From Clostridia bacterium (lineage in GTDB: Bacteria > Bacillota > Clostridia > Oscillospirales > Acutalibacteraceae): a stretch of DNA of 55,798 nucleotides. Shown here piece after piece: positions 1 through 55,798 of the stretch. The notes under the pieces are model-generated. The model worked only from the letters and a program-made list of their open reading frames with translations, had not been told where the DNA came from and ran no database searches. The translations under genes were made by a program, and so were the position numbers. The DNA is taken from the NCBI GenBank assembly GCA_017449935.1, contig JAFSYP010000094.1, forward strand, positions 1 to 55,798, given 5' to 3'. The first letter of the stretch is position 1; each line of letters opens with the position of its first letter.

Positions 1-1072
<1,072 letters not shown>

Positions 1073-1086
<14 letters not shown>

Positions 1087-2107
1087 GCATCGAGCGCGTC
1101 AGCAGCCGGCCGACCAGATCGGTCAGATACCGCACGCTTGGAATGAGCTTTGCGTAATCCAGCCGCGTCGGTCCGATCACGCCGAGCGTGCCGCTTTCTT
1201 CGCCGCCGACGTCATACCGCGCGAGGATCAGACTGCTGTTGGACAGCTGACGGAATCGGTTCTCCTTGCCGATCAGCACATGCACGTCCTCTTTATTGGA
1301 GGAGATCAGCGCGTTCAGCGGCTCGCCGTTTCGCAAAAACTCCATCAGTTCATAGGCGTTTTCTTCCAGTTCCCGATACCCGAGCAGATTGGACTGCCCG
1401 TCCAGGCGGATGTCGGCCTGCGCCGCGTCGCGCGCAAGCTCCGCAACGGCAGCCAGAAGCGGCAGCAGCGAAAACGCGTCGGCGCCCAGTGACGCCGCCA
1501 GCGTCTGCATTGCGGTCGTATGCACATCCGCAAGCGCTCTGCCGACAAGCTGCGACGCGGTGACGTTATAAAAACGCTCAAGCAGCGGCACGGTGATGGA
1601 CGTATCCACACGGCAGATGCGGCTTTTGAGGATGCCGGTCGAGGTCAGCAGCACGAGCATCGCCGTCCGGCTGCCCACGGGCACCATCTCGATGCGGCGG
1701 ATCTTTGTGCTTTCGCCCGCCGGCGTCGTCGACACGGCGGCGCAGTTCGTCAGATCCGCCAGCACTTCGCCCGCTTTCGACAGCAGATGCTCCGGATCGC
1801 CGCCCTCGCCGATCGCCGCCTCGATCTTGCGCCGCGAATCGTCGTCCAGCTCCCGCGCATGCATCAGATGGTCGATATAATATCGGTAGCCCGAATGAGA
1901 CGGGATGCGTCCGGCGGAGGTATGCGGCTGTTCCAAAAGCCCCAACGCAGCCAGCTCCGCCATCTCGTTGCGGATCGTAGCGGAAGAAACCTTCATCGGC
2001 AAAACTTCCATCAGGCTCTTGGAGCCGATCGGTTCGCCGCTGCGTATATACTGCTCGACAATCGCCGCGAGGATTTTCTGTTTTCGTTCGCTCAATTCGT
2101 TCTCCAT
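1073..2107 (-). CDS. hrcA: Heat-inducible transcription repressor HrcA
   Basis: Repressor of class I heat-shock genes; it binds CIRCE and needs GroEL for activity in the species where it has been studied. The 344-residue protein starts MENELSERKQKILAAIVE, has the winged-helix DNA-binding region (SGEPIGSKSL, then SSATIRNEMAELAALGLLEQPHTSAGR at about residues 27-65) and a C-terminal GAF-like region ending in GVIGPTRLDYAKLIPSVRYL. The start at 2107 is chosen because it has GGAGGTGATCC just upstream; the open frame extends 16 codons further but through the CIRCE region. First gene of the hrcA-grpE-dnaK operon, preceded by a sigma-A promoter and CIRCE, so it should be autoregulated. Confidence 0.97.
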
Positions 2108-2141
2108 CCGGATCACCTCCCCTTCATCAAATTTAGCAGAA

Positions 2142-2168
2142 TTAGCACTCAACACATCCGAGTGCTAA
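2142..2168. promoter_or_regulatory. CIRCE operator (HrcA binding site)
   Basis: TTAGCACTC (2142-2150), nine spacer bases, GAGTGCTAA (2160-2168): an exact match to the CIRCE consensus. It lies between the -10 element (2179-2184) and the hrcA ribosome site on the minus-strand transcript, the usual place for HrcA repression and for an effect on leader mRNA. Confidence 0.97.
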
Positions 2169-2178
2169 CTCTGCTAAT

Positions 2179-2207
2179 ATAATACAACCGAAATCACGGT
2201 TTGTCAA
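2179..2207 (-). promoter_or_regulatory. Sigma-A promoter of hrcA-grpE-dnaK
   Basis: Read on the minus strand: TTGACA (2207-2202), 17-nt spacer, TATTAT (2184-2179). The predicted start of transcription falls just before CIRCE. Confidence 0.85.
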
Positions 2208-2239
2208 TATGTATTTGTGAATACTTTGTGAATGTTTGG

Positions 2240-3328
2240 TTAAACATCTGCCAATATTTCGGCCGTGATCGAGTTAGAGAGCAAAAATCCCTCGGCGGTC
2301 AAACGTATCCCGTCCGCGTCCGCGCGCAGATACGCCTGCGGGATATGCTCCGCCCGATCATACAGGGACTGCGGGATCGCATGGCCGAACCGCTTGCGCG
2401 TACCCGCCTGCGTCAATCCTTCGCAAAGTCGCAGGCGCAGCATCGCGTACTCCTCGAAGCTGCCGCCGTCGCCGTCCGGGAGCGGCGCGTTTCGGCGAAG
2501 AAACGCCGCCGTATCGCGCGGGTTAAAAAAGCGCTTGCCGCCGACGAACGAATGCGCCGCCGGACCGATCCCGACGTATTCCTCCGCGTTCCAGTATTTT
2601 AGATTATGTCTGCCTGCAAAGCCGTCCTTTGCAAAATTGGAGATCTCGTATTGCGCAAAGCCCGCCGCGGCCAGTTCCCGCACCGCCTGCAGATACAGCG
2701 CGCACACGGTATCCTCATCCGGCAGACGGAGCGTATCGCGCATCTTGTAAAACGGCGTGTTCTCCTCGATCTTCAACAGATACGCGCTCACATGCTGCAC
2801 GCCGGCGTCCCTGCAGAAGTCAATCGAGGTACGCAGAGATTCCGCCGTCTGGCCGGGGATCGCCAGCATCAGATCGAGCGAAATGCTTTCAAAGCCTGCC
2901 GACCGGGCCTGTCGGATGCGCCGCAGAACCGTTTCGGCGTCGGCCGTGCGTCCGAGCGCGCGCCGTTCTTCGTCCACCGCCGACTGCAGCCCCATGGAGA
3001 TCCGATCGACGCCTGATGCGCGAAGCGCTTCAAACAAACCGTCCTCCACGCGGGACGGATTGCACTCCACCGTAAACTCCCGCAGCGGCTCGCCGTTCAG
3101 AACCTGTGCGATCCTCGCCAGCCGTCTGCCGAGCAGCGACGGCGTCCCGCCGCCGAAGTAGGCCGTATCGAACCGCACGCCTTTAGTCTGCCACGCACGC
3201 ACCGCATTTATGACCGCGTCCGAATAGGCGTCCATTTCGGACGCGTCCGCCGGCGCGGAATAGAAATCGCAGTATGGGCATTTCGCCGCGCAGAACGGAA
3301 AATGCACATACAGTCCGATCGGCTCCAT
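2240..3328 (-). CDS. hemW: Radical SAM protein HemW (heme chaperone-type)
   Basis: HemN-like radical SAM protein of the HemW branch, which is thought to insert or traffic heme and not to oxidise coproporphyrinogen. At 362 residues it has the HemW length and lacks the HemN N-terminal extension. The radical SAM cysteines are in FPFCAAKCPYC (CxxxCxxC, residues about 13-20), followed by FGGGTPSLL, VECNP, GVDRISMGLQS and the HemW-type RHNLKYWNAEEYVGIGPAAHS motif. It sits directly upstream of hrcA, a common Firmicute arrangement, but hrcA has its own promoter and CIRCE, so heat control probably acts only downstream. Older annotation often names it an oxygen-independent coproporphyrinogen III oxidase. 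Confidence 0.94.
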   Translation of the reverse strand: MEPIGLYVHFPFCAAKCPYCDFYSAPADASEMDAYSDAVINAVRAWQTKGVRFDTAYFGGGTPSLLGRRLARIAQVLNGEPLREFTVECNPSRVEDGLFEALRASGVDRISMGLQSAVDEERRALGRTADAETVLRRIRQARSAGFESISLDLMLAIPGQTAESLRTSIDFCRDAGVQHVSAYLLKIEENTPFYKMRDTLRLPDEDTVCALYLQAVRELAAAGFAQYEISNFAKDGFAGRHNLKYWNAEEYVGIGPAAHSFVGGKRFFNPRDTAAFLRRNAPLPDGDGGSFEEYAMLRLRLCEGLTQAGTRKRFGHAIPQSLYDRAEHIPQAYLRADADGIRLTAEGFLLSNSITAEILADV

Positions 3329-3360
3329 CGTACGCTCCCCTCTCTTGTTTGATCGGTTCT

Positions 3361-3390
3361 ATTTTACCTTTTATTTATTCGTTTTGTCAA
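3361..3390 (-). promoter_or_regulatory. Probable sigma-A promoter of hemW
   Basis: Minus strand: TTGACA (3390-3385), 18-nt spacer, TAAAAT (3366-3361), about 30 nt before the hemW ATG. It diverges from the promoter at 3404-3433. Confidence 0.7.
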
Positions 3391-3403
3391 TGCCGAAAAG
3401 CAT

Positions 3404-3433
3404 TTGACATTCCTTTTTATTCCATGGTATACT
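3404..3433 (+). promoter_or_regulatory. Probable sigma-A promoter of the YhhN gene
   Basis: TTGACA (3404-3409), 18-nt spacer, TATACT (3428-3433), 29 nt before the start codon at 3463. Confidence 0.75.
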
Positions 3434-3462
3434 TTTAGCAGAAATGACAAGGGGGTGTTCGC

Positions 3463-4179
3463 ATGTCCTTCTTTCCGATCTGGATCGCTGAGGCGCTGTT
3501 CACCGCGCTGTTCATCGTGGCCGGGCATCCGATCTCGACAAAAAAGGGCTTTGTCTTCAAAATGATCGCCTGCGCGCTGTTTTTCGCCAACGGGATGTAC
3601 GCGTTTTCCATGTCCGGCAAAACGGAATACGGCATTACGGTCCTCGTCGGCCTTGCCGCCGGATGGATCGGCGACGTGTTTCTGGCGCTGGACCCGTTCA
3701 TTCGTGGAAAGCAAAGCAAAAAGCTCTCGACAACTATATTTCTTTTCGGCGGCGCGTTTTTCCTGATCGGCCATTTTGCGTACATCACGGCGTTTGCGCG
3801 GCTGCTGTTTATCCGTCATGCGTTCCGCGTCCTGCCGTTCGTCGCGGCATGGATCGGGATCTGCGCGGTCATGGCGCTGGCCATCCGTTTGTCCAAGATC
3901 CCCTGCGGCAAGCTTGCAGTTCCGATCGCGGTCTATGCGGTCTTTCTCGGGTGTATGTTTGCGCTGGCCGTGTGCGCGGCGCTGCTGCTGTATTCCGGAC
4001 AGACGGTCATGTCGTGCATTCTCATCGGCGCGGCGGCGCTGTTTGTCCTTTCCGACGTCACGCTCGCGATCAAATCCGCCGACAGGGAACGCTTCGGTTC
4101 GCTGCGGCTGCGCATCGTGTGTCTCGCCGCCTATTTCCTCGCGCAGATGCTGTTCGGCGTGTCGATCATGCTGCAGTGA
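3463..4179 (+). CDS. YhhN-family membrane protein (lysoplasmalogenase-like)
   Basis: A 238-residue integral membrane protein with about eight hydrophobic segments. It fits the YhhN/TMEM86 family: the pattern GDVFLAL near residue 70, a following GHFAYI, and the late GAAALFVLSDVTLAI, where the acidic residues are the conserved polar positions of the family. Vertebrate TMEM86B and some bacterial members hydrolyse the vinyl-ether bond of lysoplasmalogens; many anaerobic Clostridia make plasmalogens, so that role is possible but not shown here. The start has AAGGGGGTG upstream and a clear promoter. It is transcribed alone, diverging from hemW and closed by a terminator at 4193-4238. Confidence 0.8.
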   Translation: MSFFPIWIAEALFTALFIVAGHPISTKKGFVFKMIACALFFANGMYAFSMSGKTEYGITVLVGLAAGWIGDVFLALDPFIRGKQSKKLSTTIFLFGGAFFLIGHFAYITAFARLLFIRHAFRVLPFVAAWIGICAVMALAIRLSKIPCGKLAVPIAVYAVFLGCMFALAVCAALLLYSGQTVMSCILIGAAALFVLSDVTLAIKSADRERFGSLRLRIVCLAAYFLAQMLFGVSIMLQ

Positions 4180-4192
4180 TCCGATCAAACAT

Positions 4193-4238
4193 AAAAAGAA
4201 AGCCGGGGCTGTACGGTCAAAGTACAGCTCCGGTTTTG
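4193..4238. terminator. Bidirectional Rho-independent terminator
   Basis: A 12-bp stem (4203-4214 with 4222-4233, one G-U pair) with a 7-nt loop, flanked by an A-run on the left and a T-run on the right. It separates the plus-strand YhhN gene from the convergent protease gene. Confidence 0.85.
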
Positions 4239-4254
4239 CATTTGGTAGAAAGCA

Positions 4255-7197
4255 TCAGAAGTCGAGGACTTTCATCCAGAACCACTCGGAGATCCTGTCC
4301 GGCAGGCTCTTGAAGAAATTGACGATCCTGAGCATCACAGACATCCTGCCCCATTCCGTCTGATTGCCGGAGAAGTCTGTCGCGTTCACCAGCAGACGGC
4401 CGCGCACGACCGTGTCCGTATGCAGAACATACACATAATTGCCGTCCGCGTCTGTTTCGTCATACCCGTCGACCGGAATAAGATCGTAGAAATTCATATC
4501 CAGCAGCGTCGCGCCCCGCAGCTCAAAGTAATCCACATCGTCACAGTCACAGGTGATCGTTACCGTTGAACTGCCGGAATCGCGTTTCGTCTTCACGCTC
4601 AAAATCCGCGGCCAGGTGCGGTCGATGGTGATGCACAAACCATTTGCGAGTTCGATCGGCGCAGCGCCCTCGAAGACCGTTTCGCCGCGAACGACCAGCG
4701 TATACGTTCCGTCCTGTAAATCTTCTGTATCGTCGAACAGCTCCGGCAGAAGCCATTCTTCATAAATCGTGCCCTTCTTGACGTATTCTTCCGTATGCAC
4801 GGCGCATGCCTTGCCGTTCTCGTCCAGCAGAATGAAGGACAGCGACTTCAGATTGCGGTTGACGGAATAGCCGGTGCCGATCAGGTACCTCATACCGAAA
4901 TAGTTGAAATACGCGTCGCCGAACGTGACGGCGGGGATCGCGGTCCAGTCGCCGCGGAAGCCCATGAACGGGATATTCAGCGGCGTGTTCCCGGACATGG
5001 AATCCGTCAGATAGAGATACCCTTCCACATAGAAGCCGTTCGAGAACACCTCGGCGTTTTCCGTCAGCTGCTGCGCGTCGAGCTGAACCGTCACGTTCAC
5101 CGTTCTGGATTCGCCGCTCTGCAGCACGATGCTGCGCGGCATATCGGACTGCACAATCGAATAGCGCAGCGGCACGCTCAGGCCCGTGATGCGCGAGCCG
5201 TACGAATACTTGCCGGTCTGATCGTCGAATTCCTTATAGATTTCATAGTCGTCGGTGATCACGTCCAGATCGAGCGTATCATAGCGCACCGTATCCTTGG
5301 AAACATTCTGTACCGTGAACGTCAGCTTGAACGTATCGTCGATCTTGTCGCCGAGGTTGAGCGCCGTATTGCCGCCCTTTCCGAGCAGCACCGCTTTGGC
5401 GGAAACGGCTTCCCGCAGATTGGCAAGTCCTGCGCCGACGGCGCGCGGCGAGATCGGCACGTCCTGCGCCGTGACGGGATCGGCCGTGGAGCAAAGGAGG
5501 CTTTCTTTCAGATCCGCCTTCTGTCTTCCCGATACGCCGGGATTGGTTTTTGCGATATACTGCTCGAGCAGCGCGGCGCTGCCGGCGATATGCGGTGACG
5601 CCATCGACGTGCCGTCATAGACGTCGTACTGACCGTCGGTCACGCTGGAATAGATGATACCGCCGGGCGCGGCGGCGTCGACCGTCAGCTCCAGATCCTC
5701 GCTGACGCCGAAGCTCGTAAATTCACTGTAACGAAGCAGGTCCGCCGGCTCGATGTAATACGTTTCATAGACGAGCTCGAACGTCTTCGTTCCCGCATGG
5801 AGCATCCGGTATGCGTCCACGTCGCTGACGATAAGAAGACGCATATCCATCATATCCTCGTACATCTTCATGAACAGAAGCTCGAGCGCCGATTCGCTCA
5901 TGATAACGCCGAGCCAGTTTTCACCCACAAGATAGCGGGAGACATTGGCGTTGGGATCGTAAACCAGCGCGACCTTGCCTTCGGACGAGCCGGGAAAACC
6001 CTTGCGGCCAACCGGAACGTACTCGCCGCTCTTCGGGAAGTCGAAGGACGAAACGGCGTCGACCTGCGCCTGCTTTTCGCCGTCATACCGGACGGCCGTA
6101 ATGTCGAAAACGATCGGCTCGGAAAGATTCACATTGTCCACCGAGGCGACGCTCGTCGAATCCGCAAAGGAATTCGGGATGCCGTTGGTGCCGTTGTCGG
6201 GATTGAGCACGTCGTCCGAGGACACGCCGGCGTTGCCGGCAGCCGTACATACGGTGATCCCGCTGTTGCGCGCGTTGGTGATCGCCTTGCCGAGCAGCTC
6301 GTGCGCAGGGTCGGTGCGCATCTCAAAATCCATGCCGACGCTCATGTTCATCGAGGCAATATCAAACTTCGCCGCGTCGTCGATCGCCGCCAGCAGATTG
6401 GCAAGGAACACCTCATCGTCATATACGTCGATCTTAAACATCAGCACCTGCGCCTCGGGTGCGACGCCGACCAGCTTGCTGCCGTTGCCCGCCGCGATCC
6501 CGCTGACGTGCGTGCCGTGATCCGGCTCGCCGTTGTTGTAGTCGTTCACATCTGTATCGCCTTCACAGTAATCAAACGCGAACGGGACCTTTTCGCTCTT
6601 GTACAGATCGTCCGCGGAAACGTCCGCACAGTTCATGACGTTGTTTTTGAGCACCGCGTCAATTCCGGCTTTCGTGTATTTCGCCGAGGCCGGATCGGAC
6701 AGACGCATCACGGCATGATCCCACTGCAGGCCGCCGTCGATCACGGCGATCGCCGTGCCCGTGCCGTCCAGGCCCATCTCGTGCAGCGCATCCACGCCGA
6801 TCATGGGACCGGACGAGATCAGCGCGCCCTGCGGCAGCTCCTCGACCGCGGCCTTCACACTGCCGACGTCGTATACCGCCTGTACGCAATCGAGTTGTCT
6901 GAGCGCTTCGGCGTCGCCCTTCGACGCTTCGATCGCACATCCGTTGAGCACGTGCGTGTAGGTATACACCGGCTTCGCGCCGGATGCGGCCGCGCGGACC
7001 TCCTGTACGGCGTTTTTCCGCGCCGCCGTCTGTGCGTACACGCCGTCGGCGTTATTGAGCGCCGTTTCGTCGGAGAACTCAACGATCAGCGTCGTCTTTT
7101 CCGACGCCTGTGCCTTCGCGGCAAGCGCCGGCATACACAGACAGAACAGGCCGACGCACATCGCAAATGCCAAAAATACAGATAAGACTTTTTTCAT
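4255..7197 (-). CDS. Secreted subtilisin-like serine protease (S8, C5a peptidase/lactocepin type)
   Basis: A large secreted protease of about 980 residues. A signal peptide (MKKVLSVFLAFAM, cleavage after about residue 27, ALA-AK) leads into a propeptide (about 35-115). The S8 triad is visible: Asp154 in AVIDGG, His230 in DHGTHVSG, Ser531 in DGTSMASPH, with the oxyanion Asn322 in AAGNAG. The long gap between Asn322 and Ser531 holds a protease-associated (PA) insertion, as in C5a peptidases and lactocepins, and the later MGFRGDW resembles their Fn3-like domain. No LPxTG sorting signal is seen; the C-terminus is instead aromatic and basic. The start at 7197 is chosen for the signal peptide; an in-frame ATG seven codons earlier exists. 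It lies 48 nt after a secreted metallophosphatase gene, probably in one transcript. Confidence 0.9.
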   Translation of the reverse strand: MKKVLSVFLAFAMCVGLFCLCMPALAAKAQASEKTTLIVEFSDETALNNADGVYAQTAARKNAVQEVRAAASGAKPVYTYTHVLNGCAIEASKGDAEALRQLDCVQAVYDVGSVKAAVEELPQGALISSGPMIGVDALHEMGLDGTGTAIAVIDGGLQWDHAVMRLSDPASAKYTKAGIDAVLKNNVMNCADVSADDLYKSEKVPFAFDYCEGDTDVNDYNNGEPDHGTHVSGIAAGNGSKLVGVAPEAQVLMFKIDVYDDEVFLANLLAAIDDAAKFDIASMNMSVGMDFEMRTDPAHELLGKAITNARNSGITVCTAAGNAGVSSDDVLNPDNGTNGIPNSFADSTSVASVDNVNLSEPIVFDITAVRYDGEKQAQVDAVSSFDFPKSGEYVPVGRKGFPGSSEGKVALVYDPNANVSRYLVGENWLGVIMSESALELLFMKMYEDMMDMRLLIVSDVDAYRMLHAGTKTFELVYETYYIEPADLLRYSEFTSFGVSEDLELTVDAAAPGGIIYSSVTDGQYDVYDGTSMASPHIAGSAALLEQYIAKTNPGVSGRQKADLKESLLCSTADPVTAQDVPISPRAVGAGLANLREAVSAKAVLLGKGGNTALNLGDKIDDTFKLTFTVQNVSKDTVRYDTLDLDVITDDYEIYKEFDDQTGKYSYGSRITGLSVPLRYSIVQSDMPRSIVLQSGESRTVNVTVQLDAQQLTENAEVFSNGFYVEGYLYLTDSMSGNTPLNIPFMGFRGDWTAIPAVTFGDAYFNYFGMRYLIGTGYSVNRNLKSLSFILLDENGKACAVHTEEYVKKGTIYEEWLLPELFDDTEDLQDGTYTLVVRGETVFEGAAPIELANGLCITIDRTWPRILSVKTKRDSGSSTVTITCDCDDVDYFELRGATLLDMNFYDLIPVDGYDETDADGNYVYVLHTDTVVRGRLLVNATDFSGNQTEWGRMSVMLRIVNFFKSLPDRISEWFWMKVLDF

Positions 7198-7245
7198 TGT
7201 AGTACTCCTTGTTTTCATGATAGACTTCCCTGTTCGGACGATTCC

Positions 7246-8934
7246 TTATTTGATTATGCGAAAGAGCGCCCAATAATACCTGCCCGCATACCGTTTGATC
7301 CAATCAAGCACGCGGCGCAGGAAAGCGACGACTGGGCTGACCGTCTCATTCTGCGCGGGCAGAAATACGTCGTTGTCCGGCACTTCGTCGTCCATGGAGA
7401 ACGACTCGATGAGCGGCGCGATCAGAAGAAGCGTCATTTCCAGAATACGGTCGTCGCAGATGGCGCCCAGAGCCAGTCTGCCCGCCGCCGAAACGAAGTA
7501 CGGCGCCGCATCCTCGCCGAAATTCGCCCGAAGATCGGTAAGCAGCGCTTCACGTGTTTCATCGTTCACGCCGCGCATGGTTTCGTACATGGAGGTATAG
7601 ACGCACTGCATAAACAGTCGGATCTGCGGATCGTCGTACGGCAAATCCTCGTCGCCTCTGTAATACACAGAGACGAAATAGAACAGCAGATCGGTGACCG
7701 TCTGATGCTCCGTCTGCGGAACGGTCAGGCCAAGCGCACGCGAAAGATCGGCAAGGCATTCGCCGTCCGGCGTATCAGGCGTGTAGATAGGCAGGAAGAT
7801 ATACTTCACGAACTTGTCAAAGAACGGCTGCAGGAACGCGCTCATCTTTTCGCCGACAAAGCGCTGCAGCGTTCCGGCAAGCGCTTCCTCGCTGATGAAA
7901 TCGGATTTCTTGATCTCGAACGCGTGCTTGAAGCAGCCGTACGCGTAGGCGTTGAAATCCGTCGTGATCTCGTCGAGCAGCTCCGGCGTATACCCGCCCG
8001 GAAGATCCGCCGCGTCCACGCTGTCGATCCGCATAGCTTTCAGATCCAGTCCGTCTTTCGATAGGACCGCGCTGCGGTACGCACACGGATAGGAATTCAG
8101 GCTCGTCGTCATGACGTCGTATACGGTACGGTTCGCCGCGTCCGTGTAGGACGTGACGTCCTGCCCGTGCTGATGGCCGGTAAACACGTAACGGACGCCC
8201 CAGTTGAGGAAGCGTGTCTTCATGTCCAGTTCGGAACGCGTGATGAACGCGGGCATGATCTTTTCCTGGAAGCGAATATGCTCCAGGAAATTGTGGTGCA
8301 TCATGCAGATCAGCTCTTTACCGTCGAGCTTGGCCTGCAAAGCCTGCGCGTCCGCCCACGCAAGACGTTCCGGCGTGAAGCCGTCCTCGCCGTTGCCGTA
8401 GGAAATGGAATCCATTGCGAGCAGACGGTAATTGCCGGCAAGATCCGCCGTGTAGGAACAAGAATCCGGATCGACCGCCAGCGCTTCGTCATATCCGAAG
8501 TCCGCGTAGACGTCCTTGAACGTCTTCGTGGAGATACCCTCGAAGTAGTCGTGATTGCCGTCGATCACAAACACGCGTTTGCCGGTCTGCGCCTCGAACT
8601 CTTCAAAGAGCCGCGCGATGCTCTGATGCTCCTTGATGTGTCCGTAATGCGTCAGGTCGCCGCAGATCAGTATAAACTTCGCGTCGGACTGCTCGGCCTG
8701 CCGCAGGAACTCGCGCATGATCGCGTAGGATTCCGACAAAAGGTTCGGCGATTTGTCTGCGCAGTAGTATTTGTCGCCGGGGAAGTTGACCGGCACCGTC
8801 TTCGGCGCCGGACGGTAATGCACGTCGCTCGCCACCAAAAACGAAACGGTTTCGTCCTTGGCCGAAACGCAGAACGCAAGACCGCTCACGAGGATCGCAG
8901 CGCTCAACAGTACGCACAGTATTTTTTTACACAT
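7246..8934 (-). CDS. Secreted calcineurin-like metallophosphatase
   Basis: A 562-residue exported phosphoesterase. The N-terminus is a signal peptide (KKILCVLLSAAILVSGLAF, cleavage near SAKD). The metallophosphatase motifs follow in order: SDVHY (residues 36-40, D and H metal ligands), CGDLTHYG, DGNHDYF, MMHHNFL and FTGHQHGQD. The second half (about 330-530) is helical with no domain I recognise and ends in a hydrophobic, aromatic and basic tail that may contact the membrane. Substrate is unknown; families of this type include 5'-nucleotidases and phospholipid or purple-acid-type phosphatases. It has its own promoter (8956-8984) and is followed closely by the S8 protease gene. Confidence 0.85.
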   Translation of the reverse strand: MCKKILCVLLSAAILVSGLAFCVSAKDETVSFLVASDVHYRPAPKTVPVNFPGDKYYCADKSPNLLSESYAIMREFLRQAEQSDAKFILICGDLTHYGHIKEHQSIARLFEEFEAQTGKRVFVIDGNHDYFEGISTKTFKDVYADFGYDEALAVDPDSCSYTADLAGNYRLLAMDSISYGNGEDGFTPERLAWADAQALQAKLDGKELICMMHHNFLEHIRFQEKIMPAFITRSELDMKTRFLNWGVRYVFTGHQHGQDVTSYTDAANRTVYDVMTTSLNSYPCAYRSAVLSKDGLDLKAMRIDSVDAADLPGGYTPELLDEITTDFNAYAYGCFKHAFEIKKSDFISEEALAGTLQRFVGEKMSAFLQPFFDKFVKYIFLPIYTPDTPDGECLADLSRALGLTVPQTEHQTVTDLLFYFVSVYYRGDEDLPYDDPQIRLFMQCVYTSMYETMRGVNDETREALLTDLRANFGEDAAPYFVSAAGRLALGAICDDRILEMTLLLIAPLIESFSMDDEVPDNDVFLPAQNETVSPVVAFLRRVLDWIKRYAGRYYWALFRIIK

Positions 8935-8955
8935 GTGTCATCACTCCTTGTTCAA

Positions 8956-8984
8956 ACTATACCATATTTTTTGTTGAACTTCAA
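8956..8984 (-). promoter_or_regulatory. Probable sigma-A promoter of the metallophosphatase-protease operon
   Basis: Minus strand: TTGAAG (8984-8979), 17-nt spacer, TATAGT (8961-8956), about 20 nt before the start codon at 8934; AAGGAGTGA precedes the ATG. Confidence 0.75.
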
Positions 8985-9010
8985 GAATAATCTTCGTCGG
9001 ACGTGCGCTT

Positions 9011-12000
9011 TTACAGCGCGATCTCGCAGTGGTTATAAAACGAATACAGATACGCGCCGGCCACGGGATAATCCGTACACTGCGCCATCGCCGTGCAGTA
9101 GGTCTGCACCTGGCTGCGGTAACGCTCGCGCAGCACGTCCGGCGCTTCCCGGTCGGTTTTATAATCCACAACGAACAGCCTGCCGTCCTCCACGAACGCG
9201 CAGTCCACCATGCCCTGCACCACGACCGTCTCGCCTTCGCCGACTTCGCTAAGCTGCGGATACAGCCGGGCAAGCGGCAGCTCAATGGCAAAGCGTTTTT
9301 CACGAAGCACCGTGTCGGCGCGCAGGATACGCTGCCCGAGCGCGCTTTGGAAAAAGCGGCGCACGGCGTCCGTCGGCACGACGCCGCACTCCTGCGCGGT
9401 CAAAGCGCCCGCGTCAGCGAGACGACGCAGCTCTGCGTTCGCGTCCTGTGCGGCGAAACGGTAATCCGCCAGCTGCATAAAGCGATGCAGCGCCGTACCG
9501 CGCTGCGCCGCGGTCAGACCGCCGGCCGCCAGAAACGCCGGACGCGCGGACGCGAAAAACTCCGCGTTGACGCCGGTCTGCTGTATCTCGGACGCGGCGT
9601 GCTTGGCGGTCGCCGCGGAAAGCGCGGCATACGGATAGACGTACTTCGTACGCGCCTCGATCTGCGCGAGCACGTCCTCGCGCGCGTCCCGTACCGCCGG
9701 CGCTTCGGTCTCGACCTGTACCGCAGCGGGCGCATCGGCCGTGACGACGTGCAGCGGGAAGTCCGCCGGCAGCATCACAGACGAAGCCGGAATACCCGCC
9801 AGTTCGCGCAGCGCGTGGGCGTCCGGGTGACGTAAACACGCCGACAGCAGCAGATCGCCGAAGCTGTTCAGCTCAAAAACGCCGCCAATGCTGCCGTCGT
9901 CGAGCGCGCGCAGCGACAGCGCCGCGAGACGTCCCGACGGATTGTCCAGCGTCGTCACAGTCACGAGCTTTTCCTTGCTGCGCGTCATCGCCACATACAG
10001 GATGCGCAGCTCTTCGTTGAGGTTGCTCTCGCGCGCCTTTGCGTTCAGTACGCGCTTGGGCACGGTGTCATACTGGATAAAATGCGCCGTATCGCGCCGC
10101 ACGGTCGCCATCCCGTAGGCATTATGATAAATATAATTGTTTTTATATTCCTCACCGTTGAATTCACCGCTGCAGTTCATCAGGATACAGACCGGAAATT
10201 CCAGTCCCTTGCTGCGGTGAACGGTCATGATCTGCACAAGATCCGCGCCGAGATTTCGCGTGCGGGCTTTTTCCGTCTTGTCCTGCTCCGCCATCTTTTC
10301 GAGATAGCGCATAAAGCCGGACAAACCGAATCGGCCCGACTGCGTGTACTGCGCGGCAAGTCCCGCGACGAGACGCAGATTCGCCTGCCGGCCGGCGCCG
10401 CCGGGCATCGCCGCGGCAATCGACACATATCCCGTTTCGTCTAAAAGACGACGCACCAGGTCGTCCACGGAAAGCGTCGCCGCAAGCATCCGCAGATCGG
10501 ACAGACGCTCGAGAAACGCCGCGTAACGCGCGTCTGTCGCAGCCGCCGCACGCACCAGAGCGTACAGCCCCGCTGCACGGTCGTCCACGCGCAGAGCGCT
10601 CAGATCGTCCGGTGAAAAACCGAAAACAGGCGACAGCATCACGCCCAGCAACGGAACGTCCTGCGTCGGATTGTCGAGTACCTGCAGGAGTGAAACGAGA
10701 AAACGCACTTCGGGCGCGTCGAACAATCCGCCCTGCGCGCCTGCCTGAACGGGAATGCCGTACTGTTCGAGCACGTCCGCCGTTTTCGAGATCCGCCCGC
10801 TGTCCGAACGCAGCAGGATACAGAAATCACCGAACGTCGCCGGTCGCTCTTCGCCTTCGCGGCCGACCGTCAGCCCGTCCCGAAGCTGATTCAGTATCCA
10901 CTGCGCAACGTACCGCGCCTCGCAGACGATCCGCTCGTCCTCCCCTTTTTCATACCGTACGACGTGCAGCTGCGCGTCCGGAAACGCGGAAGGCGGATAG
11001 ACGGCGCCGGCGCGCAGATATTCGCGTTCGTCGTAATTGACCTCGAAGCGGCGGTCTTTCGCGGAATACATAATCTGTCGGAAAACAAAATTGACCCATT
11101 CCGTGACGCCGCGACGCGAACGGAAATTGCAGTCGAGCTGTACGAGCGCGGGATAGTTTCCGTTGTCATACAGCGGATACTTCTCCTTGAGCGATATAAA
11201 AATATCCGGCCTTGCCTGGCGGAATTTGTAGATGCTTTGTTTCGCGTCGCCGACCATGAACAGGTTCTGTCCGTCACGCGACAGCAGCCGGAACAGCTTG
11301 TACTGCGCGCCGTTGACGTCCTGGAACTCGTCGATCAGGATCTCGCGGAACGATTCGGACAGCGTGCGCGCATAATCGCTCTGTCCGCCGTTTTCATCCG
11401 TCAGGCATTGAAGCGCGAAAAAGCTGACGTCCGAAAAATCGTAGCCGTTGACCGCCTTTTTATGCTCGAGCAGCGCGGCACGGTAACGCTTGACCGCCTC
11501 GGAAAGCGCACGGATAAGCGGGCGGCAGTACGCCGCGTCATCGGCATATTCCGCGGCAGTGCTGCAAAACAGCGGAATGAGCTGCTTTTCCAGCCGTTCC
11601 TTGTTTTTGCGGTGCGCCGTCTGCGCGGCGTTCTTTTCATAGGAATCGTTGCCCCGCACGATCGGGCACCTGGCCGGAAGACTCTGCGGCGACGAAAGCG
11701 CCGCCTCGCGCATCCCGTCCCAATCGCTGCCGGAAAGCTTTTCTAAGGTATTCTCCAGCGCCGCGCGCTCCTCCAAAAGGAAGGGCGCGTATTTTTCCGC
11801 AACGTCCGCGTCGCGGCAAATGATACGAGAAGCGCGGTCGGTCGTGTCGATACACGTCTGCACGATCCTGCGGCCGAGCTGTGACGCGAGCGTACCCCAG
11901 ACCGTTTCGCCGAGCGCAACATCAGGATCATACGCGGCATACAGACCGGAAAGCCAGCCGTCCGGATCGTCATAAGACGACGCGACGTCGTCCAGTTCGA

Positions 12001-12520
12001 GGATCGTATCGACCAGCTTGCGGTCGTCCCTGCCGCGAAACAGCAGTTCGCACAGCTCGGAAAACGTACCGTCGTCCTCGCCGTAAAGCTGCTCGACAAT
12101 CTCCGAGGCCGTGTCCTGCCGCATCACTTGCAGACGGTGCTCGTCCAATATCTGATAGTCCGGCTCGATGCCGAGCTTTTGAAAATTCTCGCGAACGACG
12201 TCCGCACAGAAGCTGTCGATCGTACTGATGCGGGCGAACGGAAGCAGCGCCTGCTGACGCAGAAGATGTTCGTTGCCGGGGTTTTCGCGGATGCGTTTTT
12301 GCAGCGCGGCCGAGATCTTTTCGCGCATCTGCGCCGTCGCCGCTTTCGTAAACGTGACGATCAGCAGTTCGTCCGCAGCACAGACGTTCACCGGGTCCTC
12401 CAGCCTTTGCAGCACGCGTTCGACCAGCACGGCCGTCTTGCCTGAACCCGCCGCGGCGCTCACCAGCAGCGTGCCGTCCCGCGCCGTGATCGCGTCCCAT
12501 TGTTCATGCGTCCACTGCAT
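9011..12520 (-). CDS. addA: ATP-dependent helicase/nuclease subunit AddA
   Basis: The helicase-nuclease subunit of AddAB, which processes double-strand DNA ends for recombination (functional equivalent of RecBCD). The 1169-residue protein has an N-terminal UvrD-type motor: Walker A AAAGSGKTAVLVE (about 22-34), Walker B ILIDEFQDVN, GDAKQSIYKFRQA, a TVHRSKGLEFPVCI motif and ILYVAMTRSKEKL. The C-terminal RecB-family nuclease is intact, with MVDCAF, VVDYKTDR and the closing QVQTY motif. The start at 12520 (MQWTHEQ) is chosen because AAGGAGG lies nine bases upstream; an ATG seven codons earlier overlaps that ribosome site. The 17-nt overlap with the end of addB indicates translational coupling. 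Confidence 0.96.
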   Translation of the reverse strand: MQWTHEQWDAITARDGTLLVSAAAGSGKTAVLVERVLQRLEDPVNVCAADELLIVTFTKAATAQMREKISAALQKRIRENPGNEHLLRQQALLPFARISTIDSFCADVVRENFQKLGIEPDYQILDEHRLQVMRQDTASEIVEQLYGEDDGTFSELCELLFRGRDDRKLVDTILELDDVASSYDDPDGWLSGLYAAYDPDVALGETVWGTLASQLGRRIVQTCIDTTDRASRIICRDADVAEKYAPFLLEERAALENTLEKLSGSDWDGMREAALSSPQSLPARCPIVRGNDSYEKNAAQTAHRKNKERLEKQLIPLFCSTAAEYADDAAYCRPLIRALSEAVKRYRAALLEHKKAVNGYDFSDVSFFALQCLTDENGGQSDYARTLSESFREILIDEFQDVNGAQYKLFRLLSRDGQNLFMVGDAKQSIYKFRQARPDIFISLKEKYPLYDNGNYPALVQLDCNFRSRRGVTEWVNFVFRQIMYSAKDRRFEVNYDEREYLRAGAVYPPSAFPDAQLHVVRYEKGEDERIVCEARYVAQWILNQLRDGLTVGREGEERPATFGDFCILLRSDSGRISKTADVLEQYGIPVQAGAQGGLFDAPEVRFLVSLLQVLDNPTQDVPLLGVMLSPVFGFSPDDLSALRVDDRAAGLYALVRAAAATDARYAAFLERLSDLRMLAATLSVDDLVRRLLDETGYVSIAAAMPGGAGRQANLRLVAGLAAQYTQSGRFGLSGFMRYLEKMAEQDKTEKARTRNLGADLVQIMTVHRSKGLEFPVCILMNCSGEFNGEEYKNNYIYHNAYGMATVRRDTAHFIQYDTVPKRVLNAKARESNLNEELRILYVAMTRSKEKLVTVTTLDNPSGRLAALSLRALDDGSIGGVFELNSFGDLLLSACLRHPDAHALRELAGIPASSVMLPADFPLHVVTADAPAAVQVETEAPAVRDAREDVLAQIEARTKYVYPYAALSAATAKHAASEIQQTGVNAEFFASARPAFLAAGGLTAAQRGTALHRFMQLADYRFAAQDANAELRRLADAGALTAQECGVVPTDAVRRFFQSALGQRILRADTVLREKRFAIELPLARLYPQLSEVGEGETVVVQGMVDCAFVEDGRLFVVDYKTDREAPDVLRERYRSQVQTYCTAMAQCTDYPVAGAYLYSFYNHCEIAL

Positions 12521-15500
12521 CCGTTTCCACCTCCTTTTCATCCAACACCTTCAGACAATCCGCGTGCCGCAGCGACGGGATCCGGCGCTCCGGCATATCG
12601 TCCTCATGCGCGCACACGCTGCGGTAATCGCACCAGGCGCACGCGTTATGATCGGCGGTGTTGCGCGCCGGCAGCGCTTCGATGCCGCCGGCACAGAGAT
12701 TGCGCGCCATGTCGCACAGCAGCTTTTCCGTTTCCTGCTTGAGCAGCGCCAGACGATGCAGGGAAATAAGACTGCCCGACTTGGTCTTTTTGTCCACCGG
12801 GATGAAGCAGCCGCTCTCGCCGCTGTCCATCGCCAGCAGCACCGTGCTGTCGTCGAGCAGCATCCCGTTCATGCGCATCGAACGCGCCTTTGCCAGCGCC
12901 GCGTCCGTTTCGCTCAGATCGCGCGGCAGTTTTTCAAACTCCGCTTTGGCCGGCATATACAGTATGCCTGCCGGGACGATCGGCGCGCCGAAATACGCTT
13001 CCCCGTTCTGCCAGATGGCGAACAGGTAGATCAGCATCTGCATATTCAGCCCGCCCAGCACATCCGAAAGGGCAAATTTCTTGCCGCCGGACTTGTAGTC
13101 GACGATGCGAATATAGGCTTTGCCGTCCAATTCCAGCCTGTCCACACGATCCACGGAGCCTTTGATCTGCACTGTTCCGCCCTCCGGAACGGACGTAACA
13201 TACGGCGGGATATCGCCGTCGCGATCGATCTTCAGCTCGAAATCGACCGGCTCGAAGCTGCACACGGAAAACTCCAGCATCAACCGCTCCAATATCTCTC
13301 CCATCGTTTTGCGCAGGCGGTTATACAGATATTGAAAACGCTTCGTCTGTGCCGCGCCCTCTAAATTGGAAAGCAGGTATTCGTCCAGCAGCGTGTCGAT
13401 CTGTTTCTGGCGCTCTTCGCGCGTCATATCAAGAAGACCGTCCTTGCCGTGTCGGCGCAGCAGCGTTTCCAGTACGAAATGGATCTCCGTGCCCTGCATG
13501 GCGGGATCGAACTGCGACGTTTTACGGGGCTTGGCGAGCAGACCGTATTTGCAGAAATAGGCAAACGGACATTTATAATAGCTCTCCACACGGGAGGCGG
13601 ACAAAAACATGTTTTTTCCGAACAGGCGTTCTGCCAGACGGCGGTCCGAAATGCGGAAACCGACGCCGCGGCTGACACGGTCAAGCGCCTGCAAACGCGC
13701 CCGGGCGTCCGGGTCGCGCTCAAAAAACGCACGAAGCTCCGGATACAGATCGTCATGCTTTGGCTCGTGCAGACAAAGCTGTTCAAACGCGGTCGCCTCG
13801 CTTTCGATGCGCGACAACGTACCCGCCGCGCCGGCCTGCACCGCCGCGCACTGCGGGAAGCAGCTGCGCACCGTGCGCACGATCTCCGAAGTGCACTGCT
13901 CGCTGCCGTCGTCGCCGACGGCGCTCATCGAGATTGTCACCCGCTGCGACGCGCTGCACAGCGTCTTATACGCAAGGAAGCGCTCCTCGCTGACCTTGAT
14001 CTCGCCGAAATCATACAGCTCCACCTGCATCTCGCGCAGCGTTTTCCGGTCGGTCGCCGTCAGAAGTCCGCCGACAGACGGCGTGCGCGGGAAAACGCCC
14101 TCCTGCACGCCGAGCACAAATACGGCGCGCGGTGAATCGGTCACGGCACGGTCAAGATCGCCCACGGTCACCTCGTCCAGTCCCTGCGGGATGCTGCCGA
14201 GCGTCTTGGTCCGCAGTACGACGTCCAGCAGTTCGGCAAAGCGTTTTGCCGTGAGCGGTCTGTCGGAAAGCGAGCGGGCAAACAGATCGAGGATCTCCAT
14301 GGTCATATCCCAGATCCGCTCCTGCTCCGCCGCAAGCACGACTTCGTCGCGCGACTGCAGACGCTGCGCCAGTTCCAGCAGATGCACGTCCGCGTGCTGC
14401 GCGCGCAGAAAGCTGTATATCTCCTGCGCAAAACGGCGGCCGCTGCCGTCGCGAACCCGCTGACAAAAATGCTCCAACGGCTCCATCAGCCGTTCGCGCA
14501 GCATGTTCAGGCGTTCCAGCTTCTCCAAGGATTCCTGCGTCTGCGCTTCGCCCAAGCCGTCCGGATGCGCCGTAAACGGCGAACGCCAGCCGCCGGCGCG
14601 CAGATCCCAAAGCAGCGCATAGTTTTCCAGATCCGCGATCTCCTCCTCAGACAGATCCAGCAGACCGGTCTTCAGCATCTGCATGAGATTCTCGGTCGTG
14701 AATCCCTCCGAAGCTGCAGCGCACAGGCCGCGAACCAGCGAGATCAGCGGCTGCGTCAGGATCGGCTGCCGCTTGTCCTCGAAAACCGGCACGCCGCATT
14801 TGGCGAGCGCGGCGCGCATCGGCGCTTCGTAGCGCTGCGCATCGCGGAACAGCACCGCGATCTCGCGGCAGCGATAGTTTTCCTCGCGCAGCAGCCGCTT
14901 GACTTCGGCGGCGACGAACGCGCATTCTTCATACAAATCGGCGGCGTACACCACACGGATCTCCGGCGCGGGAGCCGGATAAACGGTCTGCGCCGCAGTC
15001 GCGAAGACTTCCTCTAAAGCGTACAATGCCGGAGATTTAAACCGGACGGACTGCTGCGACACAGTGATCGGCGCACGGACCGGCACATCCAGTTTACGCG
15101 CACGGTGCATGAGACGTTCCGCCGTCCGGCGCACATACGCGAACGCGCCGGGATCGTAGCCCTGCTTTTCATACACGCTGTCCGTACAAAGCGCGGCGTA
15201 CACGCCGTCCGCCTGTGAGAGCATCCGTTCGATCACGGCATATTCCTGCACGGTAAAGCCGCTGAACGCGTCGATCAACACCGTGCGCGACCGAAGGACG
15301 GGGTTATCCGTCAGCCAGTACGCCAGGCGCGTCAGCGCATCCGTATCGTCCGAATAGGCGCGGGAAACCAGCGCGTCGTACGTTTCGAGGATCAGCGCGA
15401 TCTCCTGCAGCTTGTGACGAAGGAAGCATTCCTCCATCCCGGCAGACAGAGTCAGCAGCGCCGAGGGCTGTAGCATACAGCGTTTGAATTCGGAGGAGAG

Positions 15501-15857
15501 TTTCAGCAGCTCGTTGGCCACGGACAGACTCTTGACGTAGCGTCCGTAAACCTCGAGCTTTCCGGTCAGCGATTCGAGCGCAACGCTCATCATCACCGCT
15601 CTGCCCGCGTCGTCGATCGGCGGCAGATCGCCTGTCGGCATCAGCGTTTCGGCAAGACGTGAAAAGCTGAGAACCTCAACCTTGTCGGCGTCCTTCGGTC
15701 CCAGGATGCGAAGCATTCGTTTTTCATAATCAAACGACGCCTGCTCCGGTACAAGAAACAGGATCGGCTGCGTCTGCCGCTGTGCCAGCTCCGCCGCCAG
15801 ACGCGTCATATACGCCGTTTTACCCGTACCGGCTTTTCCGATGATCAATTGCAGCAT
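12504..15857 (-). CDS. addB: ATP-dependent helicase/nuclease subunit AddB
   Basis: Partner of AddA; its inactivated helicase fold recognises Chi and it carries a second nuclease. The 1117-residue protein begins MLQLIIGKAGTGKTAY with a Walker A motif. The C-terminal nuclease has VDYKSGGKKF, and the iron-sulfur cluster ligands that close the nuclease are in place: CPFAYFC followed much later by CAWCDYRSVC (C-x2-C-x5-C). The start at 15857 has GGAGG five bases upstream; a TTG four codons earlier is less likely. The gene begins only about 14 nt after a strong hairpin-plus-T-run (15871-15903), so its promoter must overlap that structure or expression depends on read-through from the protease gene. 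Confidence 0.95.
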   Translation of the reverse strand: MLQLIIGKAGTGKTAYMTRLAAELAQRQTQPILFLVPEQASFDYEKRMLRILGPKDADKVEVLSFSRLAETLMPTGDLPPIDDAGRAVMMSVALESLTGKLEVYGRYVKSLSVANELLKLSSEFKRCMLQPSALLTLSAGMEECFLRHKLQEIALILETYDALVSRAYSDDTDALTRLAYWLTDNPVLRSRTVLIDAFSGFTVQEYAVIERMLSQADGVYAALCTDSVYEKQGYDPGAFAYVRRTAERLMHRARKLDVPVRAPITVSQQSVRFKSPALYALEEVFATAAQTVYPAPAPEIRVVYAADLYEECAFVAAEVKRLLREENYRCREIAVLFRDAQRYEAPMRAALAKCGVPVFEDKRQPILTQPLISLVRGLCAAASEGFTTENLMQMLKTGLLDLSEEEIADLENYALLWDLRAGGWRSPFTAHPDGLGEAQTQESLEKLERLNMLRERLMEPLEHFCQRVRDGSGRRFAQEIYSFLRAQHADVHLLELAQRLQSRDEVVLAAEQERIWDMTMEILDLFARSLSDRPLTAKRFAELLDVVLRTKTLGSIPQGLDEVTVGDLDRAVTDSPRAVFVLGVQEGVFPRTPSVGGLLTATDRKTLREMQVELYDFGEIKVSEERFLAYKTLCSASQRVTISMSAVGDDGSEQCTSEIVRTVRSCFPQCAAVQAGAAGTLSRIESEATAFEQLCLHEPKHDDLYPELRAFFERDPDARARLQALDRVSRGVGFRISDRRLAERLFGKNMFLSASRVESYYKCPFAYFCKYGLLAKPRKTSQFDPAMQGTEIHFVLETLLRRHGKDGLLDMTREERQKQIDTLLDEYLLSNLEGAAQTKRFQYLYNRLRKTMGEILERLMLEFSVCSFEPVDFELKIDRDGDIPPYVTSVPEGGTVQIKGSVDRVDRLELDGKAYIRIVDYKSGGKKFALSDVLGGLNMQMLIYLFAIWQNGEAYFGAPIVPAGILYMPAKAEFEKLPRDLSETDAALAKARSMRMNGMLLDDSTVLLAMDSGESGCFIPVDKKTKSGSLISLHRLALLKQETEKLLCDMARNLCAGGIEALPARNTADHNACAWCDYRSVCAHEDDMPERRIPSLRHADCLKVLDEKEVETDAVDA

Positions 15858-15870
15858 TTCGGCCTCCAAA

Positions 15871-15903
15871 AGAAAAAGCGGATCAGCCGGAACCGATCCG
15901 CCG
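15871..15903 (-). terminator. Rho-independent terminator after the C1 protease gene
   Basis: On the minus strand GCGGATC (15901-15895), a 10-nt loop, GATCCGC (15884-15878), then a T-rich run. It directly precedes the addB ribosome site, so it may also act as a leader attenuator for addBA. Confidence 0.8.
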
Positions 15904-15928
15904 AGAATAATATCTGAACGAAAAGCAT

Positions 15929-18900
15929 CTATTGCAGCTGCGCTCCGTAGCCGCCGACGATCACGCGCGAAAGAAGGATGACGTCCCTGTTGTCCAGCGT
16001 TCCGCTCGCGTCCACGTCCGCGTTGGCTCTGTGGATGAGCACATCATCCCAATCCGCAAGCGCGCGGCGAAGCTGCACAACGTCCTTTAGATTGACAAAG
16101 CCGTCCGCATTGACGTCGCCGGGCAGACGGATGACGTTGGCTGCGCCGTCCTGTGTATCGAACCGCACGCGCGAATACGTGTTGTCATAGGTGGTATCAT
16201 AATCGACGTTGACGCTGACGGATGTAGAGCCGATCGGCGCGTCGCGCAGCACGCGGAATACAAACGTCACCAGCGTGCCGCTTTGCGTATTGTTCATCTG
16301 CGACACGACGTCCACCCACTGCACGGAGAAAGGTATGGCGGTAATGGTATCGCCGGGCGTATAGAACGCATCGTCGAAGACGTCGCCGTTCTCGGTTTCT
16401 ATGAGCGAGAGGACCTGCGGATCATACTGAAGCGACAGCTTGGCGGACGATACGCCGGGGTTGTCGGAGAGCAGCACGGAAATGCGCGCCAAGCCGCCCG
16501 GGAAAGCAGTGTCGCTGCCGACGAGCAGCAGACCGCTCTGACGCACCGTCACGTCAAACGAGACAGAAAGCGCGCCGTACAGGACTGTAATGCTCTGCGT
16601 TCCGGCTTCCGTCAACGTAGACGGGACGCACGAGAAGCCCTGCGTAACGGCCAGTCCGTCGCCGTACTCGTCCGTATACAGAAGCGTCAATCCCGTCGTA
16701 TCGATCTCTTCCCCGGTGAAATAGGTCGTTCTGTTCGGCGGCGAAAGCAGCGTCAGCGTCGGCTCCCACAGCTCGACCGTTACTTCACACAAGGTGCTCA
16801 GATCAAGATAACCGATCGCGACGTTTTGCAGACCGGCTTCACGGAACGGCGCCAGATCGCAGAAGAATCCGTCCGTGACCGTATAGGTTTCGCCGTATTC
16901 ATCTTTATACAGCAGCGTCATGCCCGTCGGATCGAAGAATTCGCCGGGCCGGTACATCGTCTTTTCCGGAGGCGAAAGTACAGAAAGCGTGCGTTCCCAC
17001 GGCTCCACGACCACGTCAAAGGTCGTCGTCAGATCGAGGTATTCGACGGTAACGGGCTGCGTGCCCAGCGTGCGGAACGGACCCATATCAAAAACAAACC
17101 CTTCCGTTATAACGGATTGCACTGCATATTCGTCCGAATAGAGCAGCGCAAGACCGGTCGCATCGAACGTGTCGCCGGGACGGTACGTCGTCGTGGTCGG
17201 CATCGAATACAGCGTCAACGACCGCTCCCACGGCTCGACGACCACGTCGAACGTCGTCGTAAGCGCGCCGTAGAAGACATGGACGGTCTGCGTCCCGAGA
17301 TTATGGAACACGGACGTATCGCAGGAAAAACCGTCGGTCAGGACCGATTCAATGCCGTACTCATCCGAATAGGTCAGCGTAAGTCCGGTCAGATCGAGCG
17401 TCTCGCCGGGACGATATACCGTTTTGTTCGGCGCCGTCCTGACGGAAATCGCCGGATCGACCAGCTCCAACGTGCGCGTCATCGCCTTGATCGGCACGTT
17501 GTTGTAATTTTTGCCGTCCGCGTATTTGTGCAAATCGTACCAATAACTGCCGTAGCCGAAATAGCTCTCGCCGGCGTTGCTGTTATAGGTGGACACGCCG
17601 TCAGCGGGGTTTTCCACCGTTTGTCCTTCGACCGGGATCTTCACGGTGACGCCGCTGTTTGAATACGTCACGACGATCGAAAACGGCTGATACGGATTCA
17701 GGCGAACGGAGCTTGCCAGCGGAACGGTCGTATACCCGTATTCCACAGACGAAACCGTCGTCGTCGCCGCAGCGACCTTTGTCATGCCGTCCGTCGGTTT
17801 CTTGGAGCCGTATGTGAAGTTTGTGTTTGCGGTGTACACCTCGATCTTTGCGGTAACCGGCGTTTCATTGGGCGAAAACACAGCCACGTGCGTCAGCATC
17901 TCGTCGCCGTTCGAGGTGAAAATGTTGGCCATCTTCGCGGAGCTCGAATAGCTGAAATACATCTGCGGATAACCGCCGTCGTATTGGTAAATATTTTCGT
18001 AAACGTCCTTCTGAGCCGCCACGTAGGACGCAAATCCGCCGAGCGACGGGTCCTGATAGGATATCCAGTAAAAGCCGTTATCGGCCCATGTGGTTCCCCA
18101 GCTTCCCTTGACCAGCCATGCGCCGTTCGCAGACGGACGCGGACTTGCGTTGAAGTTGGTCCTGGAATAATTATCGTCCCATCCGATGACCGTCACGGCG
18201 TGGTTCGTCACGCCGGACTTGGCGACCTGGTAATATGCGGTATGCGACGAATTGTATCCGGTTCTTGTGGTGGAATAGTCGTCGTAATAGGACAGGATAC
18301 ACGCGCCGTTCTGCAGAATCTTCCGTTTGAGCGTGTCCGCCGAATTGTCGCGGATACTGGAAATATTCCACAAGCGCGCATAACTGGCGTACCGGTCGCT
18401 TTCATCCTGCGCCATTTGCATCATTTCATCGGTGTCCCATGTTACGATCCACGGCGCATTTGACTCCATCTGCAGACCGCTGCCGCGCATGAGAGCGGAC
18501 GCCGCGCCGTTCCAGTTGCCGCCTGCCGTAAAGGGCTGCGCGCAATACTTGCCGTCGCCGTACGTCGTGTCCATTGTATTCGTCGTGCGCTGTCTCTGCG
18601 AAAACCAAACCAGATGCGCTTCGGAGAAATCCGTTTCGGACGCCAAGCCGTATCCCTGACGGATGTAATTCGATTCCAGAGAAGAGATCGCCGCAAACGC
18701 CCAGCAGCTGCCGCAGCCGGCCTGATTCTTGACGGGCGTCACCAGTCCGTAATCGCGCAGATCATATTTGTCCGGCAGTTCTTCGGCGGCACGAACGACA
18801 CTCTCAGGTTCCGGCGCACGGTTGCCCTTTGCGTCGACATAGTAATCCTCGTAGACGCCGCCGTCCGGATCGGTCTCGCCGCTGACAAGATAATACATTT

Positions 18901-19006
18901 CCGGCGCGGGCACATAGGAAGCAAAGGCAGGCGAGGCGCAGCCTGCCGCTAAAAGAAGCGTAATTCCGAAGCAGAAAAAAGCGCGTAATTTATGTAATCG
19001 CATCAT
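15929..19006 (-). CDS. Secreted papain-like (C1) protease with Ig-like, cohesin-like and dockerin modules
   Basis: A 1025-residue multimodular exported protease. Order of parts: signal peptide (1-29; LAAGC near 19-23 is a poor lipobox, AFA-S is a plausible signal peptidase I site); C1 peptidase (about 78-320) with Gln95, catalytic Cys101 in GCGSCW and His269 in TNHAVTVIGWD; lectin-like domain of bacterial C1 proteases (about 335-510); four tandem Big_3-type Ig-like repeats (about 517-822, each with YRPGE..D.TGL-type openings and a FDVTV-type end); a cohesin-like beta domain (about 826-955); and a type I dockerin with two calcium-loop repeats, GDVNADGFVNLKDV (963-976) and ADVDASGTLDNRDV (996-1009). 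The papain Asn position reads KGSWG, with Gly301 in place of Asn. The start at 19006 has GGAGG nine bases upstream; the frame extends six codons to a TTG. Confidence 0.88.
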   Translation of the reverse strand: MMRLHKLRAFFCFGITLLLAAGCASPAFASYVPAPEMYYLVSGETDPDGGVYEDYYVDAKGNRAPEPESVVRAAEELPDKYDLRDYGLVTPVKNQAGCGSCWAFAAISSLESNYIRQGYGLASETDFSEAHLVWFSQRQRTTNTMDTTYGDGKYCAQPFTAGGNWNGAASALMRGSGLQMESNAPWIVTWDTDEMMQMAQDESDRYASYARLWNISSIRDNSADTLKRKILQNGACILSYYDDYSTTRTGYNSSHTAYYQVAKSGVTNHAVTVIGWDDNYSRTNFNASPRPSANGAWLVKGSWGTTWADNGFYWISYQDPSLGGFASYVAAQKDVYENIYQYDGGYPQMYFSYSSSAKMANIFTSNGDEMLTHVAVFSPNETPVTAKIEVYTANTNFTYGSKKPTDGMTKVAAATTTVSSVEYGYTTVPLASSVRLNPYQPFSIVVTYSNSGVTVKIPVEGQTVENPADGVSTYNSNAGESYFGYGSYWYDLHKYADGKNYNNVPIKAMTRTLELVDPAISVRTAPNKTVYRPGETLDLTGLTLTYSDEYGIESVLTDGFSCDTSVFHNLGTQTVHVFYGALTTTFDVVVEPWERSLTLYSMPTTTTYRPGDTFDATGLALLYSDEYAVQSVITEGFVFDMGPFRTLGTQPVTVEYLDLTTTFDVVVEPWERTLSVLSPPEKTMYRPGEFFDPTGMTLLYKDEYGETYTVTDGFFCDLAPFREAGLQNVAIGYLDLSTLCEVTVELWEPTLTLLSPPNRTTYFTGEEIDTTGLTLLYTDEYGDGLAVTQGFSCVPSTLTEAGTQSITVLYGALSVSFDVTVRQSGLLLVGSDTAFPGGLARISVLLSDNPGVSSAKLSLQYDPQVLSLIETENGDVFDDAFYTPGDTITAIPFSVQWVDVVSQMNNTQSGTLVTFVFRVLRDAPIGSTSVSVNVDYDTTYDNTYSRVRFDTQDGAANVIRLPGDVNADGFVNLKDVVQLRRALADWDDVLIHRANADVDASGTLDNRDVILLSRVIVGGYGAQLQ

Positions 19007-19043
19007 AAGGATACACCTCCTCAAATAACTCTTTTATGAATTC

Positions 19044-19073
19044 AGTATAACATATTTATCTGACAAATGTAAA
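19044..19073 (-). promoter_or_regulatory. Probable sigma-A promoter of the C1 protease gene
   Basis: Minus strand: TTTACA (19073-19068), 18-nt spacer, TATACT (19049-19044). Confidence 0.7.
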
Positions 19074-19138
19074 GAGCGTTTTTTTGTTAGGGTATAAAAA
19101 ATTTGCATCTGTTTTTGTGTAAAATTTACAAAAGACAC

Positions 19139-19167
19139 TTGAAACAGTCCTGCATTTCTGCTATGAT
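19139..19167 (+). promoter_or_regulatory. Probable sigma-A promoter of the 19205-24768 operon
   Basis: TTGAAA (19139-19144), 17-nt spacer, TATGAT (19162-19167). It diverges from the protease promoter in a 198-nt intergenic region that holds no other feature I can support. Confidence 0.75.
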
Positions 19168-19204
19168 CAACCTAATATATCAAAAAAGGAGAGTGACTGC
19201 TCTG

Positions 19205-21040
19205 ATGCGACTGCCTTATAAACTCACCGCGCAACCGGCACGTTTCTGCACCCAGTACGCAAACGGCGATCCCGCCGTGCCGCAGGCGCTTTACACGGTG
19301 CGCAGCGCTGCGCCGGACCTTTCTGGTTTTCCGCTTCCCCTGCCCTCGCGCAAGCAGGACTATACCTGTTTCGTGCAGACGGGCGACGTCTGCTGGTACG
19401 GCGCGACGACGGGACTGACTCGCTACGAACCGAACGCCGCGCGCAAGGATCAGATCATCCAATTCTTTGCGGCGGAGCGCGATCTTCAGGACAACTGCGT
19501 GCTGGCTCTGCTGGCGGACGGCGATGCGATCTGGGTGCGCACGGAAACGGGCGTGACGCATATCGAAACACGTCTGGTCGGCGCGGAGGAAAAAGCGCGG
19601 ATGCTGCTGCATGAGTCGCAAACGATCGTCGACCGCTGGGGCATGTACAGCCAGAAGGATCTCGCCGTACCGCGCGACCTGTCGAGCATATTCCCCTACG
19701 GTCACTCCGACAACGACGGCGGTTTCACCGCGGCGTTCGCTGTGGGCGAGCTGTTCCGCTACGCCGTTTATAAGCGGGAGAAAGGTCCCGATCATCCCGA
19801 CACGATCGAGGCGCGCCGGACCGCGACTCGCGCGTGCGAAGCGTGTCTGCTGCTGCTGTATATCCACGGTCGCGGCGACGGATTCGTGGCGCGCACCTAT
19901 ATGTGCGCCGAGGAACCTGTCCCCGAAAACGGCGTCTATTTCCGCATTCACGGCGATAAGGCAGTCTGTCTGGACACGCCGGCGACGCGCGAACGCGGTT
20001 CTTTCCTGAAAATGTACGGCGCGGATCTGAAAAACAACGTATCCGAAGGCCACGACGTCTGCTGGGCAGGCATGGAAATCGACGCCTCCGCTCCGATCCC
20101 GGAGCGTCTCACGCACTGCTTCACGGAGTCCGGCCACACACGCGAGGGGATCTTTTACAAGGCCGACACCAGCTCGGACGAAGTCACGCTGCACTTTTTG
20201 CAGATGCGGTTCGCGCACGACATCCTCGGTCCGGACGATCCGGAGCTGGACGCGCTGATCCGCGACGGCGCAAGCGCACTGTTGCGGCACATCATCAGCC
20301 ACGGCTATGAGCTGTGCGACGCGACGGGCGAGCCGACGACGTGGGCGAAGTGGAGCGAACGGTATTTCTCGACGGAGCTTGGGTATGTGGACGCGTGTCT
20401 GAACGCCGCCGAGGTGCTCTCATATCACAAGATGGTCATGCACATCACCGGCGAGCGCGGCGAATGGCAGGAGAGCTACGACTATCTGCTTTCACGCGGT
20501 TATGCGGAGTTGACGACCAAGCACTTCGACCGGATGCAGCAGATGGCGCTGCTCGACGGCGTCCATCCGTATGAGGACATCATGTACGGCGACCATATGC
20601 TCGCGGTCGTGTCGTTCTGGATGCTCTGCACGCTGGAAACCGATCCTGTCCTTTTGGAAAAATACCGGCAGGGATTCCGTTCGTGGCGCTCCTCGCTCGA
20701 ACGCGAATACGATCCCGGCTACGATATACCTTATGCGCTCGCCACCGGCGACGACATCGACATGGACCGCATGGCACAATGGCTGTACCGCATGAACATT
20801 TCACGTCTGGCCGGCGGCGTTTCCACCATGAAACGCCACGACACGCCCGTACATCTGCGTCCCGGCGGATATAAGGAGATCTCCTGGCTGCTGCCCAACG
20901 ACGAGCGGTTCATTTCCAAATACGACCGCAATCCCTTTGAGTACAAGGACGTGGACTCCGGCGGGCTTTTCTGCGTGGAAAGCTGCTATATCTACACATA
21001 TGCCTACTGGATGGGCAGATATTACGGATTCTTTGAATAA
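19205..21040 (+). CDS. Unrecognised protein, beta-propeller-like start and helical enzyme-like body
   Basis: A 611-residue protein with no signal peptide and no family I can name with confidence. Residues about 50-120 contain two short repeats (VCWYGATTGLTRYEP; AIWVRTETGVTHIE) resembling the blades of two-component-regulator propellers. The rest is helix-rich with conserved-looking polar and aromatic patches (IFPYGHSDNDGGF, GDGFVARTY, GEPTTWAKWSERYF, GLFCVESCYIYTYAYWMGRYYG) of the sort seen in alpha/alpha-barrel carbohydrate enzymes. It is first in an apparent operon with a GH38 alpha-mannosidase (14-nt gap), so a glycan role is likely by context only. The start is uncertain: ATG at 19205 is 13 nt from AAGGAG, while an in-frame GTG at 19193 is almost too close to it. 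Confidence 0.75.
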   Translation: MRLPYKLTAQPARFCTQYANGDPAVPQALYTVRSAAPDLSGFPLPLPSRKQDYTCFVQTGDVCWYGATTGLTRYEPNAARKDQIIQFFAAERDLQDNCVLALLADGDAIWVRTETGVTHIETRLVGAEEKARMLLHESQTIVDRWGMYSQKDLAVPRDLSSIFPYGHSDNDGGFTAAFAVGELFRYAVYKREKGPDHPDTIEARRTATRACEACLLLLYIHGRGDGFVARTYMCAEEPVPENGVYFRIHGDKAVCLDTPATRERGSFLKMYGADLKNNVSEGHDVCWAGMEIDASAPIPERLTHCFTESGHTREGIFYKADTSSDEVTLHFLQMRFAHDILGPDDPELDALIRDGASALLRHIISHGYELCDATGEPTTWAKWSERYFSTELGYVDACLNAAEVLSYHKMVMHITGERGEWQESYDYLLSRGYAELTTKHFDRMQQMALLDGVHPYEDIMYGDHMLAVVSFWMLCTLETDPVLLEKYRQGFRSWRSSLEREYDPGYDIPYALATGDDIDMDRMAQWLYRMNISRLAGGVSTMKRHDTPVHLRPGGYKEISWLLPNDERFISKYDRNPFEYKDVDSGGLFCVESCYIYTYAYWMGRYYGFFE

Positions 21041-21054
21041 GGAGGTGCGAGAGG

Positions 21055-23556
21055 ATGTCCAATCAGATCCATTTAATCGGCAACGCGCACTTAGATCCCA
21101 TCTGGCTCTGGCGCTGGCAGGAGGGCTGCGGCGAAGTGCTGCAAACCTTCCGCGCCGCGATCGACCGGCTCAAGGAATTTGACGGCTTCATCTTTACCTG
21201 CTCCTCCGCCGCCTATTACGAATGGGTGGAGCAGATCGATCCGGACCTGTTTTCCGAAATCCGCGATATGATCAAGATCGGCCGCTGGGTACCGGTCGGC
21301 GGCTGGTGGGTGCAGCCGGACTGCAACATGCCATCCGGCGAGAGCTTCGCGCGCCATGCGCTGTACAGCCAGCTGTATTACTACAAAAAATTCGGCCGCA
21401 TCTGCAAAACAGGCTATAACGTGGATTCCTTCGGCCACTGCGGAAACCTCCCGCAGCTGCTCTCCCTCGGCGGGATGCGTACCTATGTCATGATGCGCCC
21501 CGGCATGCACGAAAATCCGGACATCCCCGAAAACCTGTTCTGGTGGGACGGCGTGGACGGCAGCCGCGTGCTGACCTATCGCATAAAAGACAGCTACGGT
21601 CACACCGGCACGGAGGATCTCGACCGCACGATCGACGCGCTGAACGCCATGCTGCCCGAAAAACAGCACGATCTGATGCTGTTCTGCGGCGTCGGCAATC
21701 ACGGCGGCGGCCCGACGCGCGGCGATCTCGGGCATCTGGCGCGCCGGATGGAAGAAAAGAGCGAAGAAACGCTCCGCTTCTCCTCCCCCGATACGTTTTT
21801 TGAAACCGTCTGCGGCGAGCTGCTGGATGTTCCGTCCTACCGCGGCGAGCTGCAGCACCACGCGAGCGGGTGTTACAGCGCGACCTCTCTCGTCAAGCAG
21901 CTCAACCGCCGCGCGGAGAACCGTCTCGCCGCGGCCGAAGCGTGGGACGCCGTCGCCGCCGCCGTCTGCGGCAGCGCGCCGTCCGCCGCCGCGCTCAAAG
22001 AAGCGTGGAAGGACGTGTGCTTCAACCAGTTCCACGACATCCTCTGCGGCTGCTCGATCATGGAAGCGTACGAGGATGTCAAAAACAGCATCGGACATGC
22101 CGTAACGATCGCCGACCGCACGGAAAACGCGGCGCAGCTGCGTATCGCTTCGCGTATAAATACATGGCTCGACGGCATCAATGAACCGGTCACGCTCCTG
22201 CGTCACCACTGTCATAAGGAAGATTTCCCGCGTCCGGTCGTCGTTTTCAATCCGCACGCGTTCCCCGTTCGTTACCCGGTACGTACCAACTACCCGTCGA
22301 AGGCCGTGACGGACGCCGCGGGCCGCGCCGTTCCGTTCCAGAACGTGCGTTCCTCGCGCTCCAATGACTCGCACCTCGACACGTTGTTCCTTGCCGATCT
22401 GCCCGCGCTGGGCTACGCGCTGTACTGGCTGTCATGGCTGCCGGACGACGAAGTGACAGAAACGTGCTTCCTGCCCGCGTCCGAAGACTGCGCATCGGAT
22501 CTTCGCGCCGGAGAGACGTTCCTCGAAAACGAACATATCCGTGTGCAGTTCGATCGGAATACCGGAACGATCTGCTCGCTGGTTACGAAAGCCGATGGGT
22601 ACGACTTCGCCGCCGGGAACCGACTGGCCGCTCCGACGGTTCTGGACGACCATACCACCGACACATGGGCGCACGGCGTGTTTAGATTTGAAACCGTCAA
22701 GGGCGAAATGGAGCTCGAAAGCATCGCCCTCGCCGAATACGGTCCGGCGCGCGCCGTCATGCGCGTCAAGCATCGCTACGGCGACTCGCATTTGACGCAG
22801 GATTTCATTCTGACGTCCGACGCGAAGATGCTGCGCGTCAAGTGCAAGGCGGTCTGGCAGGAACCGTTCACCATGCTCAAAGCGGCGTTCCCGCTGAACG
22901 GCACGGATACAGTCAATACATACGAGATTCCCGGCGCGTTCATCAAGCGGCCGACGAACGGCGAGGAAGAGCCGATGCTCGGCTGGGCGGATCTGACGCT
23001 GACCGGCACGGACGGCGCGCGCCACGGGATCGCGGTGCTCAACGACGGCAAATACAGCTGCGACTGTCCCGACTCCACGCTGCGGCCGACGCTGCTGCGC
23101 AACGTGATCTTTGCCGATCACTATTCCTACCGTCCCGCCGCGGATTTCAATTACACGGATGAGGGACTGCATCGTTTTGAATACGCGATCCTTCCGCACG
23201 CCGGCGAAGCCGAATCGACGGACGTCGCGCGCGAAGCGGCTGTTTTCAACCGCAGGCCGAACGCGGTGCCGGTCGGTTACCGCAAGGGCGATCTGCCGCC
23301 CGTGCAGAGCTTCCTTTCCGTGACGGAGCCGAACATCGTCGTCACCGCTTTCAAGAAATGCGAGGACGGCAGCGGCGATCTCATCCTGCGCGCATACGAA
23401 GCCGCCGGCCGCAATACCGGCCGCGTGGGGTTTGTCTGCGATCTGGCGGACGCAGGCTTCTGGGCGGATTTCCGCGCGCATGAAGTCAAGACGTTCCGCA
23501 TCGGCCGCGAAGGGTACGTCACCGAAACCGATTTCCTCGAAGGTATTATTCAATAA
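21055..23556 (+). CDS. GH38 alpha-mannosidase
   Basis: Glycoside hydrolase family 38 enzyme, 833 residues, no signal peptide, so it should act on mannosides in the cytoplasm. Zinc ligands appear in GNAHLDPIW (His12, Asp14), the catalytic nucleophile is Asp124 in YNVDSFGH, and the later FNQFHDILCG supplies a further zinc histidine. GVGNHGGGPTRGD is a typical GH38 substrate-site segment, followed by the middle helical bundle and large C-terminal beta sandwich. It lacks the N-terminal domain seen in the GH38 gene at 48151. AAGGAGG precedes the ATG. It sits 14 nt after the unrecognised gene and 16 nt before the gtrA-like gene, consistent with one transcript. Linkage specificity cannot be read from sequence. 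Confidence 0.93.
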   Translation: MSNQIHLIGNAHLDPIWLWRWQEGCGEVLQTFRAAIDRLKEFDGFIFTCSSAAYYEWVEQIDPDLFSEIRDMIKIGRWVPVGGWWVQPDCNMPSGESFARHALYSQLYYYKKFGRICKTGYNVDSFGHCGNLPQLLSLGGMRTYVMMRPGMHENPDIPENLFWWDGVDGSRVLTYRIKDSYGHTGTEDLDRTIDALNAMLPEKQHDLMLFCGVGNHGGGPTRGDLGHLARRMEEKSEETLRFSSPDTFFETVCGELLDVPSYRGELQHHASGCYSATSLVKQLNRRAENRLAAAEAWDAVAAAVCGSAPSAAALKEAWKDVCFNQFHDILCGCSIMEAYEDVKNSIGHAVTIADRTENAAQLRIASRINTWLDGINEPVTLLRHHCHKEDFPRPVVVFNPHAFPVRYPVRTNYPSKAVTDAAGRAVPFQNVRSSRSNDSHLDTLFLADLPALGYALYWLSWLPDDEVTETCFLPASEDCASDLRAGETFLENEHIRVQFDRNTGTICSLVTKADGYDFAAGNRLAAPTVLDDHTTDTWAHGVFRFETVKGEMELESIALAEYGPARAVMRVKHRYGDSHLTQDFILTSDAKMLRVKCKAVWQEPFTMLKAAFPLNGTDTVNTYEIPGAFIKRPTNGEEEPMLGWADLTLTGTDGARHGIAVLNDGKYSCDCPDSTLRPTLLRNVIFADHYSYRPAADFNYTDEGLHRFEYAILPHAGEAESTDVAREAAVFNRRPNAVPVGYRKGDLPPVQSFLSVTEPNIVVTAFKKCEDGSGDLILRAYEAAGRNTGRVGFVCDLADAGFWADFRAHEVKTFRIGREGYVTETDFLEGIIQ

Positions 23557-23572
23557 AAAAGGAGCGATCATC

Positions 23573-24079
23573 ATGGCAGAACAAAGCGGCGGCAAAAAGA
23601 CGCTGTGGCAGTTGGTCAAGTTCACGATCGTCAGTCTTCTGGCGTGCATCGTGCAGGTCGTCTCGCTGGCGATCCTCTACAATATCCCCGCAGTCAAAGC
23701 ATTGAGCACACAGGCCTTTCACTGGTTCGTCTTTCACTACGACGTGATCGAGGGCAAGCAGTGCGGTCTGGCGCTGTTCATCGCGTTCAACACGTCCAAC
23801 GTGCTCGCACAGATCGTGTCGTTCTTCGTCAACCGCAAAAAGACGTTCAACGCCGACAACAACGTGCCGATCACGCTGACCATCTATCTGCTGTTTACCG
23901 CGGCGCTGATCTGTTTTTCGGCGTGGTTCAACCCCGTCGTATTTTCCTTCTGCGTGAACAGAGGCGTTTCCAGCGGCCTGGCGACGACGATCGCGACCGC
24001 CGTGTGCAGCTGCATTCAGTTCTTCATTTACTTCCCTGTGGACAAGCTGCTGATGCGGCAGAAGAAAAAGGAGTCCTGA
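23573..24079 (+). CDS. GtrA-like membrane protein
   Basis: A 168-residue membrane protein with four hydrophobic segments (about 13-37, 60-82, 92-113, 128-148) and the family motif FFVNRKKTFN after the second. GtrA-like proteins are linked to movement of lipid-bound sugars across the membrane, and many stand-alone members have no proven substrate. The start at 23573 (MAEQSGG) has AAGGAG upstream; the open frame extends further back inside the mannosidase gene without a start signal. The next gene begins five bases after the stop. Its place among glycan genes agrees with a role in surface glycan assembly, but this is inference. Confidence 0.85.
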   Translation: MAEQSGGKKTLWQLVKFTIVSLLACIVQVVSLAILYNIPAVKALSTQAFHWFVFHYDVIEGKQCGLALFIAFNTSNVLAQIVSFFVNRKKTFNADNNVPITLTIYLLFTAALICFSAWFNPVVFSFCVNRGVSSGLATTIATAVCSCIQFFIYFPVDKLLMRQKKKES

Positions 24080-24084
24080 CCGCC

Positions 24085-24768
24085 ATGTTTTCTCCGAAAA
24101 CGCTGGACTTTCTGTCCATGAACGTATTCATGAACAGCCGCGAATGGTACGCCGAGCACAAGCCGGAATTCAAAGAGTTCGTCATGCAGCCGCTGATCGA
24201 AACGGTGCAGGCGCTTACGCCGACGATCGAAAAGATCGACCCCATGATCGTGACCGAGCCGAAGGTGGACAAGACCATCTCGCGCATTTACCGCGATATG
24301 CGCCGCGCGCACGGCGCGTTCTACCGCGACTATATGTGGATCTCCTTCAAGCGCGACCGCAAAGCGTTTTCCGACTATCCGGAATTCTTCTTCGTCCTCT
24401 CGCCGCGCGGATTTTGCTACGGCTGCGGACAGTACGACGCGTCGTCCGAAACGACGGACTGTATGCGCCGGATGGTGCTGGACGACCATCCGCTGTTCAA
24501 AAAAGCGGAAAAGGCCTATCGCGCGCAGAACGTCTTCGTGCTCGACGGCCATATGTACAAGCGCAGCAGATACCCGGACGAACCGGAGCGTAAACGGATC
24601 TGGCTCGACCGCAGGACAGTGACGGTGCTGCACGACAGCCGGGATTTCGACAGACTCTTTTCCGATACGCTGCCGCAGGAAATGGCCGCGGCGTTTGCGC
24701 AGATCAGTCCGGTCTACCGATTTCTCGCCGCCGCCGAACAGACGGCAAGAAACAACATGATCCCGTAA
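24085..24768 (+). CDS. DUF2461-family protein
   Basis: A 227-residue soluble protein of the DUF2461 family (TIGR02453 type). Family features are present: an early NSREWYAEHKPEFKEFV segment, the central KTISRIYRDMRRA and DYMWISFKRD, and the FCYGCGQYDASSETTD strand-turn. No member has a settled biochemical role, so none is assigned. Start ATG at 24085, five bases after the gtrA-like stop, with AAAGGAG inside the previous gene; this is the last gene of the operon and is followed by a terminator at 24770-24810. Confidence 0.85.
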   Translation: MFSPKTLDFLSMNVFMNSREWYAEHKPEFKEFVMQPLIETVQALTPTIEKIDPMIVTEPKVDKTISRIYRDMRRAHGAFYRDYMWISFKRDRKAFSDYPEFFFVLSPRGFCYGCGQYDASSETTDCMRRMVLDDHPLFKKAEKAYRAQNVFVLDGHMYKRSRYPDEPERKRIWLDRRTVTVLHDSRDFDRLFSDTLPQEMAAAFAQISPVYRFLAAAEQTARNNMIP

Positions 24769-24769
24769 A

Positions 24770-24810
24770 CAAAAAAAGAGGCTGCCCTCCGACAGGAAGG
24801 GCAGTCTTTA
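24770..24810. terminator. Bidirectional Rho-independent terminator
   Basis: CTGCCCT (24782-24788), 9-nt loop, AGGGCAG (24798-24804), flanked by an A-run on the left and T-rich sequence on the right. It separates the plus-strand operon from the convergent phosphodiesterase gene. Confidence 0.8.
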
Positions 24811-24828
24811 CTATACTTTGGATCGGGT

Positions 24829-25581
24829 TTATTTCGCGGTTCTCTCCGCGACCTCGCGCGCGAAGTCCGGCACGTCGGTGATCAGGCCGTCGCAGCCCCA
24901 TTCGACCAGACGCTCGATCTGGAATTCCTGATTGACCGTCCAGGGATTGACGATCAGGCCGGCGTCGTGCGCCTCTTCGATGTAATCCTCGCTGACGAAG
25001 CCGATGAACGGATGTACGGCGTCGACGTTCAGCTTCTTCGCGTACGCCACGAAGTCGTCGCAGACCTCCTCGCACTTCTCCTCGCCCGGCTCATAGAGCA
25101 GGCCGGTCTTGCAGGCAGGATCGATCTTTTTGCAGTCGATCAGGACCTGCGGATCAAAGCTGGAAATGATGAGGTTGTCGAACAGTCCGCGCGCTTTGAC
25201 CATAGCGATCGTCTGCGCGGCGATCGTGCTGTTCGGGTCCTGCGGGGGCTTGATCTCGATATTGATGACCTTGGTGTCCTTGGTGCAAAGATCGAGGAAT
25301 TCCTCCAGACGCGGGATCTTCGTGCCGGCGAATTCCGGCGAGAACGAGGAACCGAAATCGAATTTCAGCAGTTCCTCATAGGTGTAGTCACGGATAAGGC
25401 CCGTGCCGTCGGACGTTTCGTCGATGTCATAATTATGGCAGATCACGATCACGCCGTCCTTCGTCAGATGCACGTCGTTTTCAAAGCCGTCGGCCTTCAA
25501 CTCGATCGCCTTGCGGAACGCGGGGATCGTGTTTTGCGGTGCGCGCTGTCTTGCGCCGCGGTGTGCGATGATATTGATCAT
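24829..25581 (-). CDS. Glycerophosphodiester phosphodiesterase
   Basis: Hydrolyses deacylated phospholipid head groups to glycerol-3-phosphate and an alcohol; 250 residues, cytoplasmic UgpQ/YqiK-like length. The GDPD signature is clear: AHRGARQRAPQNTIPAF (residues 6-22; catalytic His7-Arg8), then FENDVHLTKDG, where Glu34 and Asp36 are the metal-binding pair, and the second catalytic histidine in VICHNYDID. Later INIEIKPP and LISSFD match the barrel strands. The PENT glutamate of most members is glutamine here (PQNT), a position that varies in the family. The ATG at 25581 follows AAGGAGG, with a promoter at 25612-25640. Transcribed alone, by the look of the flanks. Confidence 0.92.
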   Translation of the reverse strand: MINIIAHRGARQRAPQNTIPAFRKAIELKADGFENDVHLTKDGVIVICHNYDIDETSDGTGLIRDYTYEELLKFDFGSSFSPEFAGTKIPRLEEFLDLCTKDTKVINIEIKPPQDPNSTIAAQTIAMVKARGLFDNLIISSFDPQVLIDCKKIDPACKTGLLYEPGEEKCEEVCDDFVAYAKKLNVDAVHPFIGFVSEDYIEEAHDAGLIVNPWTVNQEFQIERLVEWGCDGLITDVPDFAREVAERTAK

Positions 25582-25611
25582 GGTGCGCCTCCTTGAATTT
25601 GAAGTATCTGT

Positions 25612-25640
25612 ATTGTAGCACAGATTCTTTGAAAAGTAAA
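25612..25640 (-). promoter_or_regulatory. Probable sigma-A promoter of the phosphodiesterase gene
   Basis: Minus strand: TTTACT (25640-25635), 17-nt spacer, TACAAT (25617-25612). Confidence 0.65.
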
Positions 25641-25647
25641 GACGCAG

Positions 25648-26274
25648 TCAGGATTTTGTCGGTTTATGCAGTTTTGCTTTTGCGCTCTGCGCCAGCTCCA
25701 CGATCTTGAAGCGCACGTCATAATGCGGATCACTGCCGAGTACGGCCTGACCGTCCTTGCTGAAGACGGCGTCCGTCGGCGCGCCGGCGGCCGGCAGGCA
25801 CAGCGGCGGGAACATCACGCACCACCAGTTCCGGCCAGCGCCGTCGCCGATGCGCACGCACACCGCCTCGTACGTTCCGGCCGGGACGGTCCATTCCCCG
25901 TATGTCCTCGTATTGAAATACGTGCGTTCGAGCGAGATGCGGACGCTGTCCGCACAGCCGTTTTCACGCAGCGTACGTTCGGCTGCGCGTTCGAGCGCGG
26001 CAAAATGCGGCGTGAGCTTTTCCTTTGCGCTCTGCACGTCGGCGGAGCCGTCGAATATCGCTTCGCCCTCCCGAAGCACCGTGTCGCGCACCAGCAGCTT
26101 GAGCCGCTGGTCTTCGGCGGCGTCGGAATTCGCGATCACATGAAGTCGCAGCATGTTTCTGTACAGGTCTTCGCACCCGCGGCAGAAGGACGCCGTCTGC
26201 ACGGTCAGGGAGATGACGAACGCCAGCAGCACGGCGATCTCCAAAGCGATAAGTCTTGAACGGTTTCTGAACAT
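25648..26274 (-). CDS. spoIIR: Stage II sporulation protein R
   Basis: In Bacillus SpoIIR is made in the forespore under sigma-F, is exported, and triggers SpoIIGA to process pro-sigma-E in the mother cell. This 208-residue protein has the expected N-terminal signal or anchor (about 8-27, LIALEIAVLLAFVISLTVQT), the conserved LRLHVIANSDAAEDQRLKLLVRD, a helical middle, and the family end with NWWCVMFPPLCLP. The ribosome site CGGAGGG is six T bases before the ATG and lies in the 3' arm of a 12-bp hairpin, downstream of a candidate forespore promoter (26315-26344). It places the organism in a sporulating lineage, though one gene does not prove that it sporulates. Confidence 0.95.
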   Translation of the reverse strand: MFRNRSRLIALEIAVLLAFVISLTVQTASFCRGCEDLYRNMLRLHVIANSDAAEDQRLKLLVRDTVLREGEAIFDGSADVQSAKEKLTPHFAALERAAERTLRENGCADSVRISLERTYFNTRTYGEWTVPAGTYEAVCVRIGDGAGRNWWCVMFPPLCLPAAGAPTDAVFSKDGQAVLGSDPHYDVRFKIVELAQSAKAKLHKPTKS

Positions 26275-26280
26275 AAAAAA

Positions 26281-26337
26281 CCCTCCGAAAAAAGTCTCTG
26301 CTTTCGTTTGCCGAAAGTATGGACATTTTTTCGGAGG
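26281..26337 (-). promoter_or_regulatory. Hairpin that sequesters the spoIIR ribosome site in read-through RNA
   Basis: A perfect 12-bp inverted repeat, 26282-26293 with 26326-26337 (CCTCCGAAAAAA and its complement), encloses 32 nt that include a second hairpin (CTTTCG 26301-26306, CGAAAG 26312-26317). On the minus strand the 3' arm contains the spoIIR Shine-Dalgarno CGGAGGG followed by six T bases and the ATG. RNA coming from mreB would pair the ribosome site; the structure could also terminate transcription. RNA started inside the loop would not contain the 5' arm. Confidence 0.75.
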
Positions 26338-26344
26338 TTTATTC
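26315..26344 (-). promoter_or_regulatory. Candidate forespore (sigma-F/sigma-G) promoter of spoIIR
   Basis: Minus strand: GAATA (26344-26340), 18-nt spacer, CATACTT (26321-26315), compared with the Bacillus sigma-G pattern GHATR-N18-CATNHTA (one mismatch) and the overlapping sigma-F specificity. Predicted transcription start is near 26308, inside the hairpin loop. Confidence 0.5.
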
Positions 26345-26355
26345 CTTTATTCTAT

Positions 26356-27387
26356 TCACGCGCTCGTGCCGATCTGCTGCGGCGTTTTGAAAAAGTAGCC
26401 GTTGCCGGACAGGATGTCCATGTGCCGAAGCGCCATGCCGATCCCGCGCGCGACACAGTTTGAGGGATCCTCCGCGACGAAGGTGCGCACGTGCGTCTCG
26501 CGTTCGATGCAGCCGGCGATTCCCGGCAGCAGCGCCGAACCGCCCGTCAGAATGATCCCGTTGTCGGAAATGTCCGCCAGCAGCTCCGGCGGCGTCTGCG
26601 AAAGCATGGAGCGGATCGCGTCGACGATCTGCCGCAGATGCTCGCGCAGCGCTAAAAACACCTCCGTCGTGGTCACTTCAAATACGACGGGCATACCGGT
26701 CAGGTAGCTTTTTCCCTTTACGGCAATGGCGATCTCCGCATCGCGCAGATACGCGCAGCCGATCTTCTTTTTGATCTGTTCCGCAGTCAGGCGGCCGACC
26801 AGAATATCCCGCTCGCGGCGGATATACCGGCGGATCGCCATGTCGAAGATATTGCCGCCGATCTTCAGGCTCTCATGCTCGGCCAGGGAACCCATCGTCA
26901 CAACGGCGATCTCCGTCGTGCCGCCGCCGACGTCCACGATCATCGTACCGCGCGGCTTGCGGTGATCAACGCCCGCGCCGATCGCGGCAGCCAGCGCCTT
27001 TTCGATCAGACACGCCTTCGCCGCGCCGGACGACGTCGCGATATTCAGCAGCGTGCGCTGCTCCAGACCGGTCAGTCCGGACGGCATACATAAAACAAGG
27101 TTCGGCTTAAATATCCGGTTGCCGCAGATCTGCTGCAAATAATAGCGAAGCAGATTCTGTGCGGCGGTAAAGTCCGAAACGACGCCTTCACGCAAAGGAT
27201 AATGCACACAGACAGAATCCGGCGTGCGGCCGATCATCTGGTACGCCTTCGAGCCCAAAGACAACGTCCTTCCGGTTCGGGTATCGCAGGCGGTGACGGC
27301 GTTCTCCGTCAGCACCACGCCCTTGCCTTCCACGAAAAAACGCACATGGTTCGTACCCAGGTCGATCCCGATATTGATACCGGGCAT
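26356..27387 (-). CDS. MreB/Mbl-family rod-shape actin homologue
   Basis: A 343-residue bacterial actin that guides lateral cell-wall synthesis. Phosphate loop 1 is IGIDLGTNHVRFF (about 6-18), phosphate 2 is MIVDVGGGTTEIAVV, and the adenosine loop is ILTGGSALLPG, followed by AEDPSNCVARGIGMAL. The IGAGVDHRKPRG and IGGNIFDMAIRRYI segments are typical of MreB and Mbl, not of DnaK or FtsA. Sequence reading does not settle MreB against Mbl. GGGGGGA precedes the ATG. It stands between the YwlG-family gene (42 nt upstream) and spoIIR (82 nt downstream), away from mreCD, which agrees better with an Mbl-like second copy. Confidence 0.88.
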   Translation of the reverse strand: MPGINIGIDLGTNHVRFFVEGKGVVLTENAVTACDTRTGRTLSLGSKAYQMIGRTPDSVCVHYPLREGVVSDFTAAQNLLRYYLQQICGNRIFKPNLVLCMPSGLTGLEQRTLLNIATSSGAAKACLIEKALAAAIGAGVDHRKPRGTMIVDVGGGTTEIAVVTMGSLAEHESLKIGGNIFDMAIRRYIRRERDILVGRLTAEQIKKKIGCAYLRDAEIAIAVKGKSYLTGMPVVFEVTTTEVFLALREHLRQIVDAIRSMLSQTPPELLADISDNGIILTGGSALLPGIAGCIERETHVRTFVAEDPSNCVARGIGMALRHMDILSGNGYFFKTPQQIGTSA

Positions 27388-27429
27388 GGCTGCGATCCCC
27401 CCTTTCCGAATAATAATTCACTCAAAGAA

Positions 27430-27975
27430 TCAAAGAAGTTTTTCGTCGTAAACGGCACGGCTGCCGCCGATAAACTTCGGACGCGTGCGCGCGCCGATCA
27501 CAACGGCAGAGCCGATATGCCGTACAGTCAGCTTCAACGGAACGGCCACGCATTTGAGATGCATCCCGATCAGCGTCCCGCCGATGTCCAGTCCGGCATC
27601 CGCCTGAATGAATTCCAGCGCGACGGGGTCCGCGAAATGCCGATACGCCGCGGTCGCAAACGATCCTCCCGCCTTCGGCTGCGGCAGGACGTTGACGATC
27701 GGCGCGCTCTTCGAGGCGGCGCGCTCGACGATGATCGCGCGGTTCAGATGCTCACAGCACTGCGCGGCGATATAGATTCCACGCGGGGTAAAAACGCTTT
27801 GCAGCGTTTCAAAGATCACGTCGGCAACTTCCGGATTCGACGCGGTGCCGATGCGTCCGCCGGTCACTTCGCTCGACGAACAGCCGATCACCACGACGTC
27901 GCCCGCCTTGAGATCGGAAAGCGCAAGCAGTTCCTCGGCGGCAAGCCGCGTCTGTTCTGCAATCGTATCAAACAT
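27430..27975 (-). CDS. YwlG-family protein (TIGR01440/DUF436)
   Basis: A 181-residue protein of the conserved YwlG family, common in Firmicutes and without an agreed function. Features that match: VVVIGCSSSEVTGGRIGT near residues 28-46, GIYIAAQCCEHLNRAIIVE, a glycine-rich PQPKAGGSFATAAY, and DAGLDIGGTLIGMHLK. The cysteines and the GTASNP loop suggest a small-molecule or nucleotide-binding fold, but that is a guess. The ATG at 27975 has AAAGGAG 12 nt upstream and is 27 nt after the beta-galactosidase stop, with no terminator between them, so it may be read from the GH2 promoter. Confidence 0.88.
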   Translation of the reverse strand: MFDTIAEQTRLAAEELLALSDLKAGDVVVIGCSSSEVTGGRIGTASNPEVADVIFETLQSVFTPRGIYIAAQCCEHLNRAIIVERAASKSAPIVNVLPQPKAGGSFATAAYRHFADPVALEFIQADAGLDIGGTLIGMHLKCVAVPLKLTVRHIGSAVVIGARTRPKFIGGSRAVYDEKLL

Positions 27976-28002
27976 AATCAGACAATGCTCCTTTAAATAA
28001 AA

Positions 28003-31140
<3,138 letters not shown>

Positions 31141-31183
31141 TAGTTAAATCGCAAAATATATATTTTTTTGAAACTCCGGATGA

Positions 31184-31213
31184 TTGACTGTTCTGTATAA
31201 AATGTGGTATAAT
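31184..31213 (+). promoter_or_regulatory. Sigma-A promoter of copA
   Basis: TTGACT (31184-31189), 18-nt spacer, TATAAT (31208-31213); the leader is only about 24 nt. No CsoR or CopY operator palindrome that I can defend is visible. Confidence 0.8.
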
Positions 31214-31243
31214 AACACGAAATTTTGCAGATCGGAGGAGAGC

Positions 31244-33682
31244 ATGAAACAGTTTACCGTGACCGGGATGAGCTGCGCGGCGTGCAGCGCACGTGTCGAA
31301 AAGGCCGTTTCCGCGCTGCCGGATGTGACGCAGTGTTCCGTAAACCTCCTGACCGGCAGTATGCAGGTCAAGGGGCCGGCGTCGGCGCAGAGCGTCATCT
31401 CCGCCGTAGAAAAGGCGGGGTACGGCGCGACGGAAAACACGGTCGGCGCACAGGCAAAGCCGCGGGAAAGCGCTGTACTCGAAGATCAGACTGCCGTATG
31501 GAAACGGCGGCTGATCCCTTCGGTCATTGTTTTGACGGCTTTGATGTACGTCTCGATGGGACACGGGATGTGGGGCTGGCCGCTGCCGCAGGCTCTGTGC
31601 GCAAGTCCGGTATCCATCGGTCTTGTGCAGCTGCTGCTGAGCACGATCGTATTGGTGATCAATCAGCACTTTTTCTTAAACGGCGTCCGCGCGCTCCTGC
31701 ATCGAGCGCCGAACATGGACACGCTCGTCTCGCTCGGCGCCGCGGCGTCCTATCTGTACAGCGTCGTGACGCTGTTCCGGCAGATCACGATGACACAGAC
31801 GCTGCACTACTACTTTGAATCGGCCGCCATGATCGTAACGCTCATCACGGTCGGCAAGCTCTTAGAAGCACATTCCAAAGGCAGAACGACCGACGCGCTG
31901 CAGGGGCTTCTGAAGCTCAGACCGCAGACGGCCGTGCTGCTTCGCGGCGGAGAAGAAGTCGCCGTCGCGATCGACGAAGTGCGAAAAGACGATATATTCT
32001 GCGTTCGTCCGGGCGAACACGTTCCGGTCGACGGCGTTGTGACGGAAGGCAGCGGCGCGATCGACGAATCCGCGCTCACGGGCGAGAGCATCCCCGTCGA
32101 CAAGCGCGTCGGCGACAGCGTTTACGCCGCATCCGTCAATACGTCCGGGTATCTTCGGTGCCGCGCGACGCGCGTGGGCGAAGATACGACGCTCGCGCAG
32201 ATCATCCGTATGGTACAGGACGCTTCGGCCGGCAAAGCGCCGATCGCCCGCATCGCGGACAAGGTCGCCGGCGTGTTCGTGCCGACAGTCCTGGGGATCG
32301 CGGTCGTGACGGTCGCGGTCTGGCTGCTTTGCGGCAAAGACGCCGGCTTTGCACTCGCGCGCGGGATCTCCGTGCTGGTCATCAGCTGCCCCTGCGCGCT
32401 GGGACTTGCCACGCCCGTGGCGATCATGGTCGGCAGCGGCGTCGGCGCGCGTCAGGGCACGCTGTTCAAAACGGCGGCCGCACTGGAATTGACCGGCAAA
32501 ACTACGATCGTCGCGCTGGACAAAACCGGCACGCTCACCGAAGGAAAGCCGCGCGTGACGGACGTCCTGCCCGCCGACGGCGTCAGCGAACGGGAGCTTT
32601 TGGAATACGCGTGCGCGCTGGAGCAAAAGAGCGAGCATCCCCTGTCCAAAGCCATTCTCGAAGAAGGCAGAAAGCGGGGAATTGAGCTGCAGAAAACGGA
32701 GAGCTTCGAGGCGCTGCCCGGCCAGGGACTGCGCGCCGTTCTTCAGGGAGAACCGCTCGTCGGCGGCAGCGCCGAGTTTTTGAAGATCGACGCGGAAGAC
32801 GCGCAGCCGCAGCTTTCTCAGCAGGGCAAAACACCGCTGTTTTTCCGTATGGGCGAGCGCAGTCTCGGCTGCATCGCCGTGGCCGATACGCTGCGCGACG
32901 ACAGCGTGCAGGCTGTGCGGGCGCTGCGCGACATGGGCGTGCGCGTCGTCATGCTCACGGGAGACAACGAGCGCACGGCAAAAGCCGTCGCTCAGGCGGC
33001 GGGCGTCGACGACGTGGCGGCGCAGCTGATGCCGGCGGATAAAGAAAACGTGATCCGCGCGCTGCGGAAAGACGGCACGGTCGCCATGGTCGGCGACGGG
33101 ATCAACGACGCGCCGGCGCTGACCGCCGCGGACGTCGGGATCGCGGTCGGCACGGGCACGGACGTCGCCGTCGACGCGGCGGACGTGGTGCTGATGCGGG
33201 ACGGGATGCGCTATGTGCCGGACGCCATCCGTCTCGGCCGCACGGTGTTGCGCAACATCCGTGAAAACCTGTTCTGGGCGTTCTTTTATAACATCATCGG
33301 CATCCCGCTGGCGGCCGGCGTGTTCATCCCGCTGTTCGGATGGGAGCTGCAGCCGATGTTCGGCGCGGCAGCGATGAGCCTTTCGAGCTTCTGCGTGGTC
33401 ACGAACGCGCTGCGTCTGAACCGGCTGCGAACCGATAAAAAACACATAACCATAAGTAAAGATAAGGAGAATTCAACTATGGAAAAAACTTTGAAGATCA
33501 ACGGCATGATGTGTCCGCACTGCGAGATGCACGTCAAAAAAGCGCTTGAAGCGCTGCCGCAGGTGGACGAGGCGCTCGTCAGTCACGAAGCCGGTACGGC
33601 CGTACTGCGGCTGAACGCCGAAGCCGCGGACGACGTGCTGCGCCGCGCGGTGGAAGACGCAGGCTATACGGTCGTGCAATAA
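31244..33682 (+). CDS. copA: Copper-type P1B ATPase with a fused C-terminal CopZ-like domain
   Basis: ATP-driven exporter of soft metal ions, most likely Cu(I), in the membrane; 812 residues. An N-terminal metal-binding domain ([20 protein letters not shown], residues 1-20 and on to about 66) is followed by eight transmembrane helices, the TGES actuator motif, the CPC metal site in [12 protein letters not shown], the phosphorylated Asp in DKTGTLTEG, an SEHPLSKAI nucleotide-site histidine and [10 protein letters not shown]. After the last helix, an AT-rich stretch (about 33437-33478) leads into a complete second heavy-metal domain (from residue 746, [17 protein letters not shown]). GGAGGAG precedes the ATG at 31244. 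C-terminal domains of this kind are known in gut Clostridia. Confidence 0.93.
33479..33682 (+). CDS. Possible nested copper chaperone CopZ (internal start in copA)
   Basis: Within copA and in the same frame, AAGGAG (33464-33469) stands nine bases before an ATG at 33479, a spacing as good as for any gene here. From that ATG a 67-residue product results, the size of stand-alone CopZ, beginning [19 protein letters not shown] with the CxxC copper site and ending AGYTVVQ. The preceding linker is AT-rich, unlike the rest of copA, as if an old intergenic region had lost its stop codon. If used, one gene would give both the ATPase and its chaperone. Confidence 0.5.
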
Positions 33683-33697
33683 TCTGTTCAAATACTC

Positions 33698-33726
33698 TTT
33701 ACGAACCGGAAACAGTGTGCTATAAT
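33698..33726 (+). promoter_or_regulatory. Probable promoter of the HAD-GH38-repeat protein operon
   Basis: TTTACG (33698-33703, weak -35), 17-nt spacer, TATAAT (33721-33726), 40 nt before the start at 33767. Confidence 0.6.
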
Positions 33727-33766
33727 CGGTTCGGCATTTTTATAACGGAAACGAGGTATGGATCTT

Positions 33767-34762
33767 ATGCTTTTAGAAAAAACCGTTCACATCCCCGATC
33801 TCGGCGACGTCACGCCGGACAGCGGTTTCCATGTGCTGGAATCCACCGAGGATCTGCGCTTCACCGTCGGAAAGGGCGGCGTTTGCGACATCCTGGCGAC
33901 CGGCGACAAAAAGGTCGAGTTCGTGTCCTTCGGCGACAGCACGCTCGCGTGCGTCAAATCCGCGATCGCTTTCCCGACTTACTATCCCGTGCTGCCGGTC
34001 AGGACGGAATACCCGATCAAGGCCGTGCTGATGGATCTCGACGGCACCACGGTGCGCAGCGAGGAGTTCTGGATCTGGATCATTCAAATGAGCATCGCCA
34101 GTCTTCTGGGCAACCCGAAGTTTGAACTGGACGAGAGCGACATCCCGTTCGTTTCCGGTCATTCCGTATCCGAACACCTGCAGTACTGCATCGACAAATA
34201 CTGCCCCGGCGCTTCCCTCGAAGAGGCGCGCGGCTACTACTTCGAGCATACGCACCGCGAGATGGAAGAGATCATGCAGGGCCGCGGCAGGGACGGCGCG
34301 TTCACGCCGACCAAGGGCGTCAAGGAGTTTCTGTATGAGCTGAAGGCCATGGGCGTGAAGATCGGCCTGGTGACGAGCGGTCTTTACGAAAAAGCCTGGC
34401 CGGAGATCCTGTCCGCGTTCAAAACGCTCGGCATGGGCGACCCGAAGGACTTCTATGACGCGATCATCTCCGCCGGATTCCCGCTGCGCAAAGGCTCCGT
34501 CGGCACACTCGGAGAGCTGTCTCCCAAGCCGCATCCGTGGCTGTACGCCGAAACGGGCGTCGTCGGTCTGGGCGAAGCGTTCGCCGACCGCAACCACGTC
34601 GTCGGCATCGAGGACAGCGGCGCGGGCGTATGCGCTGTGCGTCTGGCCGGCTATACGACAATCGGCATCGCCGGCGGCAATATCCTCGAAAGCGGCACGC
34701 GCGCCGTGTGCAGTCATTTTGAGGACAGCTTTGAAGACATTCTGAAGATCATTAAAGGCTAA
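33767..34762 (+). CDS. HAD-superfamily hydrolase with an N-terminal extra domain
   Basis: A 331-residue protein. Residues about 86-331 form a HAD hydrolase of the phosphoglucomutase/phosphatase type: VLMDLDGTTVRS with the nucleophile Asp and the +2 Asp (90 and 92), a helical cap, LVTSGLYEK (motif II), SPKPHPWLY (motif III lysine) and VGIEDSGAGVCA (motif IV). The first 85 residues are a beta-rich segment I do not recognise, not present in ordinary HAD enzymes. The start at 33767 is chosen since GAGG lies ten bases upstream; an ATG three codons earlier is only one base from it. The GH38-like gene begins ten bases after the stop, so a sugar phosphate is a reasonable substrate guess. Confidence 0.85.
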   Translation: MLLEKTVHIPDLGDVTPDSGFHVLESTEDLRFTVGKGGVCDILATGDKKVEFVSFGDSTLACVKSAIAFPTYYPVLPVRTEYPIKAVLMDLDGTTVRSEEFWIWIIQMSIASLLGNPKFELDESDIPFVSGHSVSEHLQYCIDKYCPGASLEEARGYYFEHTHREMEEIMQGRGRDGAFTPTKGVKEFLYELKAMGVKIGLVTSGLYEKAWPEILSAFKTLGMGDPKDFYDAIISAGFPLRKGSVGTLGELSPKPHPWLYAETGVVGLGEAFADRNHVVGIEDSGAGVCAVRLAGYTTIGIAGGNILESGTRAVCSHFEDSFEDILKIIKG

Positions 34763-34772
34763 GGAGGACCGT

Positions 34773-37634
34773 ATGGACAACAAAGACAAGAAGATCCAGT
34801 GTCACTTTATCTCCAACACGCACTGGGACAGAGAGTGGCGTTTTTCCGCACGCAGGACGCAGTATATGCTCGGCTATATGCTCGACATGCTGCTGGATAT
34901 TCTCGATAAGGAGCCGGGGTTCCGGCATTTCCATCTGGATTCCCAGACCATGCCGATCCAGGATTATCTCGAAGCGAACCCAGATAAAAAAGAAAAGCTG
35001 AAGAAGTATATTTCCGAAGGACGCATCGGCGTCGGCCCCTGGTTCTGCCTGCCGGATGAATTCACCGTCGGCGGGGAGTCGCTGATCCGCAACCTGCTGC
35101 TCGGCCACAGAATCGGCCATGAGATGGGCGGCATCAGCAAGACCGGCTACTCCCCCTTCGGCTGGGGCCAGATCTCGCAGCTGCCGCAGATCTACGCGGG
35201 CTTCGACATCCACTTTGCCTCCTTCTACCGCGGCATCAACGAGTATTGCGCCCCGCACTCGGAGTTCTTCTGGGAAAGTCCCGACGGCACGCGCATCTAT
35301 GCGTCGCGTCTGGGCAAGCGTCCGCGCTACAACATCTGGTACGTCGTGCAGCGTCCCGTCTACTTCAACCAGCAGAACGAAAACAACCGCGACATGCTCT
35401 GGAACGAGGACAACGGCATTTTCAAATTCGTCGACAACGAACGGTATCAGCTCGACTATCAGTACGCACACCCGTTCTATAAATACTTCAAAGAAAACAT
35501 TCAGGCACGCGCCGAGCAGGCGATCCGCGAGCAGGATCACGACTGGACGACGTCGCACCGCTTCTGGTCCGCCGGACACGACAGCTCCTGTCCCGACGCG
35601 CGCGAGGTGCAGATGATCCGCGATCTCAACGAAGCGCTGCCGAACGCGGACGTGTTCCACAGCACGCTGCGCGAGATGGAGCAGGGCATCATCGACGAAT
35701 TCGATCCCGCATCCCCCGTCCTGCGCGGTGAAATGCGCGATCCCTATACCAAGGGCAGCGTCAGCGGCATGTTCGGCTGGATCCTGTCCGCGCGCACATA
35801 CATCAAGCAGGACAACTTCAACACGGAACGTCAGCTGATGAATTACGCCGAGCCGATGGCGGTGTTCGCCTCGCTCGCCGGCGCACCCTATCCGCAGAAT
35901 TTCATTGACCTTTCCTATAACTATTTGCTTCAGAACCACGGCCACGACAGCATCGGTTCCTGCGGCCGCGACATTGTGTACGAGGACGTCGTTTACCGGT
36001 ACAGACAGTCGCGCGAGATCGCGTCCTGTGTGCTCGAACGCGCGTTCATGGACGTCGCCGGCGATATTGATCTGCGCGCGTTCAGCCGCGACGACGCCGC
36101 GATCGTCGTCTTCAATCCCGCGCCGTTCCGGCGCACGGAATCCGTTCGCCTGCGCGTGGAGCTGCCGGCGGAGTGGAAGGCGGACAGCTTCGAGATCCTT
36201 GACGAGAACGGCAAAGCGCTGACGTATCAGATCATCTCCACCGATAAGAACAACGCCCAGATCATCCAGAATCCCAACGACGTTGCAAATGTACTGCACA
36301 CCGAGCAGGTCGAGATCGAACTGTTCGTCGAGGACGTGCCCGGCTTCGGCTACAAAACGTACAAGATGCATCCGCTCTACAACGTCCGTGCCAAGACGCC
36401 CGTGACGATGCTGCGCAAGACGCAGACGATGGAGAACGAGTATCTGCGCGTTTCCGTTAATGAAAACGGCACGTTCGACGTGCTTGACAAGGAAAACGGC
36501 AAGCAGTATTCGTCGCTCGGCTATTTCAAGGACACCGGCGAGATCGGCAATCCCTGGGAGCACGTCGTGCCTGAATGCGACGAAACATTCACGACGCTCG
36601 GCGAACGCGCACGCGTCACGCTGCTGCACGAGGGCGAGTTGGAAACGGCGTACAAGATCGTCATCGACTGGGCGCTGCCGGAAGGCCGCTCCATGGACGA
36701 GAAACGCCGCTCCGCGCACCTGAATCCGTTCCGCATCGAAACGGTCCTTTCTCTGCGCAAGGGCAGCCGCTGGGTCGACGTGCAGACCACAGTCGACAAC
36801 CAGTCCGAGGATCATTATCTGCAGGTCGCTTTCCCGACCGAGATCGCCTATGCATTCAGTTGGGCACAGGGACAGTTCGACGTTGTGAAGCGTCAGACCG
36901 CGAAGCTCGACTACTCGCTGTATGACGAGATCCCGATGACCGAGCATCCGATGAATTCCTTTGTCGACGTGTCCGACGGCACGGTCGGCGCGGCGCTTCT
37001 GAACGAAGGACTGAAAGCATACGAAGCGTCCGACGACGAGTGCGGCACCGTGTACCTGTCTCTGATCCGCGCGTTCCCGCTGCGCATCTGCGTCACGTCC
37101 GATATGCAGGATTACAGCGGCTGGGACAAGGGCTCGCAGTGTCTGGGTAAGAATACGTTCCACTACGCGTTCCTGCCGCACAAGGGCGACTGGGAGGAAG
37201 GCGGCGTCTGGAAGGCGTCCGAACAGTTCAATCTGCGCTGCACCGCGGCACAGATCGCGCCGACCGACCACGGCAAGAACCCCCTCACCTATTCCTTCCT
37301 GAAGCTGCGCGACGAGAACCTGAACGTCAGCGCGGTCAAACGCAGCGAGGACGGCAAGGGCTACGTCGTGCGTCTGTTCAATCCGTCTGACAAGGCGGTC
37401 CGAAACGCGATCTCCCTCGGCGGCGGCTTCGCGCCGATCGACACGCCGCAGTCTCCGCTCGAGAGGCAGAGAGCCGAGTTTGAACTGCCCGCATACAGCG
37501 GCAAGCGCTGGAGCGCCGTCAAGCTCGTTTCGCTCGAAGAAAAAGACCAGAAAGTCCTTACGATGGACGAAGACGGCTTTGTCCCGTTTGAGATCACCGG
37601 CAAGAAGATCCTGACAATCAAGTTTGAACAATAA
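34773..37634 (+). CDS. GH38-family protein with altered nucleophile position
   Basis: A 953-residue GH38 homologue without a signal peptide, nearer to the mannosylglycerate hydrolase/AMII-like side of the family. Zinc ligands are kept at the start (SNTHWDREW: His17, Asp19) and in LLQNHGHDSIGS. At the nucleophile position, however, where GH38 enzymes have Asp in DPFG or DSFG, this one reads KTGYSPFGWGQ, so Ser127 stands in for Asp. The codons are clean (TAC TCC CCC TTC GGC) and the rest of the protein is full length, so it is not a decayed gene. It may use another residue, be a relative with another activity, or be a binding protein. It lies between the HAD gene (10 nt) and the repeat-protein gene (35 nt) and is probably co-transcribed. 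Confidence 0.85.
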   Translation: MDNKDKKIQCHFISNTHWDREWRFSARRTQYMLGYMLDMLLDILDKEPGFRHFHLDSQTMPIQDYLEANPDKKEKLKKYISEGRIGVGPWFCLPDEFTVGGESLIRNLLLGHRIGHEMGGISKTGYSPFGWGQISQLPQIYAGFDIHFASFYRGINEYCAPHSEFFWESPDGTRIYASRLGKRPRYNIWYVVQRPVYFNQQNENNRDMLWNEDNGIFKFVDNERYQLDYQYAHPFYKYFKENIQARAEQAIREQDHDWTTSHRFWSAGHDSSCPDAREVQMIRDLNEALPNADVFHSTLREMEQGIIDEFDPASPVLRGEMRDPYTKGSVSGMFGWILSARTYIKQDNFNTERQLMNYAEPMAVFASLAGAPYPQNFIDLSYNYLLQNHGHDSIGSCGRDIVYEDVVYRYRQSREIASCVLERAFMDVAGDIDLRAFSRDDAAIVVFNPAPFRRTESVRLRVELPAEWKADSFEILDENGKALTYQIISTDKNNAQIIQNPNDVANVLHTEQVEIELFVEDVPGFGYKTYKMHPLYNVRAKTPVTMLRKTQTMENEYLRVSVNENGTFDVLDKENGKQYSSLGYFKDTGEIGNPWEHVVPECDETFTTLGERARVTLLHEGELETAYKIVIDWALPEGRSMDEKRRSAHLNPFRIETVLSLRKGSRWVDVQTTVDNQSEDHYLQVAFPTEIAYAFSWAQGQFDVVKRQTAKLDYSLYDEIPMTEHPMNSFVDVSDGTVGAALLNEGLKAYEASDDECGTVYLSLIRAFPLRICVTSDMQDYSGWDKGSQCLGKNTFHYAFLPHKGDWEEGGVWKASEQFNLRCTAAQIAPTDHGKNPLTYSFLKLRDENLNVSAVKRSEDGKGYVVRLFNPSDKAVRNAISLGGGFAPIDTPQSPLERQRAEFELPAYSGKRWSAVKLVSLEEKDQKVLTMDEDGFVPFEITGKKILTIKFEQ

Positions 37635-37669
37635 ATCATATTTGATTTAAGAGAGGAGCAACCCGCGCG

Positions 37670-40600
37670 ATGAGAATAATCTGTCTCAAAAAAGCTCTGG
37701 CGATCCTGCTGTCTGTTCTGCTGGCGACGCCGCTGTTCGTTCTGACGACGTTCGCGGAAGGCGACGGATTCACGCGACTGCCTACCGCATCGACGCAATG
37801 TGAAACCGGCGAGATGTGGTACAACCGCAGTGCGCTCGCGTCTGCAACAGGTACAGAGGGGTACAGGACCGGCTATTTCTACATCAGCGATGACGCCAAT
37901 ACGATCAAAATCGAGTATGTAGCAAACAGTCAGCCGGTAACCGAACTGCGAACACGGGATACGGATGCGCAGTATTTTGACTATCTCTTTGTTATCCCTG
38001 CATTCGGTGATCCTCTGCCCACGTCGGAAGACGGTCTCGAAGACGGCGCTTACTGGTATGATCAGGCCGGGCTTATCCGTCTCGCGCAGTTGAGCAATTC
38101 GAGCGAATCGATAATCTATATTTACACACATGCTGTGTTCCGCCTGAGCGTGGACGAGACAATGCTGCGTATGGTATACACGACCCAGAATTCCGAAGAC
38201 TCATCCAACCGTGATGAATTTGCTTCTTCGGCAAATGTATTGTACGGTTTCCTGCGGCAGAAGGGCGTCGATCCCAACGCCGGCTTTACGCTGCTGCCGA
38301 CGTCCGAGGAAGGTCTGGAGGACGGCGACTATTGGTTTGATCTTTCCTCATTCCTGGAGACGCTCAGCGAAAGCAATCAGCAGATCTACGCCAACGCGCA
38401 GTATTATCTCAGCGATGACGGCGTTACGCTGCGCATCTCGGTCGGCATGAATATCGACGTCACGCGTGAGGATGAAGCTGAAGTATTTATCTATCTGCGT
38501 CAGGTCGGCGTCGATCCCAACGCTGGCTTTACGCTGCTGCCGACGACTGACGAGGGATTGGAGGACGGCGCTTACTGGTACGACGCCGCAGGCCTGGCTG
38601 CAGTGCAGGATGCGGAGGAACTGCTGACAGCGCAGTATTATCTCAGCGACGACGGAAACACGATCCGTCTGATTACGCCGTCGATCGGACAACTCGACGT
38701 CGCCAGAGACAGCGACAGCGGCAAGCTGTTGTTCCCGTATCTGCGTCAGGTCGGCGTCGATCCCAATGCGATCGAGGGCTTTTTGCTACTGCCTTTTTCC
38801 GATGACGGTCTTGAAGAGGGCGACTACTGGTTTGACGCCGCTGCGCTGGCCGAGGTGACCGGCAACGAGGATCCCCTGACGTATCTGTATTACCTCAGCG
38901 ACGACGGCAACACGATACATATCAAATACGACGCATCTTTTTCACTCGACATTGCCCGGGACGGAGAATACAGCGCTACAGTCTTTCCGTATCTGCGTCA
39001 GGTCGGCGTCGATCCGAATTCGGGGTTCATACGGCTTCCCAAATCCGCCGACGGACTCGAAACCGGCACGTATTGGTTTGACGCTGCCGGCTTCGCGGCA
39101 ATGACAAATGAAACATCCAGTCTGCGTTCGCTCTATTACCTCAGTGACGACGGCAATACGCTGCGTATCAATTCTTCCGGATACGTGTTTGATGTGACAA
39201 AAGGATCGCCTTCCGCTTCTGTCTATTTCATTTATCTTCATAAGGTGGGCGAGGTCTACATGCCGCTGCCCATTTCCGACGAGGGCCTTGAAGTCGGCGA
39301 CTATTGGTTCGATGCTTCCGGTTGGGCAAACTATGCGGACGATGAATCTTATCAGACCGCGACGTATTCCCTGAATGCCGAGGCAGGCATTCTCTGTATT
39401 ATCATTGACGGCGAAGAAGCGTATTACATGAACGGCGGAGAATACAGCATCTTGTTCCAGTTCTTAAAACAGGCCGGCGTCGATCCTAACGCGGGATTCA
39501 CTCCGCTGCCTACGTCTACCGTCGGACTGCATGTCGGAGATTACTGGTTCGATGCAGCTGCATTTGGCGCTTCAGTCGGATTTGAAGAGGATGAGATTTC
39601 GCAATTCCTGGCGATGCTGAGTTGTTATCTCAGCGAGGACGGCGAAACGCTGCGGCTGATTTTTGAGGGCAATGTGATCGATATTCCTGCCGATGATGAA
39701 AACGCAGAGGAGTATTGGACGTTCCTGCATCAGGTCACAGTCGATCCCAACGCGGGCTTTACGCTGCTGCCGACGACCGACCAGGGTCTGGAAGACGGTG
39801 CATACTGGTACTATGCGGCAGGGTTGAATGTTCTCGGCGGAGGGGCATTCTCGGATGCATTGTTCTATCTCAGTGACGACTGCGAAACGCTGCGCGTGAT
39901 CGTTGGCAACGAAAACCACGATCTGACAATAAACGATGAAGACGGCGAAGTGTTCTTTATGTTCCTGCGTCAGGTCGGCGTCGATCCCAATGCGGGCTTC
40001 GTGCTCCTGCCCACGTCTCCGGCAGGTCTCACTGACGGCGACTACTGGTTCGACGCGGTGAAACTGGCGGCTGATGAAGACGATGAGACATATTTGTCCG
40101 CGGACTTCTATCTCAGCGAGGACGGCACGACGCTGCGCGCGTCCCTTTTCGGGTATAGAATGGACGTCCGGCGCGAAGACGACGAAGAGTTTTTCTCATA
40201 TCTGCACTGTGTGGGCGAGTCTGCCGATGCGGTTTGCGTGACGCTGACTGCTCCGACCGAAACGTTCTATGCGGGCGATACGGTGGTCGTGACGGTCGAC
40301 CTTGCTCAGAATCCCGGACTTGCGGGTACGAAGCTCTCAATTTTGTATGACGTCGATATGCTGACGCTGACCGACGTTCAGGCGCAGGGCATGATGACGA
40401 CAGGCAATCTGATGCTCGGCGGCGATCTGAATGCCAGCCCCTTCAACATCCTGTGGGACGATGCGACCGCACAGAATAACCATACCGAGACCGGCACGAT
40501 CCTGACGCTGACGTTTACCGTCAAGGACGGTGCTTCGGCAGGAAAGACGTCGGTCACGATGACATACGATACGTACTCTACGTTTGACGTCGATCTGAAG

Positions 40601-40846
40601 GATGTCCCGGTTTTCATTTGCGGAACGCCGATCACGATCGCCGTACACACGCCCGGCGACGTCAACGGCGACGGCGCAGTGGACCTGAAGGACGTCACGG
40701 CTCTGAACCGCTATCTTGCAGGCGGTTGGGATGTGACGATCAACGAACGCAACAGCGACGTCAACGCCGACGGCGTTCTTGACCTCAAGGACGTCGTGCT
40801 CATCCGCCGCTTCCTGGCAGGCGGCTGGGACGTGGAACTGGTCTGA
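37670..40846 (+). CDS. Secreted ten-repeat protein with cohesin-like and dockerin modules
   Basis: A 1058-residue exported protein with no enzyme domain that I recognise. A signal peptide (1-29, ending TTFA-EG) is followed by ten repeats of about 75-90 residues (32-854). Each opens with a GF.LLPTS-type motif, then GLEDGDYWFDA, a variable helix, YYLSDDGNTLRI and a closing FLRQVGVDPN. The acidic YLSDDGNT turns may bind calcium. A cohesin-like beta domain (about 855-993; AGDTVVVTVDLAQNPGLAGTKLSI, then GTILTLTFTVKDGASAGKTSV) and a type I dockerin (994-1055; GDVNGDGAVDLKDV and SDVNADGVLDLKDV) close the protein, as in the C1 protease at 15929. Probably a structural or binding part of a secreted complex. 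It follows the GH38-like gene by 35 nt. Confidence 0.85.
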   Translation: MRIICLKKALAILLSVLLATPLFVLTTFAEGDGFTRLPTASTQCETGEMWYNRSALASATGTEGYRTGYFYISDDANTIKIEYVANSQPVTELRTRDTDAQYFDYLFVIPAFGDPLPTSEDGLEDGAYWYDQAGLIRLAQLSNSSESIIYIYTHAVFRLSVDETMLRMVYTTQNSEDSSNRDEFASSANVLYGFLRQKGVDPNAGFTLLPTSEEGLEDGDYWFDLSSFLETLSESNQQIYANAQYYLSDDGVTLRISVGMNIDVTREDEAEVFIYLRQVGVDPNAGFTLLPTTDEGLEDGAYWYDAAGLAAVQDAEELLTAQYYLSDDGNTIRLITPSIGQLDVARDSDSGKLLFPYLRQVGVDPNAIEGFLLLPFSDDGLEEGDYWFDAAALAEVTGNEDPLTYLYYLSDDGNTIHIKYDASFSLDIARDGEYSATVFPYLRQVGVDPNSGFIRLPKSADGLETGTYWFDAAGFAAMTNETSSLRSLYYLSDDGNTLRINSSGYVFDVTKGSPSASVYFIYLHKVGEVYMPLPISDEGLEVGDYWFDASGWANYADDESYQTATYSLNAEAGILCIIIDGEEAYYMNGGEYSILFQFLKQAGVDPNAGFTPLPTSTVGLHVGDYWFDAAAFGASVGFEEDEISQFLAMLSCYLSEDGETLRLIFEGNVIDIPADDENAEEYWTFLHQVTVDPNAGFTLLPTTDQGLEDGAYWYYAAGLNVLGGGAFSDALFYLSDDCETLRVIVGNENHDLTINDEDGEVFFMFLRQVGVDPNAGFVLLPTSPAGLTDGDYWFDAVKLAADEDDETYLSADFYLSEDGTTLRASLFGYRMDVRREDDEEFFSYLHCVGESADAVCVTLTAPTETFYAGDTVVVTVDLAQNPGLAGTKLSILYDVDMLTLTDVQAQGMMTTGNLMLGGDLNASPFNILWDDATAQNNHTETGTILTLTFTVKDGASAGKTSVTMTYDTYSTFDVDLKDVPVFICGTPITIAVHTPGDVNGDGAVDLKDVTALNRYLAGGWDVTINERNSDVNADGVLDLKDVVLIRRFLAGGWDVELV
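37763..40233 (+). repeat. Ten tandem in-frame coding repeats
   Basis: The repeat array of the secreted protein. At DNA level the best conserved part is the junction coding for QVGVDPNAGF (for example near 38265, 38505, 38745, 38985, 39475, 39735 and 39970), nearly identical over about 20 bases each time, while the middles of the units differ. This is a likely site of unit loss or gain by recombination and of short-read misassembly. Confidence 0.85.
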
Positions 40847-40864
40847 TCCCAAAGATAATCATTT

Positions 40865-40900
40865 CGGGCGCTGCGGACAACTGCGGCGCCCGTTTTTCTT
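40865..40900 (+). terminator. Rho-independent terminator after the repeat-protein gene
   Basis: CGGGCGCTGCGG (40865-40876), 4-nt loop, CTGCGGCGCCCG (40881-40892), then a T-run. It closes the HAD-GH38-repeat operon. Confidence 0.9.
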
Positions 40901-40981
40901 TATTCATTTTGCATTGAGCGGTATCATATTGTCGCCTCCCTGATCCCGTGTATCGCAAAACACACTACACGTATTATCTTA

Positions 40982-41066
40982 GTTAGCGATTGATAACTGA
41001 CAGGCAAAAAAAAAGAATCGATTATCACACCCTAACCGATTCCCATTAAAGTTAGCCTCAGCTAAT
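40982..41066. repeat. Interrupted inverted repeats with GTTAG/CTAAC arms
   Basis: GTTAG (40982-40986), four bases, TGATAA (40991-40996), 25 bases, TTATCA (41022-41027), four bases, CTAAC (41032-41036); a second, smaller palindrome GTTAGC-CTCA-GCTAA follows (41051-41065). The region between 40900 and 41070 codes for nothing visible. It may be the remains of the insertion element's end, or a structured intergenic region. Confidence 0.55.
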
Positions 41067-41069
41067 TCG

Positions 41070-41573
41070 TCAAGTGCTTTTTTCTCTTTTTTTCGCGTTT
41101 TTCGATTCTTTCTTTCTCGTCGGCGCTTTCACCACGACGGCGTCCGTGATCGAGCCGCAGCGTACGGATATGCGCGCCTCAGCCATTGCCGCCTTGACAA
41201 GCGAACGGATCGGTTCATTAAGGCCGTTGTCAGAGAGCAGCTTGCGGAACCGGCAAAGCGTCGTCGCGTCCGGCACCTGTTCCTCGTCGAAGCGTATGGC
41301 CATGAACTGCTTCATGGCATAGCTGTCATAGATCGCTTCCTCAGTCCCCTTTGCGGACAGACCGAACCACTTCTGGAGAAAAAGCATCCGGAGCATGGTT
41401 TCGATCCCGATCGGCTTTCTGCCGTGTCCGCCCGCGGGATAAACAGGCTCGATGAGAGAAACGCACGCAGCCCACGGGACAAGTCGATCCATTTCCTTCA
41501 GGAACGCTTCACGGCGCGTCGTAACGCGTCGAAGCCGGTATTCGATCTCCGTAAAAGTGATCTGTTCTTTCAT
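41070..41573 (-). pseudogene. Truncated IS5-family transposase (N-terminal half)
   Basis: A 167-residue remnant that matches the N-terminal half of IS5-type transposases: ITFTEIEYRLRRVTTRREAFLKEMDRLVPW, GGHGRKPIGIETMLRMLFLQKWFGLS, ALYDS-like IYDSYAMKQFMAI, VPDATTLCRFRKLL and the first DDE aspartate in ITDAVVVKAP. Full proteins of this group are more than 300 residues; here the frame ends in a lysine-rich tail just after the first catalytic Asp, so it cannot transpose by itself. Its start, with GGAGGG upstream, is only 20 nt after the phosphohexomutase stop on the same strand, so the left end of the element is lost too or was very short. Confidence 0.85.
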
Positions 41574-41593
41574 CGTCTGCCGTCCCTCCGTTT

Positions 41594-43096
41594 TTATTGT
41601 GCAAGAAACGCGGTCAGCTTGGAGATATCGAGCGCCGGATCTTCTTTTGAAAAAGCGTTCAGCACATCCAGCATCCGTCGCACGCCGCCGACTGAATTGC
41701 TTTCGGCGTTGATGACGATCACGGGATCGTGTACGCTCAACCGCGCGAGGATCCAGCCGTCGCCCGCGTTCGTGTCGGTCGAAAAGCGTATGCCCTCATA
41801 GTTGTCCGGCGCCGCCGTATAGCCGTCCAGCGCCGAGGCGTATGCCGTCCAGCCGCGGATGAACCGTTCGCCTGCCGCGCGGAAATCCGCGTCGAGTATC
41901 CTGAAACGCACTTCCTGTTCCTCTTTCGGCACCGCGAGCGAATCGAGCATCGCGGACAGATTCTCCCTGCCCATGCGCGCCATACGGATGACGATCTGCG
42001 TCATCAAATACGCGCCGTCGTCCAGATTGTAGTTCTGCCGGAACGCCGCGTGACCGGATGTTTCCATCGCCAGCGGACACGCTTCGCCTCCCGCGTTCAG
42101 CTCGATCATTTTGTCGATCACGTTTTTATAGCCGCGCTTGAAGCGCAGATGCTTTCCGCCGTGCGCGAGAATGAAATCATGCAGACCGTCGGACGTCACG
42201 GAGTCGGTGACGATCGTCCCGCCGGGGCAATCCTCCAGCGCGATCGCCGCGGCCAGCGCGACCAGACGGTTACGGTTGATCTCCACGCCGTTCGCGTCCA
42301 CACAGCCGGCTCTGTCCACGTCCGTATCAAACACGATGCCGAGATCGGCGCCGCTCTTGACCGTCGCCTCGGACGCCATGCGCATTGCCGTCTTGTCCTC
42401 CGGGTTCGCAGCATGGTTCGGGAACGTGCCGTCCGGCTCAAGAAAACGGCTGCCGGACACGTCGGCGCCGAGCGGCGAAAGTACGTCCCGCGCGTAGAAG
42501 CCGCCGACGCCGTTTCCCGCGTCGACCGCGATCTTAAAGCCTTCAAGCGGCTTGTCTCCCATGCCGATGCCCTCGATGATCTGCCGTCGCAGCAGCGCGG
42601 CATAGCTCTGCATAAAATCCACCGGCTCCGTTTTGCCCGGCAATTCCGCCGGAAGGAACGTATTCGCTTCGGCCAGCGACAGGATCTGCGCGACGTCCGC
42701 ACCTTCCAGTCCGCCCTGCGGCGTGAAGAATTTCAGGCCGTTTTTGTCCATCGGATGATGGCTCGCCGTGATCTGTACGGCGCCGTCGCAGCCGAGCATG
42801 ACGGTCGTCATAAACATCGCGGGCGTCGACGCCATGCCGCAGGACTTGACGCACACGCCCATCTCCAGCAGCGCGGCCGTTACCGCGGCGTCGATACGTT
42901 CGGACGACACACGTGAATCGTGTCCGACCGCGATCGTCAGCGGACGGTCGAGCGTTTTCTCCCGCAGCCAAACAACATAACCTTTCGTCATGCGCATGAC
43001 CGCTTCGTTCGACAGGTACAGCGGATCGCCGACCGCCTGACAGCCGTAGCCGCGCACGTCGGTGCCGCTTTTGAATCCCTTCCAGTTGTATTCCAT
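41594..43096 (-). CDS. Phosphomannomutase/phosphoglucomutase
   Basis: Alpha-D-phosphohexomutase that interconverts hexose 1- and 6-phosphates, 500 residues. Four domain signatures are present: the phosphoserine loop in ITASHHPMDKNG (usual form TASHNP; the second His is a variation), the metal site FDTDVDRAG, the sugar-binding METSGHAAF and the C-terminal phosphate site, here in the RFSTDTNAGDGWIL region. It starts MEYNWKGFKSGTDVRGYG at 43096, with GGAG seven bases upstream; the frame runs 12 codons further back into the neighbouring gene. It is two bases after the mannose-6-phosphate isomerase stop, so the pair should be one operon linking fructose-6-P, mannose-6-P and mannose-1-P. Confidence 0.92.
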   Translation of the reverse strand: MEYNWKGFKSGTDVRGYGCQAVGDPLYLSNEAVMRMTKGYVVWLREKTLDRPLTIAVGHDSRVSSERIDAAVTAALLEMGVCVKSCGMASTPAMFMTTVMLGCDGAVQITASHHPMDKNGLKFFTPQGGLEGADVAQILSLAEANTFLPAELPGKTEPVDFMQSYAALLRRQIIEGIGMGDKPLEGFKIAVDAGNGVGGFYARDVLSPLGADVSGSRFLEPDGTFPNHAANPEDKTAMRMASEATVKSGADLGIVFDTDVDRAGCVDANGVEINRNRLVALAAAIALEDCPGGTIVTDSVTSDGLHDFILAHGGKHLRFKRGYKNVIDKMIELNAGGEACPLAMETSGHAAFRQNYNLDDGAYLMTQIVIRMARMGRENLSAMLDSLAVPKEEQEVRFRILDADFRAAGERFIRGWTAYASALDGYTAAPDNYEGIRFSTDTNAGDGWILARLSVHDPVIVINAESNSVGGVRRMLDVLNAFSKEDPALDISKLTAFLAQ

Positions 43097-43098
43097 CT

Positions 43099-44172
43099 TT
43101 ACTCCTCCGTTTCGCTCTGCGGCGGTAGACATTCCAATATCGTCAGATCGCCTTCGATCTCAAATGCTTCGGCCGACGCGGGGATGAACAGACACTCGCC
43201 TTTCCGCACCGGGATCTGCGCTGCGCTCCCCTCGCCCGCCGTCACAACGAACGCGGACGGCATACCCGTCGGCTCGCGCGTGTACGCGCCGTGAACGTCA
43301 ATGCGACGCAGTGAAAACATCGGCGTACGCGCATATGAAATGAGTGTGGTGATCTCGTGCGTATCGTCCGCTTCTTCCTTTGTCGGGATCAGCTTGAACT
43401 TCGCCAGCAGCTCCGGCTCCGTGTGGCGCACGTAGTGGAAGCAGTCGAACATCTTATCGAAACCCAGTCCCATATGGCATAGGTAATCCGGCAGCTTCTC
43501 ACCGAGCGTATTGCACTTTTCCAGACTAATCGTATAATCTGTCGGCTCCTGGATCTCCAGCAGGAAACACCCCGGGCCGATCGCGTGCGGCGTTCCGCCC
43601 TCGATCAGGAAGACGTCGCCGGCCTGCACGGGGATCTTGTGCATGAGCGCGGCCATGCCGGCAATATCCTGCCGATCGAACAACTCGCGAAGCTGCGCCT
43701 TTGTCACGTCCTCGCGGAACCCCAAAAGAATGTGCGGCTGCTCGCCGCCGATCTCGCGCCCGCCGAGTATGTACCACGCTTCGGTCTTGCCATAGTCGGA
43801 ATGAAAAAGCGTGCGCGCCGCGTCCTTGTCGGGATGGACCTGGATCGGCAGACGCTCCGCGGAATCCAGGAATTTCGTCAGCACGCCGAAATGCACGCCG
43901 TGCGCACGGATATGCTTCTCTCCGAGACAGCTCTGCGGATCGGCTTCGATAAGATCCTTGAGATATGCGATCCCGTCCTCGGTCTGCACGCGGCTCAAGC
44001 CTTCGCGCGCCGGCGTATCCTCACGCGGCGGATTGTTCGCCTCCACCACCGAAGCGAGCCAGTCCTCCGGAAAATAGCCGTCCGTGCCGCTTTCGCCGCG
44101 AAGCTCATCCAGCAGCAGACCGCCGAGATAGATCCGCCAAACGCGGTTCGGCAGCATTTTCAAAGGCTTCAT
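43099..44172 (-). CDS. manA: Mannose-6-phosphate isomerase, class I
   Basis: Zinc enzyme that interconverts mannose-6-phosphate and fructose-6-phosphate; 357 residues. The cupin metal ligands are visible: IQVHPDK (Gln and His), KTEAWYIL (Glu) and GGTPHAIGPG (His). The start at 44172 (MKPLKMLPNRVWR) has AAAAAGGAG upstream; the frame continues for 153 codons on the far side, through the divergent promoters, and that part is not coding. It forms an operon with the phosphohexomutase gene, is driven by the promoter at 44201-44229, and diverges from rfbB. With the GH38 enzymes around, it would feed released mannose, once phosphorylated, into glycolysis. Confidence 0.94.
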   Translation of the reverse strand: MKPLKMLPNRVWRIYLGGLLLDELRGESGTDGYFPEDWLASVVEANNPPREDTPAREGLSRVQTEDGIAYLKDLIEADPQSCLGEKHIRAHGVHFGVLTKFLDSAERLPIQVHPDKDAARTLFHSDYGKTEAWYILGGREIGGEQPHILLGFREDVTKAQLRELFDRQDIAGMAALMHKIPVQAGDVFLIEGGTPHAIGPGCFLLEIQEPTDYTISLEKCNTLGEKLPDYLCHMGLGFDKMFDCFHYVRHTEPELLAKFKLIPTKEEADDTHEITTLISYARTPMFSLRRIDVHGAYTREPTGMPSAFVVTAGEGSAAQIPVRKGECLFIPASAEAFEIEGDLTILECLPPQSETEE

Positions 44173-44200
44173 GCGCACCACTCCTTTTTGACTTACATAC

Positions 44201-44229
44201 AGTATACGGGATTTTACAGAAAAATGCAA
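44201..44229 (-). promoter_or_regulatory. Probable sigma-A promoter of manA-phosphohexomutase
   Basis: Minus strand: TTGCAT (44229-44224), 17-nt spacer, TATACT (44206-44201). Confidence 0.7.
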
Positions 44230-44235
44230 TATAAA

Positions 44236-44264
44236 TTGACAGAATAAACCAAAACAAGTATAAT
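44236..44264 (+). promoter_or_regulatory. Consensus sigma-A promoter of rfbB
   Basis: TTGACA (44236-44241), 17-nt spacer, TATAAT (44259-44264): a perfect consensus, 19 nt before the start codon. The -35 elements of this and the manA promoter are only six bases apart, back to back. Confidence 0.85.
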
Positions 44265-44283
44265 AGCAGTCAGAGGTGATTTC

Positions 44284-45339
44284 ATGCACACGATGCTCGT
44301 AACCGGCGGCGCCGGTTTCATCGGCTCCAACTTTATACATTATCTGCTTGAGACTTATGATACCGTCCGCATTATCAATCTTGACGCGCTGACGTATGCC
44401 GGAAACCTTGAGAATCTGCGGGACGTCGAATCCGATCCGCGTTACGTTTTCGTCAAAGGCGACGTGCGCGACAAAGAAACGGTCGACCGCGTTTTTGAGG
44501 AATACGGCGTGGACACGCTCGTGCATTTTGCCGCCGAAAGCCACGTCGACCGCAGCATCACGCAGCCGGAGATCTTTTTGTCCACCAACATTCTCGGCAC
44601 GGGCGTACTGCTTGACAGCGCGAAGCGTCACTGGAGCTTACGTCCGGACGACAAATACTGCCGCGAATACCGTGAAGGCGTTCGGTATCTTCAGGTATCC
44701 ACGGACGAAGTGTACGGCGCATTGGGCAAAACAGGCATGTTCACCGAAACGACGCCCCTCTCGCCCAACAGCCCGTATTCCGCGTCGAAGACCTCTGCCG
44801 ATCTGCTCGTGCGCGCATACAGCGAAACGTACGGTCTGCCGGTCAACATCACGCGCTGCTCCAACAATTACGGCCCCTATCAGTTTCCGGAAAAGCTGAT
44901 CCCTCTGATGATCCACAACTGTCTTGCCGACCAGCCGCTGCCGGTCTACGGCGACGGGATGCAGATCCGCGACTGGCTGCACGTCGCCGATCACTGCGCC
45001 GCGATCGACGCCGTGCTGCGCAGGGGACGGTGCGGCGAGGTGTACAACATCGGGGGCAACAACGAAAAGGCGAATATAGAGATCGTGCGGCTGATCCTCG
45101 CCGCAACCGGCAGGGACGAAAGCCTGATCCGCTACGTCAAGGACAGACCGGGCCACGACCGCCGCTATGCGATCGACAATACAAAGATCACGACCGAGCT
45201 CGGCTGGGCGCCGCGCTACACCTTCGAGCAGGGCATGGCGGAGACCGTGCAGTGGTATCTCGACAACACGGCGTGGGTCGAACACGTCGTCAGCGGCGCT
45301 TACCGGGATTATTACCGCGATATGTATGATAACGCTTGA
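44284..45339 (+). CDS. rfbB: dTDP-glucose 4,6-dehydratase
   Basis: Converts dTDP-glucose to dTDP-4-keto-6-deoxyglucose, the second step towards dTDP-rhamnose and related sugars. The 351-residue extended SDR enzyme has the NAD-binding GGAGFIGSN (residues 8-16), DALTYAGN, HFAAESHVDRSI, the catalytic TDEVYGAL and YSASKTSAD (YxxxK), and TRCSNNYGPYQFPEKLIPLMI, all typical of RfbB. GAGGTGA precedes the ATG. No rfbA, rfbC or rfbD is next to it in the window; the following gene is a nucleoside phosphorylase 14 nt downstream, so the pathway must be completed elsewhere. Confidence 0.95.
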   Translation: MHTMLVTGGAGFIGSNFIHYLLETYDTVRIINLDALTYAGNLENLRDVESDPRYVFVKGDVRDKETVDRVFEEYGVDTLVHFAAESHVDRSITQPEIFLSTNILGTGVLLDSAKRHWSLRPDDKYCREYREGVRYLQVSTDEVYGALGKTGMFTETTPLSPNSPYSASKTSADLLVRAYSETYGLPVNITRCSNNYGPYQFPEKLIPLMIHNCLADQPLPVYGDGMQIRDWLHVADHCAAIDAVLRRGRCGEVYNIGGNNEKANIEIVRLILAATGRDESLIRYVKDRPGHDRRYAIDNTKITTELGWAPRYTFEQGMAETVQWYLDNTAWVEHVVSGAYRDYYRDMYDNA

Positions 45340-45353
45340 ATGAGGTGACAAAA

Positions 45354-46658
45354 ATGCGCATGACTGATCTGATCGCGAAAAAACGCAACGGCGGAACGCT
45401 CTCCGCGGACGAGATCCGCTTTTTTGTAAATGGGTACACGGACGGCAGCATACCGGATTACCAGGCGTCCGCGCTGACGATGGCGATCTATTTCCGCGGC
45501 ATGGGACCGGCGGAAACGGCTGCGCTGACGCGGGCGATGGCCGATTCCGGCGAGCGGCTCGTGCTGCCGGATATGGGCCTGCGCGCCGATAAACACTCGA
45601 CCGGCGGCGTCGGAGACAAAACGACGCTGATCGTCGCGCCGATCGTTGCGGCGTGCGGCGTGCACGTCGCCAAAATGTCCGGACGCGGGCTCGGCCACAC
45701 CGGCGGGACGACGGACAAGCTCTCCGCGATCCCCGGCCTGCGCACGGATCTGAGCGTACAGGAGATCGCCTCGATCGTGCAGAACTGCGGCCTGTGCGTC
45801 GCGGGCAGCACACAGGAGCTGGCGCCCGCGGATAAAAAGCTCTATGCGCTGCGCGACGTGACTGCGACCGTCGACAGCATCCCGCTGATCGCCGCCAGCA
45901 TCATGAGCAAGAAGATCGCCGCCGGCGCACAGAACCTGGTGCTGGACGTCAAGACCGGCAGCGGCGCCTTTATGAAACGCAGCGCGGACGCGAAAGCGCT
46001 CGCCAAAGCGATGGTGGACATCGGCACGCACGAAGGACTGCGCGTCACGGCGCTGATCACGAATATGGACGCCCCGCTCGGATACGCGATCGGCAACACG
46101 CTGGAAGTGATCGAAGCCGTGCAGACACTGCAGGGCATCGGTCCGCAGGATCTGACGGAGCTTTGTTTGCAGCTTGCGGCACAAATGCTGCAGCTTTGCG
46201 GCAAAGGGACGCAGGAAGAATGCTTGGAGCAGGCGCAGAACGCGCTGTTCAGCGGTCTTGCGCTCGAACGGTTCATCTGGATGGTCAGCGCGCAGGGCGG
46301 CGACAGCAGCGTCATCACGGACACCTCGCAGTTCTGCAAATCGCGGTTTTTCCGCAGCGTCAAGGCGCGCGCGGACGGATACATCCGCCGCATCGACGCC
46401 GAAAAATGCGGCGTCGCTGCCATGCTGCTCGGCGCGGGCAGACAGACGAAGGAGGACGAGATCGACCCTGCCGCCGGGATCGTGCTGGATGTAAAACCCG
46501 GCTCCGCAATCCGTTCCGGCGACCGGATCGCAACGCTCTTTGCCGAACGCGAGGATGCCTTCGCGGACGCCGTCGCCGTGCTCGGCGACGCTTTTGAAGT
46601 GTCCGATACGCCGCCGAAACCGATCCCCATGGTCATCGACCGCGTCAGCAACGTCTGA
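45354..46658 (+). CDS. pdp: Pyrimidine-nucleoside phosphorylase
   Basis: Phosphorolyses uridine, thymidine and deoxyuridine to base and pentose-1-phosphate; 434 residues. The family signature is complete: DKHSTGGVGDKTTLIVAPIV, SGRGLGHTGGTTDKLSAIPG and SKKIAAGAQNLVLDVKTGSGAFM. Firmicute enzymes of this type are Pdp with broad pyrimidine specificity, while the E. coli homologue DeoA prefers thymidine; the Firmicute context favours Pdp. The start at 45354 has GAGGTG upstream and follows the rfbB stop by 14 nt, and a terminator at 46673-46704 closes the transcript. Confidence 0.93.
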   Translation: MRMTDLIAKKRNGGTLSADEIRFFVNGYTDGSIPDYQASALTMAIYFRGMGPAETAALTRAMADSGERLVLPDMGLRADKHSTGGVGDKTTLIVAPIVAACGVHVAKMSGRGLGHTGGTTDKLSAIPGLRTDLSVQEIASIVQNCGLCVAGSTQELAPADKKLYALRDVTATVDSIPLIAASIMSKKIAAGAQNLVLDVKTGSGAFMKRSADAKALAKAMVDIGTHEGLRVTALITNMDAPLGYAIGNTLEVIEAVQTLQGIGPQDLTELCLQLAAQMLQLCGKGTQEECLEQAQNALFSGLALERFIWMVSAQGGDSSVITDTSQFCKSRFFRSVKARADGYIRRIDAEKCGVAAMLLGAGRQTKEDEIDPAAGIVLDVKPGSAIRSGDRIATLFAEREDAFADAVAVLGDAFEVSDTPPKPIPMVIDRVSNV

Positions 46659-46672
46659 ACCTATATCATGAT

Positions 46673-46704
46673 CGGCTGTGCCAAAGGAGGCGCAGCCGTT
46701 TTTT
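46673..46704 (+). terminator. Rho-independent terminator after pdp
   Basis: CGGCTGTGCC (46673-46682), 6-nt loop, GGCGCAGCCG (46689-46698), then six T bases. Confidence 0.9.
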
Positions 46705-46715
46705 CAAAAAAGCTA

Positions 46716-46744
46716 TGGACATTTCCACAAAAAAGTGATAGGAT
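46716..46744 (+). promoter_or_regulatory. Possible promoter of the CPA2 antiporter gene
   Basis: TGGACA (46716-46721), 17-nt spacer, TAGGAT (46739-46744). Confidence 0.5.
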
Positions 46745-46778
46745 TCTTTTTGCAATTTAACGAAACGAAGGGATCAAA

Positions 46779-48059
46779 ATGCAAGTTCTGCTTCAAATCG
46801 CCGTCACCCTGGCCGCCGGACTGCTGCTCTCGCGACTGTCCAAGCGGCTCGGTCTGCCGTCGGTCACGGCGTATCTCGTCGCCGGTATGCTGATCGGTCC
46901 GTACGTTCTGGGGCGGCTTGGCGTTGAAGGCCTCGGCTTTACGTCTATGGCCGAAGTCAACGCGCTCGATATACTTTCCGACGTCGCGCTTGGTTTTATC
47001 GCATTTGCCATCGGCAACGAGTTCCGCCTGTCCGCGCTGAAAAAAACAGGCAAACAGGCGACCGTGATCGCGATCATTCAGGCGCTGACTGCGACGCTCT
47101 TTGTGGATCTGGCGCTGTTCGGACTGCATATCTGGCTGGGCGAGCGTCTGCCCGTCCCGATGATCCTGATACTCGGCGCCATCGCCACCGCGACCGCGCC
47201 GGCCGCCACGCTGATGGTCGTGCGTCAGTACAAGGCCGACGGTCCGCTGACACGTCTGCTGCTGCCGATCGTCGCGCTCGACGACGCAGTCGGACTGATC
47301 GTTTTCGCCGTGTCGTTCGGCGTCGCCAAAGCAATGCTCGGCGGCAACTTCGATCTTGTATCTATCCTTGTCAATCCGATCCTGGAAATCGTTTTATCAC
47401 TGCTGCTCGGCTTCGTGATGGGACTGCTGTTTTCTGCCGCGGAAAAATTCTTTGATTCCAACAGCAAGCGTCTGAGCATGTCCATCACATTTGTCATCCT
47501 GACCGTCGCGCTCTCAAAGCTCGAAATTGACGTCGGCCGCGTACATATCGGTTTTTCTACTCTGCTGGTCTGTATGATGCTGGCGACCGTATTCTGCAAC
47601 GTCTGCGATTTCTCCGAGGATATCATGGGACGCGTCGACAAATGGACCGCTCCCCTGTTTGTGCTGTTCTTTGCGCTCAGCGGCGCGGAGCTGGAGCTGA
47701 ACGTATTCGCCGATCTGACGATCGTCGGGATCGGCGTCGTCTATATCCTTTTCCGTTCCGCCGGCAAATACCTCGGCGCGCTCGGCAGCGCAAAGCTCAT
47801 GCGCTGCAGCGAACAGGTCTGTACGCATCTGGGCATTACGCTGCTGCCGCAGGCCGGCGTCGCGCTGGGCATGTCCGTCACGGTCGAAGCGCTGCCCGGC
47901 ATCGGTTCGCTGATCCGCAATATCGTGTTGTTCGGCGTGCTGATCTATGAGCTCGTCGGTCCCCTGCTGACCAAATGGTCGCTGACGCAGGCCGGCGAGA
48001 TCCGGCCGAAGCCTCCGGAAAAAACGCGTGCGCACAAGCTCGCCGAAGCCGGAAAATAA
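46779..48059 (+). CDS. CPA2-family monovalent cation/proton antiporter
   Basis: A 426-residue membrane transporter with about 12 hydrophobic segments, of the CPA2 (Kef/NapA-like) family. Typical family features are the opening SKRLGLPSVTAYLVAGMLIGPYVLG, the ALGFIAFAIGNEFR segment and the core helix PIVALDDAVGLIVFA, where the paired Asp residues mark electrogenic Na+/H+ exchangers, and the late GITLLPQAGVALGMSV. There is no C-terminal TrkA-N domain, so a regulated Kef potassium channel is less likely. AAGGGAT precedes the ATG. It is transcribed after its own probable promoter and ends 91 nt before a GH38 gene, with no clear link between the two. Confidence 0.88.
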   Translation: MQVLLQIAVTLAAGLLLSRLSKRLGLPSVTAYLVAGMLIGPYVLGRLGVEGLGFTSMAEVNALDILSDVALGFIAFAIGNEFRLSALKKTGKQATVIAIIQALTATLFVDLALFGLHIWLGERLPVPMILILGAIATATAPAATLMVVRQYKADGPLTRLLLPIVALDDAVGLIVFAVSFGVAKAMLGGNFDLVSILVNPILEIVLSLLLGFVMGLLFSAAEKFFDSNSKRLSMSITFVILTVALSKLEIDVGRVHIGFSTLLVCMMLATVFCNVCDFSEDIMGRVDKWTAPLFVLFFALSGAELELNVFADLTIVGIGVVYILFRSAGKYLGALGSAKLMRCSEQVCTHLGITLLPQAGVALGMSVTVEALPGIGSLIRNIVLFGVLIYELVGPLLTKWSLTQAGEIRPKPPEKTRAHKLAEAGK

Positions 48060-48150
48060 CAGGTGTCGGATCATTTCCGGCTCATCTCGCATGATCTTTT
48101 CACAGCGTAACCGTTAATACATTTTCTCTATCTTTTTCGGAGGTCGTTTT

Positions 48151-51100
48151 ATGAAACCGGAGAATGCACATTTTAAGCCGCTTGCGTATTACCACACGCA
48201 TGACTGCAAGGATCTTGAGGACGTGCTCGACTTTGCAAGATGCCTGGAAGACGCCGCTTTCCCCGTACTCAGACGCTTTCACGGCTGGGACGGGAGCGAG
48301 GAAGAGCCGCTGCCCGCAATCGAAAAGATGAAATCGTTTCCTGTTTTCGATCCCACGCAGCGCGATGAGAACAGCATCCAAACGGGCTGGATGATGGCGG
48401 AGCTTTCTCTGCCGTATATCAGCAAATTCTTTGACGAAAAGGATTTCGGCGGCTACGGCTTTACCTACTACACCGGCTATGATCTGGACATCTACTGCGA
48501 CGATCATCCGGTCGAGCTTTACACGTATATGGGCGGTCATTTCGACCTTGGCTGTTCCCCCGACGGGAATGAGCACTGCGTTTTTCTGAGGATCGACAGC
48601 CCGAACAACAAGCTCGTCTGCGGCATTACGTGCCGTTACTATCTCAAGGGGCTCCAAGAGACAAATGATCGGATCGCGAATCTGGCAAGAAGCCTGCGTG
48701 CCGGCTGTCACCTTCTGTCCACGTCGAACAGGCGCGAAAACCTCTATGTACAGGGCGAGGTCAATATCAATAAGTCGAAGCTGACGGACGAGGAAAGAGC
48801 CGAACTCTCCGCGTGTCTCGTCGCCGCGGCGAACTTCGCCGTCTGCGCGATGCGTGACGACACGATACTGCAAAAGCTCGACGACGCGACGGATATGCTC
48901 AAACCCGTCGCTGACTATGCAAAGCGGTTTACGATCTACTTTATCGGCCACTCCCACATTGATCTTGCGTGGAAATGGAGATACCCCGAAACGATCGAAT
49001 GCATGAAGGGCACGTTTGAAACGCAGCTTGACCTGATGGAGCGCGATCCCGAATACGTCTATATGGAAACGTCCGCGGTCCTGTGGAGAGATATGAAGGA
49101 AAAGTATCCGGAGCTTTGGGCAAAGATCCGCGCCGCGGCGGACAGAGGACAGTTCGAGCCGCAGGGCGGCATGTGGTGCGAGACGGACGGACAGTGCGTC
49201 GGCGAAGAAAGCTGGTTCCGCCAGATCGAATTCGGGCAGAAAGCCGCGATGGAAACGTGCGGCAAAAAAGCCACGTGCGGCGTGAATATCGACGCATTCG
49301 GCTTCAACGCCGGACTGCCGAAGATCCTGAAGAACGCCGGTCTTGATTATTTCATCACACAAAAACTGCGCTACAACGAGTACACGCTCTTCCCGTATAT
49401 CCACTTCTGGTGGGAGGGCGACGACGGCAGCAGAGTGCTGACGCTGCACGAATATCCCGGCCACTCCAATCACATCGAATATGACGAGCTGGCCAAGACC
49501 GTGCGCATCCATCATCTCACGGACGGGTTTTACCACATCCCGCTCCTGTGGGGGTACGGCAATCACGGCGGCGGTCCCCTGCCCGTGATGATGGACAGGA
49601 TCGACGTGCTGAAAAAACAGACGGTATTCCCCAACATCAAGTTCTGCGGGATGACAGAGTTTTATAACATCCTCACGAGCACCGAAGATCTTTCGACGCT
49701 TCCGACGGTCAGAAACGAGCTGTTTTTGGAAACGCACCACAAGACATATACGGTGCAGGCCAAAACCAAATATCTCAACCGCGAATGTGAACGCGCCCTC
49801 CTGAACTGCGAAAGCCTGCAGGCGGCGTCCGGAGAATACCGCGATCTGACGCAGGCATGGGGAAAAGAACTGTTCGGCCAATTCCATGACGTGCTTGCCG
49901 GAACTTCGATGCTCAAGGTCTACCGCGATCTGTACGAAGATTTCGATAAAGCCTTCGGGATCATTTCCGCCGCAAACAAAGACTGCGCGGAAAAGGCGCT
50001 CGGCGTCGGCGACGAAGTCTACGTTTTCAATCCCGTTTCCGTGTCGGCGGACACGCCCGTTATCCTTGACCGTTCTCCGGCACACGACTGCGGTTTCGCC
50101 GTCGACAGCAGCGGCCGAAGACACGTTTACCAAAGGACGTTCGACAACAAAACGGCGGTGTATTTCAGCGGCTTGAAGCCCTATTCGTTCAATCGGCTGC
50201 AATTCATTGACGAACAACCGGACAGCAAAATAACCGTCATCGGAACACAAATCGACAACGGCGTACTGAAGGCAGTTTTCGACGCCGAGAACGGCGTCAT
50301 CACATCCCTGGTTTTCGACGGAAAAGAGTTCAGCGGCGGCCGGATCGGCAGCTTCAGAATTCTGGAGGACACAAGGAGCCGCGACTACGATTCGTGGAAC
50401 TTCGGCTTCACCGGCAAAGAGTGGGACTTCGACTGCTGCGGCTTCGAGATCATCGAGCAGGGACCGGTCCGCGTCGTGGTCCGCGCGAAATACGCCTTCG
50501 GCATATGGACGGAGAAAAAGCCCTACTACGGCACGTATCTCTGGCATACGCCCGCAGTGGACTATCCGACGAGCTTCCTGACGCAGGACTTCATTTTCTA
50601 CGCGAACGACCCGATGATCCGGTGCGTCCTCCACGCCGACTGGTGGGAAAACAGCAAGGACCTTAAGCTCTCGGCGCAAACGAATATCTGCAATCCCAGA
50701 GCGTTTTATAAAGTGCCTTTCGGCCGGCTGGAACGTCCCGTCAAGAGAGAGACGCCGTATGAGAAGGCGAGATTTGAAGTACCCGCGATCACATACGCCG
50801 ACCTTGTCGGCGACGACGGCTACGCTTTCGCGCTTCTCAATCGCTCCAAGCACGGTTATGACGTTCTCGACGGCAGAGTGCGGCTGACGCTCCTCACGTC
50901 CCCGAACGGCGCGGACGTCGCCAAAGTTCCCGACCCGACCGCCGACCGCGGCAAGCATACCATCGAATACGCGTTTTTGCCGCACAGGAACGATTTCGAC
51001 ATAGAAGACGCCGCCATGTGCTATGAAAGAGGCACCATGATCCTGCAAGGGAGCAGCGCCCCTGCCGTGCCGCTCGGCGAAACGCTTCTGGACTGCTCCG

Positions 51101-51201
51101 ACGAGAGCAAAACCGTCACGAGCGTCCGAATCCTGCCTGACGGGAAACAGTTTTACAGGACGCTCGGAAAAGACAGCTCGCTCGGCAGCATAACGAAATG
51201 A
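48151..51201 (+). CDS. GH38 alpha-mannosidase, MAN2C1-like architecture
   Basis: A 1016-residue cytoplasmic alpha-mannosidase. An N-terminal beta-rich domain (about 1-255) precedes the catalytic GH38 domain, the arrangement of MAN2C1-type enzymes. Zinc ligands are in FIGHSHIDLAW (His269, Asp271), the nucleophile is Asp381 in NIDAFGF, and FGQFHDVLAG gives the later zinc histidine; LLWGYGNHGGGPLP matches the substrate-site loop. It differs from both other GH38 proteins in the window, so the three are not recent copies. GGAGG precedes the ATG. The HD-domain gene starts one base after its stop codon. MAN2C1-type enzymes trim free oligomannosides, and a like role is plausible. Confidence 0.93.
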   Translation: MKPENAHFKPLAYYHTHDCKDLEDVLDFARCLEDAAFPVLRRFHGWDGSEEEPLPAIEKMKSFPVFDPTQRDENSIQTGWMMAELSLPYISKFFDEKDFGGYGFTYYTGYDLDIYCDDHPVELYTYMGGHFDLGCSPDGNEHCVFLRIDSPNNKLVCGITCRYYLKGLQETNDRIANLARSLRAGCHLLSTSNRRENLYVQGEVNINKSKLTDEERAELSACLVAAANFAVCAMRDDTILQKLDDATDMLKPVADYAKRFTIYFIGHSHIDLAWKWRYPETIECMKGTFETQLDLMERDPEYVYMETSAVLWRDMKEKYPELWAKIRAAADRGQFEPQGGMWCETDGQCVGEESWFRQIEFGQKAAMETCGKKATCGVNIDAFGFNAGLPKILKNAGLDYFITQKLRYNEYTLFPYIHFWWEGDDGSRVLTLHEYPGHSNHIEYDELAKTVRIHHLTDGFYHIPLLWGYGNHGGGPLPVMMDRIDVLKKQTVFPNIKFCGMTEFYNILTSTEDLSTLPTVRNELFLETHHKTYTVQAKTKYLNRECERALLNCESLQAASGEYRDLTQAWGKELFGQFHDVLAGTSMLKVYRDLYEDFDKAFGIISAANKDCAEKALGVGDEVYVFNPVSVSADTPVILDRSPAHDCGFAVDSSGRRHVYQRTFDNKTAVYFSGLKPYSFNRLQFIDEQPDSKITVIGTQIDNGVLKAVFDAENGVITSLVFDGKEFSGGRIGSFRILEDTRSRDYDSWNFGFTGKEWDFDCCGFEIIEQGPVRVVVRAKYAFGIWTEKKPYYGTYLWHTPAVDYPTSFLTQDFIFYANDPMIRCVLHADWWENSKDLKLSAQTNICNPRAFYKVPFGRLERPVKRETPYEKARFEVPAITYADLVGDDGYAFALLNRSKHGYDVLDGRVRLTLLTSPNGADVAKVPDPTADRGKHTIEYAFLPHRNDFDIEDAAMCYERGTMILQGSSAPAVPLGETLLDCSDESKTVTSVRILPDGKQFYRTLGKDSSLGSITK

Positions 51202-51202
51202 T

Positions 51203-51811
51203 ATGACGGAAGGATCAAGAGATACTGTGACAAGCACGCTGACCGAAAAAGCGATCGTCTTTGTTAAGGAGCTGTTTAAAGGCAATTCCAACGGACATGA
51301 TGCTGCGCACACGCTGCGCGTCTTTCGCAGCGCCATGCGGATCGCACAGGCAGAGCCCGGATGCGACCGGGAGATCGTCGCGCTTGCCGCGCTGCTGCAC
51401 GACGCGGACGACCATAAGCTGTTTCAAACACAGAACAATGCGAACGCCAGATCATTTTTGCGGGAGAATCACGTCCCGGAGGACCGGATCGAACAGATCT
51501 GCGCCGTGATTAATTCCGTTTCCTTCAGCCGGAATCACGCCGGAGTCCCGGACAGCTTGGAAGGAAAGATCGTACAGGACGCGGACAGACTGGACGCCGT
51601 CGGCGCCGTCGGGATCGCCAGGACGTTTGCCTACGGCGGTCAGCACGACCGACCGCTCGACGAGTCCGTGCAGCACTTTCACGACAAGCTGCTGCTTCTG
51701 AAAGACAGGATGAACACGCAAACGGCAAAGGCGCTCGCCGAGAGCAGACATGCGTTTCTGGAATCCTTTCTGGAAGAACTGGACGCGGAGCTGAATGATA
51801 CGCAGCCGTAA
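51203..51811 (+). CDS. HD-domain phosphohydrolase
   Basis: A 202-residue soluble metal-dependent phosphohydrolase of the HD superfamily, YedJ-like. Metal ligands can be placed: His in NGHDAAHTLRV, the HD pair in ALLHDADDHK and the last Asp in VQDADRLDAVGA. Substrate unknown; members act on nucleotides or other small phosphates. The start at 51203 leaves a single base after the GH38 stop; an in-frame GTG at 51227 follows AAGGA at 11 bases and is an alternative. The coupling to a mannosidase gene suggests joint expression. A bidirectional terminator follows at 51849-51886. Confidence 0.85.
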   Translation: MTEGSRDTVTSTLTEKAIVFVKELFKGNSNGHDAAHTLRVFRSAMRIAQAEPGCDREIVALAALLHDADDHKLFQTQNNANARSFLRENHVPEDRIEQICAVINSVSFSRNHAGVPDSLEGKIVQDADRLDAVGAVGIARTFAYGGQHDRPLDESVQHFHDKLLLLKDRMNTQTAKALAESRHAFLESFLEELDAELNDTQP

Positions 51812-51848
51812 TTCCGTCTGCGGCGTCACAATAGCATAAACAAGAAAA

Positions 51849-51886
51849 GCCGTCAGGGGCAGTTCACAACCCTTGACGGCGTTTTT
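51849..51886. terminator. Bidirectional Rho-independent terminator
   Basis: GCCGTCAGGG (51849-51858) pairs with CCCTTGACGGC (51870-51880) with one bulged base, followed by a T-run on the plus strand and by a T-rich run on the minus strand. It lies between the convergent HD-domain and symporter genes. Confidence 0.85.
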
Positions 51887-51902
51887 ATCGGTATTTCTTT
51901 TG

Positions 51903-53432
51903 TTACGCTTCTTCCGTGCTGTTGCGCTTCGCGTTCAGCGCGGCCAGAATGCGGGATTGTTCTCTGTTGGTGATCTCATATTTCAGCATCGGGATTACGG
52001 AAAGCGCGAAGCCGACGGCCGACGGGATCGAGATCAGGAAGAACATGCCGAACCGGTACTTTTCAAACTCCGGCGCGGTGGCAAACATGAAATCGTTCGC
52101 CGGGGATGCGCTGATGGCATTGTTGACGGCATTGACCGCGTCGCCCGAAAAGCCGACTGCCGCAAATACGACGCCTTGAATGATCGAAGAGATGCCCGCG
52201 CCGAGCTTGACGATAAAGCTCTGGCCGGAGAAGAAAACGCCGTCCGGGCGGTATCCGGTGCGGTATTCGTCATAGTCCACGCAGTCCGCGATCATGATGG
52301 ACTGGATGACCTGGCACGCGCCGATCGTCGCGCCGCCGAGGAAGAACATCGCCGCCATCACGACGACCCAATGCATCGCCATCAGGTTTGTGCCGTCGAT
52401 CAGATACAGCACGAAGATCCCGGCAAAGGGCACCGCAGCCAACAGACTGCACGCGTTGTTAACCGTACGCTTTTCGATTTTTTCACAGAGCTTCGGTATG
52501 ACCGCCATCGCCGCAAACATACCGATGAAGATCGCACCGCCGAGGATCAGCATGTACTGCATATAATCCTGACCGTTGCCGTTGATGTCGCCGTAATAGT
52601 AGGACAGAAGCGTCATCGCAACGATGGACAGGATATTCATGGGCGAGCGGATCACACCGGCGATCAGCACGCGGCGGAAAGGCTTGCAGCTCCACATGAT
52701 CCGGATATTATCGACAAAGCTCTTCTTTTCCTCCGACGGCTGCTTGACGCGCTCTTTAACGAACGCCGCACATTCAAACAGCAGACAGCCGATCACTGTG
52801 AGCACGCCGCAGAAGACGATGAATCCCCACTGCATACCGTCGTTCGTCGAAAGGCCGAATCTGTCCTTGAACGTGTTGCCCAGATTCTGCGAGACGTTGA
52901 TGATGGTCAGCATCACGATACCGCCGCCTATTCCGCCAGCGATACGTGCAAGGCCGAGAATGCTCGAGCGGTCCTTTTCGTTTTCGGTCATCAGAGACGT
53001 GATGCCCCAGATCGGGATATCGCCCGCCGTATAGGTCATACCCCAAAGGATATAGGACACGCCCGCCCAGCCGATGATCAGGACGTTCATCCAGCCGGGA
53101 TTCGCGGCGGCATACTGCCGATTGGCAAAGGTCAGCATCGTTGTGATCAGCACAATCGGAGGCACGAAGAAAAGATAAGGACGGCATTTGCCCCACTTCG
53201 TGCGCGTTCGGTCGACGATTGTGCCCATCATCGGGTCGTTGATCGCATCCCAGATCCGCGCCAGCGCCATAATCACGCTGATCGCCATGGCCGGCAAAAA
53301 GATGACCGACTGAAAATAATAAGCCATTCCAGTGGCGATCACGTTGTAGATGATGTTCTGCCCGAGAAGACCGGTCAGGTACATCGCGCGCTCCGGCTTG
53401 GTGTAGGTGTTGGACAAAACTCTTTTCGACAT
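51903..53432 (-). CDS. GPH-family sugar:cation symporter
   Basis: A 509-residue inner-membrane transporter of the glycoside-pentoside-hexuronide family in the MFS superfamily, with about 12 transmembrane segments. Family marks are the N-terminal YLTGLLGQNIIYNVIATGMAYYF, the ARIWDAINDPMMGTIVDRTRTKWGKCRPY motif (Asp cation site, then the DxxxxKWGKxRP loop), DIPIWGITSLMTENEKDRSS, and in the second half a GACQVIQSIMIADCVDYDEYRTG segment. The substrate is a sugar or glycoside, coupled to Na+ or H+; mannosides are a guess from the neighbours. The start at 53432 has GAGGGGA upstream. Downstream it meets the HD-domain gene tail to tail. Confidence 0.9.
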   Translation of the reverse strand: MSKRVLSNTYTKPERAMYLTGLLGQNIIYNVIATGMAYYFQSVIFLPAMAISVIMALARIWDAINDPMMGTIVDRTRTKWGKCRPYLFFVPPIVLITTMLTFANRQYAAANPGWMNVLIIGWAGVSYILWGMTYTAGDIPIWGITSLMTENEKDRSSILGLARIAGGIGGGIVMLTIINVSQNLGNTFKDRFGLSTNDGMQWGFIVFCGVLTVIGCLLFECAAFVKERVKQPSEEKKSFVDNIRIMWSCKPFRRVLIAGVIRSPMNILSIVAMTLLSYYYGDINGNGQDYMQYMLILGGAIFIGMFAAMAVIPKLCEKIEKRTVNNACSLLAAVPFAGIFVLYLIDGTNLMAMHWVVVMAAMFFLGGATIGACQVIQSIMIADCVDYDEYRTGYRPDGVFFSGQSFIVKLGAGISSIIQGVVFAAVGFSGDAVNAVNNAISASPANDFMFATAPEFEKYRFGMFFLISIPSAVGFALSVIPMLKYEITNREQSRILAALNAKRNSTEEA

Positions 53433-53538
53433 CTCAATCCCCTCTTGCGCTCGATGAACAATGCCATTCCGCAAAAACTATTTTAGCCTTCTGATTTGAT
53501 TATACACGATATACGGGAAATCTGATGACTAAAGAATT

Positions 53539-54387
53539 TTACCAGACAAAATCGGTGAAGGTCTCGGTGCTGACGATGTTGCTGACGCTTATATCTCCGA
53601 GAATAGCGACCGTCGCCTGAACGTCTGCCGCAGCCGAAAACTCACATCGGACGATTCGATTTGTCTCGGCGTCCACTCTTGCGGTCACATAACCGTTGTG
53701 ATAATTCATGGAAACATTCTTTATGCCGGGAATGGATTCTGCGCTGTCCACCGTGACCACGGACATACATCTGCCGTAAGAGGACGTCTCGCCGGGCGTG
53801 GGATTCGTCTCGTTGCCCAGGTCAACTCGAATATCGTAATACTTACCGTTCTCTTTAATCGAGAATTTAGTCACATCGCTCTCCCTGAGTCTGCTCGACC
53901 AGCTGTAACCCGCAGCGGGAAAAATATCTGTATAATCGGTGCCCTTCTGATAGGTCTTTGTCTCGTCCTGCCTGATTATGCTGCTCAGCCATCCGGGAAG
54001 TCCGGAAATATCGCCGGCCGCGTCTCTTTTATACGCTTTTGTTAAACCGGGACGGTTTGTCTTGACAGCATTGAGCGCATCGTTGAGATAAGCGATGACC
54101 TCGGCTTTGGTCTTAGGCACATTTGACGCCTCTTCGGTTTCTTCCTCGGTCGTGATCTCAGCTTCAGTGAGCGACTCTTCCTCGGTGATATTTTCAGACA
54201 CTTCCTCGGCGGTTTCTTCAATAACCCCCTCGGTGGTCTCGACCGACACGATTTGTTCTGTCGTCGCCTCAGCGGTCAGAGAGTCTACCGGTTCAGGATC
54301 GTAGGGTTCTTTTCCGCAAGAGGCAAACGAACAAAGAATGACAAGAGCAGATGCGACAGCAATCAGTTTTTTTACAATAGCTTTCAT
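53539..54387 (-). CDS. Lipoprotein with acidic Thr/Glu-rich linker
   Basis: A 282-residue membrane-anchored lipoprotein. Signal sequence MKAIVKKLIAVASALVILCSF is followed by FASCGK, with the lipidated Cys24. Residues about 33-88 are a Thr/Glu/Ser-rich linker, then a folded domain (about 90-282) that starts PKTKAEVIAYLNDALNAVKTNRPGLTKAY and ends in TFTDFVW. I do not recognise the domain; related lipoproteins are common in gut Clostridia with no known function. GAGGAGG precedes the ATG. Its base composition is less GC-rich than that of its neighbours. It lies 106 nt upstream of the symporter start and 68 nt downstream of the phosphoesterase stop. Confidence 0.8.
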   Translation of the reverse strand: MKAIVKKLIAVASALVILCSFASCGKEPYDPEPVDSLTAEATTEQIVSVETTEGVIEETAEEVSENITEEESLTEAEITTEEETEEASNVPKTKAEVIAYLNDALNAVKTNRPGLTKAYKRDAAGDISGLPGWLSSIIRQDETKTYQKGTDYTDIFPAAGYSWSSRLRESDVTKFSIKENGKYYDIRVDLGNETNPTPGETSSYGRCMSVVTVDSAESIPGIKNVSMNYHNGYVTARVDAETNRIVRCEFSAAADVQATVAILGDISVSNIVSTETFTDFVW

Positions 54388-54455
54388 TTAACTTTCCTCC
54401 TCAGATCATTGAAATAGTTGATGATTAAGTCAAGCAGGTCCACGGCCTGTTGTTT

Positions 54456-55514
54456 TCAGATCGTTTGCGTCAAAAGCGTTTTTCCGTCGCAGTCCGTAAT
54501 TGAAACGTCGATTGCGTCCTTGCGGAAAACAAAGCCTGAGCCGGCGAAGTACCCTCTGGAGACCTTGCTGCCGACGACGACCGTGCAGGGCTGGCCGAGA
54601 GAGTCGAAATCGCTCCCCGCAGGAAACACGCCCGACCAATGCATGTGACCGGTCAGCATCGCGTGCGGACGAACGGTATTGCCAAGCAGCTGCGACCAAT
54701 GCGTAAACGTGTCCTGTTCAATATTGAACGGCGCACGGTTCAAATAAGTAAACGGGTTATGGACGATCACCAGCCGCGTCTGCGCGCCGTCGAACTGTGC
54801 GAACGACAGATCCTCCAGAAAGCGGGTCTGTTCCATGCGCATCTCATGACAGCAGATCGTTCCGCCGTATTCTTCATGGTCGTCCGGCTTATCCTCGCCG
54901 CAATCAAGGATCACGCCGCGGATGGAGCCGAGCCGGAAGGGATAATAAAACTTCCCGCTGTCATTCGGCGTGAACTGCGCATAATCCTCCGCAAACTTCC
55001 CGCGAAAATCATGGTTGCCGCGCGCAAACAGCAGAGGCTTCTCGCCGCCGGTCAGCGCATCGGAGATCGCAAAGACCGTCATCAGATTATCTGTAGAATC
55101 GCTGTTCTCGGGCACGTCGCCGTTAAAAATGAGGAAATCAAAATCGCCGAACGTCCGTGCGGCGCGGATCGGCTCGCGCACGCGGCTGTGCGAATCGGCG
55201 ATCATATAGGCGCGCGCGTCCGTCTGCGGAACGGGATAGAACCGGAACGTCGTCTCGACAACCGGCTTGGGCTTTGAACCGTATGCCTTTCGGTGCGGGA
55301 TCAGCCGTTCGCAGACGGTATATTCCCCCGCTTTGTCCAGAATATCCATCGGCACCGTCATGCGGTGCACGCGGCACTTGGAGCGCAGCACGCCGGCGGC
55401 GTGATCGTAAAAGCATCGGTCGCCGACACGCACCCACATCAGCGACGGCGTGATGACAGGCACAAGGATCTGATATGTTTCTCCGACGGCAAAAACGGCT
55501 GGCTTGAATTGCAT
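54456..55514 (-). CDS. Metallophosphoesterase with N-terminal beta domain
   Basis: A 352-residue calcineurin-like phosphoesterase without a signal peptide. The first 110 residues are a fibronectin-like beta region; the catalytic domain follows with ADSHSR (Asp and His metal ligands), FNGDVPEN, ARGNHDFRG, VIVHNPF and TGHMHWSG, the standard metallophosphoesterase order. The layout resembles purple-acid-phosphatase-like enzymes, but the tyrosine that colours those is not evident. The start at 55514 (MQFKPAVF) is 11 bases from AAGGA; an ATG three codons earlier is only two bases from it. The gene begins 28 nt after the tRNA terminator, with no clear promoter between them. Confidence 0.85.
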   Translation of the reverse strand: MQFKPAVFAVGETYQILVPVITPSLMWVRVGDRCFYDHAAGVLRSKCRVHRMTVPMDILDKAGEYTVCERLIPHRKAYGSKPKPVVETTFRFYPVPQTDARAYMIADSHSRVREPIRAARTFGDFDFLIFNGDVPENSDSTDNLMTVFAISDALTGGEKPLLFARGNHDFRGKFAEDYAQFTPNDSGKFYYPFRLGSIRGVILDCGEDKPDDHEEYGGTICCHEMRMEQTRFLEDLSFAQFDGAQTRLVIVHNPFTYLNRAPFNIEQDTFTHWSQLLGNTVRPHAMLTGHMHWSGVFPAGSDFDSLGQPCTVVVGSKVSRGYFAGSGFVFRKDAIDVSITDCDGKTLLTQTI

Positions 55515-55541
55515 GGAAATCATCCATCCTTTTTCGTTTAT

Positions 55542-55570
55542 AAAAAAAGCACGCTTTCGCGTGCTTTTTT
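55542..55570 (-). terminator. Terminator of the tRNA cluster
   Basis: A near-perfect hairpin (GCACGC, 4-nt loop TTTC, GCGTGC, extended by A:T pairs; 55542-55570) gives a T-run on both strands. On the minus strand it follows tRNA-Cys by one base. Confidence 0.9.
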
Positions 55571-55571
55571 C

Positions 55572-55646
<75 letters not shown>

Positions 55647-55653
55647 GAAAAAA

Positions 55654-55729
55654 TGGAGCGGATGACGAGGCTCGAACTCGCTACCTCCACCTTGGCAAGG
55701 TGGCGCTCTACCAGATGAGCTACATCCGC
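55654..55729 (-). tRNA. tRNA-Gly (GCC)
   Basis: Minus strand: acceptor GCGGATG/CATCCGC, D-arm AGCTCATCTGGTAGAGC, anticodon loop TTGCCAA (GCC), a T-arm with GTTCGAGC, and encoded CCA. Seven bases from tRNA-Cys. Confidence 0.96.
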
Positions 55730-55732
55730 AAA

Positions 55733-55798
55733 TGGTGCTTCCGGTCGGAATCGAACCAACGACACGTGGATTTTCAGTCCACTGCTCTACCAACTGAG
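55733..55798 (-). tRNA. tRNA-Phe (GAA), 5' end outside the window
   Basis: Minus strand: D-arm CTCAGTTGGTAGAG, anticodon loop CTGAAAA (GAA), T-arm GTTGGTTCGATTCCGAC, 3' acceptor strand CGGAAGC and encoded ACCA. The 5' acceptor strand lies beyond the right edge. Three bases upstream of tRNA-Gly in the same transcript. Confidence 0.93.

Follow-up and report, generated by a model that had tools for sequence, protein, structure and literature searches.

Between spoIIR and the mreB homologue upstream of it there is an inverted repeat that is predicted to fold in RNA as a large hairpin, with one arm in the spacer of a predicted forespore promoter and the other over most of the Shine-Dalgarno (SD) sequence of spoIIR. 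In relatives the two arms are complementary in a species-matched manner, and strong pairing is more frequent where the upstream gene reads into spoIIR. The hairpin is very probably a selected element tied to read-through, and it is likely that it blocks expression of spoIIR from read-through RNA, either by occlusion of the ribosome-binding site (RBS), by termination, or by both.

The window, the whole stretch of DNA analysed, is the 55,798-nt contig JAFSYP010000094.1, from a member of the family Acutalibacteraceae (order Oscillospirales, class Clostridia in GTDB). The spoIIR product matches PF09551 (Spore_II_R; E 2e-44, 151.6 bits against a cut-off of 25) and scores 143.3 bits with the stricter TIGR02837, slightly under its cut-off of 151.9. 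The features of the locus are given in the table. Read-through into spoIIR presumably originates from the mreB homologue, the stop codon of which (26358-26356, minus strand) is separated by 11 nt from the -35 element. Profile searches also place a DUF436 gene among the genes at the locus. There is a sigma-A-like promoter, TTTACT-17 nt-TACAAT with a TG, at 25640-25612 (minus strand) between spoIIR and the GDPD phosphodiesterase gene downstream, which may therefore have a promoter of its own; in a scan for sigma-A-like promoters, sites were no more numerous than in shuffles. One sequence recovered in the searches, L002 (G000:C37:9864-9968), is a second stretch, 105 bases long and 75% identical to the query spanning the mreB homologue, and is perhaps another mreB-family gene in the genome.

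Table. Features of the mreB-spoIIR interval and its flanking genes (positions in the window)
Feature	Position	Strand	Basis
spoIIR CDS, 208 aa, ATG at 26274	25648..26274	-	PF09551, TIGR02837
MreB/Mbl homologue, co-directional, upstream of spoIIR	26356..27387	-	PF06723 (E 9.3e-108); NF010539 above cut-off
-35 element GAATA, sigma-F-type	26340..26344	-	Sequence; conserved in relatives
5' arm CCTCCGAAAAAA, carrying the anti-SD, within the promoter spacer	26326..26337	-	Sequence, repeat search, fold
-10 element GTCCATACT, 15 nt past the -35	26316..26324	-	Conservation; exact pattern match
Predicted forespore transcription start, inside the 5-nt apical loop 26311-26307	26308	-	Placed at the 8th base past the -10 9-mer; loop from fold
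3' arm TTTTTTCGGAGG	26282..26293	-	Sequence, repeat search, fold
Shine-Dalgarno GGAGGG, five of six bases within the 3' arm	26281..26286	-	Sequence
T6, U tract of the terminator-like hairpin, directly abutting the ATG	26275..26280	-	Sequence

The perfect 12-bp inverted repeat of the original prediction is real: direct reading of the minus strand and a repeat search both give arms at 26337-26326 and 26293-26282 that are complementary throughout. The claim that the SD lies inside the 3' arm holds for all of GGAGGG but its last base (26281), which is outside the arm. The segment 26275-26343 is predicted to fold at -28.5 kcal/mol, against -11.0 (sd 2.7) in 200 shuffles, none of which equalled it (z -6.4), and with 326 to 826 nt of surrounding sequence the 12 arm pairs hold a probability of 0.89 to 1.00. 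The SD core GGAGG has an unpaired probability of 0.00 in read-through RNA (0.106 in long context). The hairpin also fits the form of an intrinsic terminator, with a G+C stem and then T6 directly after GGAGGG; a simple terminator scan, which considered only loops of 3-8, did not report it. In two loci of the same genus (L004 and L005) the SD sits past a T run, and longer pairing with the promoter region still covers it.

Sigma-F-type promoters have a consensus made up of a -35 GHATA and a -10 element. The spacing between these is given as 15 nt in one study (PMC5942855). The promoter originally proposed, GAATA-N18-CATACTT, is the same site as GAATA-N15-GTCCATACT, which has the commonest spacing in relatives. 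A sample of 200 genomes of the window's family yielded SpoIIR in 171. Of 133 spoIIR loci collected, 132 were matched, and with L078 dropped and duplicates collapsed there were 121 unique upstream regions, of which 48 carry the code of the window's family, 3 belong to other families in the order, and 70 come from named records that lack a family code. A two-block promoter matrix, seeded with a sigma-F consensus and then trained on the same regions, finds a promoter (score > 10) in 113 of them and in 3 of 363 dinucleotide shuffles. The conserved form is GAATA or GTATA followed, mostly after 15 or 14 nt (88 and 26 of 117 sites, respectively), by a -10 like GCCCATACT; the window promoter has a spacer of 15 and a matrix score of 22.1. 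A second set of loci, 64 of 80 after removal of 13 duplicates and 3 without a usable start or too short, is a fairer test than the training set, since the matrix was frozen beforehand; here a promoter is present in 57 of the 64 new loci, with a spacer of 15 in 48 of the 57. Within the window's own genome the strict promoter pattern is not enriched, with 10 exact matches, of which the spoIIR promoter is one, against 8 for the reversed pattern, and the evidence for the promoter is therefore its conservation before spoIIR and not its rarity.

The original prediction had left the choice between sigma-F and sigma-G to one side. According to PMC3789822, sigma-F promoters are distinguished by a G upstream of the -10 and by no conserved A downstream. 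Of 171 sequences, 141 have a G where the -10 block begins and only 11 an A just downstream of it, so that the base signature of this conserved promoter looks sigma-F-like rather than sigma-G-like; the sigma factor and the transcription start at 26308 are predictions from these motifs.

Coevolution of promoter and leader was assessed by pairing each upstream segment, which begins shortly before the -35 and ends at the predicted start, with the leader (predicted start to start codon) of the same or of permuted species. In 112 of the 121 loci, pairing with the own leader is -18.82 kcal/mol, against -10.67 for permuted leaders (sd 0.30), the best of 10,000 permutations reaching -12.0. The difference is seen within the 46 loci that have a family code (-20.5 against -11.8 kcal/mol, sd 0.53), in the 63 named loci (-17.6 against -10.1 kcal/mol, sd 0.40), and in the second set (n=57; -18.02 against -10.25 kcal/mol, sd 0.40, again below all 10,000 permutations). 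For other families of the order, a promoter is present in 14 of 20 loci (1 without a start), and the 11 left after removal of 3 of the same family give -15.9 against -10.5 (sd 1.05, best of 5,000 -15.5). Outside the order the pattern of promoter and pairing is patchy: in other orders of the class a promoter is found in 19 of 40 loci, with pairing of -12.2 against -8.9 kcal/mol (sd 0.62).

The arms themselves were compared over nine columns that run from directly ahead of the -10 into it. This 9-nt promoter segment pairs with the leader at 7 positions or more in 93 of 169 sequences, where 24.8 are expected by swapping; among the 75 distinct arm pairs, 8 of the 9 columns have more than one Watson-Crick type, and as selection of the best match inflates such per-column counts, the swap figure serves as their control. 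The covariation and conservation of the arms in relatives, on which the original prediction had staked its reading, are thus present. Some of the pairing would nonetheless be inevitable, as the TCC of the -10 and the GGA of the SD must pair weakly. One column is C-G wherever it is Watson-Crick paired (72 of the 75 arm pairs), and mismatched species already reach about -10.6 kcal/mol. It is extremely improbable that the whole hairpin is chance complementarity of this kind, with the rest due to drift: in neither set did any of the 10,000 permutations reach the matched pairing, though relatedness should favour the mismatched pairs.

In the 99 of 112 loci in which an SD was called, its mean unpaired probability is 0.294 in read-through RNA, 0.552 in RNA from the predicted start, and 0.410 with the upstream sequence shuffled. 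This measure is blunt because the AAAGGA is only half within the stem, and the swap and opening energies were therefore added. In two loci, L308 and L324, there is a short hairpin, CCTCTGCC / GGCAGAGG, with a T tract just before the start codon. Its very small loop would put the predicted start at or within the 3' arm. The pipeline scored no excess pairing here, so that the counts of strong hairpins may be low.

A hairpin that guards against read-through should be of use only where transcription of the upstream gene runs towards spoIIR. Gene direction was called by a coding model with a cross-validated balanced accuracy of 0.90-0.97. Calls by longest ORF (p=0.11) were set aside, as antisense ORFs had been taken for genes in several loci; by eye, the sequence upstream in L005 and L006 ends like mreB. 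In the first set, loci with co-directional neighbours within 300 nt (n=88) have an excess pairing of -9.6 kcal/mol and 71 are strong, whereas those with divergent neighbours (n=15) have an excess of -1.9 kcal/mol and 4 are strong (p=1.6e-5). The second set gives -9.4 kcal/mol for co-directional (n=42, 31 strong) and -3.5 for divergent neighbours (n=9, 4 strong; p=0.020). Pooled, strong pairing is present in 102 of 130 co-directional loci within 300 nt and in 8 of 24 divergent loci (p=1.7e-6), as the original reading would predict, in counts where the relatives are not independent of one another. Where orientation is confident (a coding score of at least 1, with the neighbour within 400 nt if divergent or 300 nt if co-directional), a subset defined after the data had been inspected, the counts are 100 of 126 and 2 of 17 (p=6e-8).

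In a hand-picked Pfam check, 8 of 10 divergent neighbours (from 16 divergent calls) match a family on the predicted strand, as do all 10 co-directional neighbours, 7 of which are GHMP kinases. There are exceptions in both directions: the divergent locus L043, with a Pfam-confirmed neighbour, keeps the hairpin, and the co-directional L131 and L349 are without it. When each of the 15 divergent rows is compared with its three nearest co-directional neighbours, some of these being reused, the comparison gives p=0.0034; tree-based independent contrasts are underpowered, with 8 supported (2.7 for, 0.1 against, 5.2 undecided; median p 0.25).

The dependence on direction also bears on whether the repeat acts as DNA. 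It is palindromic and overlaps the promoter, as would be expected of an operator at which a dimeric repressor covers the -10. In such a case the presence of the repeat should not follow the direction of the upstream gene, as it does, nor should the arm sequences vary as widely as they do, with both sides changing across the distinct pairs, and the -10 lies anywhere between 10 and 90 nt from the start codon (116 sites). An operator is therefore very improbable, and the reading of the repeat as a guard against read-through RNA is preferred.

The blocking of read-through RNA could take place in two ways, and the hairpins carry marks of both. Among 78 strong hairpins, at least 3 SD bases are in the 3' arm in 64 and a U tract follows the last G-C pair in 43; 35 have both, 29 the SD only, 8 the U tract only, and 6 neither. 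Within the 14 nt that precede the start, 56 of 121 spoIIR regions have a T4 tract, as compared with 2 of 27 for gpr, 2 of 22 for spoIVB, and 6 of 29 for sigG (corrected starts). Before spoIIR it is found in 52 of 95 co-directional and 1 of 15 divergent loci, a contrast that is weak in the second set (27 of 53 against 4 of 10). Since 43 of the 78 carry a U tract, termination may matter as much as RBS hiding. That mreB read-through RNA would be blocked or stopped, as first proposed, has comparative support from the pairing, its direction dependence, and the cost of opening the RBS, while we infer the split between the two modes.

The U tracts raise the possibility, which is a real if doubtful one, that the hairpin is a plain intrinsic terminator of the upstream gene, its overlap with the promoter and SD being a by-product of a short intergenic space. 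The stem and U tract of the window and of the 43 strong hairpins would suit this, as would the 8 hairpins that have a U tract with fewer than 3 SD bases in the arm. It does not account for the 29 strong hairpins that, under the criterion applied, hide the SD but have no U tract, or for sigG, which has the pairing but few T tracts. Nor does a lack of space explain the overlap, because 11 of the 16 loci with 150-300 nt to the upstream gene still have strong pairing over the promoter and leader.

In the 147 loci where the predicted start is about 16 nt or more ahead of the start codon, the mean cost of opening positions -14 to +3 drops from 12.4 kcal/mol for read-through RNA to 5.1 for RNA begun at the predicted start; the read-through value is the higher one in 136. 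The difference is 7.8 kcal/mol in co-directional loci (n=123) and 4.5 in divergent loci (n=21). For the window, the cost falls from 20.8 to 11.3 kcal/mol, the latter being high because early codons can pair with both the SD and the U tract. The freeing of the RBS in forespore RNA that had been proposed is therefore seen as a clear drop, but "exposed" is too strong a word for the window alone, where the RBS is still fairly structured. A hairpin that instead tunes translation of the forespore RNA, like the small RBS hairpin of B. subtilis sigG, would agree with the fairly closed RBS predicted in that RNA. This is unlikely, however: shuffled sequences fold as well as the window's forespore RNA does (z -0.19), and transcription is predicted to start downstream of the conserved 5' arm.

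RNA that runs in from the vegetative gene upstream, in this case the mreB homologue, would carry both arms of the hairpin. It would fold so that the SD is paired, with the U tract next to it at the start codon, and would then either end at the U tract or be unavailable for translation. RNA begun in the forespore, at the loop, would lack the 5' arm; the large hairpin cannot form in RNA from spoIIR's own promoter, because that arm (26337-26326) is upstream of the predicted start at 26308. We infer the start site and sigma factor, the termination, the block to translation, and the purpose of the element.

Similar pairing was sought before other genes, by comparing the RBS region with the approximately 70 nt before it, as z against shuffles. 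The regions used were 29 of 30 for sigG, 27 of 30 for gpr, and 22 of 30 for spoIVB, those cut by contig ends or with profile matches that start late being omitted, and 28 of 30 for spoVT. The mean z is -2.11 for spoIIR (n=121), -1.93 for sigG (n=29), and -1.41 for spoVT (n=28), as against +0.08 for gpr (n=27) and -0.73 for spoIVB (n=22). The spoIIR design is thus shown by sigG and partly by spoVT, and not by gpr and spoIVB.

In the window's own genome, the sigG region (L205, contig C32) has arms CTCCCGATTTC, with the anti-SD in the promoter spacer, and GAAATCGGGAG, at the RBS, with a predicted energy of -30.3 kcal/mol; the opening cost is 21.8 kcal/mol for read-through RNA, as against 6.8 for RNA begun at the predicted start. 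This sigG-like gene scores 420 bits, under the TIGR02850 cut-off of 457, as is the case in 41 of 41 genomes searched. The genome also holds a SpoIIGA match (PF03419, E 8.6e-61). The sigG gene is at C32:5630, and spoIIGA, with an adjoining partial sigma-factor match, is at C66:40188-41466, on separate contigs of a fragmented assembly; as the two are on different contigs, sigG may not follow sigE here, unlike in B. subtilis.

For spoVT, z is below -3 in 7 of 28 regions, and in L390, L391, L379, and L402 there is, by eye, an anti-SD between -35-like and -10-like elements. L394 is also among the spoVT regions with an anti-SD, such as AATCTCC or CCTGCGG, which come from several genera. The spoIIR promoter matrix gave no score above 10 in the spoVT regions displayed. 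We give about equal belief and doubt to the wider proposal that forespore control genes in this order (spoIIR, sigG, and in part spoVT) share a design in which an anti-SD in or beside the gene's own promoter spacer makes the RNA a record of its promoter, so that only forespore-born RNA would be translatable, the lock being gained or lost as the upstream gene turns.

In phage T4 gene e and the transposase genes of IS10 and IS50, the RBS is paired in RNA from outside and free in RNA from an internal promoter. These are phage and mobile-element genes, whereas spoIIR is concerned with developmental compartment control. An ordinary intergenic intrinsic terminator likewise has a stem and U tract after the upstream gene, but in spoIIR the promoter, RBS, and start region are built into the hairpin. 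The closest likeness is to B. subtilis sigG (spoIIIG), for which it was suggested that a large hairpin keeps read-through RNA from PspoIIG untranslated (Masuda 1988; Sun 1991, cited by PMC5942855). There too, by the same account (PMC5942855), a forespore gene lies behind a gene read by another sigma factor, and RNA made from the forespore gene's own promoter cannot form the hairpin. The differences are that the spoIIR hairpin is before another gene and in another bacterial class, that it is often terminator-like with a U tract near the start codon, that its arms coevolve across the family and order, and that its presence tracks the direction of the upstream gene. The small hairpin of B. subtilis sigG is also over the RBS of a forespore gene but, as described in PMC5942855, forms in the gene's own transcript and damps expression 2-4-fold, with no read-through lock.

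The original prediction named no precedent for RBS sequestration at spoIIR, and no report of a read-through hairpin before spoIIR was found in the open-licence literature, as judged by title and the start of the abstract among the best matches. What is new is the gene, the merging of a terminator with the RBS and promoter, the occurrence of coevolving arms throughout the family and into its order, and the way the hairpin depends on the direction of the neighbour; the logic has already been proposed for B. subtilis sigG.

According to PMC3789822, SpoIIR is required for sigma-E activation in C. difficile, and forced early expression of spoIIR in B. subtilis leads to processing of pro-sigma-E without sigma-F. 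The same paper describes residual sigma-F-independent expression of spoIIR in C. difficile, which suggests that a tight lock is not universal. SpoIIR links the forespore to the mother cell, and leaky expression of spoIIR from a housekeeping neighbour could break this link. A protein-independent lock in the RNA itself, acting in cis, would account for the presence of spoIIR behind mreB or GHMP-kinase genes. Such a lock offers a direct test of whether read-through selects on intergenic sequence, and the hairpin gives a sequence signature by which compartment-locked genes could be found in uncultured spore formers.
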